A stretch of 64,000 nt of DNA from Nitrospira sp. (lineage in GTDB: Bacteria > Nitrospirota > Nitrospiria > Nitrospirales > Nitrospiraceae), in contig JAUYAO010000044.1 of NCBI GenBank assembly GCA_030692565.1, forward strand, positions 1 to 64,000, given 5' to 3'. The notes beneath the pieces were generated by a model, which saw nothing but the letters and a program-made list of their open reading frames with translations, did no database searches and was not told the DNA's origin. Position 1 is the stretch's first letter. Each line of letters begins with the position of its first letter. A program made the translations under genes and the position numbers. This document shows positions 1 through 64,000 of this stretch, piece after piece.

Positions 1-70
1 CCAGCTCCTGCACGGACGGAGGGAGCAGTACCGGCTGATCGACGTCCCAGGATTTGAATGTTTTAGCCAT
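1..70 (-). CDS. IS1182-like transposase, N-terminal fragment (runs off window)
   Basis: Only the first 23 codons are inside the window, starting at an ATG at 68-70 and reading off position 1. The visible peptide begins MAKTFKSWDVDQPVLLPPSV. This resembles the N-terminus of IS1182-family (IS5-like DDE) transposases, which typically start with a KTF-x-x-W-D-x-DQ-x-x-LLPPS pattern. The segment TAGGCGGC precedes the ATG. Whether the element is intact cannot be judged from here. Family assignment rests on the N-terminal motif alone, so it is moderately sure. Confidence 0.6.
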   Translation of the reverse strand, partial: MAKTFKSWDVDQPVLLPPSVQEL

Positions 71-138
71 GCCGCCTAGAAACCACAATGCCCGCTGCCT
101 GTCCAGTCCAAAATGCACATTACTCGGACAGGCTCCTA
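1..138. mobile_element. End of an IS1182-like insertion sequence
   Basis: Upstream of the transposase start is about 70 bp of leader. It ends near a sequence that reads, on the minus strand, TAGGAGCCTGTCCGAGTAAT. I would expect this kind of end (GAGCCTGTCCGAG) for this IS class. The partner inverted repeat is outside the window, so the exact boundary near 138 is an estimate. Confidence 0.4.
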
Positions 139-214
139 GCAGGCTTCTGACAAATTCGGTGTGCAAAAAAATATGGCGCGAGTATTTCCAGCAATCTTGG
201 AACTACAATTACCA

Positions 215-339
215 CAGGATGCTCAAAAAGGCTGTCCAACAAGGCCGCAGGCGAATCGAAACCGGAGGCGTACCCTCAGGGGTACGTTGAGGATTGTGAT
301 GAGCCGAGAACGATGCCGGCGGACCTTTTCAGCATCCTG
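215..339. repeat. Large intergenic palindromic element, copy 1
   Basis: A 125-bp imperfect palindrome. The outer arms are CAGGATGCTCAAAAAGG on the left and CCTTTTCAGCATCCTG on the right. A smaller central hairpin is GTACCCT/AGGGGTAC near 270-286. It begins directly at the stop codon of cysE (CTA at 340-342 on the plus strand). A second copy with the same layout lies at 62857-62973 and differs in its arms by changes matched on both sides. It could be a transcript-end hairpin, a REP-like element or a small structured RNA. Confidence 0.75.
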
Positions 340-990
340 CTAGAACGGCAGCTGGGAGTCGCGGTTTTCCAGCTTCTTGCGGAGTTCGATCAACTCCTGT
401 TCAAGCGCGGTAAACCGGTCGCTGATAGGATCGGGCAGGTTGGTTTGATCCATCGTCACATCGGGCAACCGTTCGCCCTGTGTCTTGATGACGCGGGCCG
501 GGACGCCGATAACGGTGGAATTGGGCGGGACGTTTTTGATGACGACGGAATTTGCACCGATCTTGACGTTGTCGCCGATTTTGATGCCGCCGAGAATCTT
601 GGCCCCGGCGCCGACGACCACGTGATTACCCAGCGTCGGATGTCGCTTCCCGCGCTCTTTGCCGGTGCCGCCAAGCGTGACGCCTTGAAAAAGCGTGACA
701 TAATCACCGACTTCAGCCGTTTCACCGATCACGACACCCATTCCATGATCGATAAAGAATCCGGTCCCAATGGTGGCAGAGGGATGAATTTCAATACCGG
801 TCAGCCAGCGGGCGAGTTGCGACAGCGCTCGCGGCACAAACGGCACACCGTAGGACTTCAACCAATGAGCGACTCGGTAGATGAGCAGCGCGTGGAAGCC
901 GGCGTAGGTCAGAATGACCTCCAACCGGCTGGTGGCCGACGGGTCCCGATCGAAGACGGCCTGAAGATCCTGTCGAATGGCTTTCAGCAT
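340..990 (-). CDS. cysE: Serine O-acetyltransferase
   Basis: Acetylates L-serine with acetyl-CoA to O-acetylserine, the carbon skeleton for cysteine. The 216-aa protein is the short CysE/EpsC form. An alpha-helical N-terminal part (residues 1-60) is followed by a left-handed beta-helix of hexapeptide repeats. The catalytic-region motif [16 protein letters not shown] sits around residue 80, and [12 protein letters not shown] follows. The C-terminal 35 residues form a charged helical tail. It lies 12 bp after ispF and is probably co-transcribed with it. The stop codon abuts a palindromic element. The family call is firm. Confidence 0.93.
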
Positions 991-1002
991 GGCAGGGCTA
1001 TA

Positions 1003-1497
1003 CTACGACGGTGACTGGGCCTCAATCAAACAGACGGCATGGGCCTGCATGCCCTCTTCCCGTCCTACCGCATCGAGGCCTTCGCCGCTCTTCACTTTCA
1101 CGTTCACTTGATCGGCATCAATCCCCATGCCCTGCGCCATCTGTTTCTGCATGGCAGCAAGGAAGGTGCTCAAGCGCGGAGCTTGGGCCACAATGATGGT
1201 ATCGACATTGACGACCCGGTAGCCCATTTTCGTCAGCTTCCCCATCACATCTTCGAGGAGCTTGAGGCTGGAGATCCCTTTGTACTTCTGATCGGAGCTG
1301 GGATAATGACGGCCTAAATCCCCTTCGCCCATCGCTCCCAGCAAGGCATCGCACACGGCATGGACCAGGACATCGGAGTCCGAATGGCCCAGCAGCCCTT
1401 TGGTATGCGGCACCTCGATCCCGCCCAGAATCAGTTTTCGCCCGGCCCCAAGGGGATGCACGTCATACCCGCAGCCCACGCGAATCTTCGTCGCCAT
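1003..1497 (-). CDS. ispF: 2-C-methyl-D-erythritol 2,4-cyclodiphosphate synthase
   Basis: MEP-pathway enzyme that cyclises CDP-ME 2-phosphate, releasing CMP. It is 164 aa, normal for the family. The N-terminal metal-site motif GYDVHPLG is at residues 9-16, the signature HSDSDVLVHAVCDALLGA follows, and the C-terminus has KSGEGLDAVGR. The reading frame extends upstream, but the family start [12 protein letters not shown] coincides with the ATG at 1495-1497. That ATG overlaps the ispD stop by one base (TAATG), which points to translational coupling. Confidence 0.95.
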   Translation of the reverse strand: MATKIRVGCGYDVHPLGAGRKLILGGIEVPHTKGLLGHSDSDVLVHAVCDALLGAMGEGDLGRHYPSSDQKYKGISSLKLLEDVMGKLTKMGYRVVNVDTIIVAQAPRLSTFLAAMQKQMAQGMGIDADQVNVKVKSGEGLDAVGREEGMQAHAVCLIEAQSPS

Positions 1498-2243
1498 TAC
1501 GATCCTCCCGAACGCGCGGCAGTGCGGGAGCCCAAGATCGCTTCCCCGATCACCATATCTTCCGGTCGCGTTACCTTGATGTTTTCTCCGCTGCCTTCCA
1601 CGACCACCACGGGATGGCCGACCCATTCAAAAAGAAACGCCTCATCCGTTGCATGCACCGACTCCGCATGCGCCTTGCGATGCGCCGCCTGCAGCCAGTC
1701 ACACCGGAATGCCTGCGGCGTCTGCGCCAGCCACAGCGGCTGGCGATCGACGGTGCGCTCAATGCGATGTTCAGCCCCGACCTGCTTTACCGTATCACGC
1801 ATGGGGAGCGCGATGATGGCACCGCCATGCCGGCGTGCTGCCGCCACCACTTCCGCGACCATCTGCTCCGTCAGAAACGGACGAACCGCATCGTGCACGA
1901 CGACAATTTCCGTTTCTTCCGGAACATGTTCGAGGGCATGGCGAACGGAGTCCTGCCGCTCCCGTCCGCCAGGAACCACTTTAGTGATTTTCGAGAATCC
2001 GTACCGCACGGCCAGATCGTTCAGACAATAGTCGAGATCGGCTTGCGGAACGGCGAGGATGATCTGATCAATACACGGGGAAGACTGCAGCACGCGCAGA
2101 GAATGAACGACGAGCGGCTCACCGCCTAACGCGAGGAACTGCTTCGGAACTGAGCCGCCCATCCGCAGCCCTTTGCCGGCTGCGGGGACGACCGCGACCA
2201 CACGTCTATCCACGAGCGACTTGCAGCTCCTCTCGCTCGGCAT
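1497..2243 (-). CDS. ispD: 2-C-methyl-D-erythritol 4-phosphate cytidylyltransferase
   Basis: Transfers CMP from CTP to MEP in isoprenoid synthesis. It has the nucleotide-binding loop [13 protein letters not shown] near residues 16-28, [11 protein letters not shown] just after, and the late motif VHDAVRPF. Length is 248 aa from the ATG at 2243, which overlaps the upstream gene by 38 bp and has AAGGA only two bases before it. A GTG at 2213 ([13 protein letters not shown]) preceded by GAGGAG would give 238 aa and only an 8-bp overlap, so the start is uncertain. IspD and IspF are separate, coupled genes here rather than the IspDF fusion. Confidence 0.94.
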
Positions 2244-3231
2244 CTTCCTTCAAGCGGGTAAAAATCATACGTCCGGCGGTCGTCTGCAACACACTGGTCA
2301 CCACGACATCGACATTGCGGCCGATACACCGTCGGGCATTGTCGACGACGATCATCGTGCCGTCGTCGAGATAGGCCACGCCCTGACCGGCTTCTTTGCC
2401 TTCCTTCAAGACGAACACCCGAATGGTCTCTCCCGGCAAGACGACCGGCCGCAACGCATTGCAGAGCTCATTGATATTGAGCACCCGGACACCCTGTAAC
2501 TCGGCGACCTTATTCAAGTTCAAATCATTCGTCATGATGCGCGCGCCCTTCTTCTTGGCAAAGACGACCAGCTTCGCATCCACTTCCTTCACATTCGGGA
2601 AGTCTTCTTCCACAACCTGCACATCGATATCCGCCATTTTCTGAATCTTATTGAGAATATCAAGTCCACGGCGGCCACGAGCGCGCTTCAGGGAGTCGGA
2701 CGAGTCCGCGATATGCTGCAACTCGTGCAGGATGAACTGCGGAACGAAAAACGTGCCTTCCAGAAAACCTGTTTCACAGAGGTCCGCGACGCGACCATCG
2801 ATGATGACGCTCGTATCGAGCACTTTAAGACCATTCGAACTGCCGGAGAGATCGGTCGCCCGTGGCTGAGACACGGGAAACTGCTCCTGCCCGAATCGCG
2901 CCCCCAGCACCAAACCCAGATAGGGGAACCCGAGGAGAAACACCAGTCCGCCGATGTGAAAGAGGAACGTCTGCACATCGAAGATTTCACCGCCAACCCA
3001 CTCGACCAGCCCGGTCATTAAGAGCCCGACTGCCAGGCCTGCCGTCGCACCGACAATGATACCGAATGACAATGTTCGTAATGCGTATTCGCCAACGACG
3101 ATCAGTCCGCCGGTGACCGCCCCGATCCCGAACCCGTACAACCAGAACGCCCCGCTGGCGCTTTCGGCCCGCAAGAACAAAACCATACCCGCCAGCGCAC
3201 TGAGAAGGATAAATATGGCTCGCGATATCAT
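2206..3231 (-). CDS. PIN and TRAM domain membrane protein (YacL-like)
   Basis: A 341-aa protein. About four transmembrane helices fill residues 1-115, a PIN ribonuclease domain spans about 135-260 ([14 protein letters not shown] with the first catalytic Asp, then DAKLV and TNDLNLNK), and a TRAM RNA-binding domain ends the protein ([19 protein letters not shown]). Proteins of this layout (Bacillus YacL) commonly sit beside ispD/ispF, as here. The PIN acidic residues are present, so membrane-tethered RNase activity is plausible, but the substrate is unknown. AGGGGG lies eight bases before the ATG. Confidence 0.88.
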
Positions 3232-3283
3232 ACCGGAACCCCCTCTCCCTCATGGCGCCCCTCCGGGCACCCTCTCACCCTGT

Positions 3284-3475
3284 CATGGGCAGGAATATGC
3301 CATGCATCATCCGCCCCTGTCCCCTCACCCATTTTCTTCATGACATCGGCAAAGCAGAGTCCGCCTCTGGCGCTTCATGGGCGGGAATATGCGATGCATC
3401 GTCCGCCCTTATCCCCACCCATTTTCTTCATGACATCGGCGAAGCAGAGTCCGCCTCTGGCGCTTCATGGGCGGA
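3284..3475. repeat. Two tandem copies of a 90-92 bp repeat at the degP 3' end
   Basis: CATGGGC(A/G)GGAATATGC(C/G)ATGCATC starts at 3284 and again at 3376, and CATGGGCGG starts a third, truncated unit at 3466. The period is 92 then 90 bp. Each unit contains GCAGAGTCCGCCTCTGGCGC. The truncated unit includes the degP stop codon, so the repeat grew out of the gene's end. GGGCGG and CCGCCC flank GATGCATC in the second unit and can pair as a hairpin on the DegP mRNA 3' side. Confidence 0.85.
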
Positions 3476-5009
3476 GCGTCAGATAGATCGTCCGTCCCTG
3501 CCGCTTCAACAGCATGAGCGCGGCCTCGTCCTTAGGCAACTTAGCCGCGATGCGCTCGTAGGTCTTCAGCGATGTCACCGGCTGCCGATTGATCTCGATA
3601 ATCAGGTCGCCTTCCCGGACGCCGGTTTCCTCGGCCGTGCTGCCGGGCTTCACCCGCACCACCACGACTCCGCGCTCGCCGGACTTCATTCCGTACCGGC
3701 CGGCCACTTCATCAGTCAGCTCCCGCACGTCCAGATCGGACAGAATGCCGGTTGGCGCCGCCGCTTCAGCCGACTCCTCCTCCCCCGCTTGCGTCATGGA
3801 TTTCGGCTGCTCGACGATGGCCAGGTCGATCGTTTTCGGCTTCTTGTCACGGATCAGCTTGACGGATACTTTCTTTCCCACCGGCGTCTGCGCCACCGCG
3901 TTCCGCAGATGCGTGGGAGAATCCATCGGCTTCCCGTCATACTCTACGATCACATCGGCGCGCTCTACCCCGGCTTTCTTTGCCGGACTGCCGTCCATTA
4001 CATCGCTGACCAGCACACCTTTGGTGTCGGTGACGCCGAACTGCTTCGCCAATTCCGGCGTCAACTCTTGAATCGACACACCCAGCCAGCCACGGACGAC
4101 CTTACCAGTCTTGACCAGCTGATCCATGATGGAGCGGGCCATATTGCTCGGGACTGAAAATCCGATTCCCATGTTGCCGCCGCTCTGACTGAAAATGGCG
4201 GTGTTGATGCCCGCCAACTCGCCGCGCACATTCACCAGGGCACCGCCGGAGTTCCCCGGATTGATCGCGGCATCGGTTTGAATAAAGTCTTCGTACTCCG
4301 CAATCCCTGCCGCCCGACCTAGGGCGCTGACAATGCCCAACGTGACCGTCTGCGTGAGTCCGAATGGGTTGCCGACGGCTAAGACAAACTCGCCGACTTC
4401 CAGCAAATCCGAGTCGGCCCACGCCACCGTTGGAAGGCCCGTCGCATCGATTTTCACAACCGCAATGTCGGTCTTGGGATCGGTCCCGATCAACTTGGCT
4501 TTGAACTCGCGTTTATCCGAAAGCGTCACACGAATTTCATCGGCCTTGCCGACCACATGGTTGTTCGTGATGATCAAGCCGTTCGACTCAACGATGACAC
4601 CTGACCCTAAACCGCGTTCCTTCTTTTCTTTCGGCTGTTGCTGCTCAAACCGGCGGAAAAACTCATCGCCGAAAAACTTGCGAAAAAACGGATCCTCAAA
4701 CGGCGTCGCATGAGCCCCGCCTTCTCCCTTACCAGTCTTGGTCGCATAGATGTTGACGACCGCCGGCTTGACCGCCTTGGCAATCTCGACAAACGTCAGG
4801 TTTCCCATCCCCGGCAACACCGGCTGCGGCGCCGTGGCAACCGGCCTGACCAGCGGGGCAACCCCGCTATCCGGAACGGCATGACCGTTCGAGAGCCATC
4901 CCAGATCGGAAGCCACCACAAATCCGATGATCATCCCCGCCGTGAGCAGCACCGCGGCGACCATCCAGCTGCGGCTTGATTCAGGCCTCTGAGTGGGTGT
5001 TTCCATCAT
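3465..5009 (-). CDS. degP: Periplasmic serine protease/chaperone DegP (HtrA/Do family)
   Basis: Envelope quality-control protease. The N-terminal membrane anchor is WMVAAVLLTAGMIIGFVVAS. A trypsin-like domain follows with the triad His in TNNHVVG (about residue 151), Asp in KTDIAVV (181) and Ser in GNSGGAL (254), then two PDZ domains (about 290-375 and 420-510). The segment rich in Gln/Lys/Glu before GLGSGVIV resembles the Do LA loop. I place the start at the ATG at 5009, which follows GGTGGAAGC. An in-frame ATG at 5027 has no ribosome site. The stop codon lies inside the tandem repeat. Confidence 0.93.
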   Translation of the reverse strand: MMETPTQRPESSRSWMVAAVLLTAGMIIGFVVASDLGWLSNGHAVPDSGVAPLVRPVATAPQPVLPGMGNLTFVEIAKAVKPAVVNIYATKTGKGEGGAHATPFEDPFFRKFFGDEFFRRFEQQQPKEKKERGLGSGVIVESNGLIITNNHVVGKADEIRVTLSDKREFKAKLIGTDPKTDIAVVKIDATGLPTVAWADSDLLEVGEFVLAVGNPFGLTQTVTLGIVSALGRAAGIAEYEDFIQTDAAINPGNSGGALVNVRGELAGINTAIFSQSGGNMGIGFSVPSNMARSIMDQLVKTGKVVRGWLGVSIQELTPELAKQFGVTDTKGVLVSDVMDGSPAKKAGVERADVIVEYDGKPMDSPTHLRNAVAQTPVGKKVSVKLIRDKKPKTIDLAIVEQPKSMTQAGEEESAEAAAPTGILSDLDVRELTDEVAGRYGMKSGERGVVVVRVKPGSTAEETGVREGDLIIEINRQPVTSLKTYERIAAKLPKDEAALMLLKRQGRTIYLTLRP

Positions 5010-5046
5010 GCTTCCACCTTCATCCAATGAATCGTCGACCGAACAA

Positions 5047-5970
5047 TTATTGAACTTCTCCGGAATAGATCCCCATGATCGTGTGGAGGAACTTTACCGC
5101 CTCCGCCTTCGGACGCTGAAAAGAGTTCCGCCCGATGATACTGCCGAACCCGCCGCCGTCCCGGATGGCCCGTGCTTCATCGAACACGTTCTTGTCCTCG
5201 CTCTTGGCGCCGCCGGAGAAAATCACAATGCGGCGGCCGTCGAACGAACTCTGCACCACATGCTTGACACGCTCTGCCAGAGTCTTGAGCGGGATTTGGG
5301 TCGATTCGTAGACCTTCTTGGCAGCCGCCTGCTCGAGATGGGCGGTCGGCAACTTGACCTTGATGATGTGGGCACCGAGTTGCGCGGCGATCTGCGCCGC
5401 ATAGGCTCCGACATCCATCGCCGTTTCCCCCTCTTTGCTGAGCGACGACCCGCGCGGATAGGACCAGACGACGACCGCCAGACCGGAGGCCTTGGCTTCT
5501 TCCGTAATAGCGCGCAATTGCTCATACATGGTATTGCAATGGGCCGATCCCGGATAAATCGTAAATCCCACGGCCGCACAGCCTAACCGCAAAGCATCCC
5601 TGACGCTGCTCGTCACGGACGGCAACGGATCTTTCTCATCGTGCAACACATCGTGGTTGTTCAACTTGAGGATCAACGGAATCTGGCCCGCAAAGTGGCT
5701 GGCGCCCGCTTCCAGAAATCCCAACGGCGCGGCGTAGGCATTACATCCCGCGTCGATACCGAGCTGAAAATGATAGTGGGGATTATAGCCAGCCGGGTTG
5801 GGGGCGAAGCTACGGGCCGGCCCATGCTCGAATCCCTGATCGACCGGCAGAATCACGAGCTTGCCGGTTCCGGCCAGCTTGCCGTGGCGCAGCATACGCG
5901 CCAGATTTGCCTTCGTGCCGGCATTATCACTTTCATACCAACTGAGAATTTCCCGTACCCGATCTGCCAT
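5047..5970 (-). CDS. fbaB: Class I fructose-bisphosphate aldolase (DhnA/FbaB type)
   Basis: Cleaves or forms fructose 1,6-bisphosphate through a Schiff base. The 307-aa protein has VILPVDQGFEHGP near residue 40, the internal motif WSYPRG, the likely Schiff-base lysine in HIIKVKLPT, and the phosphate-binding segment VIFSGG. The ribosome site GGGAGGA lies five bases before the ATG. It sits 38 bp after fbp, so aldolase and bisphosphatase form a gluconeogenic pair that would feed fructose-6-P to the sugar-nucleotide genes upstream. Confidence 0.92.
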   Translation of the reverse strand: MADRVREILSWYESDNAGTKANLARMLRHGKLAGTGKLVILPVDQGFEHGPARSFAPNPAGYNPHYHFQLGIDAGCNAYAAPLGFLEAGASHFAGQIPLILKLNNHDVLHDEKDPLPSVTSSVRDALRLGCAAVGFTIYPGSAHCNTMYEQLRAITEEAKASGLAVVVWSYPRGSSLSKEGETAMDVGAYAAQIAAQLGAHIIKVKLPTAHLEQAAAKKVYESTQIPLKTLAERVKHVVQSSFDGRRIVIFSGGAKSEDKNVFDEARAIRDGGGFGSIIGRNSFQRPKAEAVKFLHTIMGIYSGEVQ

Positions 5971-6008
5971 GACAATCCTCCCGGAGAAAATGACGTGAAG
6001 AATGCGCC

Positions 6009-7013
6009 TTACGCCCGGCCCTGAGTAAAGGCTTCGACGGTCTCGACATCGCCCCGACTGCCGATCATCAAAGGAACCCGCTGGTGGAGCTTTTTCGGCT
6101 CGATATCAAGAATGCGCGTCGTACCGGTAGAGGCTCGCCCCCCGGCCTGCTCCACCACCAGGCCCAACGGATTGGCTTCATAGAGGAGCCGCAGTTTTCC
6201 TTCCGGCTTATCCACTTCGCCCGGATAGAGGTACACTCCTCCGCCGAGCAGGATACGATGCACGTCTGCGACCAGGCACCCCGAATATCGACCGCTGTAC
6301 GGCCGCCCGGTGGCTTTGTCCGGGGCCTTAAGAAACTCGATATACTTCTGCATGCCGGGAGTCCACTTGTGACGGTTGCCCTCATTCACTGCATAGACTT
6401 TCCCTCGCTCGGGAATCTGGATGCGTTCATGCGAGAGCAAGTATTCTCCGATGCTGGGATCCAGGGTAAACCCATGCACGCCACGTCCGGCGGTATACAC
6501 CAGCATCGTACTGGACCCGAACAACAGGTACCCGGCTGCGACCTGCTCAACGCCTTTTTTCAGCAGATCACTCTCCGTCGGCGGGCGATCGGTCCGCGTA
6601 TACTTCAATACCGAGAAAATCGAGCCCAAGGGCATATTGCAATCGGTATTGGTCGACCCATCAAGAGGGTCGAAGAGCAGCATGTACTTCCCCTGAGGCC
6701 AATTCTCAGGCAGAGAGACCATCTGTTCCATTTCCTCAGAGCCTACCGCACAGACCAGACCGTCGCCCTGGAACGCGCGAAGGAAGGTATCATTGGCGAT
6801 CTCGTCCAGCTTCTTGACGGTTTCGCCTTGCACATTGGTTTCACCGGTCGTACCAAGGATGTTGATCAGGCCGGCGCGGCGCAGATCATGAGCGATGACT
6901 TTCCCGACGAGTCCGATCTGACTCAGCAGGCTGGAAAATTCACCGGTCGCTCCCGGGTGCTCAGCCTGAGTGCGAATGATAAAGCGGCTTAATGTAAGGG
7001 GAAATTGGCCCAT
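6009..7013 (-). CDS. fbp: Fructose-1,6-bisphosphatase class I
   Basis: Hydrolyses fructose 1,6-bisphosphate to fructose 6-phosphate. At 334 aa it is standard for class I. The metal-binding motif LLFDPLDGSTNTD is near residues 117-129, preceded by GSEEMEQ. The substrate-binding stretch SGRYSGCLVADVHR and the C-terminal RVPLMIGSRGDVE are present. It is followed by the class I aldolase on the same strand. The product is the precursor of mannose-6-P and glucose-6-P used by the phosphomannomutase and rfb genes nearby. Confidence 0.95.
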   Translation of the reverse strand: MGQFPLTLSRFIIRTQAEHPGATGEFSSLLSQIGLVGKVIAHDLRRAGLINILGTTGETNVQGETVKKLDEIANDTFLRAFQGDGLVCAVGSEEMEQMVSLPENWPQGKYMLLFDPLDGSTNTDCNMPLGSIFSVLKYTRTDRPPTESDLLKKGVEQVAAGYLLFGSSTMLVYTAGRGVHGFTLDPSIGEYLLSHERIQIPERGKVYAVNEGNRHKWTPGMQKYIEFLKAPDKATGRPYSGRYSGCLVADVHRILLGGGVYLYPGEVDKPEGKLRLLYEANPLGLVVEQAGGRASTGTTRILDIEPKKLHQRVPLMIGSRGDVETVEAFTQGRA

Positions 7014-7066
7014 AGTGCAGGCAGTATAGCGGGTTTACCTGATCCCGGCAACGAAAGTTCGCTCTC

Positions 7067-7888
7067 TTACTTCGAGTGAGTGACCTCCGGAATTCCGTTC
7101 ACCAAGTCGGCCACAATCGATCCGATCACCACTTTGGCCTTCATGCGCAACGGAATCCGTCGCTCGTCGGTCGTAAACCACACGCGGATATTCCCCTGAT
7201 TCAGAAAGATCCCTTGAAACGGCATGATCACAAGGACTTGCGCTGTTTCAAGATTTCCCCAAGACCCTTCCAGCATCTCAATCTTCTCAACCCGCACTTC
7301 AACTTGGCGGATCTTCTTATCGTGATAGACCGTCAAGGCTTGAGATGCCCCCTGCTTGAGCGGCAACAGGCTTCGGACATAATAGAGGCAGGAAATCAGA
7401 TCCTGGGTATCGGCTGGAATCGAGAGGACTTCCGTGATCCCGCCTCGCGTGGCTGAGACGGTGTTGTCTTTCCGATGAAAGATGTACTCGATATCTTCCT
7501 TCTTCTTCCCCTCTCGCCTCCGGAAGGTCATCTGTTCCGGCAACAGCGTCGTCAGATCCGTCAGGGATTCGACACGATTGTCGACGGGGAAAAACCGGGT
7601 GACCTTGGGGCTCGACACAGCCGTCGTGATGAATTTCCCCGACGGATGATCACCGGCGGCATCGCCTGAACCGACCTCCATCACGGCCGTTCCTGCGCTG
7701 ATATTCAGAAAGGTAATATCGTAGGTCAGCCGCTCCCCCACCCTGAACGGGCGAGCCGAAGAAAGGGCGCTCTCATCGGCATAGACTAAACTGGGGGTCC
7801 CGGCTGAAAGCACGCAGAGTACCCAGGCTAGCACGCACGTTGTATTGGAACGGAGGATCCGTCGGAGCAAAGACCCTAACCCCGGCAC
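7067..7888 (-). CDS. DUF3108 exported protein
   Basis: A 273-aa protein of unknown function. An N-terminal hydrophobic export signal (VLAWVLCVLSAGTPSLVYA) is followed by a DUF3108-type beta-rich domain: FRVGERLTYDITFLNISAG near the start, then repeated beta strands ending in RIPLRMKAKVVIGSI. The start is a GTG whose G is shared with the upstream TAG stop (TAGTG), so it is translationally coupled to the phosphomannomutase. DUF3108 proteins are thought to be periplasmic or outer-membrane associated. No enzymatic residues can be named. Confidence 0.8.
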   Translation of the reverse strand: MPGLGSLLRRILRSNTTCVLAWVLCVLSAGTPSLVYADESALSSARPFRVGERLTYDITFLNISAGTAVMEVGSGDAAGDHPSGKFITTAVSSPKVTRFFPVDNRVESLTDLTTLLPEQMTFRRREGKKKEDIEYIFHRKDNTVSATRGGITEVLSIPADTQDLISCLYYVRSLLPLKQGASQALTVYHDKKIRQVEVRVEKIEMLEGSWGNLETAQVLVIMPFQGIFLNQGNIRVWFTTDERRIPLRMKAKVVIGSIVADLVNGIPEVTHSK

Positions 7889-9288
7889 TAGCGTTCGAGT
7901 TCCCGACGAGCTTCGGCCAACTCGCCTTCTACAATCGCACGAATCGCATCCAGTTTCGCAGGCGTGGCGGCTTCGAATCTGAGCACCAATGCGGGCTGTG
8001 TATTCGACGCCCGAATCAACCCCCAGCCATCTTCAAAGACCGCGCGCACGCCGTCGATCGTCACCAATTCACGAACACGACGCTGTTCCGGGCCAAGCCC
8101 CTGCTTGGTCTTGGCATACGTTTCGAACCGATCGCGCACCCGCTTGACCACATCGAACTTAATCGCATCGGGAAGATCCACACGAATTTCCGGCGTCACG
8201 GTCGTATCCGGAAGATCGGCGACTAGCGCGGAGAGCGGCTTTACGCCTTTGGCAAGAATCTCCACGAGACGGCAAGAGGCGTACACCGCATCGTCATAAC
8301 CAAAATAGCGATCGGCAAAGAACATGTGCCCGGACATCTCGCCCGCCAAGACGGCCTTCTCTTCTTTCATCTTCGCCTTGATCAGAGAATGGCCCGTCTT
8401 CCACATCACTGGACGGCCTCCATGCTGGGCAATATCGTCGTAGAGGCTCTGTGACGCTTTCACTTCGGAGATGATGGTGCTGCCCGGCTTGACCGCCAGA
8501 ATATCGCGAGAATAGATCACGAGCAATCGATCGCCCCACAACACCTGCCCATGCTCATCCACGGCCCCGATCCGATCCGCATCGCCGTCGTAACCGATAC
8601 CCACATCCGCCTTGTGCTCCTTGACCGCTTGCATAAGGTCCGCAAGATTTTCCAACACCGTGGGATCCGGATGATGATGCGGAAATCGCCCATCCAACTC
8701 GCAATACAGTCCCGTCACCTTACAACCCAGTAGCTCCAGGGCATCCTTCGCAATAAGCGCTGCCACCCCGCTGCCGCAATCAATGACCACGTGCAATCGC
8801 TTTGCGTCGACCCCTGCAAAGCTCTTCTTAATATAGGCCAGGTAGTCGGGAATGATGGGGTGCTCTGTCAACGTTCCCTGACCAGAGACAAATTGCCCCT
8901 GTTCCATCACTCGCCGCAGCGCCTGAATCTCGTCGCCGTGAATCGCTTCTTTCCCGACGCAAATCTTGAACCCGTTGTACTCGGCAGCGTTGTGGCTCCC
9001 GGTAATCATGATACCGCCGTCAACCGGCAAGGTGTGCAATGAGAAGTAGACCAGCGGAGAAGGACAGATCCCGATATCGATCACATTGAGGCCGCCGGCA
9101 AGCAACCCCTTGACCAACGCGTGATACAACTCCGGAGAACTCAGCCGGCCATCACGCCCCACGGTGACGGTCTTCGCACCGCGCCCTCGCACATGCGTAC
9201 AATACGCACGCCCCACCAGCTCGGCAATGTCGACGGTCAGTTCTTTCCCAACGATGCCGCGCAAGTCGTATTCGCGAAACAATCCCAT
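7888..9288 (-). CDS. Phosphomannomutase/phosphoglucomutase
   Basis: Interconverts hexose 6- and 1-phosphates (Man or Glc), feeding GDP-mannose and dTDP-glucose synthesis. The 466-aa alpha-D-phosphohexomutase has the active-site serine loop GGIMITGSHNAAEYNGFK near residues 95-112, the metal-binding loop GYDGDADRIGAV, a sugar-binding loop GEMSGHMFF, and the C-terminal phosphate-binding RASNTQPALVLRFEA. The ribosome site GAGGAG is well placed. The neighbouring mannose-1-P guanylyltransferase supports the mannose role. AlgC/ManB assignment is by family. Confidence 0.92.
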   Translation of the reverse strand: MGLFREYDLRGIVGKELTVDIAELVGRAYCTHVRGRGAKTVTVGRDGRLSSPELYHALVKGLLAGGLNVIDIGICPSPLVYFSLHTLPVDGGIMITGSHNAAEYNGFKICVGKEAIHGDEIQALRRVMEQGQFVSGQGTLTEHPIIPDYLAYIKKSFAGVDAKRLHVVIDCGSGVAALIAKDALELLGCKVTGLYCELDGRFPHHHPDPTVLENLADLMQAVKEHKADVGIGYDGDADRIGAVDEHGQVLWGDRLLVIYSRDILAVKPGSTIISEVKASQSLYDDIAQHGGRPVMWKTGHSLIKAKMKEEKAVLAGEMSGHMFFADRYFGYDDAVYASCRLVEILAKGVKPLSALVADLPDTTVTPEIRVDLPDAIKFDVVKRVRDRFETYAKTKQGLGPEQRRVRELVTIDGVRAVFEDGWGLIRASNTQPALVLRFEAATPAKLDAIRAIVEGELAEARRELER

Positions 9289-9305
9289 AGCCGCTCCTCT
9301 ATCTC

Positions 9306-10760
9306 CTACGCATTTGCGGTTCGTCCGTAATCATCTTTAAATCGCACGATGTCGTCTTCCCCAAGATACGGACCATTCTGAACTTCGATAATATGGACGG
9401 TCTCTTTGCCGGGATTCTCCAACCGATGCTTTGTCTCGACGGGAATCGCGGTGCTCTGTCCGACCTGGAGGTCAAACACCTCTTCGCCTCTCGTGACCCG
9501 TGCGGTTCCCGCAATCACGACCCAATGCTCGCTCCGCTTATGATGCAACTGCAGCGAGAGACGCCCGCCTGGATTCACCGTCACTCGCTTCACCTTGAAG
9601 CCGGCTCCCTCTTCGAGAATCGTGTAGGATCCCCACGGACGATGGACCGTCAGATGCTCCAGATGTTCCGGCGCCTTCTGCTGCTTGAGTATCTCCACCA
9701 CCTTTTTGACATCCTGCGCGCGAGACTTCGGGCAGACCAGCGTGGCATCGGGCGTATCCACCACCACCATGTCCTCAAGCCCGATGGTGGCGACGACCCG
9801 CCGATCGGCATACACAATCGAGCGTGAGCTTTCGAAGTCGACGACCCGTCCGACCAGCACATTTCCAGCCTTGTCCTTCTCGGCCACTTCATCCAGACTT
9901 CCCCAACTCCCCACATCAGACCATCGGAATTTCACTGGCACGACTGCCGCCTTGGACGAGAGCTCCATGACTCCGTTATCGATGGAGACAGACGTCGCCC
10001 ATCGGTAGACTTCGTCGATCGTTTGTTTGGGAGCGCCTGAGGCCTGCAGTTGGGCGATGCGATCCACGACTTTGCCGAGCGCAGGCTGATGCGTCCGAAT
10101 TTCTTCGAGGATCGTCGCGGCGCGCCACACAAACATCCCACTGTTCCAATAGTACTGCCCTGCCTTGAGATACTGTGCGGCCTTGGCGGCGTTCGGCTTC
10201 TCTACGAATTTATCGACGCGATACCCTTTGAGCGTTCCCCGCGTACCTAAAAGCTTTCGTCTATTCGGCTTGATATAGCCATAGCCGGTTTCCGGCCTGA
10301 TCGGTTTGATCCCGAATGTCACGAGATAGCCCGCATCCGCTAGTTGCGAAGCCAACCCCACGGCGGCTGAAAATTCCCTTTGCCCGGACACCACATGATC
10401 GGCCGGCACCACCAGCATCAGTCCGTCCGGATCGCGCCGCACGACTTCGAGCGCCGCCAGCGCAATCGCCGGTGCGGTGTTCCGCCCTTCAGGCTCCAGA
10501 ACGAATCCGTCTTTCAGATCATGCTTCCAGTCGCCCAGCTGTCCACGAATCAATTCCGCCTGAGCCGCATTCGTCGAAATGAGCACCTGAGTCGACGGAG
10601 CACACCCCAGCACCCGCTGCATGGTCTGTTGAATCAGCGTCTGCTCTCCACCGATTTTCAGCAATTGTTTGGGAAACAATTGCCGGCTCAGCGGCCAAAA
10701 CCTGGTCCCGCTTCCCCCGGCCATGATCACCGGATACAGATTGTGCTTTCGCGCCTTCAT
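9306..10760 (-). CDS. manC: Mannose-1-phosphate guanylyltransferase / mannose-6-phosphate isomerase
   Basis: Makes GDP-mannose from mannose-1-P and GTP. The C-terminal cupin is the type II phosphomannose isomerase module. The N-terminal domain has the pyrophosphorylase signature VIMAGGSGTRFWPLSR and VEKPNAAKA. The cupin begins near residue 360 with RPWGSY and has RLSLQLHHKRSEHWVV. The 484-aa length matches ManC/AlgA. I choose the ATG at 10760 (MKARKHNLYP), which has GGGGA seven bases upstream, over an in-frame codon eight residues earlier. Its product feeds two GMD-type dehydratases in this locus. Confidence 0.94.
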   Translation of the reverse strand: MKARKHNLYPVIMAGGSGTRFWPLSRQLFPKQLLKIGGEQTLIQQTMQRVLGCAPSTQVLISTNAAQAELIRGQLGDWKHDLKDGFVLEPEGRNTAPAIALAALEVVRRDPDGLMLVVPADHVVSGQREFSAAVGLASQLADAGYLVTFGIKPIRPETGYGYIKPNRRKLLGTRGTLKGYRVDKFVEKPNAAKAAQYLKAGQYYWNSGMFVWRAATILEEIRTHQPALGKVVDRIAQLQASGAPKQTIDEVYRWATSVSIDNGVMELSSKAAVVPVKFRWSDVGSWGSLDEVAEKDKAGNVLVGRVVDFESSRSIVYADRRVVATIGLEDMVVVDTPDATLVCPKSRAQDVKKVVEILKQQKAPEHLEHLTVHRPWGSYTILEEGAGFKVKRVTVNPGGRLSLQLHHKRSEHWVVIAGTARVTRGEEVFDLQVGQSTAIPVETKHRLENPGKETVHIIEVQNGPYLGEDDIVRFKDDYGRTANA

Positions 10761-10791
10761 AAGCGATCCCCTTCTTCTCAACACACCGTAT

Positions 10792-11322
10792 TCACGCTAC
10801 ATCCACACGCGCACTGAGCAGCATCTCCGCAATTTCTCGCACGGCCCCTTCCCCACCTTTTTTCCGACACACATAGTGCACGGCGTCGCACACGATGGGC
10901 ATACCGTCCGCCGGAGCGGCCGAGAAGCCGACCGCGCGCAGCGCCTCAAGATCATTCACATCGTCACCGATATAGGCGACCTGGCTCAATGACAACCCGT
11001 GGCGACCCGCCATCTCGCGAATCACCGTGAGCTTATCCATCACCCCCTGATGCAACTCTGGAATCGCGAGCTTTTCAGCGCGCCGCGCTACAATCTTCGT
11101 TCGTTCCTGCGTGACGATCGCCGTCACATAGCCGGCCTTTTGCAACAGCTTGATCCCCATCCCGTCGCGGGTGTTGAATTTTTTCCACTCGTCGCCAGAT
11201 TCGGAATAGTACATGCCCGCATCTGTCAACACTCCGTCGACATCCGTAGCAAACAGGCGAACTTCGCCCAGCCGGCTCCGCTCAAGGGCCTTCTCTTTCA
11301 TCGTGTTCTCGTTTCCAGACAT
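10792..11322 (-). CDS. kdsC: KDO-8-phosphate phosphatase-like HAD hydrolase
   Basis: A 176-aa HAD phosphatase of the KdsC type, which removes phosphate from KDO-8-P before CMP activation. Motif I is FATDVDGVLTDAGMYY, a Lys lies in the GAVREIAE region, and the acidic motif is YIGDDVNDLEAL. The compact form without a cap domain fits tetrameric KdsC. The start is the ATG at 11322 with GAGAGGA six bases upstream. KdsA, KdsB and KdsD are not in the window, so a role on another sugar-acid phosphate cannot be excluded. KDO use is supported by waaA at 57 kb. Confidence 0.87.
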   Translation of the reverse strand: MSGNENTMKEKALERSRLGEVRLFATDVDGVLTDAGMYYSESGDEWKKFNTRDGMGIKLLQKAGYVTAIVTQERTKIVARRAEKLAIPELHQGVMDKLTVIREMAGRHGLSLSQVAYIGDDVNDLEALRAVGFSAAPADGMPIVCDAVHYVCRKKGGEGAVREIAEMLLSARVDVA

Positions 11323-11445
11323 GGACGTCCTCTCACCTAGCAAAAGCTACGGATGGCAGGAGCCTTCTGCACCATCTTACCGATTCACCTGCTCGTTACA
11401 AAGGAAAATTGAATTGGACAAAGAAAGAGACGATAGCCAACAACC

Positions 11446-12297
11446 CTACGGATGGACCGAAACCAACGCCCGCTCAGCCTTGACGAACTGGTTCAGAGCC
11501 GCACGCCAGTCCCGAGGCGCCAGACCCAGCTGCGCTAACCGCTGCTGTCCGAGCACCGAGTAGGGGGGGCGCAGAGCCAGTCGTCCTGCTTCCGCCGTCG
11601 AGATGGGAAGAACTGAAATTTCGAGGTTCATTTCCTCCACAATCGCCCGGGCAAATTCGTACCAGGTACAATCTCCCCGGTTGGTCACATGCAGAATACC
11701 TCGTACCGATCCTGCCGCCATCGCCTGAATGACTGCGGCCAGATCTTCAACGGAAGTGGGGGATCCTCGTTGATCGTCGACTACCCGCAGAGAGGATTGC
11801 GTCTGAGCTGCACGCATGATCGACTTGACGAAATTTTTCCCCATTGCGCCGTAGAGCCATGCCGTACGAACGATCAGAACATCCGCCCCGGACTCCGCCA
11901 CCGCTTGCTCACCTCTCCATTTCGACAGCCCATAGGCATTGATGGGAGCCGGCGCATCCTCTTCGTTGTAGGGGTGTCGCTGAGTGCCGGGGAAGACATA
12001 GTCCGTCGAGATGTACAGCAACCGGGCGCCCACTCGCGCTGCCGCCCGGGCCACCTGCGCGGTTCCGTACGCATTGATCGCCATCGCTCGATCGGGTTCG
12101 CGCTCGGCCCCATCCACATCGGTATAGGCTCCGGCGTGAATAATGAGATCTGGCCTTGCCTCTGCGACACCCTCTTCTACCCGCGATCCAGTGAGGTCGA
12201 AATCAGGAAGATCTTTCAGGATGACCGTCTCGGAAGCGAATATCCGACGTAATTCGCACCCCAATTGTCCGTTGGCACCGGTGATCAGGACCCGCAT
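11446..12297 (-). CDS. rfbD: dTDP-4-dehydrorhamnose reductase
   Basis: Last step of dTDP-L-rhamnose synthesis, an NAD(P)H-dependent reduction. It is 283 aa with a Rossmann motif VLITGANGQLG at residues 3-13, HAGAYTDVDGAE, the catalytic YxxxK in NAYGLSKWRGE, and STDYVFPG before it. It overlaps rfbB by 13 bp and is last in an rfbA-rfbB-rfbD run. No RmlC (3,5-epimerase) gene is visible in the window, so the pathway would need rfbC elsewhere or the sugar made here is not L-rhamnose. Confidence 0.93.
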   Translation of the reverse strand: MRVLITGANGQLGCELRRIFASETVILKDLPDFDLTGSRVEEGVAEARPDLIIHAGAYTDVDGAEREPDRAMAINAYGTAQVARAAARVGARLLYISTDYVFPGTQRHPYNEEDAPAPINAYGLSKWRGEQAVAESGADVLIVRTAWLYGAMGKNFVKSIMRAAQTQSSLRVVDDQRGSPTSVEDLAAVIQAMAAGSVRGILHVTNRGDCTWYEFARAIVEEMNLEISVLPISTAEAGRLALRPPYSVLGQQRLAQLGLAPRDWRAALNQFVKAERALVSVHP

Positions 12298-13313
12298 ACC
12301 GTCCCTTCTTCCAATCGACGACGATACTGCTCTTCGTAGTAGCGCTTGAACTCACCCGACTTGATCGGCCGCCACCAGGATTCGTGCGCTTGATACCACC
12401 GGACCGTTTCGCGGAGCCCATCAGCAAACGACACGACCGGCTTCCAGCCTAGTTCCCGCAATCGGCTGCAATCAACCGCATACCGGCGATCATGGCCGGG
12501 GCGATCACTGACATACCGCAATAAACTCTTCGGTTGCCCCAGAGAGTCGAGAATCATCTCAGCAACCGTGAGATTCTCGCGCTCATTCCCCCCGCCGATG
12601 TTGTAGGCCGTCCCGGGCTCTCCGTGCAGGAAGACGTGCTCGATCCCCGCACAGTGGTCCTCGACAGCAAGCCAGTCGCGGCACTGACGGCCATCGCCAT
12701 AGAGCGGAAGGAGCTGTGCATCGATCGCATTGGTGACAAACAGAGGAATGAATTTCTCCGGGTACTGGTGAGAACCATAGGTATTGCTTCCCCTGGTCAC
12801 GACCACGGGGAACTGGTAGGTTGTCCCATAGCTGAGGGCCAGCAACTCCCCGCCCGCCTTGCTCGCGGAGTAGGGGCTGCGAGGCGCCAGTCGATCGGTT
12901 TCACGCGATGTCCCGGTTTCGACACTGCCATACACTTCATCAGTACTGACTTGGAGAAATCGGCGGACCCCTGCCTGGCGGGCCGCTTCCAGTAACACGC
13001 CCGTCCCCACGACATCGGTCCGCGCAAAGCTGCCCGGATCGAGAATAGATCGATCGACGTGCGTTTCCGCAGCGCAATTGATAACCCCGTCGATCTGATG
13101 CTCCCGGATCACCGATTCCACCAGCGGCTGATCGCAGATATCCCCCTGGACAAACCGGTAGCGGGGATGCTGCTGCACAGATTCGAGGTTGGCCAGATTG
13201 CCGGAATACCGCAGGGCATCGAGATTGATGACCTGATGCTCAGGCCTGGCCAGCAATCGGCGAACGAGATGGGATCCGATAAATCCGGCGCCGCCGGTGA
13301 GGAGGATCTTCAT
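12285..13313 (-). CDS. rfbB: dTDP-glucose 4,6-dehydratase
   Basis: Converts dTDP-glucose to dTDP-4-keto-6-deoxyglucose. The 342-aa SDR protein has the NAD motif MKILLTGGAGFIGSH, CAAETHVDRSI, the catalytic region STDEVYG and a YxxxK in SPYSASKAGGE, plus the family hallmark NTYGSHQYPEKFIPL. It starts directly after the rfbA stop (1-bp spacing). Sequence motifs are complete, so it should be active. Confidence 0.95.
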   Translation of the reverse strand: MKILLTGGAGFIGSHLVRRLLARPEHQVINLDALRYSGNLANLESVQQHPRYRFVQGDICDQPLVESVIREHQIDGVINCAAETHVDRSILDPGSFARTDVVGTGVLLEAARQAGVRRFLQVSTDEVYGSVETGTSRETDRLAPRSPYSASKAGGELLALSYGTTYQFPVVVTRGSNTYGSHQYPEKFIPLFVTNAIDAQLLPLYGDGRQCRDWLAVEDHCAGIEHVFLHGEPGTAYNIGGGNERENLTVAEMILDSLGQPKSLLRYVSDRPGHDRRYAVDCSRLRELGWKPVVSFADGLRETVRWYQAHESWWRPIKSGEFKRYYEEQYRRRLEEGTVCGS

Positions 13314-14054
13314 TCAGTCCTCGAGCTTATTCGCCCCGGTCTGACTAACCAATTGATTGGCGAGATGAAGAGACTCAATGGTGCCGGCATCGGTCCACCA
13401 GCCCTCAAGCAGATCCCACGTCAGCGTACCTGCGTTGATGTAGGCATTGTTGACGTCGGTAATTTCCAATTCGCCTCGCCCAGACGGTTTCAGCGTTTTG
13501 ATAATGTCGAATACCTGTGCATCATAGAAATACAGCCCTGTCACCGCATAGGCCGATCTGGGATAGGCCGGCTTTTCTTCGATCTTCAGCACACGCTCGC
13601 CGTCCAACACCGGCACACCGAACCGCTGCGGGTCTTTCACTTCCTTCAGGAGAATCTTCGCCCCGATCTTCTGCTGCCGAAACGCCTCGGCGGCACGGGC
13701 GATATTGCCTTCAATAATATTGTCGCCCAAGATCACGCAGATCGCCTCGCCGTCCGCGAAATGTTCCGCCAGCCGAAGCGCATCGGCAATCCCGCCTTCC
13801 CCTTCCTGATAGGTATAGTTCAGGTGTCTCAGCCCGAATTCCTTGCCATTCCCCAAAAGCCTGAGAAAATCGCCGGCATTGTTTCCACCGGTGACGAGCA
13901 TGATGTCTCGAATCCCTGCATTGACCAACGCCTGGATCGGGTAATAGATCATTGGCCGGTCGTAAATCGGCAGAAGATGCTTATTCGTAACTTTCGTGAG
14001 GGGCATGAGCCGGGTCCCCAGCCCGCCTGCCAGCACAACACCTTTCACAATCAA
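13314..14054 (-). CDS. rfbA: Glucose-1-phosphate thymidylyltransferase (short form)
   Basis: Activates glucose-1-P with dTTP to dTDP-glucose. The N-terminal pyrophosphorylase motif GVVLAGGLGTRLMPLTKVTN is followed by LLPIYDRPMIYYPI, then CVILGDNII and VTGLYFYD. At 246 aa it is shorter than the classical RmlA of about 290 aa. It belongs to the compact group often annotated simply as sugar nucleotidyltransferase, so sugar or nucleotide specificity is less certain. It is immediately upstream of rfbB. Confidence 0.88.
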   Translation of the reverse strand: MIVKGVVLAGGLGTRLMPLTKVTNKHLLPIYDRPMIYYPIQALVNAGIRDIMLVTGGNNAGDFLRLLGNGKEFGLRHLNYTYQEGEGGIADALRLAEHFADGEAICVILGDNIIEGNIARAAEAFRQQKIGAKILLKEVKDPQRFGVPVLDGERVLKIEEKPAYPRSAYAVTGLYFYDAQVFDIIKTLKPSGRGELEITDVNNAYINAGTLTWDLLEGWWTDAGTIESLHLANQLVSQTGANKLED

Positions 14055-14188
14055 CCCCTCCCCATCTGAGCCATCTTCGCCGCCTCTGCCTCGTTTATAT
14101 CGGTTGATACCCGTTAGAACTATAGAGGGAAGAGGCTGTTTTTCCTACCAGATTTGTATTCAACGATGGAGGCGGGGAAGGCACCTGG

Positions 14189-16081
14189 TCAGGACACCCG
14201 TTGAGGAACCGACGGCGTGAAACTCGGAATCCGTTGCCGGAGTTGCAGCAGGAGGTCATCTTCATTCCACTGCAGGAGATTCGTTCCAAGCTGATCCAGC
14301 CAGCGGTCGAGATCGGCCTGCGGGAGCGGGCTGACCGCACGATTGATCTTTTCATGGGCCGTTGATTCGGTCTGTTCACTTTCATCAAACAGCTCCTCGT
14401 ACAGCTTCTCCCCCGGGCGCAACCCGGTGAACTGGATTTCGATGTCCTTCCCCGGCACCAAGCCGGAAAGCACGATCATGTTCCGGGCCAAATCCACAAT
14501 CTTGATCTGCTCACCCATATCAAGCACAAACACATCCCCGCCTTGCCCGATCACACTCGCTTGCAGCACCAGCTGAACGGCTTCAGGAATCGTCATGAAG
14601 AATCGTTTGATCTCCGGATCCGTCACCGTAATCGGGCCGCCTTTGCGAATCTGCTCCGTAAACAAGGGCACGACACTGCCGTTACTCCCCAAGACATTCC
14701 CGAAGCGGACCACGGTATATTTGGTCCGACCGCGGTGATTAAATCCCTGAATGACCTGCTCCGCTATGCGCTTGGTCACACCCATCACACTCGTGGGATT
14801 GACGGCTTTGTCCGTTGAGATCAACACGAACCGATCGACCCCCGCCGCCAACGCCGCTTCAGCGACGATACGGGTGCCCAGCACATTATTCCGAACTGCC
14901 TCCTTCGGATTCAGCTCCATCAACGGCACATGTTTGTGGGCCGCCGCATGAAAAACGAGGTCAGGACCCGTCTGACGAAACACTTCGGCCACCCGTTCAG
15001 GAACCGTGACATCGCCGATGATAGGAAGAACACCGACCGCAGGAAATGTCGCACGCAGCTCTAACAGCAACGCATGAAGGGAGTTTTCATAACGTTCAAA
15101 CAACACCAAGGATTCCGGCCGGTACGATGCGATCTGGCGGCACAACTCGGATCCGATCGATCCTCCCGCCCCTGTTACTAACACCGTCTTACCCGCGATC
15201 AGCGGATGCAATTCCTGCCGGTCGGTCTGAATCGGTTCGCGCTGGAGCAGATCTTCCAGACTCATCGGTCGCACTTGCTGGAGCGATACCGGATCGCCTA
15301 AGAGCTGCTTCATATTCGGCAGGATCTTGATCGGCGCCGTACAGCCTTCAGACGCAGCGAGAATCTTCTGCTTGGTGCCGGTCCCGGCAGACGGCAGGGC
15401 CACAATAATCTCGTGGACTTCCAGCCGATCCGCAGCCCGCTTGATGTCAACGATCGTCCCGACCACGGGCACCCCGTGAATCTTCATCTTTCGCTTCACG
15501 GGATCATCGTCGATGAATCCCACCGGACGGCTGTTGAAGCTGGGGTCTGACAACATATCTCTGGCCAACAGTTCTCCGGCATGCCCAGCTCCCACAATAA
15601 GGACCCGCCGAGCCGTCGGCGCCACGATTTGAAGCCACTCCCGAAACCAGCGTACCGCAAGTCGAATCCCGGCAATATAGAATCCACTCAAGAGGCCGGT
15701 CAAAATGATTATCGAACGTGGATACTCAGCCCATCCAAACCCCACATGAAATATTACAAAGAAGGCGACAGATCCTGTCAGCGTCGCCCAAAATATCCGT
15801 CCCAAGTCATGGAGCCCAACATAACGCCACAATCCGCGCTGAATCCCGAACACCCAGAGACCGCCCCAATAAATCAGAAGAACAGCAGGGAGATATCGCC
15901 ACATGATCACGTCAAAAGGTGGCTGAATGTTCCCTTCAAAACGGAGGAGGAAGGCCGTGAGATGCGCCGCGACAATTAGGCCAAGATGGGTCGAGACGAC
16001 AAGAATCGACCTAAAGCGCAGCACAAGCTGGCCATACTTCGCCGCAATTGCATGAAAAACCCGCGTCGCAGTACGCCTCAC
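14189..16081 (-). CDS. WbpM/PglF-like UDP-GlcNAc 4,6-dehydratase (membrane)
   Basis: A 630-aa polysaccharide biosynthesis protein. Four N-terminal membrane helices (about residues 20-140) are followed by a CoA-binding-like Rossmann domain (VLIVGAGHAGELLARDML) and then a C-terminal SDR domain starting at TVLVTGAGGSIGSELCR. The catalytic segment reads STDKAVNPTSVMGVTKR, with Met where most SDRs have Tyr, as in WbpM/FlaA1. The expected product is UDP-4-keto-6-deoxy-GlcNAc, the precursor of D-QuiNAc or D-FucNAc. It is functionally matched by the WbpV- and WbpL-like genes near 23-25 kb. Confidence 0.9.
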   Translation of the reverse strand: MRRTATRVFHAIAAKYGQLVLRFRSILVVSTHLGLIVAAHLTAFLLRFEGNIQPPFDVIMWRYLPAVLLIYWGGLWVFGIQRGLWRYVGLHDLGRIFWATLTGSVAFFVIFHVGFGWAEYPRSIIILTGLLSGFYIAGIRLAVRWFREWLQIVAPTARRVLIVGAGHAGELLARDMLSDPSFNSRPVGFIDDDPVKRKMKIHGVPVVGTIVDIKRAADRLEVHEIIVALPSAGTGTKQKILAASEGCTAPIKILPNMKQLLGDPVSLQQVRPMSLEDLLQREPIQTDRQELHPLIAGKTVLVTGAGGSIGSELCRQIASYRPESLVLFERYENSLHALLLELRATFPAVGVLPIIGDVTVPERVAEVFRQTGPDLVFHAAAHKHVPLMELNPKEAVRNNVLGTRIVAEAALAAGVDRFVLISTDKAVNPTSVMGVTKRIAEQVIQGFNHRGRTKYTVVRFGNVLGSNGSVVPLFTEQIRKGGPITVTDPEIKRFFMTIPEAVQLVLQASVIGQGGDVFVLDMGEQIKIVDLARNMIVLSGLVPGKDIEIQFTGLRPGEKLYEELFDESEQTESTAHEKINRAVSPLPQADLDRWLDQLGTNLLQWNEDDLLLQLRQRIPSFTPSVPQRVS

Positions 16082-16102
16082 GCTACTCCTTACACCCTCA
16101 TT

Positions 16103-17221
16103 TTATACTTGCTGCCACGGACGGGTTTCCTGTTGGGCCAGCATAAGCATTGCTGCCTCAATCACCCGACCTATCAATAGCTGCTGCAGACAGTCGCTCA
16201 CACTACTGACGTGACGCCCGCAGCCTTCGTGAAGGCATGGCACGCAATCGCCTTCTCCCTGCAGCACGTAGACATTGCCTTGTCGTTGGGACCCTGCCTT
16301 CTTCCAAGGGCTTGGGGAATCGGCAGGCCAATCGTTCGGCCACGGCCCCCACTTGACCGGATTCGAGGGACCGAACAGTGCAATGGTCGGCACGCCAAGC
16401 GCCGCAGCCATATGTGTCACGGCGGTATCCGTCCCAACATAGAGCGCCGCCCGGCTCAGTATGGACCCAAGCGCGCGCAACGTGACCAGGCCCGTCAGAT
16501 TAATGACGTCGGAAGGGAGCCCTTCCAATATCCGGGCGACTGTAACACGCTCGTCTGCGGAAGTCCCTCCCACCACCACGACTTTTAGACCACAGTCCCT
16601 GATCCATCGACCCAGCATGGCCCAGCCAGACACAGTCCAGGCCTTATAGACAAACTTGGGCGTCACATGAAGAACGGCGTAGCGCTCGCTTCCCTCCATA
16701 CCCGGAAACACCGCTCGCGCAGCCACCTCATCTTCAGCAGCCCAGGTCACAACCGGGGTCGCAATCGCGGGCACTCCGAGCAACGTGAGTAAGCGCAGAT
16801 TCATGGACACCGTATGCGCATCGTAATTGTCGAATGATTCCTGGGCATCAAGCAACAACCGCTTCCACCAGGACTTCCGCCCAGGAGTGACGGTCGCCAC
16901 AGAACGCCGGCCGGCCGCCCAGGCATAGAACACCGGTCGGTCACCAGGCAAAACTGACAAGGCAAGATCGTAACGGCGCCAAATCTTCGACAGCAGCGTC
17001 AACGACTCCCGGACAGAAGCTCTCGTGGGTATGGTCCACACTCGGCGGATATCTGGATTGGCGGCGACAACGTCCTCCGTCCCGCTGAACACCAGCATGT
17101 CGATCGCAGCATGAGGCGCAGCGGCCTTCAGCGAGCGGATAACCGGCGTGGCCAGTAACACGTCGCCGATTCGCCTGGTGCACACCACCAGCACGCTTTC
17201 ATACGCCTTGTTCACCGCCAC
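16103..17221 (-). CDS. Glycosyltransferase family 9 (heptosyltransferase-like)
   Basis: A 372-aa GT9 enzyme, likely adding heptose or a related sugar to the LPS core from an ADP-sugar donor. The N-terminal motif VLVVCTRRIGDVLLATPVIR is typical, with the acceptor-side GD. The C-terminal donor-site stretch is YVGTDTAVTHMAAALGVPT followed by ALFGPSNPVKWGPW. It is closest in layout to WaaQ-type heptosyltransferase III. It is followed after 21 bp by the WbpM-like gene. The window has four GT9 proteins in all. Confidence 0.85.
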   Translation of the reverse strand: MAVNKAYESVLVVCTRRIGDVLLATPVIRSLKAAAPHAAIDMLVFSGTEDVVAANPDIRRVWTIPTRASVRESLTLLSKIWRRYDLALSVLPGDRPVFYAWAAGRRSVATVTPGRKSWWKRLLLDAQESFDNYDAHTVSMNLRLLTLLGVPAIATPVVTWAAEDEVAARAVFPGMEGSERYAVLHVTPKFVYKAWTVSGWAMLGRWIRDCGLKVVVVGGTSADERVTVARILEGLPSDVINLTGLVTLRALGSILSRAALYVGTDTAVTHMAAALGVPTIALFGPSNPVKWGPWPNDWPADSPSPWKKAGSQRQGNVYVLQGEGDCVPCLHEGCGRHVSSVSDCLQQLLIGRVIEAAMLMLAQQETRPWQQV

Positions 17222-17258
17222 CTTTTACTGGATCGCTGCCACACAGCCGTAAGCCCCC

Positions 17259-18461
17259 TCAAGCTCCTTGGACGATCTGCCTAGCCAAAGACCTCGACTG
17301 CATGATGTCTTGGTAGGCAGCCGCTGTCACGGCAGCGGTCTTGTTCCAGGTGAGTTGCCGCACTAATTGCTGTCCCTTCTCCGCCACCTGCTGTCGGACA
17401 TGAGGGTCCATGAGTTTGAGCAGGGCCGCCGCGATCTCCTCCGGGTCCTGAGGGTTCGAGAGAATCACCGCTTCTCCCTGTCGAATCAATTCGGCAGTTC
17501 CATTATACGTCGATGAGCTCATGACCGTGGCAACCCCAGCCGCCATGGCTTCAAGCGGGGCAAGCGGACAGGGGTCAGCCAGGGTTGGCAGAACATACAT
17601 ATCAGCGATGGAGTAGATCCGATCAATACTGTCGACCAATCCCAAAAACCGAACTTCGGAACCCAGATGCAAGCTATCGACCAGCTTCTTGTAGGACTCG
17701 ATTCGCTCCCCTCCGCCACCGGCAATGAGCAACTTGAATTGCGCGCGCGGCACCTTGGCAAAACCTTGCAGGAGCGCATCCAACCCCTTCCTTTTGAACT
17801 CCGTCCCGACAAACAAGACAACCAGGTCATGGATCCCGATATCCCATCGAGCTCGAAGCTCATCCCGGTCATGCTTCGAAATATCCACGGTCGCAGGTGA
17901 CACCTCGACTCCGGTATAGGCCAGTCTGAACCGCTCATCAGAAAGGGAATACTGCGATTGAACATTTCGCTTTACCTGATCCGACACGGCGATCACGACT
18001 CGCGCCGGATCGTCAGCAAACTGTTTCCGCTCCAGCCACAACCAAGCAAGCTTCCGGGGACTCACCGCCATCCTCATCCAGCCCAGCATCCGTTTCCACG
18101 GTCTCTCTGCTGCGATACCGGAAGACTTGAAACACGGCGATTGCACCGTCATCACATCGAAGGTTGAAACCTTTTCAAACGAATGCACCACATCAAACCC
18201 CTGCACGACCGCCCTGCGACAACAAAAGGAGAACAACAGCTGATTCAACCAGGCCGGTTTGCGAGACACTCTGGGGATCTTGTGAAACGTAATAGGTTCA
18301 GGCCCGGCAAACGACCACTCCTGCGCGAACACATGCATCTCGTGATCTGACGCCAAGCGCCGCACGACCTCCATGGCATACTTTTCCGCGCCCCCGGTGC
18401 GCAGAAACCGTTTGATCAGCACCGCAATCTTGAGTCTTGGACGGAGGGTTACCAATGACAC
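17259..18461 (-). CDS. Glycosyltransferase family 4 (WaaG-like)
   Basis: A 400-aa GT-B retaining glycosyltransferase. The N-terminus has AVLIKRFLRTGGAEKYAMEVVRRLA. The C-terminal half has VVLFVGTEFKRKGLDALLQG, the LLIAGGG turn, and the nucleotide-sugar acidic motif in PCPLAPLEAMAAG. This pattern resembles WaaG/RfaG, which adds the first outer-core hexose to heptose. It sits 3 bp after a methyltransferase gene. Acceptor and donor are not deducible. Confidence 0.87.
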   Translation of the reverse strand: MSLVTLRPRLKIAVLIKRFLRTGGAEKYAMEVVRRLASDHEMHVFAQEWSFAGPEPITFHKIPRVSRKPAWLNQLLFSFCCRRAVVQGFDVVHSFEKVSTFDVMTVQSPCFKSSGIAAERPWKRMLGWMRMAVSPRKLAWLWLERKQFADDPARVVIAVSDQVKRNVQSQYSLSDERFRLAYTGVEVSPATVDISKHDRDELRARWDIGIHDLVVLFVGTEFKRKGLDALLQGFAKVPRAQFKLLIAGGGGERIESYKKLVDSLHLGSEVRFLGLVDSIDRIYSIADMYVLPTLADPCPLAPLEAMAAGVATVMSSSTYNGTAELIRQGEAVILSNPQDPEEIAAALLKLMDPHVRQQVAEKGQQLVRQLTWNKTAAVTAAAYQDIMQSRSLARQIVQGA

Positions 18462-18464
18462 CCT

Positions 18465-19361
18465 CTACACCGGACACTTTCGAAGGAACACCAGCATGTC
18501 ATGCCCTTTGCCGAACAGGCGAGCCGGCATCGCCAGAATTTCTGTTGCGATTCTGAGCAGACGATACGATACATAACCGGCCTCCTTCCGCTCTGCCAGA
18601 GAGACCCGCCGGGTTTCGCTCCGCTCGACATCAAATCCGCACCGCCGCGCCAGTTTAGCCAGCGAGCTCGGATTAAAAAAGCTGATATGGCCGCCGTGCT
18701 CCGCCACCTGAAAATATCCCCAGCGGGCGCCAACCAACCGAACCGTCCAACTCGCGCCATTGCCCGTTCCCACCACGAGCACTCCGTTTGGCTTGAGTAT
18801 CCGCCACACCTCTCTCAACAGCGCACTGGGATCCGGAAGATGTTCGATGACCTCCATCAGGGTCACCGCATCGAAGCTCGATGCGGGAAAGCGTGCCTCC
18901 TCAAGATACCCGTGAAAGACTTTCAATCCGGTGCTCTTGGCAAACTCCGCCGCTTGCGCCGCAGGCTCGACCCCTTCGGCATCGAACCCCTGCGTCACCG
19001 CGCTTTGAAGCAACGCCCCGCTGGAACAGCCGATATCGAGCAGCCTGGCACCCCTCCCCGACTCGGAGCGAATGAGCGCGCGCACCGTCCCAAACAACTT
19101 GGCAGCCCGAGCATCGTGCCGGCGCTGTGTGCGCAGAGTCGGGAGCGTCCCTCTCGGCGTATCGAACTCTTTCATCGAGCTGGCATAAGCTGTTGCTGTA
19201 ATCTGACTGACGAGCTGGCCGCACGCCTGACAGCGTCGCAACGGCCCTTCCGGCAACACAATCGTTGTTTCGGCCAACGTGTCCGAGCACCCGACCGGGC
19301 AACACTCGATCAACCGCCCGCTGTCAATCAGACCGCCGTTGCCGCCATCGCTACCGCTCAT
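18465..19361 (-). CDS. SAM-dependent methyltransferase with N-terminal Cys-rich segment
   Basis: A class I methyltransferase of 298 aa. The N-terminus has paired cysteines (CCPVGC, then CQACGQ), possibly zinc-binding. The SAM fold starts at ARLLDIGCSSGALL, with LMEVIEHLPDPSALLREVWRILKPNG. The start is the ATG at 19361, overlapping the upstream glycosyltransferase stop as ATGA. A longer reading frame exists but overlaps that gene. It probably methylates a core or O-antigen sugar. Confidence 0.85.
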   Translation of the reverse strand: MSGSDGGNGGLIDSGRLIECCPVGCSDTLAETTIVLPEGPLRRCQACGQLVSQITATAYASSMKEFDTPRGTLPTLRTQRRHDARAAKLFGTVRALIRSESGRGARLLDIGCSSGALLQSAVTQGFDAEGVEPAAQAAEFAKSTGLKVFHGYLEEARFPASSFDAVTLMEVIEHLPDPSALLREVWRILKPNGVLVVGTGNGASWTVRLVGARWGYFQVAEHGGHISFFNPSSLAKLARRCGFDVERSETRRVSLAERKEAGYVSYRLLRIATEILAMPARLFGKGHDMLVFLRKCPV

Positions 19362-20179
19362 TTTGCTCCCATCAGATATCGGCTGATCCCGACAACCGCT
19401 TCCGTGTCCTTGGTTCGCAGGACCTGATCCAGTCGCGTCCGGTTCTCCTCCAGCCGACTTCTCGCCTGCTCTTGATGCCACAAATGAAACACCGGCGCGG
19501 CATAGCGCGCTGACTTGTGCTTGACCCCGCTCCGCAACAGTCGAATGACCAGGTCAGAATCCTCCAACCCCCAGCCTTCATACGCCTCATCCAAACCGTT
19601 CACGCGCAAGAGATCGTTCCGCCAGGCTGACAGATTGCAGGTCTTCATCCCTTCCCATCGGTTTGGGGCCCACTTACGCAACACGCCGTCCGGCAATACC
19701 AGGAGCGGCAAGAGGCGGTTGATATCGCGGCGGGCCCAGGAGCGGGCCCACTGCACCCAGGACCACTGATGAGCCGGAAGATGCTCGCGCAGGACGCGCT
19801 GCGTACACCCGGCAGACAACAGCACTCGATTCGCGCCGAGAAAATATCCCGGCTCCGCCAGGCGCTTGTGCGCCCCTACAAACAGCCGGGACGGAATGCA
19901 ATCCCCGTCGGTAAAGATAATATAGTCCGCTGTCGTGGCGGCGACCGCTCGATTCCGAATGGCGGCGGCACGAAAGCCTCGATCCTCCTGCCACACATGC
20001 CGAACCGAGCCTTTGCTCCGACGCTGAAAACCTTGAATGACCGCAGCGGTCTCGGACGTCGACCCGTCATCGGCCACCACCAGCTCAAAGTCCTGATCGG
20101 TCTGCGCCTCAAATCCCGCCAAGACGGCGCCCAGGGCATCGGGGCGATTATAGGTCGTGACAATGACGGCGGTCTTCAT
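19358..20179 (-). CDS. Glycosyltransferase family 2 (WaaE/WbbL-like)
   Basis: A 273-aa inverting GT-A enzyme starting at MKTAVIVTTYNRPDALGAVL. The nucleotide-binding motif is VVADDGSTSET, the DxD-like motif lies in IIFTDGDCIPS, and the C-terminal galactosyltransferase-like segment is EGWGLEDSDLVIRLL. The ATG at 20179 overlaps the preceding stop as ATGA. The later stop overlaps the methyltransferase start in the same way, so three genes form a coupled chain. Confidence 0.88.
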   Translation of the reverse strand: MKTAVIVTTYNRPDALGAVLAGFEAQTDQDFELVVADDGSTSETAAVIQGFQRRSKGSVRHVWQEDRGFRAAAIRNRAVAATTADYIIFTDGDCIPSRLFVGAHKRLAEPGYFLGANRVLLSAGCTQRVLREHLPAHQWSWVQWARSWARRDINRLLPLLVLPDGVLRKWAPNRWEGMKTCNLSAWRNDLLRVNGLDEAYEGWGLEDSDLVIRLLRSGVKHKSARYAAPVFHLWHQEQARSRLEENRTRLDQVLRTKDTEAVVGISRYLMGAK

Positions 20180-20979
20180 GCCGATGGCGATCCGCCGGGC
20201 CGGCGCAGCGGAGCCTGCGTAGGGAGCGGCCAATGTTCTTGCGCTTCATATCGCTTGGCATACCGATAAAACGTACCCTCGAAATTCCCGAACGCGATCA
20301 CGAATCCAGGCCAGCCGTCCAGGAATCCCTTCTTGAACACATAATGTTTGATGAAAGACCAGACCCCATGCGCCAGAGCCTGCCCCATCGACACGCGCTT
20401 GTCTGCAATCTTCAACACCCCGAGGGTGGAATAGCGGTTCGCCTTCTTGAGTACTTCTTCGAAGTTTCTGAACGGAACCTGCCAGATGGCATGCTTCAAC
20501 CGCCCCACGGGCTTGGGAGTCAGCAATTCATAGCCTTCATGAACGGGGGACTCCACATAGGTCATCGCGCCTTTGCGGAAGAACTGGGGTTGCCTGAAAT
20601 TCGGATACCAGCCGGAATGCGCCACCCATTGCCCCATGAAATAATTCCGCCGGGGCACGAGGTACGCACCATGCGCAGGGGATCCGGCCAGCAAGGCGAG
20701 GATTTCATCGCGGACTTCCGGCGTGCACTGCTCATCGGTGTCGATGCTCAGAATCCACTCGTGCGTGCACGCGGCGATGGCGCGGTTGCGCAGATGGCCG
20801 AATCCTTCGAACGGAATCTGAACGACCCGCGCCCCCATCTCCGCCGCGATCCGATCCGTTCCGTCTGTGCTGGCGGAATCCGCCAAGACGATCTCGTCCG
20901 CCCACAGCACGCTCTTGATCGTAGAGGCAATTTTCCCGGCTTCGTTATAGGCAATGATGTAGGCGGATATTTTCTGCAT
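20176..20979 (-). CDS. Glycosyltransferase family 2 (WaaE/KdtX-like core glucosyltransferase)
   Basis: A 267-aa GT2 protein beginning MQKISAYIIAYNEAGKIAST. The donor-binding ADSASTDGTDRIA and WILSIDTDEQCTPE with DTD are visible. The C-terminal part LKIADKRVSMGQALAHGVWSF is characteristic of the lipooligosaccharide beta-1,4-glucosyltransferase group (WaaE/LgtF). It would act at the cytoplasmic face on lipid A-core. A nonamer repeat array lies in its 5' leader, seven bases upstream of the ATG. Confidence 0.88.
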   Translation of the reverse strand: MQKISAYIIAYNEAGKIASTIKSVLWADEIVLADSASTDGTDRIAAEMGARVVQIPFEGFGHLRNRAIAACTHEWILSIDTDEQCTPEVRDEILALLAGSPAHGAYLVPRRNYFMGQWVAHSGWYPNFRQPQFFRKGAMTYVESPVHEGYELLTPKPVGRLKHAIWQVPFRNFEEVLKKANRYSTLGVLKIADKRVSMGQALAHGVWSFIKHYVFKKGFLDGWPGFVIAFGNFEGTFYRYAKRYEAQEHWPLPTQAPLRRPGGSPSA

Positions 20980-20985
20980 GCTACA

Positions 20986-21104
20986 CTGGCCTATCTGGTT
21001 TGCGAGACAAGCAGGACTGACGCGAAAGGCGTGACTCGTCTGCTGCCATATCCCGTATTTCCAACAAATCTCGCAAGTCTCGCCTATCTCGCTCTTCCCG
21101 CATC
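20986..21104. repeat. Nonamer inverted array A (GCGAGACTT type)
   Basis: A left arm of 9-bp units (20986-21039: CTGGCCTAT, CTGGTTTGC, GAGACAAGC, AGGACTGAC, GCGAAAGGC, GTGACTCGT) faces a right arm at 21067-21104. The complement of the right arm reads GCGGGAAGA, GCGAGATAG, GCGAGACTT, GCGAG. The units are degenerate but keep a 9-bp rhythm and GCGAGAC-like cores. The right arm encodes the last residues and the stop codon (GRAR-stop) of the O-antigen ligase-like gene. Confidence 0.65.
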
Positions 21105-22331
21105 ACCGATCACCTTCCCCTTCTCCAGCCCCTCGGCCGTTGAGCGTGGCACTGCCAAGAGGACTCCCAAGAATGTTGCCAGGAGATGTCCCTCCGCGAA
21201 CGTTCTGAAATGTGAGCTGAAGAGACTCGTCACGCACCATCCGGCAAGGATAGCGACAGCCAACCCCCGGTAGGCTTGAGGACCGTCACGATCAAAACCC
21301 AATGCAAATAACCACCCTATAAAAACCAGAATGCCGACGATCCCGTGCTCAACAAAAACGGCCAAATACTGATTGTGCGAGTCTCCCGTCGGCTCGGCCC
21401 GCCAATCCTCGGGAGGATACTTACCGGCGATATGCTCACGATACGCTTGAGGGAATCCTCCCGTTCCAACACCAAATACCCAATGCTCGCCGATGATTTC
21501 AAGCGTGTTGGCATAGAACACACGCCTGGCACCGAATCCTGTATGGCTTTCCAAGTCAGACTCATGGGTCCATTCTGTTATGGCCTTGCTCATTTTTCCC
21601 TGAACTTTAGGAGAGACAGCAAAAGCCAAGCCAGCAGCCACGAAGAGTCCGACGAGAATGAGTACCCGATGCTTCCACGACGCCCGCCACGACAGGAGGA
21701 GACTAAGACCCAGCCCCAAAACAACGTACGCACTTCTCGAATCCGTAATAAATACAATGTTCGTGACGAAGAAAACTCCAAGTATGAGCCAGACCCAAGG
21801 GGCTAGACCAAGGCTCTTCTGTTCCAATACCGTCCAGGCACAAATCAAAGCAGCGCAGGCAAAGGCCATCCCTTGCGTGCCATAGTTCCGCAGCAGATCG
21901 GCGGGGCCACGCCAGAGAGTCACTAAACCAGTAGCGGCTGCAAACGAACCGGCAACCCCCACGACGGTTCCAATGAGGAACGTAGCCAACAGCCGATCCC
22001 TCCAACGAGCCTCATCAAATATGGCTAGCGTTAGAAACATCCAGAAAATGGTACGCCACTTGAACACATCGATCCATCGCTCAGACCAAGGAACCGAGGC
22101 ATACAACACCCCTGTCAGGACAATCCCGAGAAAGGCAATCGCCCAATGACTTGATGGCCGATTCAGCACTTGCCTGAAACGGTCAATAGCCTGACCACTC
22201 GCAAGGAACGCCACATAAGCTAGGACCAGGCCGATCGTGCCCACCGAGGGTGAATACAAGAGCCCTACGCAGGCAATGATGGCCGCAAGCCGCCCCAGAT
22301 CGATGAGTCGTTGAGAGGAAATGACTGCCAT
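21084..22331 (-). CDS. O-antigen ligase/polymerase family membrane protein (WaaL-like)
   Basis: A 415-aa polytopic protein with about ten hydrophobic segments and the Wzy_C/O-antigen ligase region. The large periplasmic loop carries FYANTLEIIGEHWVFGVGTG and GDSHNQYLAVFVEHG, the pattern seen in WaaL proteins. It would attach undecaprenyl-PP-linked glycan to lipid A-core in the periplasm, or polymerise it. No second protein of this family is visible, so ligase versus polymerase cannot be separated. The C-terminal residues come from repeat array A. Confidence 0.85.
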   Translation of the reverse strand: MAVISSQRLIDLGRLAAIIACVGLLYSPSVGTIGLVLAYVAFLASGQAIDRFRQVLNRPSSHWAIAFLGIVLTGVLYASVPWSERWIDVFKWRTIFWMFLTLAIFDEARWRDRLLATFLIGTVVGVAGSFAAATGLVTLWRGPADLLRNYGTQGMAFACAALICAWTVLEQKSLGLAPWVWLILGVFFVTNIVFITDSRSAYVVLGLGLSLLLSWRASWKHRVLILVGLFVAAGLAFAVSPKVQGKMSKAITEWTHESDLESHTGFGARRVFYANTLEIIGEHWVFGVGTGGFPQAYREHIAGKYPPEDWRAEPTGDSHNQYLAVFVEHGIVGILVFIGWLFALGFDRDGPQAYRGLAVAILAGWCVTSLFSSHFRTFAEGHLLATFLGVLLAVPRSTAEGLEKGKVIGDAGRAR

Positions 22332-22344
22332 ATTTTAAAAAGAA

Positions 22345-23121
22345 CTAGTAGAGATACTTTCGGCGGATTTTCTGGAATACGGACGTCACCCGCCGGACAA
22401 AGTTGGGAGGGGCCGGCTCTAGGACGGAGCGAAAGTGCCCATTCTTGCTGCCCTGTTCCACAATAGGAGGTTCGAGCCAATACATGGCGATCCCGAGTTC
22501 CCGATCGATCCGCTCGAAGAGGTTGTCGATGGGAAAGATAATCCCGCGCTGTTCGATCCACCCTATCCGTAAACGGGCCGCCTGGCTCCCCAATACATAG
22601 GCCTCTCCCAACCGTCCGCGAGTGGACTTATACAAATGCCGGCCCGGGACCTTCAGGCGCCGAGGCGTATAGAGATTCCCCCCGCTGCCGATGAACAGCA
22701 CATGCGGAGAAGCGATGGACGAAGATTCTTTGAGCGCCGCCTGGAGCCGAGGAACAAATTGCCCGGCGAGGAGCGCATCATCTTCCAAAACCAGCGCCCG
22801 CTGCCAATTACGCTCGACGATCAGGCGCAATGCCTGGAGATGCTTCAACGCACAGGACTGTTGCCCGGGACTCAGGAGTGAGTCCGTAAAGTATCGGCTC
22901 GCAATGGTTGCATCCCAATCGCCGGCATCGTACGAATGGATAAATTCATATTTCAGATCGAGGCTCTGAAGCTGCCGTTCGATACTCCGCCGGCGATCTA
23001 CAAAATCTCTGGGGTTGATGACGAGTATCCCATCAAGCCCCGGCTCGTTCCGGTGACACTCCCGTTCAGTCATACCCGACCACACACCAACAAACCGTGT
23101 GCCCCGATGCACACCGGGCAT
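22345..23121 (-). CDS. Glycosyltransferase family 25 (LPS biosynthesis)
   Basis: A GT25-type enzyme. ILVINPRDFVDRRRSIERQL near residue 33 is the usual start of the domain, followed by GQQSCALKHLQALRLIVERNW and ALVLEDDALL with the EDD metal-binding acidic cluster, then GEAYVLGSQAARL. Family members add galactose or glucose to LPS core. The start is unsure: the ATG at 23121 gives 258 aa, while an ATG at 23073 gives 242 aa, and neither has a strong ribosome site. Confidence 0.83.
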   Translation of the reverse strand: MPGVHRGTRFVGVWSGMTERECHRNEPGLDGILVINPRDFVDRRRSIERQLQSLDLKYEFIHSYDAGDWDATIASRYFTDSLLSPGQQSCALKHLQALRLIVERNWQRALVLEDDALLAGQFVPRLQAALKESSSIASPHVLFIGSGGNLYTPRRLKVPGRHLYKSTRGRLGEAYVLGSQAARLRIGWIEQRGIIFPIDNLFERIDRELGIAMYWLEPPIVEQGSKNGHFRSVLEPAPPNFVRRVTSVFQKIRRKYLY

Positions 23122-23145
23122 ATGACGAACGGAGGCCTCGTCCCT

Positions 23146-24141
23146 TCAACCTTCACGTGGTACACCTCGCCGCTCGGCCAGGGACACGGCTAGGGCAAGA
23201 CCCGCAGCCAGCAGAATCCAACCTCCCAAAATTGCAATTTGAATATCGGGGGCGGCCCATTGAAACGCCAATGCCCCGGCACCGCACACACACATGAGAC
23301 CGTACTCCGCCAACGCGGTCTTTCGATGGCTCCACCCGCTCAGCACCAGCCGCTGATAACAGTGCTCGCGGTGGGCTCGCCAGAATCGCTCGCCGCGGAA
23401 AATCCGCTTCCCCAATGTCAGAGATGCATCCATAATGAACGGTGAAAAGACGAGAACAGGGAACCAGATTGACCAGACTCCGTCTCTCCATCCAATGAGG
23501 CCCAGCCCGGCTGCAAGAAAACCTAACGTCGTCGAACCCGCATCCCCAAGAAACATCCTGGCTGGATAAAAATTGAAGAGTAAGAATGCTCCTGATGCAG
23601 CGGCAATCGAAGCGCTCACAAGTGCAAGCAAGTTACTTCCGCCAAGCCACGCCACAACCGATAGGAAGCTAAACCCTATCAACGACATACCGCCGGCAAG
23701 CCCGTCCATCCCATCCATGAAATTATAGAGGTTGATCATCCACACGATAGCAATCACCGCAACAACGGACCAACCCAATCCAATCTGCCACAAAAGCACC
23801 CCCCACACGAATCCGGTCGCCGCAACGAAATGTATGACCAGTCGGGAGACGATCGGAAGGTTCCCGAGATCATCCAGAAAAGAAATCGCCACCAGCAGCA
23901 CTGCCCCGATCCATAGCGGCCACCACGCAACAGGAGAAACCAGCGACATGCTCACGGCGATACCAGCCGTGACACCGATACCTCCCGTTCTCGGAACAGG
24001 TCGTTCATGGAGTGATCGTTCATTGGGATGGTCGAGAAGATGACCGGCAAAATGGCGAAGCAGCCCCATAATCACGATCCAGGTGATCCCAAACGCAATC
24101 AAGGGAGAAATAAGAAGGCAAAAAGGAACTGCATTACTCAT
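23146..24141 (-). CDS. Undecaprenyl-phosphate HexNAc-1-phosphate transferase (WecA/WbpL-like)
   Basis: A 331-aa polytopic membrane enzyme of the MraY/WecA superfamily that starts glycan assembly on undecaprenyl phosphate. It has about ten helices, the early motif HERPVPRTGGIG, the acidic motif ISFLDDLG, the catalytic NLYNFMDGMDGLAGG, FLGDAGSTTLG, and the C-terminal AHREHCYQRLVLSGWSH corresponding to the HxHHH region. It lies just after the WbpV-like reductase, the same pairing as in Pseudomonas wbpV-wbpL. The substrate is therefore probably UDP-D-FucNAc or UDP-D-QuiNAc. Confidence 0.9.
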   Translation of the reverse strand: MSNAVPFCLLISPLIAFGITWIVIMGLLRHFAGHLLDHPNERSLHERPVPRTGGIGVTAGIAVSMSLVSPVAWWPLWIGAVLLVAISFLDDLGNLPIVSRLVIHFVAATGFVWGVLLWQIGLGWSVVAVIAIVWMINLYNFMDGMDGLAGGMSLIGFSFLSVVAWLGGSNLLALVSASIAAASGAFLLFNFYPARMFLGDAGSTTLGFLAAGLGLIGWRDGVWSIWFPVLVFSPFIMDASLTLGKRIFRGERFWRAHREHCYQRLVLSGWSHRKTALAEYGLMCVCGAGALAFQWAAPDIQIAILGGWILLAAGLALAVSLAERRGVPREG

Positions 24142-24173
24142 GAGATCGGTATAGATAACACGGCAACATCGGG

Positions 24174-25169
24174 TCAGGCCGACCTGAGGGAGTTCACAGC
24201 AGGCCCCCGAGTATACCAGGCCGCTGTCTCAGTAAGTCCCTGGTCTACTGAGAAAGGAGGCTGCCAGTCCAACTCCTGCCTGATCTTTGACGAGTTGACC
24301 TGCAGCGAACCGAGCAGCCGATCGATGACAGCCTGCTTTCCCAAGATCTTTCCCAGGAAGCGAAGGAGGAATACCGGCAACGGCCACAGACGTACAGATA
24401 CCCCGAGCGCCTTGCCAAGCCGCCGGATCAATTCAGCAGTGGAAAGATCCTCCCCGTCACTGGCCAGATAGGTGTGACCGGCAGCCCGTATGTCCTGCGC
24501 ACAACAGACTAGCGCATCGACTAAATTCCCACGATAGATAAGACTGCGCTGATTTTGAATACTGGCCAGGGGTAGTGGCACACCCCGACGCAGAACTTTC
24601 AGCAATTGTAAAAAGTTCCCTCCGACACCGGGTCCATATACAAGCGGTGACCGGACAACGACGATCTCCAGCCCTGTCTGCGTCGATACTCTCGCAAGAG
24701 CCTGTTCTGACTCCCACTTCGAAACTCCGTAGGGGTCCTGTGGATTCGGGAGATCCTGTTCGGTAAACGGGAAGAGGCTCTGTTCGCCGTTGACCTTGAT
24801 CGAACTCAAGTACACAAACCGACGGACACCTCGCGATGCAGCGGCTCGCGCCAGCCGCTCCGTCCAGTCTGTGTTGACCCGCCGAAACTCGCAGAGCGGA
24901 TCAGCCGCATCGTCGGTCATCACATGGACTCGAGCCGCCAAGTGAACCACTACCTGCACGGCCTGCAGCGCATGGTTTGTCTCGTCCGCACCGGATCGGT
25001 CGTGCAGCACCACCCGCTCCAGGCCGTTGGAATCTGAGACCACGCTCTGCGGCAGCTTCGCCCGATCTCGAACCGCCCCCCTCACCAGGAACCCGGCTTC
25101 CTGCAGGCAGCGGCAGAGGGCCGTCCCCACAAACCCGTTCGCTCCCGTTACCAGAATTCGGTCAGCCAC
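24174..25169 (-). CDS. WbpV-like NAD-dependent epimerase/reductase
   Basis: A 331-aa extended SDR protein. It has the Rossmann motif ILVTGANGFVGTALCR, VHLAARVHVM, SSIKVNGEQ, the catalytic YxxxK in DPYGVSKWESE, and RSPLVYGPGV. Proteins with the VHLAARVHVM and SSIKVNGE pattern include WbpV, the C4 reductase acting after WbpM to give UDP-QuiNAc or UDP-FucNAc. Context with WbpM- and WbpL-like genes supports this over UDP-glucose 4-epimerase. Confidence 0.85.
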   Translation of the reverse strand: MADRILVTGANGFVGTALCRCLQEAGFLVRGAVRDRAKLPQSVVSDSNGLERVVLHDRSGADETNHALQAVQVVVHLAARVHVMTDDAADPLCEFRRVNTDWTERLARAAASRGVRRFVYLSSIKVNGEQSLFPFTEQDLPNPQDPYGVSKWESEQALARVSTQTGLEIVVVRSPLVYGPGVGGNFLQLLKVLRRGVPLPLASIQNQRSLIYRGNLVDALVCCAQDIRAAGHTYLASDGEDLSTAELIRRLGKALGVSVRLWPLPVFLLRFLGKILGKQAVIDRLLGSLQVNSSKIRQELDWQPPFSVDQGLTETAAWYTRGPAVNSLRSA

Positions 25170-25187
25170 AGTCTGCCAGATACCGGA

Positions 25188-26315
25188 TCACTTGTGCCAG
25201 ACAAGTCGATTCACGTAATCCGTATAGCTCAGAATAATGCGGACCACTTTCTCAGACACGTTCGGCACATCGTAATCCCGGACGATCCGCAACCCGCGTT
25301 TATCTCCACGAGGCTGAGCTTCCAAAATCAACAAGGCCTGAAGCACTCTTTCCCTATCAAGCCCCGTCATCATCACCGCGCCTTCTTCCATGCCTTCCGG
25401 CCGCTCGTGAGCCTCACGGATATTCACCGCAGGGAAGTTAAGAATCGAGGACTCTTCGGTGATCGTCCCGCTATCCGATAAGACCGCACGTGCCTGCGTC
25501 TCCAAATGGACATAATCAAATAGTCCGAAGGGCTTGTGGAGTTCCACCAATGTCGGCAATTTCACCTTCTCTGATTCCATACGCACCCGCGTACGCGGGT
25601 GCGTGGAGCAGATAACCCGATGCCCGAACGTCTCGGCGAGAGCCTTGAGCAAGTCGACGAGCCTTTTGAACTGCGCCGGCGAATCGACATTTTCTTCTCG
25701 GTGAGCACTCACAACAAAGTACTTGTTCGGTGAAAGACGGAGCGCTTTCAGCACCTTCGACCGGCGGATCTTTCCCTGATAATGCGACAACACTTCATAC
25801 ATCGGGCTGCCGGTTTTGATTGCACGTTCCGGAGCTACCCCCTCCCTCAGCAAATACTCACGAGCCAACTCGCTGTAGGTCATATTGATATCGCTCAGAT
25901 GGTCGACGATCTTCCGGTTCAACTCCTCCGGAACGCGTTGATCGAAGCATCGATTGCCCGCTTCCATATGAAACACCGGGATCTTCCGGCGCTTGGCGAC
26001 AATGACGGCCAGACAGCTATTGGTATCGCCCAGCACCAACAGCGCATCGGGTTGCTCCTTGGCCAGGATCGGATCGATCTTGATCAGAATGGTTCCGATC
26101 GTTTCCGCAACCGATTGCCCGGCAGCCCCCAAGACATAGTCTGGTCTCCGAAGCTCCAGCTCCTTGAAGAAGATTTCGTTCAGCTCATAATCGTAGTTCT
26201 GGCCAGTATGCACCAGACAATGATTAGTATAGCGGTCAAGGGCGGTCAAGACTCGTGACAATCGAATGATCTCAGGGCGAGTACCCACCACTGTCATCAC
26301 TTTCAGCTTTTTCAT
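25188..26315 (-). CDS. fnlC: UDP-N-acetyl-L-talosamine 2-epimerase (FnlC/WbjD-like)
   Basis: A 375-aa non-hydrolysing UDP-HexNAc 2-epimerase fold: [69 protein letters not shown] and [13 protein letters not shown]. The [12 protein letters not shown] version, rather than GLRT, separates FnlC/Cap5G from WecB. It performs the final C2 epimerisation to UDP-L-FucNAc. It overlaps fnlB by 4 bp (ATGA). The order fnlA-fnlB-fnlC is conserved with known L-FucNAc loci. Confidence 0.92.
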
Positions 26316-27418
26316 AAGTCTACAGGCTCCCGAATCGTATCGGATCGTTGTGGATCGAAGATCTCGTGGGCCCAGAACAACGTCGTGAGCTCCGCCTGGC
26401 CTGTATTGGTAATGTCATGGGTACAGAACGTCGGCATATCGATATACTGCGGAACAGTTCCCGATACCTTGAATTCCACGATATCCCTCGTCAACAGTTT
26501 CCGAATTCGAATGACCGCATCCCCGCCCAGGACTAAGAACCGTTCGAACTTCCTGGCGTGGTAGTGGTTGCCTCTGGTGATACCGGGCTTCGTTGTCGAG
26601 ATGAAGCACTGCCCACCATGCAGACTCTTGACCGCCTCGAACAGATGCCCCCTGGCATCGCTGTGCAATTGGAGCGTCACCGGATAATGACGCGGATAGA
26701 GAAACGATCGGTAGGTGTTGAACAGGTCCAGATCCAGATCGGCTTTCAGGTCGGGGACAAGATGCGCCCGGTAACACCGATCAAACGCCTGCAACTTCGA
26801 AAGGCATTCGGACACTGACAGCCGCTCTCCCTCCACCCGCACCTGGCCGGATACATGGCCCTCTATGGCCGCAACGAGCGCACGTGACACTCTCTGAGCA
26901 TGCATCAACTCGAGCTGCCCATCTTGAATGATCTTCGGCTCCTCTCCCGAGGCAAGCTGGTGGCAAAATGTGGCCACGACGGAATTGTAAAACGGGCGCC
27001 CTCCCTCTCCATATACATTGGGAATCACAAGGTCTGTAAAAACGGCTCCGATTTCTGATGCCCAAGCCCCCAGCAGGGCGGCGCTTTTCTGTTTGGATCG
27101 CCCATAGGCCGTATCCCGCTCCTGATGGGTTGAATTTGCCAGGAGCACATGAGGTCGCGCCCCCGTTTGCCTACAGGCGGTAATAAGCTGATTAGTGAGC
27201 TCGAGGTTGACACGCTCGATGTCCTGATCATTGCCGCGATTCAGGCCTGCCAGATGGACAACCGCATCGGCTTGCCGGATCACTTCTTGGAAACGGGCGG
27301 GATCGCGAAAACCTTCCCGATCAACTTGAAGAATCTTGATCTCAGGTTTGGCGTGGCAATGTACTCGTAGATGCCAACCGAGAAATCCAGCCGCTCCTGT
27401 AATTGCTATCGTTGTCAT
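26312..27418 (-). CDS. fnlB: UDP-L-FucNAc pathway bifunctional epimerase/reductase (FnlB/WbjC/Cap5F)
   Basis: A 368-aa two-domain protein. The N-terminal SDR part starts [20 protein letters not shown] and has [11 protein letters not shown] and [12 protein letters not shown]. The C-terminal cupin begins around residue 245 ([20 protein letters not shown]) with the metal-binding [17 protein letters not shown]. In Cap5F the cupin does C3 epimerisation and the SDR the C4 reduction, giving UDP-L-6-deoxytalosamine. Both domains look complete. Confidence 0.93.
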
Positions 27419-27467
27419 AAAGAAATCCTACCCGAGGAAGGAACTACGGGAACCACGCGGAGCCAGG

Positions 27468-28490
27468 TCATCGCCCTGTCAGCGCCTGCCGGATTTCCGG
27501 CAGCGTGCGCAGCAACACCTCGACCTCCTTCACGGTCAACCGTTGTGTATTATGGGACGTGTAGTCATCCACTTCGGCCTCCTGTAAATCACCTTCCGTA
27601 AAATACTTGCTATAGTTGAGATCCCGCGAATCCATGGCAACCCGGTAATACTCTTTCATGTCGTCGGCCCGACGCAACTCCTCACGGGTCGCCAGCGTTT
27701 CATAGAGTTTTTCACCATGACGAACGCCGATCACTTTCACAGGAACCGTGGACTGAAATACCGCTTTCATGGCCGCGGCCAAGTCGGCCACCGTACAGGC
27801 AGGCGCTTTACGAATTAGAATATCTCCCTGGCGTCCATGCTCAAATGCAAAGAGAACGAGATCCACGGCCTCCGATAGCGGAAGCAAAAACCGCGTCATG
27901 CCTGGCTCGGTGATGGTCAGCGCCTGTTGCGCCTTGATCTGTTGGACAAAGAGCGGAATGACCGAGCCACGCGAGTACATCACATTCCCATACCGCACCG
28001 TACTCACCACGGTAGCGCCGGGACCGGTCGTGCGCGCGGCAGCCTGAGCCACCTTTTCCATCAAGGCCTTCGTCATACCCATCGCATTGATCGGATACAC
28101 CGCCTTGTCCGTGCTCAGACAGATGACCTTTGTCGCCCCGTGCTTGATGGCAGAATCAACCACATTGTGGCTGCCGATGACATTGGTGTAGACAGCCTGC
28201 ATAGGGAAAAAATCACAGGACGGCACTTGCTTCAGGGCCGCGGCATGGAAGACAAAGTCCACGCCTTGCATGACCGCATCCACACTCTCGCGGCTCCTGA
28301 CGTCGCCGATATGAAATTTGAGGCGCGGTTCGTTCAGCTCTATCCGCATCATTTCTTGCTTCAATTCATCGCGACTGAAAATGCGGATTTCTTTCACCTC
28401 ACGAGGCCGGAGGATATCCACAAATGCCCGACCAAATGATCCGGTCCCTCCGGTAATCAACACCGTTTTCCCCTTCAACACATCGCTCAT
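27468..28490 (-). CDS. fnlA: UDP-GlcNAc 4,6-dehydratase/5-epimerase (FnlA/WbjB/Cap5E)
   Basis: First enzyme of UDP-L-FucNAc synthesis. The 340-aa soluble SDR has TVLITGGTGSFGRAFVDIL, the EIRIFSRDELKQEMMR segment, and the catalytic STDKAVYPINAMGMTKALME, in which Met takes the usual Tyr position as in other inverting dehydratases. Its ATG overlaps the wbuB stop (ATGA), and fnlB follows 49 bp later. Family and context agree. Confidence 0.94.
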   Translation of the reverse strand: MSDVLKGKTVLITGGTGSFGRAFVDILRPREVKEIRIFSRDELKQEMMRIELNEPRLKFHIGDVRSRESVDAVMQGVDFVFHAAALKQVPSCDFFPMQAVYTNVIGSHNVVDSAIKHGATKVICLSTDKAVYPINAMGMTKALMEKVAQAAARTTGPGATVVSTVRYGNVMYSRGSVIPLFVQQIKAQQALTITEPGMTRFLLPLSEAVDLVLFAFEHGRQGDILIRKAPACTVADLAAAMKAVFQSTVPVKVIGVRHGEKLYETLATREELRRADDMKEYYRVAMDSRDLNYSKYFTEGDLQEAEVDDYTSHNTQRLTVKEVEVLLRTLPEIRQALTGR

Positions 28491-29776
28491 GAAGGTCTTC
28501 CCCTTTCACTCGACAAGGCCGATTCGGATGCAGCCGACGCCCGTATGTTCCCTTGCCTTTCGACTAACTCCTGCATCCATTTTTCAAGCTGGTCGAACAG
28601 CATGGACCGGTCAAAATGCGCGGCGTAGTATTCCGCTCCGCGACGGCCCATCAGTTCCCTGGCTTCGCGTGGAGTCTCCGCCATTCTCAGCACAGCATCG
28701 GCCAAAGCCTCCGGCTGCTCGGCTGAACAGACGAGGCCTGCTCCCGCCTCTCGAATAATCCGAGCCCCTTCCCCGTCAAGTGCGGCAATAATCGGACGCC
28801 CCGAAGCCAGATAGGACTGCACCTTCCCGGGAATTGTCAAAGCAAAAATGGGCTCACGCCGGAGAGTCACCAACATGGCATCGGCCTGCGCAAAAAACGC
28901 CGGCATGGTTTCAAGCGGATGCCTGCCAAGAAAATGTACGGTGCCGGCTAACTGCCGTCGTTCCACTTCAGCCTGAGCCCAGCTCAACATGCGTCCATCG
29001 CCGACAATAATCCAGTGAATATCCGCTCTCGATTTCACCCGTTCCGCCGCCGCAATGATCGTCTCAAAATCCTGCGCCGCCCCCACATTCCCGGCGAACA
29101 TCACTCGAAACCCTTCCGGAAAATGGACACTCTCCGGCACAGGCAATCGACCGACGGCAGTCTCATAGAGAGCTTCCGCCCAGCTCGGGAAATACAGGAT
29201 TTTCCCCGAAGGAACACGCTGTTGTTCGACATGAGATACAAAGGCTCGTGATTGCACAAGGATCCGATCGCAATGCCGATAGATGAACCGCACCATACGC
29301 TCGATCCACTGCAGCGCGCGCGACGACCGAATCGCTTGCGTGGCCGAAACGCTCTCAGGCCATAAATCCAGCACCCAGAACAATATTGGGGCTCGTGTCA
29401 GAGCTTTTAGCGCAAGAGCGGGGAACCCCACCGTCATTGGAGATGGCTCATGGACAAAAATCACATCGTAATTCTTTCGGCAGCTCAGCCCCCCCCTGAG
29501 CGTTGCCATTACCGCAAAAGATAGGTAGTTGAGCGCCAGGCGCACTCCGGTCGCACTGCCGCGGGGAAACAAAGGACACCGGATTACCTCTACCCCTTCG
29601 TAGCATTCCCGATAGGGTCCGCCGAAACCATACCCTGAAGAGAAAGTCCCCGCCGGGTAATTCGGCAAACCCGTGAGGACCGTTACGACATGACCGCGCC
29701 GTTGAAACTCGCGTGCCAAATCATTGATCCGAAAATTCTCCGGCCAGAAATACTGGCTAACAATAAGAAGTCGCAC
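28487..29776 (-). CDS. wbuB: L-FucNAc transferase, glycosyltransferase family 4 (WbuB-like)
   Basis: A 429-aa GT-B enzyme. It starts MRLLIVSQYFWPENFRINDL, the hallmark of the WbuB group, with HEPSPMTVGFPAL and the donor site VMFAGNVGAAQDFETII and SYLASGRPIIAALDGEGARI. WbuB adds L-FucNAc in E. coli O26. The gene lies directly before fnlA with a 4-bp overlap, so the transferase and its donor pathway are one unit. A 138-bp gap without a gene separates it from the upstream GT4. Confidence 0.9.
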   Translation of the reverse strand: MRLLIVSQYFWPENFRINDLAREFQRRGHVVTVLTGLPNYPAGTFSSGYGFGGPYRECYEGVEVIRCPLFPRGSATGVRLALNYLSFAVMATLRGGLSCRKNYDVIFVHEPSPMTVGFPALALKALTRAPILFWVLDLWPESVSATQAIRSSRALQWIERMVRFIYRHCDRILVQSRAFVSHVEQQRVPSGKILYFPSWAEALYETAVGRLPVPESVHFPEGFRVMFAGNVGAAQDFETIIAAAERVKSRADIHWIIVGDGRMLSWAQAEVERRQLAGTVHFLGRHPLETMPAFFAQADAMLVTLRREPIFALTIPGKVQSYLASGRPIIAALDGEGARIIREAGAGLVCSAEQPEALADAVLRMAETPREARELMGRRGAEYYAAHFDRSMLFDQLEKWMQELVERQGNIRASAASESALSSERGRPS

Positions 29777-29914
29777 TTACTCAGACCAACCCCTTAAACA
29801 GCCTCCGCCACCGCTCCCCGGACACATTCGGTCACTCTCCGACAATCTCACCCCAGGAACCACCGAAGAAATCTCCACCGGGGTCCAAGCACCAATATGA
29901 CGCACCAGGGCCCC

Positions 29915-31096
29915 TCACGAGTTGGATGCCAGGACGGCATCAAACATACTCCGGTAAGCGTCCAGGTCCACATGACTTGCACGCCACGCAGCAACATAGT
30001 GTGTACAGGCTTCGCGTATCTTGGCCATGTCGTTTTCGGTCATCATTTGATAGCGACTCAGTTCCCGCACAAAAGCCTGTTCGTCCGCTAGCGGCAAATC
30101 GGCCCCGACACCTGCACGCATCAGATGGCGCCAGGGGGTTCGATCACTGATCACCACGGGAAGACCCGCAGCAAGTCCTTCAAGAATCGCATGGCCAAAG
30201 TTCTCGCCGAGCGTCGGAAGCAGCATCACATCGTATTCGTGAAGCCGCTCAGACAGATGCTCATGAGCAACTTCTCCTCGATGACGCACCGATACATGAT
30301 CCGGACAGAGGGCAATCTGCTGCTGACAAAGATCCCAATATGGCTTGTCCTCAACAAGCCCCCAGAGATCAAGCTGAACTCGCCCGGATAGTTGAGACGC
30401 AATACGAATTGCAGCCAGGGTGTTCTTCATAGGCACCACGCGGGACGCAAGAACCAGGCGCAATGTACCGGGCTGTTTCTCGACATGAGGGATGATCCGC
30501 GCGGACTCAGCTTCCGGTAAATTGCTGGCAAGAAACAACCTGCCAGCCCGCGGAGATAAAACACCTCGAATCTGTTCGGCCTCCGGCTCGGAGCAGGCAT
30601 GCCAAAACACATGTTTGTAAAGTCCGACCCCTCTGGCTGCGAGTACAAAACCCCGCTTGCGGGTCGCTTTTAGCCCAAGAGCCCCCGACGAAAACTCGCC
30701 CCTCGGAGTGAGAAGGATCGGAGTCGAACGGCCGCGCCCTAAAGCGACAAGCGGCAACATTGAAAACGACCGGTCGAACAAGCTGTTGAGATAAATCATG
30801 TCCGGATTGGCATCGGATACCACCCTTCGGCAGAAGCCAAATCCCAGATCGGATGGAGCTGCATAGAAAATGGCGGCCCCACCTCGGCGTTGCCATTGGC
30901 CCACTTTAATGTCCGGATAAGGAATATCCGAGCGGTGATCCCGGTCCAGGCAGACGATACGAAAATCGTATTCGGCACTCAACGCCTCCACAAGATTAGA
31001 GAGGCTTCGAACCGGTCCTCCGGCTCGATAACCCGGAAGATAGGAACGAGCGAAGACCAGAACAACAGGTCTTCTGGACGGATTAGGCCGACTCAT
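29915..31096 (-). CDS. Glycosyltransferase family 4
   Basis: A 393-aa GT-B protein. VLVFARSYLPGYRAGGPVRS near the N-terminus marks the acceptor domain. The C-terminal half has LVLASRVVPMKNTLAAIRI and the acidic motif LPTLGENFGHAILEGLAAGLP. It is the type common in O-antigen loci, with donor unknown. Its ATG overlaps the asparagine synthetase stop (ATGA). Confidence 0.87.
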   Translation of the reverse strand: MSRPNPSRRPVVLVFARSYLPGYRAGGPVRSLSNLVEALSAEYDFRIVCLDRDHRSDIPYPDIKVGQWQRRGGAAIFYAAPSDLGFGFCRRVVSDANPDMIYLNSLFDRSFSMLPLVALGRGRSTPILLTPRGEFSSGALGLKATRKRGFVLAARGVGLYKHVFWHACSEPEAEQIRGVLSPRAGRLFLASNLPEAESARIIPHVEKQPGTLRLVLASRVVPMKNTLAAIRIASQLSGRVQLDLWGLVEDKPYWDLCQQQIALCPDHVSVRHRGEVAHEHLSERLHEYDVMLLPTLGENFGHAILEGLAAGLPVVISDRTPWRHLMRAGVGADLPLADEQAFVRELSRYQMMTENDMAKIREACTHYVAAWRASHVDLDAYRSMFDAVLASNS

Positions 31097-32931
31097 CGCG
31101 CATAGATCGCATTCGCGACCGTGGCGGCCCAGCGACGGCTGCTCTGCCCGGCTTCATGTGCGGCGGATACTCCATGGCGGCCAGCAAGGCGATCCACCTC
31201 ATGGTTCATCCATACGCCCAAAGGAATCCCAAAGCCTGACTTCGTTCGACCGGTCATGGCCTGACTCAGCGGCGTGACGGGGCTGGCGGCGAGCAAATGC
31301 TTTCCTTGTAGTCGCCCGAACGATCTGAGTACAGGCATCAAATCCCGCAACAGCCAGGCATCAACCAGCGGCGTGCGCAACTCTACACTATGATCCATAC
31401 TGGCCCAGTCGCTGTCCCGCAATAACTGATTGCGAAGATAGACCATGGACTCGAGTTGCCCTACAGCAGCCATAGAATCAGCCGGGAGGTCGCCAGCGAC
31501 AGACTCCAGGAGGGCCGCGGGATCACGCTGTCGCGACCCCTGGGACGATCCCCCTCCCTCCAGCAGTGTAGGCAGGTCGTCAGGCGTAAAGAGGCCTCTC
31601 CGCAGCCAATAGGCGCCGTACAGATTTCCGGCTTGACGGGTTAACCAGCGCCAACGCGAATTCCCGCTGTATCGCGAAAAAACGCGCAGCGCGAGATCTG
31701 CCGCCAACAGGGCCCCGGGAACTTTCGCCATCCGCCTCCGTCGCGAGACAAGCAAGGGAAGCTGCTGAAAGCTTGGATAGCCATAAAACAATTCGTCCCC
31801 GCCGATACCGGAAATGACCACCTTCAAACCCAGCTCAGCCACAGCCTTGCTCGCATACCATGTATTGATCCCGTCAATGCTCGGCTGATCCATGGCCGAG
31901 AGGATCCTCGGGAGGTCGGAATCAAACTCCTGTCGCGTAATCACCCGCACGTGATGCCTGATCCCGAACCGCTCGGCAATCTCCTTGGCCGCGGGCACTT
32001 CGTCTTCGTGCTGTCCGTGAAATTCCCTGAATGCCACCGTAACACCGAGGACATCTCGCGCTCCGTTGTCTTTCATTAATCCCGCAAGACTGCCGGAATC
32101 GATCCCGCCGGAAAGGAATATACCCACCGGGACGTCGGCGACCAGATGTTGTTGCACAGAACGGGAAACCGCAGTGCGCACAGCCTCTTGAACGTCGTCG
32201 GCCGTCATACGGCACTCCGGCGCCTTGCGCCAGGAATCCCCGATATCCCAATACTTGTGAGGACCAACGAGCTGACCGTCTGCGGATATACGGCACCAGC
32301 TACCGGCAGGCACGGCAGTGATATCACGGAACCAGGTGCGCGGCTCAGGGACACTCCCTAACAGCCAAAACCCAGCCTGCCCCTCCGGATCGGAGTCGTA
32401 CGAAATCAGACCGGAGGCGAGCAAGGCTTTCACCTGAGAAGCAAATAGCCAGCCCTTCTTGCTCTGACCAAGGTACAACGGCTTAATGCCATAAGGATCC
32501 CGGGCCAACAATACCGTACGAGTGATGCGATCCCATATCGCAAGGGCAAACATCCCGCGCAAGCGAGACAGCATTCCCTCGCCATGCCGGGCAAAGAGTC
32601 GCAGCAGCACCTCCGTGTCGCTTTGCGTACGAAAGCGGTCACCGTCTTCCTCAAGCCCACGGCGCAACTCGAGAAAATTGTATATTTCTCCGTTGAACAC
32701 AATCACAAAGCGGCCGTCATCGGAAAGCATCGGCTGGTTTGCGCGAGACTCCAAATCGATAATCGACAACCGACGATGACCCAAACTCAGATCTGCTTTT
32801 GAATCCGTCCAATACCCCAGAGCATCTGGACCGCGCGCTTGCATTCGATCACACATTTTTCGCACAGCGTCATCAGCAGAGCACTGACCGGCTGTCGTTC
32901 GGGAAAGAAACACTCCTGCCAACCCACACAT
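31093..32931 (-). CDS. asnB: Asparagine synthetase, glutamine-hydrolysing (AsnB family)
   Basis: A 612-aa class II amidotransferase. The N-terminal nucleophile is Cys2 (MCGLAGVFLSRTT). The glutaminase domain contains RGPDALGYW and FNGEIYNFLELRRGL. The synthetase domain has the ATP loop VGIFLSGGIDSGSLAG and GIGGDELFYGYPSF. In polysaccharide loci such proteins are thought to amidate uronic-acid sugars rather than supply free asparagine. No uronate dehydrogenase is visible here, so the substrate is open. The C-terminal part (about 520-612) is less conserved. Confidence 0.9.
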   Translation of the reverse strand: MCGLAGVFLSRTTAGQCSADDAVRKMCDRMQARGPDALGYWTDSKADLSLGHRRLSIIDLESRANQPMLSDDGRFVIVFNGEIYNFLELRRGLEEDGDRFRTQSDTEVLLRLFARHGEGMLSRLRGMFALAIWDRITRTVLLARDPYGIKPLYLGQSKKGWLFASQVKALLASGLISYDSDPEGQAGFWLLGSVPEPRTWFRDITAVPAGSWCRISADGQLVGPHKYWDIGDSWRKAPECRMTADDVQEAVRTAVSRSVQQHLVADVPVGIFLSGGIDSGSLAGLMKDNGARDVLGVTVAFREFHGQHEDEVPAAKEIAERFGIRHHVRVITRQEFDSDLPRILSAMDQPSIDGINTWYASKAVAELGLKVVISGIGGDELFYGYPSFQQLPLLVSRRRRMAKVPGALLAADLALRVFSRYSGNSRWRWLTRQAGNLYGAYWLRRGLFTPDDLPTLLEGGGSSQGSRQRDPAALLESVAGDLPADSMAAVGQLESMVYLRNQLLRDSDWASMDHSVELRTPLVDAWLLRDLMPVLRSFGRLQGKHLLAASPVTPLSQAMTGRTKSGFGIPLGVWMNHEVDRLAGRHGVSAAHEAGQSSRRWAATVANAIYAR

Positions 32932-33154
32932 AATCTTAATAACTCCTGCAACGCTTCCCCGTCAGTACGTACCGTATCCCGGATTGACTCCGTCTGCTCT
33001 GAGCCCAAGGCAATAGAGATCCGAGCACACAATCCCGGGACAGTAACTCTGCTTATTGACTGAGGGCTGCCAACTGAGACGAGGCCGAACTCTCCGTACT
33101 GCCCCTCCAACAAACCTGCGCTACGATGAACTAACCGAGGGCATCCCTGGCACA

Positions 33155-34087
33155 TCAGGCTCTTTTGTAGAGGGAATAACACAGCCGCAGCATGGGCCGA
33201 GGGATGAGCATGAGAGGAAAGGCAAGGTAGAACTCAGGATAGCTCCAGAACAATTTTGCCATCTTGACAATTTTGGGGGTTGACGAGCCAAAGCCTGTCG
33301 TAAACCCTTTCGCGCGCTCGACGACAACGGCCCTCCAGGAGCGCCCAAACTTCTGAGCCTGGACATGCCTTAGTAGTTTCCTGTCAAAAGACTCCGTAAA
33401 TTCACGGGCGACGAGCGCATAGTTAATTCCATGCACTTCAAACGAATCATACCAGCGGGCCTCCCCTGCAGGCTTTTCATCGCTTAAGAAATTTCTCCCG
33501 TCCAGCAGATAAAACTTCCTGCCCACCGACAGTGCATTCAACGATAAGAACAGGGTTACCCATGATGTGCCAATAAATGCGAGAGCCTTCTCCATACCCG
33601 ACAATAACGTCTCCCGCCTGAAGAGCATGGCAGAACAAAAACCAAGCTGATCCTTCAGTGTAGACAATACCTCATCCCGATCTTTCGTCAGTCGGCTCTC
33701 ACCAAGATGAATAGAGTAATTCTCTCCGGCCATATCAGTCGAATTGATGTACATAAAGTCTATGTCACGCACATCCCTTAGAACACCGAGGACTCTGCCA
33801 ACCGTCCCTGGACAAAACACATCATCACCAAACCACCACACAAAATTGCCCCGCGCCTCCCGGCTGACAAACATGAACGCGAGATCGACCCCTTCTTTTT
33901 TTAAGTGGAAGTATCTGATGGGCAGCCTGGTCAAATACCCGGATACGATCTTCTCCGTTTCAGCATCCGGATTATCATCCCGAATGACAATTTCGACACT
34001 CTCCAAATCCTGCCCAAGCAAACTATCCAGCGTTCGCCTCATCTGGTTGGGCTGACCATATGTTGGGATACAGACACTCAGAAGCAT
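33155..34087 (-). CDS. Glycosyltransferase family 2
   Basis: A 310-aa GT-A enzyme starting LLSVCIPTYGQPNQMRRTL, with IVIRDDNPDAETEKIV, FVWWFGDDVFCPG (DD motif) and a hydrophobic C-terminal segment FYLAFPLMLIPRPMLRL. It resembles the gene at 37274-38290 in length and in the C-terminal SYPEF/SFPEF motif. The two flank an FkbM-IS30 block, which suggests local duplication. About 220 bp before it (towards asnB) hold no supported gene. Confidence 0.85.
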   Translation of the reverse strand: MLLSVCIPTYGQPNQMRRTLDSLLGQDLESVEIVIRDDNPDAETEKIVSGYLTRLPIRYFHLKKEGVDLAFMFVSREARGNFVWWFGDDVFCPGTVGRVLGVLRDVRDIDFMYINSTDMAGENYSIHLGESRLTKDRDEVLSTLKDQLGFCSAMLFRRETLLSGMEKALAFIGTSWVTLFLSLNALSVGRKFYLLDGRNFLSDEKPAGEARWYDSFEVHGINYALVAREFTESFDRKLLRHVQAQKFGRSWRAVVVERAKGFTTGFGSSTPKIVKMAKLFWSYPEFYLAFPLMLIPRPMLRLCYSLYKRA

Positions 34088-34159
34088 AGAAGAAGGGGAG
34101 GTCAGAGATATCTATAATTGCGGAGTTGAGCCGGAGGCGAACCCGTGAAGCCTGTGAAG

Positions 34160-34882
34160 TTAGGCCCGGACGATTCCAATAAACATGGCGTTGGCATTAT
34201 TGTACGGTTCACCAAACTTACTCGCTGCAACCTTGGAATACTCTACTTGCTCCCACTGATTGTCGGCTGATATTCTTTTGAGGTAATGCCGTTCTGAGAA
34301 AACATCGCCTCCGCGCTCCAGATACTCATCGAAATATTGGTTGTACCCGAGAGGCAAGGTCACCAGCATCACGCCGCCCGATCGCATACAATTATCCCTT
34401 AGATTCTTGAACGCGAATGGAATTTTCCCAGGATCCCGCTCCGCCTCATCCCATCCAACATGCTCTAACGTTGAGATACTGATGATCGCATCGTATTTTT
34501 CACTTGGGGCAAAATCAATGACGTCCTCGTTGATCAGGCCCGGCGACGAATCATACTTATCGAGAATATCTCGCTGTTGTCTGAATCCGTAATTCCTGAG
34601 GACATTTCCCACCTCGAGAATTCTTGCCCCTTGTCTATGAGCTCGCAGGAACCACTCAGCTACGGGTATCTCAACTGTTCTTTCATTTTGATAGGCGAGA
34701 TTGTAGGTATGACGGAAGTACTTCAGTCGGTGCCCACAATACTCAAAACTGCCTGACGGAGTGATGCGGAAGTAGAGGTTTTTCAGCATATCCCGGGCTA
34801 GTCGAGCCCCGACCTCAACTAGCTTCCTGCCGATACCTAGCACCCCACCTTTTTCATACAGCAGTCCCAGCTCAGCTCTCAT
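34160..34882 (-). CDS. SAM-dependent methyltransferase-like protein
   Basis: A 240-aa protein with a likely class I methyltransferase fold: ARILEVGNVLRNYG in the SAM-loop position, then DAIISISTLEHVGWDE and LRDNCMRSGGVMLVTLPLG. The first motif lacks the usual GxGxG, so SAM binding may be atypical. It lies between an FkbM and a GT2 gene in the AT-richer section and probably modifies an O-antigen sugar. Confidence 0.75.
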   Translation of the reverse strand: MRAELGLLYEKGGVLGIGRKLVEVGARLARDMLKNLYFRITPSGSFEYCGHRLKYFRHTYNLAYQNERTVEIPVAEWFLRAHRQGARILEVGNVLRNYGFRQQRDILDKYDSSPGLINEDVIDFAPSEKYDAIISISTLEHVGWDEAERDPGKIPFAFKNLRDNCMRSGGVMLVTLPLGYNQYFDEYLERGGDVFSERHYLKRISADNQWEQVEYSKVAASKFGEPYNNANAMFIGIVRA

Positions 34883-34948
34883 GGCTCAAGATACCCACTT
34901 TCTGAATCAGCTTGCGTTCCAGGCAGTCAAAACTTGATTGCGTATTTC

Positions 34949-35893
34949 TCAGTCGATTCTTTTGGCGAGAAGGTGACCGGTATACATATTTCTCGCCTCT
35001 TCCCCAACAAGATGAGGCACATAGGCATGAGTCGGCCCCGTATGCGATGTTGAATAGCCGCATTCGCGCAGATATTGGTCCAATTTTTCGTAGCCGTAGT
35101 GATATTCAATCATCATGTCCGAGAACTTTCTCAGGACAGCTTTGGGAGTCTTGAGCAAGATCTCGTACTCGAAACCTTCGGTATCTAACTTAAGGAAACC
35201 ATCGGCAACGTCGAAGCGGCTGACTATGTCGGAAAGCGTAATCATCGGAACGGTCTGCCCAGCCTGAGGAGTAAGAAGATTGGCGCCAAACATATCTTCA
35301 GAAGCGGGATCAAGCGTAATACTGCCGGCCTTCCCCCCCACCGCAGACAACAAGATTTCACAGGATGCAGTCAATCCATTTTGCCGTATATTTCTCTCGG
35401 CAAGGCGATGATACCCTGGGAAAGCCTCAATACCCACGACATGAGTAGCACCTTCCAGCAAGAAATAGACAGCTGTGTCCCCAAATGCCGCACCGATATC
35501 GATGACCCGCTTCCCCTTAGGACTGACAGAACCGAGAAACCCACGATAGGGATCAAATGCGAATATCTCGAAGATGGTGTCAAATCCATACTTCCCAAAC
35601 GCAAATTCTAACTGCCTGCCATGGTAGTCAAAGGTCATAGACTCACCTGACAGTTTTGTTGAGGGCAACAAACTAAACAGGTGCGTGTGCAGAATGTATT
35701 TTTGCCAGGACTGCTTGGTCAGCGGCAATTCATAACCGTTTCTGAATCGGATAAGACATTTCTCTTTACTCCCATAGCGAACCAAAAGCGCATCGATCCA
35801 ATTCCTCGTTGACCGAATCACATAATAGAGACTCCTGATTCTGGCTGCTGCATTGCCCAGGACGGTTCCATTCGACTCTATTGCAGAGTTCAT
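34949..35893 (-). CDS. FkbM family methyltransferase
   Basis: A 314-aa protein with a C-terminal FkbM methyltransferase domain: RVIDIGAAFGDTAVYFLLEG (SAM motif I), VVGIEAFPGYHRLAERNIR, and FLKLDTEGFEYEILL. FkbM enzymes O-methylate hydroxyls on sugars or polyketides. It is clearly paralogous to the genes at 38329-39264 and, more distantly, 41653-42480, with the same FAFGKYGFDT and DPYR segments. It lies about 60 bp from the IS30 end. Confidence 0.87.
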   Translation of the reverse strand: MNSAIESNGTVLGNAAARIRSLYYVIRSTRNWIDALLVRYGSKEKCLIRFRNGYELPLTKQSWQKYILHTHLFSLLPSTKLSGESMTFDYHGRQLEFAFGKYGFDTIFEIFAFDPYRGFLGSVSPKGKRVIDIGAAFGDTAVYFLLEGATHVVGIEAFPGYHRLAERNIRQNGLTASCEILLSAVGGKAGSITLDPASEDMFGANLLTPQAGQTVPMITLSDIVSRFDVADGFLKLDTEGFEYEILLKTPKAVLRKFSDMMIEYHYGYEKLDQYLRECGYSTSHTGPTHAYVPHLVGEEARNMYTGHLLAKRID

Positions 35894-35952
35894 GCTCGAT
35901 CCTTTGCTTATTGTAGGATAATTATCGACCTAACAAAGAGAGAGACTGTGGG

Positions 35953-37003
35953 TTCAAGGTTCTAGTGCAACACCAGTATCCTGAAGCATCCAGGAACCAA
36001 GGAGTTGCACAGGGCCCTCTACCGACGCCTGACTCTTATGGAACGTGAAGCACTCAGTCGAATGTTGGCTGCCGGGTATAGCCTGCGGGCCACGGCTCAA
36101 GCGCTGCAGCGCGCGCCGAGCACGGTGGCGCGGGAACTTGCTCGGCACCGCGCCTGTCCCATCACCTATCGGGCTGTCCCAGCCCATCACCGCGCCCACC
36201 GGTGGGCCCATCGTCCCCGGAAGCCCCGCAAGCTCGCGGTCCATCGCCGGCGCCGCCGGGCCGTGTTGACGCTGCTCGCTCAGCGCTGGTCGCCTGAACA
36301 GATTGCCCACGGCTTGCGCCAGCGGTATCCTGACGATCTCACGATGCGCCTCTCGCACGAAGCCATCTACACGTATGTGTAGGGGCTGCCCCGCGGGGCG
36401 TTGAAACGCGAACTCGCCCGCTATCTGCGACGCCGTCACCGCTGTCGTCGTCCCCGCAAGATCCGCCGCTCGTCGCGCCCCGTCCAGGACATCGTGAGCA
36501 TTGACGAACGGCCGGCCGAGGTGGCCGATCGCACGGTGCCCGGCCATTGGGAGGGCGACTTGTTGGTCGGCCAGGCGAACGCGTCGGCGCTCGGGACGCT
36601 GGTGGAACGCACCACCCGGTTTACGCTGCTGGTGCCGCTGACGGCCAAAGACGCGACCGCCGTGCGGCGGGCCTTCGCCCGGGAAGTGCGGACGCTGCCT
36701 GCCCAACTCCGCCGCTCCCTCACGTATGACCAGGGCCAGGAAATGCGGGAGCACCGCCTCTTTACCAAACAGACCAAGATGCAGGTCTACTTTGCCCATC
36801 CCCAGTGTCCCTGGGAGCGGGGGACGAACGAGAACACGAACGGCTTGCTGCGGCAGTTCTTTCCCGCCGGCACCGAGTTCCAGCGCGTCTCGCGGCGGGC
36901 GATCAAACGCGTGCAGGCGATGCTCAACGATCGCCCGCGGAAAATTCTGAACTGGCACAGTCCGGCTCATGCTTTTCACCACCTGGTGTGCTAAGATTTT
37001 GAA
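35953..37003 (+). mobile_element. IS30-family insertion sequence
   Basis: The element inserts in opposite orientation to every neighbour. Likely inverted repeats are TTCAAGGTTCTAGTGCAACA at 35953 and TTCAAAATCTTAGCACACCA on the complement of 36984-37003. They match with small gaps, and the transposase stop falls inside the right repeat. No target duplication could be called. About 270 bp of AT-rich sequence to the right hold no recognisable gene. Confidence 0.8.
36038..36994 (+). pseudogene. IS30-family transposase interrupted by an in-frame amber codon
   Basis: The N-terminal helix-turn-helix part begins MEREALSRMLAAGYSLRATA and runs to SHEAIYTYV. A TAG at 36380-36382 follows, and the same frame continues with GLPRGALKRELARYL through the DDE integrase core (VPGHWEGDLLVG, SLTYDQGQEM, ERGTNENTNGLLRQF) to a TAA. 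IS30 proteins normally have an aromatic residue there (IYxYxY), so a single TAC-to-TAG change explains it. It is inactive unless the codon is read through. A TTG at 36005 is an alternative upstream start. Confidence 0.9.
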
Positions 37004-37273
37004 TGCACAGACACACTCTCTCAGCCACCCCATCCGCTCCACCCAATTCGAAATAACCACTTGCAAGGCGTACAATTACAAATGCCAAAGGTCTCACACT
37101 GTAGGCCGCACTCAATCCATAAACCGTAAAACAGACCACCCACACTCACGACACACTGCCGCCACCATTCACTCTTGCCCAGGCCGGAGTACCACATTTG
37201 TTCGTAAGACCTACTCTACCGGGGTGAGGGAGTCAGAAAAACCAACCCTTGTGCCCACGAAGCTCCAATCAAC

Positions 37274-38290
37274 TCAATACTCCTGCAAAACACGCAATCT
37301 GCGATGACTAAAGAAGAGCTTGTATACCTTGTATAGAACTCTATTCACCCACAAAGGCATCAGGAAAACCGGCAAGGCAATCCAGAATTCCGGGAAACTC
37401 CAATAGTACTTAAACATTTTCCACAGCTTCCCAGAAGGAGTATCCCACCCGCCAACCCAACCGACGAGCATACCCCTCCAAAGCGCGGCGAAATTCGTTT
37501 TTAGAATCTTTCGGATCGATCGACGGGTAAATTTCCCTTCAAACTCCTTCACAATAGAATAGAAATGAATTCCATAAACATTGAATCCTTCGTTTACGAT
37601 CTCTCCGGTCTTGATTGTCGCCCTCTTTATTTCCTCAACGGTAGTTGGGTGGTTTAGGACATAGGGGCCGGCAAGGAAGTAGAACCTGCCCGGCCCAGAG
37701 AGGACATGAAGATAGGCACAGGTCGATGCAAACGAAAAACCCACCACATGCTTGCGCGCGATGTCCAAACCTGACAAACCACTCTGCTTCCGCATGATTT
37801 GTGTCGATACAAGACCTATCCCAGTTCCTACAACCTCCAACGCTTCGCTTCCATCTCGAAAGAAACCGGACGGTCTACCCTGGATTGCCACCCCTCGAGG
37901 AAGATCTGAGTCGAAATTTGCCCAAATCAAATTCAGATCAGGATTAGCCTTAATCAAACCAAGCACAGCATCTATCCCGCCTGACAAAAGTTCGTCATCG
38001 TCACTGAACAGCCAATAGAATTCACCCTTCGCGCGCTCCAGCAAGAACAGACTAGCCGCATCAAGACCAATTTTTGGCCCAGTGAAGTACTGAAAGTTAA
38101 TGGCCTTCCCCGCGACCATCCTGTCAAATACGTCTTTTGAATCTGCAGTGGTACTATCGTCTCGCACGACCACTTCTGTCTCTGGGGTCATCTGCGGCAA
38201 GAGACCTTTCAGCATACGCTCCAGCTCATGCGGACGATTGTATGTTGGGATGCACACACTGAGAGTGATTTTGTTTTGGCTATCAATCAT
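37274..38290 (-). CDS. Glycosyltransferase family 2
   Basis: A 338-aa GT-A protein: ITLSVCIPTYNRPHELERML, EVVVRDDSTTADS, and the metal-binding FYWLFSDDDELLSGG. The C-terminal part has a membrane-associated segment FWIALPVFLMPLWVNRVLY. It is a diverged relative of the gene at 33155-34087. It probably adds one residue of the O-unit from an unknown donor. Confidence 0.86.
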   Translation of the reverse strand: MIDSQNKITLSVCIPTYNRPHELERMLKGLLPQMTPETEVVVRDDSTTADSKDVFDRMVAGKAINFQYFTGPKIGLDAASLFLLERAKGEFYWLFSDDDELLSGGIDAVLGLIKANPDLNLIWANFDSDLPRGVAIQGRPSGFFRDGSEALEVVGTGIGLVSTQIMRKQSGLSGLDIARKHVVGFSFASTCAYLHVLSGPGRFYFLAGPYVLNHPTTVEEIKRATIKTGEIVNEGFNVYGIHFYSIVKEFEGKFTRRSIRKILKTNFAALWRGMLVGWVGGWDTPSGKLWKMFKYYWSFPEFWIALPVFLMPLWVNRVLYKVYKLFFSHRRLRVLQEY

Positions 38291-38328
38291 GAATCATGCT
38301 CGCATGCGGCGAAGATTCGTGGCCGCGT

Positions 38329-39264
38329 TCATGCTGTTTGACAACTTTCCTTCTCACGGGTTGCATAAATGTTCCCTACCCACATATTCCGCGACTGCTC
38401 ATCCTTGAGTTGAGGCATGTACACCAAGTGGGGAGGAGTATGCTTCACGACAAACCCCGCAGCTTCAAGATGAGATTTCAATTTCTCGAACCCATAATGA
38501 TATTCAATCACCATATCGGAAAATCTTCGCAGAATTGCCTTATCCGTATTCAACAATATATCGTACTCATAGCCCTCCACATCCATCTTCAGAATCCCGG
38601 AATCAACCTCAAATCTATTCACGATTTCTTCAAGCGTCATTACGGGAATCGACGTGCCCACTTCGGAGCTCTCGATGCCTACCCCAAACATATCTTCCAG
38701 ATCGTGATCAATTGTTAGCGACCCCGGACTCTTTCCCGCAGCAGCAAGAATTATCTGGCAAGAATTTGAGAATCCATTTCTTCGGATGTTCTCTTCTGCC
38801 AACCGAAAGTACCCAGGGAAGGCCTCAACCGCATACACCGCCTTGGCGCCCTCAAGCAAGAACGAGACCGCAGTGTCGCCGAAAGCCGCCCCTATATCAA
38901 CAACCTGCTTGCCTCGAACGCTAGTGGACTCAAAGAATTCCCGGTAGGGATCACCACCAAAAATTTCCAGCACCGTATCGAACCCATACTTCCCAAATGC
39001 AAAAGACAACTCCTTACCCTTGTATGTAAAATTAACCGTGTTCTCTGTAAGAGTTGCAGAGGGGAAATGATGAAACAGATACACGCATCGGAGATATTCA
39101 AGCCAGGAATTCCGGTTGAACTTAAGAACATGGCCCCCTTTAAACCGCGCATGACACTCCTGCGCCAATCCAAGCCAAACTGCTATTGCAGACGGCCAGT
39201 TTGCGGTGGTTTTGATAGCGAGCTGCAGTCTTTTCAGTCTAGTTTCCATCAACACTCCCCCCAA
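38329..39264 (-). CDS. FkbM family methyltransferase
   Basis: A 311-aa FkbM-type O-methyltransferase with QVVDIGAAFGDTAVSFLLEG, AVEAFPGYFRLAEENIRRNG and ILKMDVEGYEYDILL. It is nearly collinear with the FkbM at 34949-35893, including FAFGKYGFDT, DPYREF and EDMFG. The pair looks like a duplication that was later split by the IS30 insertion. It lies 38 bp before the GT2 at 37274 on the transcribed strand. Confidence 0.87.
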   Translation of the reverse strand: MGGVLMETRLKRLQLAIKTTANWPSAIAVWLGLAQECHARFKGGHVLKFNRNSWLEYLRCVYLFHHFPSATLTENTVNFTYKGKELSFAFGKYGFDTVLEIFGGDPYREFFESTSVRGKQVVDIGAAFGDTAVSFLLEGAKAVYAVEAFPGYFRLAEENIRRNGFSNSCQIILAAAGKSPGSLTIDHDLEDMFGVGIESSEVGTSIPVMTLEEIVNRFEVDSGILKMDVEGYEYDILLNTDKAILRRFSDMVIEYHYGFEKLKSHLEAAGFVVKHTPPHLVYMPQLKDEQSRNMWVGNIYATREKESCQTA

Positions 39265-39323
39265 TCAAGGCGTTTCTCCGTAGAGTCAGAGCACTTGGGT
39301 GGCATGCCTTTCGCCATCAAGAT

Positions 39324-40343
39324 TCAATGATTACGATTATCAGGCCGATCTCTTTCCCCTTGTGCGATTGCAAGATCGCTGTCCATCATCATTGTTACGA
39401 GCTCACTAAATGATGTCTTAGGCTTCCAGCCTAAATGGCGCCTAGCTTTCGTTGTGTCTGCAAGCCACGGAGTAGCTTCGGCAGGCCTATACAACTGGGG
39501 ATCTACAACAACATACCGCTTCCAATCGAGCCCCGCATAAGCAAATGCCCGCTCAACAAATTCTTGTATCGTGTGGTTCTCCTGAGTGCCGATTACATAG
39601 TCATCTGGCAAATCCTGCTGCAGCATCGCCCAAATTGCTTCGACAAAATCCCCGGAGTATCCCCAATCCCGCTTCGTCTCTAAATTACCCAGTACTAATT
39701 TTTCGGCCAGGCCGTACTTGATACGCGCAGCGGTCAAAGTAATTTTCCTTGTTACAAAAATATTGGCACGACGAGGAGACTCGTGGCTAAAACAGATTCC
39801 TGAACATGCAAAAATCGAATACTTTCTCCGATAAAGTTTAGTCAAATAATAACCGGCAATTTTTGAAATCCCATAGGGGGAGTTTGGATTAAACGGGGTA
39901 ACTTCGCTCTGCGGGGACTCAACCGCATCTCCAAACAGTTCACTACTCGCGGCAAAATAAAATCTAACCCGCGGCATCACGTCTTTAATGACCGACAGAA
40001 GCGAGAGAGTGCTATGAGTATTTGCCTGAAAAGTCCCCCAAGGATTCTCAAAGGACTTTGGGGTATGGCTTTGTGCAGCCAGGTGATAAATTTCGCTTGG
40101 CTCTATTGCATACACGACCTTCTTAAGCGAGTTCTCGTCTGTAATATCAACATGATGGAGCGTAAGCTGTGGGCTCAGCAGAAGATGACCAATATTGGAG
40201 AAAGAATTCCCACTCTCGCCTATCGAGGGAGGACGCAATAGCCCATGAACCGCATAACCTTTTCCGAGTAAGAGTTCCGCCAGATAAGAACCGTCCTGGC
40301 CATTCACTCCTGTAATTACGGCAACTTTCTTTTCTGTATTCAT
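39324..40343 (-). CDS. GDP-mannose 4,6-dehydratase-like SDR enzyme
   Basis: A 339-aa extended SDR protein: VAVITGVNGQDGSYLAELLL, YHLAAQSHTPKSFENP, AASSELFGDA, the catalytic Tyr/Lys in SPYGISKIAGYYL, and CFSHESPRRANIFVTRKIT, a GMD-family signature. It differs from the classical GMD at 48784 (for example LLRPPSIGESG where GMD has a KRRASSFN stretch). It may act on a related GDP-hexose or make the 4-keto sugar used by the adjacent C-methyltransferase, which starts 13 bp upstream. Confidence 0.82.
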   Translation of the reverse strand: MNTEKKVAVITGVNGQDGSYLAELLLGKGYAVHGLLRPPSIGESGNSFSNIGHLLLSPQLTLHHVDITDENSLKKVVYAIEPSEIYHLAAQSHTPKSFENPWGTFQANTHSTLSLLSVIKDVMPRVRFYFAASSELFGDAVESPQSEVTPFNPNSPYGISKIAGYYLTKLYRRKYSIFACSGICFSHESPRRANIFVTRKITLTAARIKYGLAEKLVLGNLETKRDWGYSGDFVEAIWAMLQQDLPDDYVIGTQENHTIQEFVERAFAYAGLDWKRYVVVDPQLYRPAEATPWLADTTKARRHLGWKPKTSFSELVTMMMDSDLAIAQGERDRPDNRNH

Positions 40344-40356
40344 AGGAATACTGCGC

Positions 40357-41634
40357 CTAGCTTCCTATCACTCTAAATTCTGGCATCGGAACAATAAACT
40401 TTCCGCCTTTGCGAAGAAACTCCGTCTCCCTACTCAAGAACTCCGGCAAGAAATGCCACGCCAAAAGAAAATAATAATCCGGCTTTCGAGCCCTGGATTC
40501 CTCTTCTGAAATAACTGGAATGACGGTTCCCGCCGTATATTTTCCCCATTTTTGAGGGTTTCTATCCGCAATGGCTTCAATCAAGTCCGGGGTAAGACCA
40601 TAAAACTGGAGGGTTGTATTACCCTTCGTCGAGGCGGCATACCCATGAACCTTTTTACCCTTGGCCACCTCTTGTCGTATCAAGGTGACAACCTGTTCCT
40701 TCGCATCCAGAATTCGCTTTACGAGCGCGTCATAGGTCTGCTGATGGTCAAGGCCAAGACTGGCCTCCTTTGCTCGCAGGGCAGTGACCCGCCCCTCGGC
40801 CCCCGCATCAAGACTGAGGGAACGGCCTAAGCCAGCCTTCCTGATGAAGACGCGCACACTGCCCTCATTGATATGCTCTCGCATCTCAACATCGCACACC
40901 TTGAGCCCATGTCGGTCAAGAAGCCGTTCAAGAGATTGCAAAGAATAATACTCAAGATGCTCGTGGCAGATTCCGTCGAAAGCATTACGCTCCAAGAAAG
41001 ACGGGAGATACATCATCTGGATGATCAGCAAGCCCTCATCATCCAAACACTTCACAATATCGGAGACAAAAGCATTGGGATCGTCGAGATCATAAAACAT
41101 CCCGATGGCTGTAATGACTTTGGCCCGATCGGTCCCGAACGTCTTCTTCCAGGCATCGGCATTAAAGAAATCCACAATGATCTTTGTCGTTCCCTGCGTT
41201 CCAAACGCTTCCAGGTTTCTTGCCGGCTCAAACCCGATTGTCTTGAGCCCGGCAACTTTATAACCCCGGAGCAATGTGCCATCGTTTGCGCCAATATCGA
41301 TGACATAGTCATTCGACTGAAGCTTTCCGATCTTGGCGGCCTTCTCAGCAATGCTATTCAACTCGTCCGTCATGGTTTTATTGATACCTGATCGGTACCA
41401 ATAATTTCGGTACATGGCTTCGCCGGAAACTGTGTGCCGAAGCTGCAGCAACCCGCACCCCCCGGCATGTTGATCACATAACACCAGCTCAAGTGGAGCC
41501 TTGATCCCCCTCGACTTGTCTGGCACGTCGAGAAAGTCGGAAACAAACAAGTCCCCGAGCGACAAGATGCTCATCAAGTTTTGGGACTCACAAACTCTGC
41601 ACTTTTCAATAGTCCTGTAACTAGCGCTACTCAT
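40357..41634 (-). CDS. Sugar C-methyltransferase (TylC3-like, three-domain)
   Basis: A 425-aa enzyme with an N-terminal putative zinc-binding domain (CRVCESQNL, then CDQHAGGCGLLQL), a central SAM-binding domain (YVIDIGANDGTLLRG) and the conserved catalytic-loop segment CHEHLEYYSLQSLERLL, followed by a C-terminal Rossmann-like domain (KVHGYAASTKGNTTLQ). TylC3-type proteins methylate C3 of NDP-4-keto-6-deoxy sugars. Paired with the GMD-like dehydratase, this predicts a branched-chain 6-deoxysugar. That pathway link is inference. Confidence 0.88.
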   Translation of the reverse strand: MSSASYRTIEKCRVCESQNLMSILSLGDLFVSDFLDVPDKSRGIKAPLELVLCDQHAGGCGLLQLRHTVSGEAMYRNYWYRSGINKTMTDELNSIAEKAAKIGKLQSNDYVIDIGANDGTLLRGYKVAGLKTIGFEPARNLEAFGTQGTTKIIVDFFNADAWKKTFGTDRAKVITAIGMFYDLDDPNAFVSDIVKCLDDEGLLIIQMMYLPSFLERNAFDGICHEHLEYYSLQSLERLLDRHGLKVCDVEMREHINEGSVRVFIRKAGLGRSLSLDAGAEGRVTALRAKEASLGLDHQQTYDALVKRILDAKEQVVTLIRQEVAKGKKVHGYAASTKGNTTLQFYGLTPDLIEAIADRNPQKWGKYTAGTVIPVISEEESRARKPDYYFLLAWHFLPEFLSRETEFLRKGGKFIVPMPEFRVIGS

Positions 41635-41652
41635 ATGTTGTTTCCTTAATAA

Positions 41653-42480
41653 TTAACAATTCCCTCTTTTGGCTAGGATATAACCGATATCCATATTGCG
41701 ATACTCATCTGGATGCCTAGAAATAACCACAGTAGTAATTTTCTTGTTCTCAACCGAAAAACCAGCTTCAACGAGCTTGCTTTCCAGATCTTGTGGTCCA
41801 AAATGATATTCAATGAAAATGAGGCTGAAACGACGCAACGTCTCACGACTCGCAAAACGAATTATTTCATACTCAAACCCATCTACGTCTAACTTCAAAA
41901 TAGCATCTCGCACTTCACTTCGCTTGACTATGTCATCAAGCGTCTTGAAGGGAGCCTTGTCCACTTCTTGCCTGTCCTGTTCTGGAACACATGCCCCAAG
42001 GATAGCGTCCGAGCTACTGATCTTCCTGCTTGAAACACCGCAATACTCGATTTCAATTTTATCTCTAAAATTATTAAGGTCTATATTCCTTTGCGCCAAA
42101 TCAAAATACCTTCTATTCAATTCATACCTGTAAACTCTGCTTGCCCCCTTCAGGGGAAAATACACTGCTGTATCACCGATAGCAGCACCAATATCAACGA
42201 CAACCTTGCCCGCAACGGGAAGAACGTCATACTCACCGCTCTTAAATATCCCCGCCGCCATAGGGAATAAATCCCCGTAGAAGATTTTAACCTTGCGCCC
42301 GTTCATCGAAAAAGAAACCGTTCGATCTTTATTTATTGTTGCAAATGGAAAGTACCTAAAGAAAGTGACGAGCTCGTCATGACTGCCTTCAATCCCTTTC
42401 ACTCGATGGAGTAGAACTTGAGGAAAGGTAAGCGTGTGTTTAGCAGCAGTTTTTAATATTCGCAGAACATCCATGGCCAT
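41653..42480 (-). CDS. FkbM family methyltransferase
   Basis: A 275-aa FkbM protein, more diverged than the other two: VVVDIGAAIGDTAVYFPLKG, RYELNRRYFDLAQRNIDL, AILKLDVDGFEYEIIRF and FIEYHFGPQDLESKL. It is AT-rich compared with the flanking lipid A genes, consistent with horizontal acquisition. It follows the CgeB-like glycosyltransferase after a 37-bp gap. Confidence 0.86.
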   Translation of the reverse strand: MAMDVLRILKTAAKHTLTFPQVLLHRVKGIEGSHDELVTFFRYFPFATINKDRTVSFSMNGRKVKIFYGDLFPMAAGIFKSGEYDVLPVAGKVVVDIGAAIGDTAVYFPLKGASRVYRYELNRRYFDLAQRNIDLNNFRDKIEIEYCGVSSRKISSSDAILGACVPEQDRQEVDKAPFKTLDDIVKRSEVRDAILKLDVDGFEYEIIRFASRETLRRFSLIFIEYHFGPQDLESKLVEAGFSVENKKITTVVISRHPDEYRNMDIGYILAKRGNC

Positions 42481-42517
42481 GGCCGCTTACCCTCCGAACC
42501 AATGACTGTTAAGCCAG

Positions 42518-43549
42518 TCAAGAAATAGCTCTTAGCATCTGAGCCAACTGAACACGCATGCTGTAGCCGCTCTTCACACAGCGTTCACAGCCGGCACGCG
42601 CGATCCGCTCCCGGTCCTCATCGTGGGCGAGATAATACGTGATCTTGGCGAGGAGTTCATCGTTTGACGCGAAGAATTCCGCCTCTTTCCCCTCCTCAAA
42701 AAATTCCCCATGCCGGCTAGTTCTCTCCGCAAGCATGAACCCGCCACAGGCAGGAATTTCCACGCTGCGGCTTGTCACTTCATCCCGATTCACTTTGCGC
42801 AGAAAATTCAGATTGATTTTGGTGGCGCAAATAGCTTTCGAATAGTCCTCACCGAAAAGAAACTCGTTCTTCACGACAAGGTGTGGGTGTCGATTCACCC
42901 ATCCACTCCATCCATTACCCCACACCACCACCCTCACCCCGTGCTCGGCAAGATATAGTAATGATTCGGCTCGTTCCTTCTCAAATGCACCGATTGCGCT
43001 CACGTCGCAAGAAAAGCGCGCCAGATCTGTCTCGGTCAAGGAAATAGGCCTGTGCACACGCTCATCGTATGAGTCAAGAAAGAGCCTCGTCTGCCTAGCG
43101 CCCCACAATTTCAGTTCGCTGAGGTTATATCGTTTCGTCGTAAACACAACATCGTAGTAGCGGACGCCCCAGCGATACCACATCGAATGTCCGTGCCAGG
43201 CAAACATATCGTCCTCTGAACACGAAACCAACCTTGCAGAAGGCATCTGAGCCTTGATATGCCGCAAGGTCCACGGCCACATCATATTTCCCTTCTCAAT
43301 CCATATGACATCGAACGGGGCAGATCGAAGGACAGCGCAGGCCTGCTCATTGACACACATGTCATCGACCGGGATTTTCAGCTTCCAGCGCACTCGATAG
43401 AGAATGGAGGGAGGATCAATACGCCCGGGGGGTGATACTTTTGTGTGTGACAAGGCAACGACCTCATGCCCAAGGCCTTCTAATGTCCGATAGCGTTGGA
43501 ATCCTCTCCCATACTCATTCAGGTCACCGATATAGAGAATGCGACTCAT
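42518..43549 (-). CDS. CgeB-like glycosyltransferase
   Basis: A 343-aa protein of the CgeB/YkvP group of GT-B glycosyltransferases. It starts SRILYIGDLNEYGRGFQRY, has SCSEDDMFAWHGHSM, and ends with the nucleotide-sugar segment SRSVEIPACGGFMLAERTS and FFASNDELLAKITYYL. The ATG at 43549 overlaps the upstream methyltransferase stop (ATGA). The longer open frame upstream is overlap only. Confidence 0.84.
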   Translation of the reverse strand: MSRILYIGDLNEYGRGFQRYRTLEGLGHEVVALSHTKVSPPGRIDPPSILYRVRWKLKIPVDDMCVNEQACAVLRSAPFDVIWIEKGNMMWPWTLRHIKAQMPSARLVSCSEDDMFAWHGHSMWYRWGVRYYDVVFTTKRYNLSELKLWGARQTRLFLDSYDERVHRPISLTETDLARFSCDVSAIGAFEKERAESLLYLAEHGVRVVVWGNGWSGWVNRHPHLVVKNEFLFGEDYSKAICATKINLNFLRKVNRDEVTSRSVEIPACGGFMLAERTSRHGEFFEEGKEAEFFASNDELLAKITYYLAHDEDRERIARAGCERCVKSGYSMRVQLAQMLRAIS

Positions 43550-44463
43550 GCCGGGATTGAATTGCCGGTACCGCACGGCAGGTACACCGAATGTTTGGCC
43601 TGACACCCCTCACATACGGCATGGCCACCCTGCAACTTGAAGGATTGCCGATGGCAGTTCGGGCACTCCAGCAGGTTCATCAGATCTAGCGATTTATTCC
43701 TACTGTTCTGGGAAAACAGCCTCCGAATGACTGCCAGAATCCGTTGTTTGATGATCGCCATCGGTGCCGGGTTCTGAATGAGCTCGGCTGCGCTTGACTG
43801 TGGTCCATCCCAACTCGCATCACACTCCGGGTTCAGAATCCGATACTTGATTCCGCCGCTCTCTCTATTCCAAAAATACCGGACATGGAAATGGAAGGGA
43901 AATCGGGACACCCAGTTCGGAAATATGGACCGCGCTTTATTATGAAACAGCCCGACAACTTCTTCGTCCTGGATGTAATGTTTCTTCTTTCTTATGACAA
44001 GCTGGCCATCCGTGTCGGCAATTTCTAAGCGGTGAAAACCATAGTGCGTCAATCGCTCCATGAATGCATCGGGCCCTTCAATATATCCCGCCTTTCCCAC
44101 ACGCTGAATCTCGCTCAGGAACTTCTCGGGTTCGGCGGAATGTTCGAGCACATGTGAAGCAATCACGAAATCGAAACTCCCATCCTTGAACGGCAATCGT
44201 TCGCCAAACGCCAGAATAGTCGGCCGATCGCGTACAAGATGGGCGTAGAATCTCTCCTGTGTTTCCTCATAGGCATCGCACAGCACATTGGCCCTGAAAT
44301 AAGGGGACGCACCGCTTCCAACCTCCAACACCAGCGCATCCCTGCCGACCGGACAATACAACCGGCGCAACGACCACGCGATTGGATCCATTCCGAGCTT
44401 TCTGAATACCCGCATCGGCAGGCTTTCAGCTGCCACTGGCCTACTTGTCATGATCGGTCTCAC
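43546..44463 (-). CDS. SAM methyltransferase with C-terminal zinc ribbon
   Basis: A 305-aa protein. The class I methyltransferase domain has LVLEVGSGASPYFRANVLCD, ERLPFKDGSFDFVIASHVLE and GYIEGPDAFMERL. The C-terminus is a Trm112-like zinc ribbon with CPNCHRQSF and CEGCQAKHSVYLPCG. Such proteins appear in O-antigen loci. An alternative start is the ATG at 44451. Coupled to the CgeB-like gene by ATGA. Confidence 0.84.
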   Translation of the reverse strand: MRPIMTSRPVAAESLPMRVFRKLGMDPIAWSLRRLYCPVGRDALVLEVGSGASPYFRANVLCDAYEETQERFYAHLVRDRPTILAFGERLPFKDGSFDFVIASHVLEHSAEPEKFLSEIQRVGKAGYIEGPDAFMERLTHYGFHRLEIADTDGQLVIRKKKHYIQDEEVVGLFHNKARSIFPNWVSRFPFHFHVRYFWNRESGGIKYRILNPECDASWDGPQSSAAELIQNPAPMAIIKQRILAVIRRLFSQNSRNKSLDLMNLLECPNCHRQSFKLQGGHAVCEGCQAKHSVYLPCGTGNSIPA

Positions 44464-44472
44464 TATGCCCCC

Positions 44473-45498
44473 TTACAATCTCGGCGTGTGACCCAATACC
44501 CGCTTAAGCTGAAAAACACCCCAATCACAGACCCCCTTACCCAGCACCACCAGCAACACGACGTAGAGGTAGTACAAGTAGGAGGCATTAAAGCCCAGCT
44601 TGTTGAGCTCGCGGACGTATTGAAAAAACGCCTTCAATCCTGAGTTCCGATGAACGGCCAAGCTCGGGTAAAAATACTTGGACATATCCTTTTTGATACG
44701 CTCAGTCGACGCAATCGCATGTTGTTGGTCGACAAACTCCGTGATCCGGGAAAAACTTTTCAGAAAGTTCAATGATATTTCAAGCGTGGGGCGACGTGGG
44801 ATGAATTTCCCCTTCTCTCGATCGAACATGACATCGCCCACGTTGTGCTCGTGAGAGGCGTACTGCTGCGTAAAGGGGTCATCAAAATACGCGGAGGGAT
44901 GCCGCAACACCACTTCGGCAAGCAAATAGAGCTGAATGAGCATCGTTCCGTCAAACCGGTCTGTCAGAAAAGGAGCAGCATACTCCCGGCGAATCGTAAA
45001 CCCTGCGATATAGACGCTCTTCCGGAACAGCTCAACATAGGCTTCAACCCCCGGCTCGAAGAACATGGACTGCTGAAAATATCGAAACCGCTCCTTCCTT
45101 TTCTCGTCGTAAATCAGATAGTGCGATTTCATCACGTACCCTAGCCCAGGGTAGCCGCGCAAAAAACCCAAGACTTTATCAAGGGCACCCGGCACAAACT
45201 CGTCGTCATCACCCATGAAGATCAGCCAGGTTCCACTTGCATGCTTGACTAATTCACAAAAAGTTCCGTCATATCCAAGATTTTTCTTGTTCGCCAAATA
45301 CACCACAGGATACGAGCGGTCCGATCTAAATCCGGCGACGACGTCTCGTATTTCCTGCTGCCTCGGACTGGAGTCCTCGCACACCACCACTTCAATCTCG
45401 TCTCCTCGAGATACATCAATGGTTTTCAGCAGCCGCAGAAGTAACTCTGGCCGGTTGTAGCTCAAGATACAGATTGAGGCGAAAATCGGCTGGCTCAT
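44473..45498 (-). CDS. Glycosyltransferase family 2
   Basis: A 341-aa GT-A enzyme: ASICILSYNRPELLLRLL, EVVVCEDSSPRQQE and the DxD-type TWLIFMGDDDEFVPG. The C-terminal third is helical with a hydrophobic segment (YLYYLYVVLLVVLGKG), suggesting membrane association. It resembles abequosyl- and tyvelosyl-transferases in layout (WbaV-like), but donor identity cannot be read from the sequence. Confidence 0.86.
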   Translation of the reverse strand: MSQPIFASICILSYNRPELLLRLLKTIDVSRGDEIEVVVCEDSSPRQQEIRDVVAGFRSDRSYPVVYLANKKNLGYDGTFCELVKHASGTWLIFMGDDDEFVPGALDKVLGFLRGYPGLGYVMKSHYLIYDEKRKERFRYFQQSMFFEPGVEAYVELFRKSVYIAGFTIRREYAAPFLTDRFDGTMLIQLYLLAEVVLRHPSAYFDDPFTQQYASHEHNVGDVMFDREKGKFIPRRPTLEISLNFLKSFSRITEFVDQQHAIASTERIKKDMSKYFYPSLAVHRNSGLKAFFQYVRELNKLGFNASYLYYLYVVLLVVLGKGVCDWGVFQLKRVLGHTPRL

Positions 45499-45507
45499 AT
45501 CAAAGGC

Positions 45508-46587
45508 TTATGCCGCAGTTTTCCCTGTCGTCGGCTTGGGCGCGCCGAACAATTCCAGCAACGCCTCCACACGTTCGTTCCACGCACGGATGCCATAGAC
45601 CTCCAGCGTTCGTTTGCGCAAATATTCGCGGTCGAACAATTTGCAGGGCGCTGTTCTGGCCAGAATCGTGACGATTGCATCTGCAATCGAATCTACATCG
45701 TCCGGCTGAACCAGCAGCCCTAATTCGCCACCGAGAAGCCCTTCGCGGCAGCCGTACCCGGCAGTTGCCACAACCGGAACGCCACAGGCTAACGATTCAA
45801 TAAACACAATGCCAAAACCTTCGAACTTTGACGGAAGCACAAACACATCTCCAAGATTGTAATAATCGACCCGCTCATGATCGGCTGCCGCCCCAGCCAT
45901 AATCACACTTTTCTTGAGTTCCGGATGCTCGGTAAGAATTGCGTTCACACGCTCATCCTGACCGCTCCCGACGATGAGGTAGAGCGCATCGGGCACCTGT
46001 TCCAATACACGAGGAAGCGCTTTCAGCACCCGATCCTGCCCTTTATGCTCAAGTGTGGAAAGTCTGGCCAGCGAGAGGATAATCGGTCGCCCTGCGAGTT
46101 TAAATCGGTCCAGCAAGATCCGACTTTTTTCTTTCACGAAAAACGCATCCCCATCGACAGCGCTCGGGAGCATGAACATACGGTCTTCGACTTCCGGAAA
46201 TTGTTTAAGAATCAATCCCTTCGTATATTCAGAAATCGTAATGATCATCCGCGCCTCTGAAATCCCACGGCGCTTCAAGAAGCTTTTCACATCAAGCACT
46301 TCAATCCCATAGAGTGCCAATGTGTACGGCGTTCCCCACAATGCTTTCAGAAACGCGCACACCGGGGAAAAATTCAAATGCGCACAAAAAACAATATCAG
46401 GGCGATCCACGAAGAACCGCCATAGGAATCTGGCGACAAAAGAAATCTTCGCCCACAACTGTCCCTCTCGTCGCTCAACAAGGATGATGTCCGCCCCGCC
46501 GTGAGTGAGCGCTGAGAGAAAATCTCTGTTGAACTTTTCAATTCCCCCGATTCGCCTGACGTCGCCGGCGACAAAAAGAACTTTCAT
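45508..46587 (-). CDS. Glycosyltransferase family 4
   Basis: A 359-aa GT-B protein starting MKVLFVAGDVRRIGGIEKFN, preceded by GGAG nine bases upstream. The donor site has ILSLARLSTLEHKGQDRVL and LPSKFEGFGIVFIESLACG (the EX7E motif). It belongs to the GT4 group of mannosyl/galactosyl transferases. The ATG shares its A with the TGA of the small upstream frame (TGATG). Confidence 0.88.
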   Translation of the reverse strand: MKVLFVAGDVRRIGGIEKFNRDFLSALTHGGADIILVERREGQLWAKISFVARFLWRFFVDRPDIVFCAHLNFSPVCAFLKALWGTPYTLALYGIEVLDVKSFLKRRGISEARMIITISEYTKGLILKQFPEVEDRMFMLPSAVDGDAFFVKEKSRILLDRFKLAGRPIILSLARLSTLEHKGQDRVLKALPRVLEQVPDALYLIVGSGQDERVNAILTEHPELKKSVIMAGAAADHERVDYYNLGDVFVLPSKFEGFGIVFIESLACGVPVVATAGYGCREGLLGGELGLLVQPDDVDSIADAIVTILARTAPCKLFDREYLRKRTLEVYGIRAWNERVEALLELFGAPKPTTGKTAA

Positions 46588-46784
46588 CAATGCGCACTCC
46601 GGCAAAAGGCCCCACGCCACAGAGCGGCCCGAGCCTCAAGAGCATCCATCACACAAGAATAGATTCGATACAGCACACACCGGCGATCTATATGATTAGC
46701 AAGCCGACCAGGAGTGTCGTGTAAGGCGGAGTGTTCGGAACATGCTTCTCTCAGTCCAAGAAACAACTTGACCAGGCCTCTCAC
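46587..46784 (-). CDS. Possible 65-aa protein filling the gap between two coupled genes
   Basis: A GTG at 46782-46784 overlaps the ABC transporter stop (GTGA), and the frame's TGA overlaps the next ATG (TGATG). The frame therefore exactly fills the 193-bp space. The predicted peptide starts MRGLVKLFLGLREACSEHSA, contains five Cys and many Arg, and matches no family I know. It could be a real coupled small protein or the remnant of a longer gene. No separate ribosome site was found. Confidence 0.3.
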   Translation of the reverse strand: MRGLVKLFLGLREACSEHSALHDTPGRLANHIDRRCVLYRIYSCVMDALEARAALWRGAFCRSAH

Positions 46785-48598
46785 CCAACGACCCGAGCAT
46801 TTCCACGGAACGAGGGACTGGATACTAGCAGCTGGTCGTATGATCCTTGGGCGACTATGCGACCGCTCCCAAGCTCCACGATTTCATCACAGCGTCGCAC
46901 GGTGGTAAGCCGGTGAGCGATGAGCAGGATTGTGAGACCACGATCCAGTCCATCAATGGCATCCATCACGGACTGTTCAGTCGTATTGTCGAGCGCACTG
47001 GTCGCCTCATCAAACACCAACACGCTCGCACGTTTGTACAGGGCGCGAGCAATGCCGATTCGTTGCCGTTGCCCCCCGCTCAGCCGGATGCCCCGCTCTC
47101 CAACATAAGCCCCATAGCCATCGGTACGACTTTCAATAAAATCTGCAATTTGAGCTTGCCGTGCAGCTTGTTGAACCCGTTGCATATCAATGGCTGCCAG
47201 CGGCACACCAAAAGCGATATTTTCAGCCAGAGTAGTATCCGCCAGAAATATGTTTTGCGGGACATGGGCGATGGTTCGCTGCCAGGCCCTGAGACGGTTG
47301 CCTGAGATGGACTGACCGTCTACCAGGACATCCCCCTCGGTAGGAACGAGTAGCCCCATCAACAAATCCAGCACGGTGCTTTTCCCACTACCGGTGCTCC
47401 CCACAAAACCGATCCGGGCTCCTTTGGGAATTGTGAGACCGAGCCCATCCAATACCCAAGGGCCTTCAGGGCTATAGCGAAAGCGGACCGCGTTGAAACT
47501 GATCTTGTCGTGAAATACTAACGGAGCCGGTGCAGGCTGCAGCGACTCTGGAGGAAGAGGCTGATCCAATAAATAAAGAGTATCAACGACTGACGCATGG
47601 CTTCCAATGATCACAGCCCAAGCATTATAGGCCTGCTGCAAAGCAGGTAGCAGGCGTTGCGCACCAAGAGCAAGCGCGCCCAATACCGGCAAAACCATGG
47701 CGAGTCCGCCAGGCTGATGGCCTAAATTGTAGGCCAGAGCGGCAATCACGATCATCCCCAACGCTTCAATGGCATAGCGAGGACAATGCCCCATAAAGAT
47801 ATTATTCCCCTGCGCCAACCGAGCTGGATGATCTGCCTGACGGTAGACATCGCAGTACACTGGTTGAGTCCCGTCTAAGAGTACATCACGAATGCCACCT
47901 AGCCCCTCTTGAAGCGCTTTAATAACTTGCGTCTGTTCATAGGCGATGCGTTCGCTGTTGCGATTGAGCTTTCTCCGAAACATCCAGGCAATTACTCCAT
48001 AGGTCGCACCAAAGCCCAGTGTCGTTGCCAAAGCCATGACCGGATCAATGGCAATCAACGCAAGGGTGACAGCCACCAACAGGACCATGGAACTCATCAA
48101 CGTGAGTACGGGCAGGAGCACCCCGAATACCACGCTGTTGACCTTGTTTGTGATGCCGTTGATCACCTCGCTGCTATTGCGGGCGACATGCACCTGATAG
48201 GGCTGGTACAGCGTCCGACGATAGACTTCAATGCTCAAATCGGCGCCACTGGCAAAAGCAAGTCGCGTGCTGGCCCACAAGAGAAGGAGACGGATTACTC
48301 CCGCCACCAACGCAGCCACTGCAAATCCCACCGTGAACGGCAACACCAATTGATCGGCTGATGTGACCCCCCAAACCCGGACCAGCTCCGCGACCATCGG
48401 ACTCTTAAATACAACCTCCGGTGCAGTGATGATTCCAATAAATGGCAGCACGGCCCCCAAGCTCACAATCTCGGTGAATGCACTCACCAGCATGAGAACC
48501 AGGAGCAGCTTAAACTGGTTCTGACGCCGACAACTGAGGTGTTGCCACAGACCTCTTAGTACGCTGGGAAGGCTATCGCTTCTCGATGAAGAGTACAT
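46781..48598 (-). CDS. PglK-like ABC transporter (lipid-linked glycan flippase)
   Basis: A 605-aa half-transporter with fused domains. Six transmembrane helices span about 30-330, then the nucleotide-binding domain with Walker A GSTGSGKST, the Q-loop region HVPQNIFLA, signature LSGGQRQRIGIARAL and Walker B VLVFDEATSALD. It is the type seen in glycan loci (PglK, WlaB), which flip undecaprenyl-PP glycans. As no Wzx or Wzm/Wzt pair is visible, this is the best flippase candidate for the locus. Confidence 0.87.
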   Translation of the reverse strand: MYSSSRSDSLPSVLRGLWQHLSCRRQNQFKLLLVLMLVSAFTEIVSLGAVLPFIGIITAPEVVFKSPMVAELVRVWGVTSADQLVLPFTVGFAVAALVAGVIRLLLLWASTRLAFASGADLSIEVYRRTLYQPYQVHVARNSSEVINGITNKVNSVVFGVLLPVLTLMSSMVLLVAVTLALIAIDPVMALATTLGFGATYGVIAWMFRRKLNRNSERIAYEQTQVIKALQEGLGGIRDVLLDGTQPVYCDVYRQADHPARLAQGNNIFMGHCPRYAIEALGMIVIAALAYNLGHQPGGLAMVLPVLGALALGAQRLLPALQQAYNAWAVIIGSHASVVDTLYLLDQPLPPESLQPAPAPLVFHDKISFNAVRFRYSPEGPWVLDGLGLTIPKGARIGFVGSTGSGKSTVLDLLMGLLVPTEGDVLVDGQSISGNRLRAWQRTIAHVPQNIFLADTTLAENIAFGVPLAAIDMQRVQQAARQAQIADFIESRTDGYGAYVGERGIRLSGGQRQRIGIARALYKRASVLVFDEATSALDNTTEQSVMDAIDGLDRGLTILLIAHRLTTVRRCDEIVELGSGRIVAQGSYDQLLVSSPSFRGNARVVG

Positions 48599-48783
48599 TA
48601 CTCAATATCTCTGACGGCCGGTCGGACAATAACTACTGCTACCCATGAAGGCAAAACAACGAGTGGAGATGTCCAGAGCGATCAAGTCCAGGATCAGAAA
48701 AACACGCAGCTTGAATAAGAGGTGAACCAAAAAGACGACCGCATACTCATTGGGTCAAGATAGCCCTACGGCTCAACGAATTA

Positions 48784-49866
48784 TCACTCATGCTGGTCTA
48801 AGACATCGTACCCGTGGCTCCTCACTAGCTTATCCCGCTCGGCAGACTTTAGGTCTGCACACGCCATTTCTGAAACCAGTTGATCGAACGTAATTTTCGG
48901 CTCCCAACCCAGCTTTGCTTTTGCTTTCGAGGAATCTCCGAGAAGCGACTGCACCTCGGCCGGACGGAAATACCGTGGATCAACGGCAACGATACACTTT
49001 CCATCAGTCCCATACCCCTTCTCATCAATCCCTGCACCTTCCCACCGAATGGAAAGCCCCAACTCTCCGGCCACCGCATTAATGAAGTGCCGGACGCTGT
49101 ACTGCACGCCGGTGGCAATGACAAAGTCTTCCGGACGCTCCTGCTGCAACATGAGCCATTGCATTTCAATATAGTCCTTCGCATGCCCCCAATCACGCTT
49201 GGCATCTAAATTCCCTATGTACAGAGTATCCTGGAGCCCGACCTTGATTCGTGCCAGGCCACGAGTAATCTTGCGAGTGACAAAATTCTCACCGCGAATG
49301 GGAGATTCATGATTGAAGAGGATGCCGTTGCAGGCGTATAGCCCATACGCCTCCCGGTAATTGACCGTAATCCAGTAGGCGTATAATTTGGCGACGGCAT
49401 AGGGAGACCGTGGATAAAACGGCGTGGTCTCCTTTTGTGGCGTTTCCCGGACCAATCCGTACAACTCAGATGTCGAAGCCTGATAAAATCTGGTCTTCTT
49501 CTCAAGACCGAGAATGCGGATCGCCTCCAGCATTCGCAAGGTCCCCACACCGTCGACATCCGCGGTATATTCGGGAGACTCGAAGGACACGGCCACATGG
49601 CTCTGCGCCGCAAGATTATAGATCTCATCCGGCTGCGTCTGCTGAATGATACGCGTTAAGTTGGAGGAGTCCGTCAAATCACCGTGATGCAGGAAAAGCC
49701 GTACGCCTTCGATATGCGGATCACGATAGAGATGGTCGATCCGTGCCGTATTGAACGAGGACGCACGGCGCTTGATGCCATGAACTATATAGCCTTTGTT
49801 CAACAAAAATTCGGTCAAGTAGGCCCCGTCTTGACCTGTGACGCCGGTGACCAGTGCGACCTTTTG
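48784..49866 (-). CDS. gmd: GDP-mannose 4,6-dehydratase
   Basis: Makes GDP-4-keto-6-deoxymannose from GDP-mannose. The 360-aa enzyme starts [20 protein letters not shown], has [36 protein letters not shown], the catalytic YxxxK in [12 protein letters not shown], and [19 protein letters not shown]. The start at 49866 follows GGAG. It supplies GDP-rhamnose, GDP-fucose or related sugars, but no fcl or rmd partner is obvious, so the later reductase is unassigned. About 185 bp without a gene separate it from the ABC transporter. Confidence 0.94.
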
Positions 49867-49907
49867 CATTCGTGAGACTCCATTGCTTCCCAGATTAATT
49901 GCCACAG

Positions 49908-50432
49908 TTATGAAGGCACCACGTCTTGCACATCGATCTCCACCGCCGCCGCCTGCTGAATCAAGCGAACACCAATCACTAGCCGATGCCGCTTCTCCTT
50001 CCGCAAGAGGAGGCCATGCACACCCCGCAATGGCCCCCGCACCACTTCCACCATCATGCCTTCATGGAGATATGGATGGGGATCATATGGCAGGACACTG
50101 GTCATGAGAGTCTTCAATGCTTCAATCTCTTCATCTGGAATCGGCTCAGGCTGGCTCCCGCTCCCCACAACTTCCACCACGCCGGATACCTTCTGCACGG
50201 GAAGCCTATCCTGCTGCGAAAACCGCACGAAGCAATAGCCTGAAAACAGCGGAACTTCGATCTCCTTCTTGCGATCCTTCCACTGACTAAGCCGTTTCAC
50301 TGTCGGTAGCAACGGCTCAATCCCTTGTTTCTCCAACTGATCTCGCACCAACTTTTCATGGCGCGACCTGGTACGAAGCGCATACCAGCGGGGGGATTGG
50401 TCTGTCTGGTTCGTTTGGTCTGTCTGGTTCAT
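49908..50432 (-). CDS. NusG-like transcription antiterminator (UpxY/RfaH type)
   Basis: A 174-aa protein with an NGN domain ([33 protein letters not shown]) and a C-terminal KOW segment ([20 protein letters not shown]). Operon-specific NusG paralogues (RfaH, UpxY) are encoded at the front of long polysaccharide operons and allow full-length transcription. Its place ahead of the 36-kb glycan locus fits this. The ATG and the first 11 residues ([11 protein letters not shown]) are made of nonamer repeat B, so the native N-terminus has been altered or the start replaced. Confidence 0.88.
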
Positions 50433-50471
50433 CCAGCCTACCCGGACTATTTGGTCGACTTGGTCGTACGT
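50400..50471. repeat. Nonamer array B (GTCTGTCTG type)
   Basis: Eight consecutive 9-bp units: GTCTGTCTG, GTTCGTTTG, GTCTGTCTG, GTTCATCCA, GCCTACCCG, GACTATTTG, GTCGACTTG, GTCGTACGT. The unit at 50427-50435 carries the NusG-like start codon. The unit at 50445-50453 carries the stop codon of the four-helix-bundle gene. It is the only one of the larger arrays without a clear inverted arm. Confidence 0.8.
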
Positions 50472-50827
50472 CGAAGATACTTGATGAGTCCTGAGATGGT
50501 TCTGCCGGTCTTTTCTGCTTGCACATACATGGAGTCAAATTTCTCCGGCGCAGGATACCCCTGATCTACCGCCACATAAAGGTGGCTTTGAACTTCAGCT
50601 GCGGAGGCCACCGCTACAAATAGGAACTGGACAAATTCCTTGTCTGAATGTCGAACGAATCCCTCGGCAATATTCGCCATAACAGAAACGGCCGCGCCTT
50701 GCATTTGCCCACAAAGACGAAGATCCTTTTGCCATTGGGAGCTTTGTCCCACCGCCTCGTACACCAGACGAGTCAACTGCCTAGCTTCCTTCCAACATTC
50801 AAGGTCTTCAAAACGGGTTAATTTCAT
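50447..50827 (-). CDS. Four-helix-bundle protein (23S rRNA intervening-sequence/Avd-like family)
   Basis: A 126-aa protein with the family pattern: FEDLECWKEARQLTRLVYEA, DLRLCGQMQGAAVSVMANIA, EGFVRHSDKEFVQFLFVA and SAAEVQSHLYVA. The family includes proteins encoded in 23S rRNA intervening sequences and the Avd partner of diversity-generating retroelements; it is basic and presumed to bind nucleic acid. No reverse transcriptase or rRNA is near. The gene is bracketed by array C, eight bases upstream of its ATG, and array B, which encodes its last residues (TKSTK) and stop. Confidence 0.88.
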   Translation of the reverse strand: MKLTRFEDLECWKEARQLTRLVYEAVGQSSQWQKDLRLCGQMQGAAVSVMANIAEGFVRHSDKEFVQFLFVAVASAAEVQSHLYVAVDQGYPAPEKFDSMYVQAEKTGRTISGLIKYLRRTTKSTK

Positions 50828-50834
50828 GGTGCGG

Positions 50835-50987
50835 GTCTGTTTGGTCTTTCTGGTCTTTCTGGTCTTTCTGGTCTGTCTGGTCTGTCTGGTCTGTCTGGTG
50901 GGTCCGGTCCCTATGGTCTATCTGATCAACTGACCGAACAGACTAGATAGACCGAATAGACTTCTTCGACCAGATAGACCAGTCTTC
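50835..50987. repeat. Nonamer inverted array C (GTCTGTCTG type)
   Basis: Seventeen 9-bp units in constant phase. The left arm is GTCTGTTTG, three GTCTTTCTG, three GTCTGTCTG, GTGGGTCCG, GTCCCTATG, GTCTATCTG. The right arm is complementary in sense: CCGAACAGA, CTAGATAGA, CCGAATAGA, CTTCTTCGA, CCAGATAGA. GGTCTATCTG (50915-50924) and CAGATAGACC (50971-50980) are exact inverted copies. The array can fold into a long hairpin and sits in the 5' leader of the four-helix-bundle gene. Confidence 0.88.
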
Positions 50988-51049
50988 GGAGACAGCTTCG
51001 CCCTCTCACTTACAGTGAACACAAAGAACTACCTGAGAGTACGGTCTAC

Positions 51050-51637
51050 TCAGGCCGTGGGGCCGAGCGCGAGCACCTTGCCATTCGGAACCTGGTACTG
51101 CACCAGCATTTCTCCGTGTTCATGCGACCGATCGAGATCGGCGAGCACCACGGCATCAAACTCCCACTCTTTCAAGACACTCGGATGCGAGACGGGATAC
51201 GAGAGAAACGTCCCTGCCGTCTCGTCGCTGACAAACCCTACTAACTCCATGTCCATCTCCCGCAACGAGAGGTAGGCCATTTCGGCAAATTCGCTGGTCC
51301 CAAAGATCACAATCCGCCGACCTCCCACCACGGTGACCCGCGACAGGACATCGCGCAAACGGGCGCGCATATCCCGATAGTGCGACAAGGAGTACTGCAT
51401 GTAGAGGTAGGTAAGCCGGGACTTCTCGGCAAATCCTTGAGGCGTCAGCAGATAACGAATCCGGTGAGATGGGATGGTCGTGACTTTGACGTATCCCTTT
51501 CTCGCAAGCCGCTTGAGGTACAGATTCGTGAGACCAAGTGCCACACCTAATTTAATAGCGAGAGACCGCTGCGTGATCGCGCCGTCCCGCTCCAACTCCG
51601 TGAGCAAAATAAGGTCTCGTTGTCCCTGAAGATTCAT
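51050..51637 (-). CDS. Winged-helix transcriptional regulator with C-terminal Rossmann-like domain
   Basis: A 195-aa protein. The N-terminal MarR-like winged helix reads RDLILLTELERDGAITQRSL, then LGVALGLTNLYLKRLARKGY and RIRYLLTPQGFAEKSRL. The second half has VVGGRRIVIFGTSEFAEMAYLSL and LVGFVSDETAG, a nucleotide-binding-like fold. It lies at the head of the O-antigen region and is a candidate regulator of it. The start is uncertain: the ATG at 51637 is chosen, with GTG 51655 and TTG 51682 also in frame. Confidence 0.8.
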   Translation of the reverse strand: MNLQGQRDLILLTELERDGAITQRSLAIKLGVALGLTNLYLKRLARKGYVKVTTIPSHRIRYLLTPQGFAEKSRLTYLYMQYSLSHYRDMRARLRDVLSRVTVVGGRRIVIFGTSEFAEMAYLSLREMDMELVGFVSDETAGTFLSYPVSHPSVLKEWEFDAVVLADLDRSHEHGEMLVQYQVPNGKVLALGPTA

Positions 51638-51764
51638 CTCATTTAGAGGCTCCACTAAAAAACGTTCAGGATATGAACACAATTAGGAGAGGGAGTCAAG
51701 AAAGAATTCCACAATAGGTAGGGATATCAACGATCTAGGGGAAGATTGGCCAAGTCGGCGGCGA

Positions 51765-52784
51765 CTAGATATGGTGAATCGTTAACGGCTGGGCGGATCG
51801 AACCACGGCACCGAGTCGAGCGGCGATATCCTCAACGGAAAATCGATCGAGACAATCCCAATAAGGGCAAGCCTCGCCGATACATTTATCACAGGTCGGG
51901 ACGTCCGGGCGAAGCAGCACCCCACGCCCCAATGGCTTCCAGCGGATCGGCAGATTGTTCCGACGCGGATCAAACAGACTGACCGTAGGCACACTGAGGG
52001 CTGCAGCCAGATGGGCCGGACCGGTTGCGCCAGATACCACTACATGAGCAGCCCCGATCACCGCCATTAACTCCCGAATGGCGAGTTGCCCCATGAGATT
52101 GTTGATCTCGGGGTGGAGGACGATACCGTCCAACGTCTCGCTCTGGAATTGATCGCGTTCGACCTGGCTGCCAGTCAACACCACCGCATACCCTTGTTGT
52201 GCCAACGTCTGGGCAAGATCCCGATAATGCGCTGGTCGCCAATGCCTGGCCGACACACCACCGGGATGCATGACGACTCGCGGCAATGCAGCGCCGCCCC
52301 ATCGTCGCCCCCCATCGGCTCGCTCCACCTCGGTGAGTTGAAGCGCAGGCGCCGCCACCGGTAACGGCGTCAGCCGCAGCCCCTTGAGCATCTCCACATT
52401 GCAGTCCGACTCATGCTTCTGAAAACTGCTTCGGTGTTCATGAATCCAGCGATTCGCCAACACGCTCTGCCATCGAAAGCCCGTGGCCACGCGAAGCGGA
52501 ATGCCGGCCCGCCACGCCGCCCACATCAAGCGCCGAAACGGCTTGAGAAAAATGACCGCATCGATCCCGCCGGAAAAAGCTTGCATCATGTCGGGTATCG
52601 ACGCCTGCAAGGAAACCGTTCGCACATAATCGATATCGGAATGGTGCTCCAAGATCGGCGCCGCCACGGGATTCGCCAGCACCCCGATGCGAACTCCGGG
52701 TATCAATTGTCGCAATTGCGTCGCAACAGGAAGCGAGAGCACCAAATCGCCGATCCCGTCGGGACGCACGATCAGCACATTCAT
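51765..52784 (-). CDS. Glycosyltransferase family 9 (heptosyltransferase-like)
   Basis: A 339-aa GT9 enzyme beginning MNVLIVRPDGIGDLVLSLPV, with RVVMHPGGVSARHWRPAHYR and VSGATGPAHLAAALSVPTVS in the ADP-heptose site. A C-terminal Cys-rich tail CDKCIGEACPYWDCL is common in this subgroup. The ATG overlaps the WaaC-like stop (ATGA), so the two heptosyltransferases are made together. It would extend the LPS core. Confidence 0.88.
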   Translation of the reverse strand: MNVLIVRPDGIGDLVLSLPVATQLRQLIPGVRIGVLANPVAAPILEHHSDIDYVRTVSLQASIPDMMQAFSGGIDAVIFLKPFRRLMWAAWRAGIPLRVATGFRWQSVLANRWIHEHRSSFQKHESDCNVEMLKGLRLTPLPVAAPALQLTEVERADGGRRWGGAALPRVVMHPGGVSARHWRPAHYRDLAQTLAQQGYAVVLTGSQVERDQFQSETLDGIVLHPEINNLMGQLAIRELMAVIGAAHVVVSGATGPAHLAAALSVPTVSLFDPRRNNLPIRWKPLGRGVLLRPDVPTCDKCIGEACPYWDCLDRFSVEDIAARLGAVVRSAQPLTIHHI

Positions 52785-53815
52785 CGTGACACCGCACGGC
52801 AGGACTGTTGGGACACAACGGCCGCCACGACCTGTTCAGGAGTGATTGATTCGAGACATTCCATCGGCACCGCATTGCGGCAGACGCGACTGAAGCAGGG
52901 ACGACAAGGCAGATCATGGGTCAAGACGGTATGCCCTGCTCCGTAAGGACCGGTACGCACCGCACTGGTCGGCCCGAAGATCGACACCACCGGCCTCCCC
53001 ACTGCCGCGGCCACATGCATCGGCCCTGAATCGTTCGTGATCAATACGCAGGCTTTCGACAACAAAGCAGGCAACAATCCGATCGGGGTCTCGCCGGTCA
53101 GATCGACCACCGGACAGGCCGTCAGACTCCGCATGAGACCGCTTGCCTCCCGTTCGTCGGGCCCGCCGATCACCACCAGCGGTCCGATGCCGCGCGCCGC
53201 CAATTGAGTCGCCACGGCGGCAAACGAGGCGGCCGGCCAGCGTTTCGTCTGCCAGCGCGCTGAAACATTCATGGCCACCCACGGCGCATCCAGATCGATT
53301 CCCTTACGCCTGAACAGCTCCCGCAGCGCCGTCACATCTTGAGACAGCAATCGAAACCGAAATTGCGGCTCGTTCTCCACAGGCGCACCGACAGCCGCCG
53401 CCATCAGCAGATACCGATCCACCGCGTGCATCTCAGGCGTCGGCACAGCCACACGCTGCGAGTACAGCCACGGACTCCCTTCGCGCCCGTTAGCAAATCC
53501 CACTCGTTGAGCGCATCCGGTCATCCGACCCACGAGCGCACTGCGCAAGAGGCCTTGCAGATCAACAACCAGATCAAACCGCTGGGCCCTTAGTGCCATG
53601 GCTTGACCAACCCACGACCCCAGGCTGGGATCGACCGCCCACACGGCATCGACGCCTTCGATTCGCTGCACGATCTCAGACCATTGGCGCTTCACCAGCC
53701 AAGTCAGATGCGCTGACGGCCAGCGCTGTTTGAACGCGGCCACCACCGGCATCGCATGGACGATGTCGCCCAGCGAGCTCGGCTTGATGAGCAGGATACG
53801 TTTGAAGTCAGACAT
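52781..53815 (-). CDS. waaC: Lipopolysaccharide heptosyltransferase I-like (WaaC)
   Basis: A 344-aa GT9 enzyme: RILLIKPSSLGDIVHAMPVV is the WaaC signature, with HLTWLVKRQWSEIVQ, RFDLVVDLQGLLRSALVG, VAMNVSARWQTKRWP and TNDSGPMHVAAAVGRPVVSIFGPT. It adds the first heptose to KDO-lipid A. The start is the ATG at 53815 (MSDFKRILL); the frame extends 30 codons upstream into heptamer array G but that part is not protein-like. Confidence 0.9.
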   Translation of the reverse strand: MSDFKRILLIKPSSLGDIVHAMPVVAAFKQRWPSAHLTWLVKRQWSEIVQRIEGVDAVWAVDPSLGSWVGQAMALRAQRFDLVVDLQGLLRSALVGRMTGCAQRVGFANGREGSPWLYSQRVAVPTPEMHAVDRYLLMAAAVGAPVENEPQFRFRLLSQDVTALRELFRRKGIDLDAPWVAMNVSARWQTKRWPAASFAAVATQLAARGIGPLVVIGGPDEREASGLMRSLTACPVVDLTGETPIGLLPALLSKACVLITNDSGPMHVAAAVGRPVVSIFGPTSAVRTGPYGAGHTVLTHDLPCRPCFSRVCRNAVPMECLESITPEQVVAAVVSQQSCRAVSR

Positions 53816-53826
53816 GGCAATGGTCC

Positions 53827-53928
53827 GTGATGAGTGACGCGTGACGCGCATCACACTATGCCAGCTTCTCCCTACACACTGTCTTCCAACCTTCATTCTT
53901 GTCACACGTCACCAGTCACGAGTCACTG
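53827..53928. repeat. Heptamer inverted array G (GTGACGC type)
   Basis: The left arm 53827-53854 reads GTGATGA, GTGACGC, GTGACGC, GCATCAC. The right arm 53901-53928 reads GTCACAC, GTCACCA, GTCACGA, GTCACTG, the inverse complement with a 7-bp period. It fills the junction between the WaaF-GmhB gene and waaC, and its right arm encodes the C-terminal SDS and stop of the former. Confidence 0.75.
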
Positions 53929-55646
53929 GCTCGCGCATCGGCCAAAATCCACGTCACAGCCTCATCCAGCGACGATGCGACCACTGCCGCATCATTGCCG
54001 GACTCGGACGGGGCCCCTGCTCCATGCTCGCTGGTTGTCACCCACACGCGCTTCGCACCCACCCGTTTGGCCAACTCCATATCTTTGGCATGGTCCCCGA
54101 TGAGATAGGATCGGGACAGATCGATGCCCAGTTCACGCACCGCCTGGTCAACCATCCCCGTCTCAGGCTTCCGGCAGCGACAACGATCGTCCGGATGATG
54201 CGGACACACATAAATCGCATCCAGCAATGCTCCCGCGTCATGCAACAATCGACGAAGCTTCGCATGAATCGCATCAAGATCCCCGGAAGAAAACAATCCC
54301 CGCCCGACTCCCGATTGATTCGTCACCACCACCAGTCGAGCGCCCGCGCGCGTCAGTCTGGCGAGCGCCGCGGCAACACCGGGAAACAATTCGAACTGGT
54401 CAGGGGACCCGATGTACCCGGGATCCGGATTCAGCGTCCCGTCACGATCCAAGAAGACGGTGTAGCCGGAAAGAAGAGTCGTCCGGTCCTTCTTGTCTGT
54501 CTGGTCTGTTCGGTCTGTCTGGTCTGTCTGGTCTGTCTGGTCTGTTCGGTCTGTCTGGTCGGTCTGGTCCGGACTAGATAGACCCGAGAGACGAGATAGA
54601 CTAGACAGACACGCTTCATAGACCATCTCCACCGTCACCCCGGTCATACAGCGATGATCAATGGGGCACTCCCGCAACAGACAGGGCGCGCAATCGACCG
54701 GCTGCCGGACAATCGACGCCTCCTGCCTGTATGGCGCCGTGGTTTTCCAATCGGTGGGACCGAACACGGCCACCACCGGCACCGCAAACGCCGCCGCCAG
54801 GTGCATCGGCCCGGTATCGTTGGTCAGTAAGATGCTGCAGCGTTTGGTCGCCGCCATCAGTTCCCGAATATTCGTCCGCCCCGACAGCACTGCTGACCGT
54901 ACCGTGAGGCGATCTGCCACCGAATGGCCCAACTCCTCTTCGCCCTTCGCCCCGAGAATCACCACGGAGACCGGCCGCCCCTGCTGCTGTTCGATCTGGC
55001 GACAGACCCGCAGCGCAGCCTCCGCATATCGTTCCGGCAGCCATCGCTTAGCGCCGCCGTAGGTTGAACCAGGATTCACGCCGACAACCAGATCGTCCGG
55101 CCCTATGCCAAGATCCCTCAACCGTTCATCCATCGCACGCGTTTCGTTCTCCGAGACCGCCAACGCTGGGACAGACGGCAAACCGTTCACACCGAGCGGC
55201 TTCAACAGGTCCCAATAGTAGTGTACTTGATGCACGAGCGTGGCGCGGTCTGGCCGCGCAACGGGATCGGTCAGCAAAAACGCGCGGCCGTCGGTGACAT
55301 ACCCGTAACGGCGGCGGATACCGGCAAGCCACGTGATCAGCGCCGCCTCAAAGGCATTCTGGAACAACACCGCCAGATCGAACTGATGCCGACGCAGGAG
55401 GCCCGCCAGCGCCCATTTCCCTGACAGTCCCGCATGAATCCCCCGATCATCGTAAACCAACCGGCGATCGATGCCCGGATAGGCAATGAACAGCTCGGCA
55501 ATGGCCGGCTTCGCCAGCAACGTGACCTCCGCGCTGGGAAAGCGCGCGCGCAGCCCGCGCAAAGCCGGCTCGCACATCACCGCATCGCCGATCCAATTCG
55601 GCGCGCGCACCAGAATTCGAGAGGGCGATTCGTTACGCACGCACAT
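53916..55646 (-). CDS. Heptosyltransferase II fused to D,D-heptose 1,7-bisphosphate phosphatase (WaaF-GmhB)
   Basis: A 576-aa fusion. Residues 1-345 are a GT9 enzyme: RILVRAPNWIGDAVMCEPAL (WaaF signature), VGVNPGSTYGGAKRWLPERY and LTNDTGPMHLAAAFAVPVVA. Residues 346-384 are a linker of Leu/Ser units and then (Asp-Gln/Arg-Thr) triplets encoded by array D. Residues from about 391 are a HAD phosphatase: TVFLDRDGTLNPDPGYIG, VVVTNQSGVGRG, CPHHPDDRCRCRKPE and YLIGDHAKDME, matching GmhB. WaaF adds the second heptose; GmhB makes the heptose precursor. A GTG at 55640 is an alternative start with better spacing to GGGAG. Confidence 0.9.
   Translation of the reverse strand: MCVRNESPSRILVRAPNWIGDAVMCEPALRGLRARFPSAEVTLLAKPAIAELFIAYPGIDRRLVYDDRGIHAGLSGKWALAGLLRRHQFDLAVLFQNAFEAALITWLAGIRRRYGYVTDGRAFLLTDPVARPDRATLVHQVHYYWDLLKPLGVNGLPSVPALAVSENETRAMDERLRDLGIGPDDLVVGVNPGSTYGGAKRWLPERYAEAALRVCRQIEQQQGRPVSVVILGAKGEEELGHSVADRLTVRSAVLSGRTNIRELMAATKRCSILLTNDTGPMHLAAAFAVPVVAVFGPTDWKTTAPYRQEASIVRQPVDCAPCLLRECPIDHRCMTGVTVEMVYEACLSSLSRLSGLSSPDQTDQTDRTDQTDQTDQTDRTDQTDKKDRTTLLSGYTVFLDRDGTLNPDPGYIGSPDQFELFPGVAAALARLTRAGARLVVVTNQSGVGRGLFSSGDLDAIHAKLRRLLHDAGALLDAIYVCPHHPDDRCRCRKPETGMVDQAVRELGIDLSRSYLIGDHAKDMELAKRVGAKRVWVTTSEHGAGAPSESGNDAAVVASSLDEAVTWILADARASDS
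54495..54611. repeat. Nonamer inverted array D inside the WaaF-GmhB gene
   Basis: Thirteen 9-bp units in one phase. Eight are GTCTGTCTG, GTCTGTTCG or GTCGGTCTG; next is a centre GTCCGGACT containing the palindrome GTCCGGAC; then AGATAGACC, CGAGAGACG, AGATAGACT, AGACAGACA in inverted sense. As the period is three codons, copy-number change would not shift frame. It encodes the interdomain linker. Confidence 0.9.
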
Positions 55647-56730
55647 CTCCCTGGGACTTCGACGCATCCGAGGCATCGGACAACAAGCGATGGAGCGCAT
55701 CCTGTCCGCGCCTGACATCGGCCCGCAGCCGCACGGCCCACCAGGAATCCTCAGGCCGCAACAGTGGCGCGAGCTTCCCGGCGTCCTTTTCGGTCGTGAG
55801 CACCATCTCGACATTGGATCGTGTTGCCTGAACACGCAGACGATCAACGTCTTCGCTCCGATACACGTAATGGTCTGCGAACGCGGTTTCGCCACATACC
55901 TGTAGCCCATTCTCCATCGCCAACCGGCGGAAGGACTCGCTGTTGCCGATCCCGCTGACCAGCCAGGCTTTCTTTCCCACACACCAGTCTGCCGCATGCC
56001 GCACGCCGGTCGTGACCGACACCACTTCGTCCAGCCTGAAGATCACCTCTGCCTGAACCGGATGTCCTGTCATGGCCGCCTGCAATCGGGCGCGCACGGC
56101 GGCCACATCCCGCTCGGAGTCGGCCCGGGTGATGACGACCGCATCCGCACGCCCGAGTCCGGCTAACGGCTCACGGAGGCGCCCGGCCGGCAATAAGCCA
56201 TCCAATCCTGTCGCATCCATCGCATCAATCAATACCACATCAAGGTCACGGTACAGGGCGCGATGCTGAAAGGCATCGTCGAGCACGATCCAGTCCACCG
56301 GCCATCGGTCAAGCAGCCATCGTCCGACCGTTGCGCGATCCGCCCCGACTGCGACAATGGCCTTGGGACAGCGGTTTGCAATGAGATAGGGCTCATCACC
56401 GGCCTCCGCCGGACCGACCAAGACTCGCTCCCCGTCCGACACCAATACCTGCGCCGCCGTCGACGTCCGCTTGTAGCCGCGACTCAGCACCGCGACCCGG
56501 TGCCCCTGCGCCTGCAGCCACTCGGTCAACAGAATCACCATCGGGGTTTTCCCCGTTCCGCCGACCGTCAGGTTTCCGACACTCATCACTCGGCAGGGCA
56601 ATCGTGCCTGCTTCTGCCATCCTTGATCATACGCCCACATCCTGGCGCGAACCGCCAGTCCGTACAGAAAGGCCGGGCCGCCCAGCCAGGAGCGAACCGG
56701 ATCGCCGGGACGCAGGAATGCCACGTTCAC
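55633..56730 (-). CDS. lpxK: Tetraacyldisaccharide 4'-kinase
   Basis: Phosphorylates the lipid A precursor at the 4' position at the inner membrane. It is 365 aa from a GTG at 56730 whose GTGA overlaps the waaA stop; the longer frame upstream lies inside waaA. The P-loop is VGNLTVGGTGKTPMVILL, and AVLSRGYKR, VGDEPYLIA-like GDEPYLIANR and DWIVLDDAFQHRAL (with the QHR catalytic region) are all present. Size and motifs are standard. The stop overlaps the WaaF-GmhB start. Confidence 0.94.
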   Translation of the reverse strand: MNVAFLRPGDPVRSWLGGPAFLYGLAVRARMWAYDQGWQKQARLPCRVMSVGNLTVGGTGKTPMVILLTEWLQAQGHRVAVLSRGYKRTSTAAQVLVSDGERVLVGPAEAGDEPYLIANRCPKAIVAVGADRATVGRWLLDRWPVDWIVLDDAFQHRALYRDLDVVLIDAMDATGLDGLLPAGRLREPLAGLGRADAVVITRADSERDVAAVRARLQAAMTGHPVQAEVIFRLDEVVSVTTGVRHAADWCVGKKAWLVSGIGNSESFRRLAMENGLQVCGETAFADHYVYRSEDVDRLRVQATRSNVEMVLTTEKDAGKLAPLLRPEDSWWAVRLRADVRRGQDALHRLLSDASDASKSQGDVRA

Positions 56731-58112
56731 GGCCTCGCAATCACCGGCCGCGGTCCAGAACCGACAGACCGGAAAGAAGAAGACTGCGCCTGAGATATAC
56801 AGGCTTCGATCAATTCCACACTCCGCCGCAACGCCCCCTGATTGTCCGACACGGTCCGGCGTGCGGCCTCCCCGACCTGGCGACGCGCCGACGAATCCTC
56901 CAGCCACGCGCAAACCGTGCGCGCGAGATCGTCCGCACCGGATACTCGAACGGCACCGCCGGATTCCAAAAGAAGCGTCGCGATTTCCGCACAGTGGTCC
57001 GTATAGGGACCAAAAAGGACCGGCTTTCCCCAGACGGCCGGCTCCAGCAAATTATGCCCGCCCACGGGAATCAGGGTGCCGCCGACAAATGCCACCGTCG
57101 CCTCATGATAGGCCCGGGCCAATTCACCGCGCGTATCGAGGATGATGACTCGCGCCCCGGATCCAACTGATTCAAGCCGGCTCTTGCGCTGCACCGGCAA
57201 ACCCGCCACCTGAACCATCGTCACGACATCGGCGGCCCGCTCGATATGGCGCGGGGCAAGCATGAGAACGGCATGAGGATGGGTGACGACGATCTGCCGA
57301 TAGGCCGCAACCAGCGCCTCCTCCTCGCCCGCGTGCGTGCTCCCGGCGAGAACGAGTGATTCGCCTTCCCGCAGGCCCAACTCAGTACGCAACGACGTAT
57401 CAGCCGCCATCGTCGGCAGAGGCTGATCGAACTTGATGTTGCCGGTCCTATGGACCCGTTCGGCGTCGGCCCCCAGGGCCACGATCCGCTGCACATCACG
57501 CTCCGACTGCATGAGACACAGCGTGAGCGACCGCAGCACCGAACGATAGAACGAAATGAGCCCGGCGATATGCTGCCGGGCAAACGACCGCGACGACAAC
57601 CGTCCGTTCACCATGACAGTCGGCACCTGCCGGTCCCGCAAGGTCCATAAGAGATTCGGCCAGAGTTCGGTCTCGACAAATACATAGAGCACCGGTTGCC
57701 ACTGCGCGATCGCGCGGGACACGGCCCAGGGAACGTCGAGCGGGGCGTAGCGATGCTCGGCGATTCCGACCAGTCGTTGTTCAACCGCCTCGCGTCCCGT
57801 TTCCGTTACCGTCGAGACGATCAGCCGGTGATCGGGATGGCTGCGATGCAGGGCTTTCACCAAGGGCGTGACCGCCACCACTTCACCCAGCGAGACAGCG
57901 TGGATCCAGATGGTCGGTCTCTCTGGTCCGTCTAGTCCATCTGGTCTATTTGGTCTGCCTGCCCGACCAGATAGACAGAACAGACTCGACAGACCGTCCC
58001 CCCCCAACAATCGTTGACGCAAGCCCCTCCGGCACCGTTTTTTGGCGAGCAGAATGCAAAGGATGATCGGCGTAGCCAGTATAAGAAGAATATTGTAGAG
58101 CAGTCGCCACAT
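56727..58112 (-). CDS. waaA: 3-deoxy-D-manno-octulosonic acid transferase (WaaA/KdtA)
   Basis: Transfers KDO from CMP-KDO to lipid IVA. The 461-aa protein starts with the membrane anchor LLYNILLILATPIILCILLA. The catalytic Glu region is WIHAVSLGEVVAVTPLVKAL, then APLDVPWAVSRAI, VETELWPNLLW and GGHNLLEPAVWGKPVLFGP. The start at 58112 (MWRLLYN) is the family start. Residues 39-65 (SSLFCLSGRAGRPNRPDGL and following) are encoded by nonamer array E and have no counterpart in typical WaaA, making the protein about 30 residues longer than usual. Confidence 0.93.
   Translation of the reverse strand: MWRLLYNILLILATPIILCILLAKKRCRRGLRQRLLGGDGLSSLFCLSGRAGRPNRPDGLDGPERPTIWIHAVSLGEVVAVTPLVKALHRSHPDHRLIVSTVTETGREAVEQRLVGIAEHRYAPLDVPWAVSRAIAQWQPVLYVFVETELWPNLLWTLRDRQVPTVMVNGRLSSRSFARQHIAGLISFYRSVLRSLTLCLMQSERDVQRIVALGADAERVHRTGNIKFDQPLPTMAADTSLRTELGLREGESLVLAGSTHAGEEEALVAAYRQIVVTHPHAVLMLAPRHIERAADVVTMVQVAGLPVQRKSRLESVGSGARVIILDTRGELARAYHEATVAFVGGTLIPVGGHNLLEPAVWGKPVLFGPYTDHCAEIATLLLESGGAVRVSGADDLARTVCAWLEDSSARRQVGEAARRTVSDNQGALRRSVELIEACISQAQSSSFRSVGSGPRPVIARP
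57917..57997. repeat. Nonamer inverted array E inside waaA
   Basis: Nine 9-bp units: GTCTCTCTG, GTCCGTCTA, GTCCATCTG, GTCTATTTG, GTCTGCCTG, CCCGACCAG, ATAGACAGA, ACAGACTCG, ACAGACCGT. The first five face the last four in inverted sense. It is in frame and adds about 27 codons between the membrane anchor and the first catalytic motif of WaaA. Confidence 0.82.
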
Positions 58113-58124
58113 GAGATCGCTGCA

Positions 58125-58219
58125 GCGCGAGAGAGGCGCGACAGGCGGGACGCGCGGGACTGGCGCGACTAGCACTCCCCACCTTTCGCGCCAGTCTTGC
58201 TTTTCTCGCTCGTCGCGCC
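58125..58219. repeat. Nonamer inverted array F (GGCGCGACT type)
   Basis: The left arm 58125-58169 reads GCGCGAGAG, AGGCGCGAC, AGGCGGGAC, GCGCGGGAC, TGGCGCGAC. The right arm 58184-58219 reads TTTCGCGCC, AGTCTTGCT, TTTCTCGCT, CGTCGCGCC. The right arm's complement encodes the last residues of the acyltransferase (GATSEKSKTGAK). The last base of the left arm is the G of its TAG stop. Confidence 0.8.
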
Positions 58220-58899
58220 GACTTCAGCCTCAGCCGTCAGCCGGTTTAAGGTCGATTCCAATTCGACACGAGCGGCCTCAAGCGCGGCGTCATCCGCCTC
58301 CCGCGACACCCAGATCGGGGCTCCCCACAGGAAGACGCCGCGGGAAAAGGGGTACGGCACCATGAAGCGATCCCAGCTCGAGAAGAGTTTTTTTTTGAGC
58401 AGGCAAAGCCGAGAGGGACAATCGGGAGCCCCGTGGCTTTCGCCAATTGAATGACGCCCAACTTGGCCACCTGCCGCGGGCCCTTGGGACCATCCGGCGT
58501 CACGACGACATCTTTGCCCGACCGCCCCAGCTTAATGAGCGAGCGCAGCGCCCCGGCGCCGCCGCGGGTACTCGACCCGCGCACGGCCTCATGACCGAAC
58601 CGGGCGATGATGCGGGCGATGATTTCTCCGTCGCCATGCTGACTGATCAAGACATGCGACCCGGGCCCGCGATACCCGAAGGGAATCATCAGCTGTTGGG
58701 CATGCCAGAAGGCCAGAATGATGGACCGCTTCTCTCGATACAACGCATCCACCGGCTCATAGCCGCGCTGCTCAAGCCGCATACTTCCCTTGATTCCACG
58801 GATGACCAGGGCTCCGAGCGGAGGCAGCACCGTAAACTTGATCCACTGCTCTACCCGTTTCTTCAGAGTGGCTTTCTTTGGCCTCTCATCACCTGTCAC
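58169..58899 (-). pseudogene. DUF374 lysophospholipid acyltransferase-like gene, frameshifted at a run of nine A
   Basis: The first 167 codons encode a DUF374 protein: LGALVIRGIKGSMRLEQRGY, ILAFWHAQQLMIPFGY, STRGGAGALRSLIKLG and VVTPDGPKGPRQVAKLG. At 58388-58396 the coding strand has nine A. With nine, the frame goes to an unrelated tail and stops at 58246. With ten, it would continue as LFSSWDRFMVPYPFSRGVFL through to the TAG at 58169, giving about 243 aa. The family is related to lipid A acyltransferases. The start is a GTG inside heptamer array H. The shift may be a mutation, slippage site or sequencing error. Confidence 0.88.
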
Positions 58900-58913
58900 A
58901 TGTCACCTGTCAC
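58886..58913. repeat. Heptamer array H (CTGTCAC type)
   Basis: Four 7-bp units: TCATCAC, CTGTCAC, ATGTCAC, CTGTCAC. It sits between msbA and the DUF374 gene, and supplies the latter's GTG start (58897-58899) and first codons. Same unit type as array G, single-armed. Confidence 0.72.
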
Positions 58914-58920
58914 GCGGCGT

Positions 58921-60666
58921 TTAGACATTGGTCACATCCTGGAACTGCATCGCATGCAACCGCTGATAGAGGCCGTTGTGCCGCAAGAGCTCTTCGTGCG
59001 TGCCGATCTCGGCAACCCGGCCGCGATCCAATACCACTATCCTGGTGGCATTCTGCACGGTCGAGAGCCGATGAGCAATCACCACCGTCGTGCGGTTCTT
59101 CATCAAGTTCGCCAACGCCAGCTGCACGATGCGCTCGGACTCCGTGTCGAGCGCGGACGTCGCCTCATCCAGAATCAGCAGCGGGGGATCGCGCAAAATC
59201 GCCCGGGCGATGGCCACGCGCTGACGCTCTCCACCCGACAACTTCACACCCCGTTCGCCGATCGTCGTCTGATAGCCCCCAGGCAGCCGGGAAATAAAGT
59301 CATGCGCGTAGGCCTGCTTGGCAGCCTGCTCGATGTCCATCGCGCTCGCGCCCGGACGCCCGAAGGCGATATTGCTGGCGACCGTGTCGTCGAACAGCAC
59401 CACATCCTGCGAAACGATGCCGATCTGCGTGCGCAACGACGCAAGGGAATAGGACTCTAACGGAGCGCCATCGAGCAATATCTGCCCGCCCGTCGGCTGG
59501 TAAAATCTCGGCAACAGGCTCACCAGCGTGGACTTTCCGCTGCCGCTGCTCCCGACCAACGCCACCATTTCACCGGCACGGATAGCCAGATCGACTCCCG
59601 TCAAGGCCGGCGTCGTCTGCCCGTTGTAGCTGAGCGACACCCCGCGCAACTCGATCTGGTCCGAGATTCCCTGGCAGACGAGCGTGCCCCGGTCCTGCGC
59701 CTGCTCTGTCGGCAGGTCGAGAACTTCAAAGACCCGCTCCGAGGCGGACAAGGCTTGTTGAATCAAATTGTTCGCCCCGGCCAATTTTCGAATCGGCGTG
59801 TAGGCCATGAACATCGCCGTCAGAAACGAAAAGAAGGCGCCCGGCGTCATACTGCCATGAAGAACCAGATAGCCGCCGTACCAGATGATCACGGCTACGC
59901 CGACCACGCCGATCACTTCCATATGCGACGACCCGATCGACCACACTTGATTGGCCTTCAGCGTCGTACTCAAGAAGGCCCGGTTGCTCAGCTCGAATCG
60001 AGCGGCCTCCGCCTCTTCGCGACGGAAGGCCTTGACCATCCGGATCCCGGATAAGGTTTCCTGCACCGTCGAGGACATGTCCCCCATCCGCTCCTGCCCG
60101 CTGGTCGCCAATGCCCGCAGACGCCGACCCATCCGGGACATCGTGAGAACGGCGAGCGGAATGACAATGATCGACAATCCGGCCAGTTGCCAGTTTTGAT
60201 AGACGATGACGCCGAGCATCACGATAAACGTCAAGGCGTGCTGAAAAATATCTTTCAAGACGTTGGAGACGGCATTCGCCATCAGGCCCACATCGTTGAC
60301 CACACGGGAGACCAAGCGGCCCGACGTATTGGCGTCATGATAGCCGACCGGCAACCGCATCAGATGGAGAAACAGCGCCTGGCGAATGTCGGCAATCACC
60401 CGATTGCCGACGTAGTTCATGAGATAGGTCTGTCCGTAGCTGAAGAAGGCTTTGACGATCGACACCGCCAGGAGCGCAAGCGGGAGCACCACTAAAAGCG
60501 ACTCGTTCTTCTCGATGAAAATCCCGTCCAGCACCGGCTTGACCAACCAGGCATAGACGCCGGACAACGCCGCCACCATGCCGGAACAGACAATCGCCGC
60601 GACAAACCGGCCCCGATAGGGCCGGACATATTTCAATAACCGAAGAAATCGGTCTACGCTCGACAT
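58921..60666 (-). CDS. msbA: Lipid A export ABC transporter MsbA
   Basis: Flips lipid A-core across the inner membrane. The 581-aa half-transporter has six helices in residues 20-310, and the domain NBD has GSSGSGKSTLVSLLPRFY (Walker A), VSQDVVLFD, LSGGERQRVAIARAIL (signature) and LLILDEATSALD (Walker B). The intracellular-loop sequence LPVGYHDANTSGRLVSRV is typical of MsbA. It overlaps lpxB by 13 bp and lies between lipid A genes, which supports the specific role over a general exporter. Confidence 0.92.
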   Translation of the reverse strand: MSSVDRFLRLLKYVRPYRGRFVAAIVCSGMVAALSGVYAWLVKPVLDGIFIEKNESLLVVLPLALLAVSIVKAFFSYGQTYLMNYVGNRVIADIRQALFLHLMRLPVGYHDANTSGRLVSRVVNDVGLMANAVSNVLKDIFQHALTFIVMLGVIVYQNWQLAGLSIIVIPLAVLTMSRMGRRLRALATSGQERMGDMSSTVQETLSGIRMVKAFRREEAEAARFELSNRAFLSTTLKANQVWSIGSSHMEVIGVVGVAVIIWYGGYLVLHGSMTPGAFFSFLTAMFMAYTPIRKLAGANNLIQQALSASERVFEVLDLPTEQAQDRGTLVCQGISDQIELRGVSLSYNGQTTPALTGVDLAIRAGEMVALVGSSGSGKSTLVSLLPRFYQPTGGQILLDGAPLESYSLASLRTQIGIVSQDVVLFDDTVASNIAFGRPGASAMDIEQAAKQAYAHDFISRLPGGYQTTIGERGVKLSGGERQRVAIARAILRDPPLLILDEATSALDTESERIVQLALANLMKNRTTVVIAHRLSTVQNATRIVVLDRGRVAEIGTHEELLRHNGLYQRLHAMQFQDVTNV

Positions 60667-61787
60667 GCGTTCAACACCACCTGGGCTGCTCTACGGGAAG
60701 CGCCGGGCTCCCCGAGGCTCGCTTTCACCGCCTGTAGACTTCGCTTCATCTCATCATACGCGGCAGGGTCATCCAGCAACCGCCGGGCTTCATGATACAC
60801 CCTTGCGCCCGTGGCTTCATGTTGAATCAACTCCGTCACCACCGTCCGCCCGGCGACCAGATTGACCAGACCGATCCACTTCACTCGAATCAGCAACCGG
60901 GCCAACCGATAGGTCAACCAGGAATGCGCCTGATAGAGCAGCACCATCGGCGTTCCGACGACCGCGGCCTGCAGCGTCGCAGTCCCCGACGCCACGAAGA
61001 GCAGATCCGCGGCCGCCATGACCTCGCTCGCCTGTTCCGCGACCACCTTCACCGGGGCCGAGCTTTTCTGCAGCAACGGCTGAATGAGATCATCGGCAAT
61101 CGTCGAGGCCTGCGCCATGAGAAATTGCGTCGTCGGGTCGTCGCGCAGCAAACGCTCCGCCGCTTCCAAAAGAATCGGGAGATGCAGGCGCACCTCAGCC
61201 GACCGGCTTCCCGGCAAGAGCGCGATGACCCGGCCGCTCCGCTGCAACCCGAAGTGTTCGCGCAGCTTCGCCTGATCATAGTGCGGAGCCACGGCATCCA
61301 GAAGCGGATGGCCGACAAAGGTACAGGGCAAGCCGACCTTCCGATACAGCTCCGGTTCGAACGGAAGAATCACCATCACCTGATCGACACGCTGTTGAAT
61401 ATATTTCATCCGGCCCGGCCGCCAGGCCCAGATCTGCGGCGCGATATAATAGATCACCCGCAGCCCGGCCGATTTGGCAAACCAGGCGTAGCGCAGATTG
61501 AGCCCGGGATTGTCGATGAAGACCACGGCATCCCACCGCTCGGACCGGAGCAGCCGGCGCATGGCGGCAAATCGTCGGATGATCGCGCGCAGGGCCGAGA
61601 ACCCGACGATCCCCATCACATCGAGATGCCCGAACCCTTCCACCAGCTGCACGCCGGCGGACTTCATGGCCGCCCCGCCGACGCCCACTAATCGGACAGT
61701 GGGATCGAGTTCCTGAAGCGCCCGGGCCAGGTTGGCGCCATGCAGATCACCGGAAGCCTCTCCGGCTACGATCAAAATCCGCGACAT
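60654..61787 (-). CDS. lpxB: Lipid-A-disaccharide synthase
   Basis: Condenses UDP-diacylglucosamine with lipid X to form the lipid A disaccharide. The 377-aa GT19 enzyme starts MSRILIVAGEASGDLHGANL, with VFIDNPGLNLRYAW, IIYYIAPQIWAWRPGR and FVGHPLLDAV, then LLPGSRSAEVRLHLPIL and VASGTATLQAAVVGTPMVLLY. All signature motifs are present. The stop overlaps the msbA start. About 80 bp before its ATG hold no gene. Confidence 0.95.
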   Translation of the reverse strand: MSRILIVAGEASGDLHGANLARALQELDPTVRLVGVGGAAMKSAGVQLVEGFGHLDVMGIVGFSALRAIIRRFAAMRRLLRSERWDAVVFIDNPGLNLRYAWFAKSAGLRVIYYIAPQIWAWRPGRMKYIQQRVDQVMVILPFEPELYRKVGLPCTFVGHPLLDAVAPHYDQAKLREHFGLQRSGRVIALLPGSRSAEVRLHLPILLEAAERLLRDDPTTQFLMAQASTIADDLIQPLLQKSSAPVKVVAEQASEVMAAADLLFVASGTATLQAAVVGTPMVLLYQAHSWLTYRLARLLIRVKWIGLVNLVAGRTVVTELIQHEATGARVYHEARRLLDDPAAYDEMKRSLQAVKASLGEPGASRRAAQVVLNACRA

Positions 61788-61866
61788 CGACAGTCTCTCA
61801 GGTTGAAGGTCAGGTTACGCTGAACTGTCCGCGCCGGAAGGACCATTGGACCGACGACGCTGGCCG

Positions 61867-62829
61867 TCACCGTTCGGGCTGGGATTGCACACGCCCCGTA
61901 TACTCAGCAATCGCAGCGAGAACCAGATGCGCCACATCCAGTGCCGCGGCCCCGTCCTCACCGGAGACCTCGGGCCGCGTTCCGGTGTGGATGGCCTGCA
62001 CAAAGGACTCCAGCTGAAGCTTGAGCGGCTCGTCAGCGTTCCCCTGAAATGTTTCGGTATCGAGTTCAGGCGGTGCACCGGGCGCGATGCGACGCCGTGA
62101 GATCACCGCCTGCCGGGTTTGAAAATCGATCGAGAGATACTGTTCCCGCTGAAACAGCCGCAACCGGCGCATCTTGTTCGTCGACACCCGACTCGCGGTG
62201 AGATTCGCCACACAGCCGCCACGGAACTGAATGCGGGCCTGGGCAATATCGATCGTCGGAGAGAGCACCGCGACGCCGGACGCACGCACCTCTTCGACCG
62301 GACCGGGATTGAACGAGAGCACGAGATCCAGGTCATGAATCATCAGATCCAACACCACGTCGACGTCCGTCCCGCGCGGGCTGTAACTACTCTGTCGATG
62401 GCCCTCGATAAAGACCGGGCGCTTGATGTGCGTCCGCATGGTCCGCATGATGGGATTGAAGCGTTCACTATGACCGACTTGCAGCCGGCAACCCTTCGCC
62501 TTGGCGAGCGCCACCAGTTCATGCGCCTCGGCCGGCTGCACGGCAATCGGCTTCTCGACCAACACGTGTTTGCCGGCTTCGAGACACCGCTTGGCCACGG
62601 CATAGTGAGAGGACGTGGGCACGGCCACACTGACCAGATCGACCGCTTTCAATAGTTCTTCGGGGCTGCGGTAGAACTGGGCGGCATGCCGTCCGGCGAT
62701 TTCTTGCCCGCGCTCAGGACTCTGATCCGTGACGCCGACGAGTGTCACGCCGGGGATGGACGCATAGAGGCGCGCATGATGCTGCCCCAAATGTCCGACC
62801 CCGATGACGCCTGCCCGTATTGTTTTCAC
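61867..62829 (-). CDS. Gfo/Idh/MocA-family oxidoreductase (GnnA-like candidate)
   Basis: A 320-aa NAD(P)-dependent oxidoreductase. The N-terminal Rossmann motif is AGVIGVGHLGQHHARLYAS, with VLVEKPIAVQPAEAHEL (the EKP motif) and a C-terminal dehydrogenase domain including LDLMIHDLDLVLSF. A GTG at 62829 with GGAGGA upstream is preferred over a TTG further up inside the palindromic repeat. Members placed between lpxA and lpxB include GnnA, which oxidises UDP-GlcNAc at C3 for 3-amino lipid A. No GnnB transaminase is visible, so that role is only a suggestion. Confidence 0.82.
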   Translation of the reverse strand: MKTIRAGVIGVGHLGQHHARLYASIPGVTLVGVTDQSPERGQEIAGRHAAQFYRSPEELLKAVDLVSVAVPTSSHYAVAKRCLEAGKHVLVEKPIAVQPAEAHELVALAKAKGCRLQVGHSERFNPIMRTMRTHIKRPVFIEGHRQSSYSPRGTDVDVVLDLMIHDLDLVLSFNPGPVEEVRASGVAVLSPTIDIAQARIQFRGGCVANLTASRVSTNKMRRLRLFQREQYLSIDFQTRQAVISRRRIAPGAPPELDTETFQGNADEPLKLQLESFVQAIHTGTRPEVSGEDGAAALDVAHLVLAAIAEYTGRVQSQPER

Positions 62830-62856
62830 TAAAGGCACTTCCTCCGGTTCACTTAG

Positions 62857-62973
62857 CAGAGTGCTCAAAGAGGCCGTCCAGCAAGGCCGCAGCGAGCGAA
62901 GAGGCGTACGCGGCGGTACGTTGAGCCTCTTCGTGAAGCGAGAACGCCGCCGGCAGCCTCTTTCAGCACTCTG
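62857..62973. repeat. Large intergenic palindromic element, copy 2
   Basis: A 117-bp imperfect palindrome with outer arms CAGAGTGCTCAAAGAGGC and GCCTCTTTCAGCACTCTG (one mismatch) and a central CGTAC/GTACG hairpin. It begins at the lpxI stop codon, exactly as copy 1 begins at the cysE stop. Internal GCAAGGCCGCAG and GCGAGAACG are shared with copy 1. It fills the lpxI to Gfo/Idh gap. Confidence 0.8.
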
Positions 62974-63822
62974 CTACGCTTTGATCGGTTCAAGATGCTT
63001 GATCCCGACCACGGCAATACCGGCCTGGCGCGCCTTCTCCAACAACAGGTCCCGATCCAGCATCACGGTTCGTCCGGCTTCCACGGCTAACACCGTGGCA
63101 TTCACCGAGGCCATCACCTCGATCGTGCGCGGCCCGATAGCCGGCAAATCGAATCGGAGATCCTGTTGCGGCTTGCACCGTTTCACGACAACCGCGCCCT
63201 CTTTCGCCAATTCCCCGCCCCGCTTGATCGCGCCATCGGTCCCTTCGACCGCTTCGACCGCCACCACGACTTTGTCTTTGATCACGACACACTGTCCGAT
63301 ATCGAGACGCCCCATTTCGTAGGCCATTTCCCAGCCGTATCGAATATTCTCCCACTCTTTTTTGGACGGCTCGCGAGAGGCAAGCGTTCCTTCTTCGACC
63401 AGGATGCCTTCAAGACCGAAGGTGGACTCGCAAATCGTAATCCCTTCCCGCTCGATCTCCGCCGCAATTTCCCTGAGAATGTCGTCGTCCCGCCAGAGCG
63501 CGACCCGCGCGAACAAGGCCAGCGCCCGCAGATCCGGCCGCACCGTTGTAAACACATGCGTCTTCTTGACGCCGCCCAGCATGACCACGCGCTTCACATT
63601 ATCGCTCTTGAAGGCATTGATCAGCTTGTTCAGCTGCCCGATCTTCACCCAGTGGATGCTATCGACATGCTGCTCAAGTTCAGGCTCCGCCTCTCCCACA
63701 TGGGCGACGGCCGACACAAAGTACCCCAATTTCTTGGCATTGTCGGCGAAGATAATCGGAAATCGCCCATTCCCGGCGATCAGTCCGATCCGTTTGTCTT
63801 CGGTGGGCATTGAGGTGGTCAC
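62974..63822 (-). CDS. lpxI: UDP-2,3-diacylglucosamine diphosphatase LpxI
   Basis: Hydrolyses UDP-diacylglucosamine to lipid X; it is the LpxH alternative found in many non-gamma lineages. The 282-aa protein has GLIAGNGRFPIIFADNAKKL near the N-terminus and, in the C-terminal DUF1009 domain, IGQCVVIKDKVVVAVEAVEG, TDGAIKRGGELA, FDLPAIGPRTIE and the closing AGIAVVGI. The GTG at 63822 overlaps the lpxA stop by four bases (GTGA); an ATG at 63810 is the alternative. Its stop meets the palindromic element. Confidence 0.93.
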   Translation of the reverse strand: MTTSMPTEDKRIGLIAGNGRFPIIFADNAKKLGYFVSAVAHVGEAEPELEQHVDSIHWVKIGQLNKLINAFKSDNVKRVVMLGGVKKTHVFTTVRPDLRALALFARVALWRDDDILREIAAEIEREGITICESTFGLEGILVEEGTLASREPSKKEWENIRYGWEMAYEMGRLDIGQCVVIKDKVVVAVEAVEGTDGAIKRGGELAKEGAVVVKRCKPQQDLRFDLPAIGPRTIEVMASVNATVLAVEAGRTVMLDRDLLLEKARQAGIAVVGIKHLEPIKA

Positions 63823-64000
63823 GCGGATTCATCCTCATCGCCCTGGTCCTTCCCGATCGAACGGGAAATTCCACGCTTGGTGGCTTCCATGAAGGTCAGG
63901 ATCTGGGCGACATCCGCCTGATCCTTGAACTCCGCCCTAGCCAGCTTGATCGCTTCGGCGGATCGATGGCCCTCGCGGAACAGGAGGTCGTAGGCCTTCT
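63819..64000 (-). CDS. lpxA: UDP-N-acetylglucosamine acyltransferase LpxA, C-terminal end (partial)
   Basis: The last 59 codons are in the window. They read AYDLLFREGHRSAEAIKLAR, then a helical segment ending FMEATKRGISRS and an acidic tail DQGDEDESA before TGA. The AYxLLFR start and the final FIxxSKRGI-like element are typical of the LpxA C-terminal helical domain. Position before lpxI fits a lpxD-fabZ-lpxA-lpxI order. The catalytic beta-helix is outside the window. Confidence 0.88.
   Translation of the reverse strand, partial: KAYDLLFREGHRSAEAIKLARAEFKDQADVAQILTFMEATKRGISRSIGKDQGDEDESA

Follow-up and report, generated by a model that had tools for sequence, protein, structure and literature searches.

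The window analysed here, a 64,000-nt stretch of a Nitrospira sp. contig, contains a small gene for a four-helix-bundle protein placed between a MarR_EPS-like regulator gene and an UpxY-type antiterminator gene. An initial annotation, made from the sequence alone, had described this gene as bracketed by two nonamer arrays and ending within one of them, and both statements were confirmed. The features considered below were located as follows.

49908-50432, minus strand: UpxY-family (NusG-like) antiterminator gene, first codons array-encoded
50388-50985, minus strand: whole element, arrays plus gene, missing at the orthologous site in six relatives, which carry ~19-20 nt there instead
~50396-50457, minus strand: downstream array, AGACAGACC-type in gene sense (also given as AGANAGACC)
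50447-50827, minus strand: four-helix-bundle protein gene, 126 aa (PF05635, TIGR02436)
50834-50980, minus strand: upstream array hairpin, arms given in gene sense
50834-50924, minus strand, gene sense: proximal upstream arm, AGANAGACC-type
50932-50980, minus strand, gene sense: distal upstream arm, GGTCTNTCT-type
50989-51015, minus strand: leader motif CTGTAAGTGAGAGGGCGAAGCTGTSTC (also given as CTGTAAGTGAGAGGGCGAAGCTGTGTC), 26-27 nt, kept in the Nitrospira leaders compared
51050-51682, minus strand: upstream regulator, MarR_EPS-like with a score under that model's curated cut-off; the anchor for 51 genomes
54462-54620, plus strand: solo nonamer hairpin in a waaF-gmhB fusion, in frame (array 54485-54610), missing from the sisters
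57912-58018, plus strand: solo nonamer hairpin in waaA, in frame (array 57913-57997)

In gene sense, the order was found to be leader motif, distal arm, proximal arm, six bases, ATG, gene, downstream arm and upxY start, with the element immediately downstream of the leader motif. The upstream array begins six bases before the ATG of the four-helix gene, and not eight as initially annotated, and on the plus strand it consists of ten GGTCTNTCT-type units followed by the inverted arm. The downstream array overlaps the last codons of the four-helix gene and provides the start codon of the next gene, the UpxY-type antiterminator. The two flanking arrays had TRF scores of 105 and 33. What had been overlooked is that the flanking arrays are complementary to each other, with a unit specific to each locus: three arms are present at the window locus, and both the proximal arm and the downstream array are complementary to the distal upstream one. 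The upstream hairpin folded at -57.5 kcal/mol (z = -7.8). Of the structures folded, it and the solo hairpins were better than shuffles, and the whole-element RNA fold at this locus was not (z = -1.15).

In profile searches, the 126-aa protein scored 96.1 bits against PF05635 (curated cut-off 33.8) and 93 bits against TIGR02436 (cut-off 24), which places it in both families. An AlphaFold2 model (pLDDT 95.6) had its best PDB match in 2gsc (XCC0516), with 2rld also matching, followed by Avd, a protein of diversity-generating retroelements (DGRs) (4dwl), and the DGR ribonucleoprotein 8ub7. Avd shares the same fold (4dwl, TM-score 0.72-0.85). In the literature searched, PF05635 was named in a single paper, on its likeness to Avd, which is cited as a probable relative (PMC10053308). 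Among the neighbours examined at the window locus, neither a reverse transcriptase nor a template or variable repeat was seen. No transposase is present in the 598-bp block, whose sole gene is that of the four-helix bundle. Rfam offered no family for the element, the weak miRNA-like matches being hairpin look-alikes far below the gathering score, and PADLOC gave no match.

The history of the locus could be followed by anchoring on the regulator gene in 51 Nitrospira genomes, in which 49 spacers before upxY were read. Five states were found among them: clean empty spacers of 77-79 nt; short remnants of 87-105 nt; gene-less spacers of 168-195 nt, several of which bore decayed array hairpins; a single element of ~546-660 nt, its protein from either of two clades; and longer or double forms. 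One upxY spacer (L127, G021:C17:3775-4543) held two family members of different clades side by side, one with an internal stop. The 598-bp block was missing from six relatives (G030, G033, G026, G025, G077 and G068), in which the spacer gap is 77-79 nt versus 657 nt in the window, so that the empty sites sought between the NusG-like gene and the regulator do exist. In the sister G030, whose regulator protein is identical and whose flank is 96.6% identical, 19 nt lie between the positions matching window bases 50986 and 50387, versus 598 nt in the window, and the flanking sequences of the two agree up to 37 bp from the junction on the left and ~90 bp from it on the right. G030 and G033 have short stretches that are clearly homologous to each other, so that the simplest reading is an ancestral empty state in this group and a gain of the element in the window lineage. 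Because six relatives are without the block and donor DNA was undetected at the junctions, the block was gained as a unit; thus, 598 bp were recently acquired as one piece in the Nitrospira lineage of the window. The upxY start seen in the relatives is missing from the gained allele, where the array provides a new one.

No target-site duplication was visible at the window junctions, where ~19 nt were replaced. Empty sites of their own were also found for other family copies, and no general duplication was detected across them, the single candidate being ACAAGCTGTA, perhaps a 10-bp repeat on either side of the L141 copy. The junctions look like replacement of short target stretches more than target-site duplication. 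Compared with insertion sequences and MITEs, the window block has neither a transposase nor a visible duplication. The earlier suggestion of a mobile unit, about 590 bp long and lacking a transposase, is well supported, given that the sisters are without exactly this 598-bp block and that other members show both the flanking-array layout and empty sites. The window copy could also have arrived with the upxY leader of another Nitrospira through ordinary homologous recombination, an explanation that we regard as rather improbable. Other Nitrospira do have related elements in the same spacer, and the divergence of the window protein from the proteins of those elements is similar to that of the flanking regulator. 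However, neither donor-like sites nor a donor tract were seen near the window junctions, crossovers would be needed in short conserved stretches on both sides, and two other new arrays of the window, described below, would be left unexplained.

To our knowledge, PF05635 is widespread and nearly unstudied, and the abundance of heptamer arrays in bacteria is without an accepted mechanism. The flanks (up to 6 kb) of 87 family matches in the Nitrospira sample were inspected. Homologues lacking any association with arrays had been held to speak against the initial proposal, and an association was found. Tandem-array coverage was 16-23% within 100 bp of the genes and ~1% beyond 200 bp, and an array of 5-12 bp units occurred within 250 bp of 72 of the 87 matches, on both sides in 44. 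The units vary by gene (AGGCGTG, ATTGGTC, ACTGAGG, AATGTTG and others). Nevertheless, the upstream and downstream units of one gene were reverse complements in 46 of 78 cases at a local-alignment score of 30, a measure that replaced duplex energies between arms, which were too insensitive; the same was true of none of 377 windows further out and of 1.3% of swapped partners. The rule is thus that the two arrays flanking one gene are mutually complementary and that their unit is locus-specific. About 40% of the Nitrospira copies fail the strict arm test, which counts against the explanation favoured below.

The arrays are also ordered in other respects. The 5′ arm is G-rich on the sense strand of the gene in 86 of 94 arm pairs, and a simple ORF call places 62 of 68 genes between two co-directional genes, in the sense of both. 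The period is 7 in most copies, 8 in one clade and 9 in two clades that share the same spacer before upxY, and it changes three times on the protein tree, compared with at least seven changes for shuffled labels. These observations bear on the possibility that the arrays are replication-slippage junk in permissive spacers, in which small expendable genes were parked by chance. This account, for which it can be said that 7-9 mers are common in these genomes and that gene-less solo arrays exist, is very hard to sustain: in the same crude ORF test, complementary flanks were found in 44% of the family and in 1% of the other ORFs of the same loci (5/487, two of the five looking by eye like transposase or integrase genes), the unit is common to both arms of a gene and not shared between genes, the polarity is fixed, and the period follows the tree.

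The family is not confined to Nitrospira. When 84,980 species genomes were scanned, 80 relatives were obtained, which came from many phyla and included a few Nitrospira; 52 of the 73 loci with enough flank had complementary arms above the 99th percentile of controls, the periods being mostly 7 and sometimes 8. Few plasmids carry the gene (42 of 72,556), and these are mostly cyanobacterial, above all from Nostocales, which are known for their heptamer repeats. Complementary arms were present in nine of ten plasmid genes fetched, and these copies occupied spacers such as those of cas6-cas4 and of ribonucleotide reductase genes. In plasmids of Anabaena sp. 90 and Pseudanabaena galeata (L431, L440), cas6 and cas4 of a type I-D CRISPR locus flank the gene, and the P. 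galeata copy has very long arrays in direct instead of inverted orientation. No family gene was found in phage records. In Xanthomonas, the main copy is found at one constant position in 31 of 35 species, and a second copy exists elsewhere in some, the spacers looking like accB-accC and carA-carB when read from flanking sequence alone; the four species without the main copy retain there a gene-less hairpin of GGGACC-type units. Since most copies are syntenic in both Nitrospira and Xanthomonas, movement must be rare and inheritance mostly vertical, which is a further point against the favoured explanation.

Gene-less arrays were also found in the window itself. The repeats that the initial annotation had reported in waaF-gmhB and waaA do exist, and both solo hairpins are new in the window lineage, with the reading frame kept (+30 and +45 nt): at the waaF-gmhB site the sisters have another sequence of ~107-129 nt, and the waaA hairpin replaces 62 nt found in four sisters. 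Hence, the window lineage acquired the gene and two solo arrays of matching unit after its split from G030. Three nonamer array loci within 8 kb are more than expected by chance, and a 20-nt array pattern, allowing up to 2 mismatches, matched only about five other places in the 4.17-Mb genome of the window (G000). Solo nonamer arrays likewise cluster within ~10 kb in four other genomes (G021, G005, G017 and G016). Nonamer array matches numbered 25 in the genome of the window and 0-3 in its five nearest relatives. Across Nitrospira, carriers of the window's protein clade had 0-31 matches (median 17) and the others a median of 1 (p = 0.004, phylogeny ignored), one non-carrier having 35. In Xanthomonas, GGGAATC arrays gave 59-528 matches with the gene and 8-101 without an intact one (p = 0.0007, phylogeny ignored), the value of 101 coming from G103, which has no gene. 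The reversed-pattern control was informative for the Xanthomonas pattern, with counts near zero, and uninformative for the nonamer search because that pattern is nearly its own mirror image.

These counts are relevant to a mechanism resembling that of RAYTs and REPINs, in which the protein would work in trans, copying array hairpins or inserting them around the genome, and the arms beside its own gene would be one of many copies. Such systems also consist of one gene flanked by a repeat together with dispersed gene-less hairpins that are more numerous in carriers, although the window block is without an HUH/Y1 (tyrosine) transposase and its repeat is a tandem 7-9 mer array and not a REP. Higher array counts in the carriers of two genera agree with this mechanism, as do the gain, in the window lineage, of both the gene and a pair of solo arrays sharing its unit, and the match of the arms of the Xanthomonas gene to many dispersed arrays. 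On the other hand, genomes without an intact gene still had 8-101 pattern matches, the array-count statistics ignore phylogeny, and we know of no catalytic site in the four-helix fold. Moreover, a simple matching of dispersed arrays to the arms of the resident gene failed in Xanthomonas G108, whose second-site copy has GGGACCC arms: no GGGACCC arrays were present in a 400-kb sample of that genome. The gene-less GGGACC-type hairpin of the four Xanthomonas species without the main copy is a further point against the mechanism. Spread of solo arrays in trans by the protein is thus correlational in two genera, with one specificity test failed, and we consider this mechanism, which overlaps the favoured explanation as its strongest form, as possible but somewhat short of an even chance. 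The array-generating unit of the initial annotation is accordingly correlational, in that carriers have more arrays, and is in part opposed by the arrays of gene-free genomes, Xanthomonas G103 in particular, abundance without the gene family having been named in advance as contrary evidence.

The closest known counterpart is the intervening sequence (IVS) of 23S rRNA genes. The Coxiella IVS is reported to comprise a stem with an S23 ORF in its loop and to be excised by RNase III; the ORF is preceded by tandem heptamers, two or three in number, that vary among strains, and older proposals of IVS mobility are mentioned as still unproven (PMC4990558). The elements described here resemble the IVSs of Coxiella and Leptospira in protein family, in the placement of the ORF in the loop of a terminal complementary stem and in size (428-444 nt for the IVSs versus ~440-600 bp here). 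In contrast, they reside in protein-coding operons, and their arms are tandem arrays with a locus-specific unit. An S23-family ORF in the loop of complementary arms is the general rule in the family, and the window element lies between the MarR_EPS-like and UpxY genes instead of in a 23S rRNA gene; it would work like an rRNA IVS, yet is none because it lies outside rRNA.

The observed anatomy, the matching arms of each gene, their polarity and the unit-sized gain at the window locus are probably those of a compact, IVS-like stem-loop mobile element, mostly inside operons, whose four-helix protein is encoded in the loop. According to this explanation, two complementary arms of tandem 7-, 8- or 9-nt units would flank one Avd-like four-helix gene, and the element would occupy transcribed spacers, usually within operons, in the sense of the flanking genes. 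Since it is placed in sense within transcribed spacers, the arms could pair in the mRNA and leave the coding sequence as the loop, in the manner of the 23S rRNA IVS. Copies would be gained and lost as a unit in spacers, leaving neighbouring reading frames unbroken, and the arms would change their unit together through slippage and mutual correction, with period and complementarity kept. Position, polarity and IVS precedent suggest that the RNA may fold and be trimmed by RNase III and that the protein may act on its own arms, and it might also help to spread gene-less array hairpins in the manner of RAYTs. The upstream array of the window locus pairs mainly with itself, which counts against this explanation, as do the whole-element fold that is no better than shuffles, the lack of a general target-site duplication, the G108 sample and the disregard of phylogeny in the array-count statistics.

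A different function would follow if the arms and the protein formed a regulatory leader or spacer cassette, that is, an autoregulatory RNA switch for operon control in which the G-rich 5′ arm near the ribosome-binding site would be masked by the 3′ arm, mobility being incidental. The sense orientation within operons, the G-rich 5′ arm, the long-term synteny and the placement between a conserved leader motif and upxY all agree with such a role. It is nonetheless made unlikely by the patchy presence between sister species, by host operons that are functionally unrelated (the Xanthomonas spacers, the plasmids) and by the arrays at 54.5 and 57.9 kb, which lie inside ORFs. The IVS-like mobile element remains our preferred explanation.

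Heptamer repeats of the same array kind, often in inverted pairs, include GGGAATC in Xanthomonas, GGGGA(T/C)T in Nostoc, the cyanobacterial STRRs and the trnL P6b stems, and the arms of the Xanthomonas family gene are themselves GGGAATC (PMC4692102, PMC4476775). The Xanthomonas and Nostoc arrays have been presented as G-quadruplex repeats, many in inverted pairs, with no role assigned and no mention of S23 or four-helix genes, and the genome of Nostoc sp. PCC 7120 is reported to be rich in heptamer arrays (PMC4692102). In the trnL intron of Nostoc, the P6b stems built of heptamers are reported to have been repeatedly replaced (PMC4476775). Apart from the Coxiella IVS heptamers, no link of the family to heptamer arrays was found in the literature searched, which covered few subscription papers. 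The complementary-arm rule connects the orphan PF05635 family with the heptamer arrays of bacterial genomes, may explain the heptamers of the Coxiella rRNA IVS, and provides a testable factor for the origin and spread of arrays, as well as a natural case of paired repeat arms whose sequences change jointly with period and pairing retained. More tentatively, there could be a bacteria-wide mobile class bounded by terminal inverted repeats made of tandem 7-9 nt arrays, with units evolving in step on both arms, whose loop-encoded Avd-like protein would drive both its own movement and the spread of the heptamer arrays long known in cyanobacteria, xanthomonads and others.

Two further observations were made in the spacers compared. 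The 26-27 nt motif before the UpxY-type antiterminator is near-invariant in about 50 Nitrospira genomes, its surroundings being variable, and may be the recruitment site of this antiterminator. Elsewhere, in the spacer that in G030 holds the element L101, G025 (L324) has an ORF that by eye is of DUF559 type (endonuclease-like) between CCCCTCCTT hairpin arms, and the genome of the window (L321, G000:C4) has a short hairpin of the CCCCTCCTT kind inside a heptamer hairpin, so that this spacer possibly harbours a second kind of hairpin-flanked small gene.
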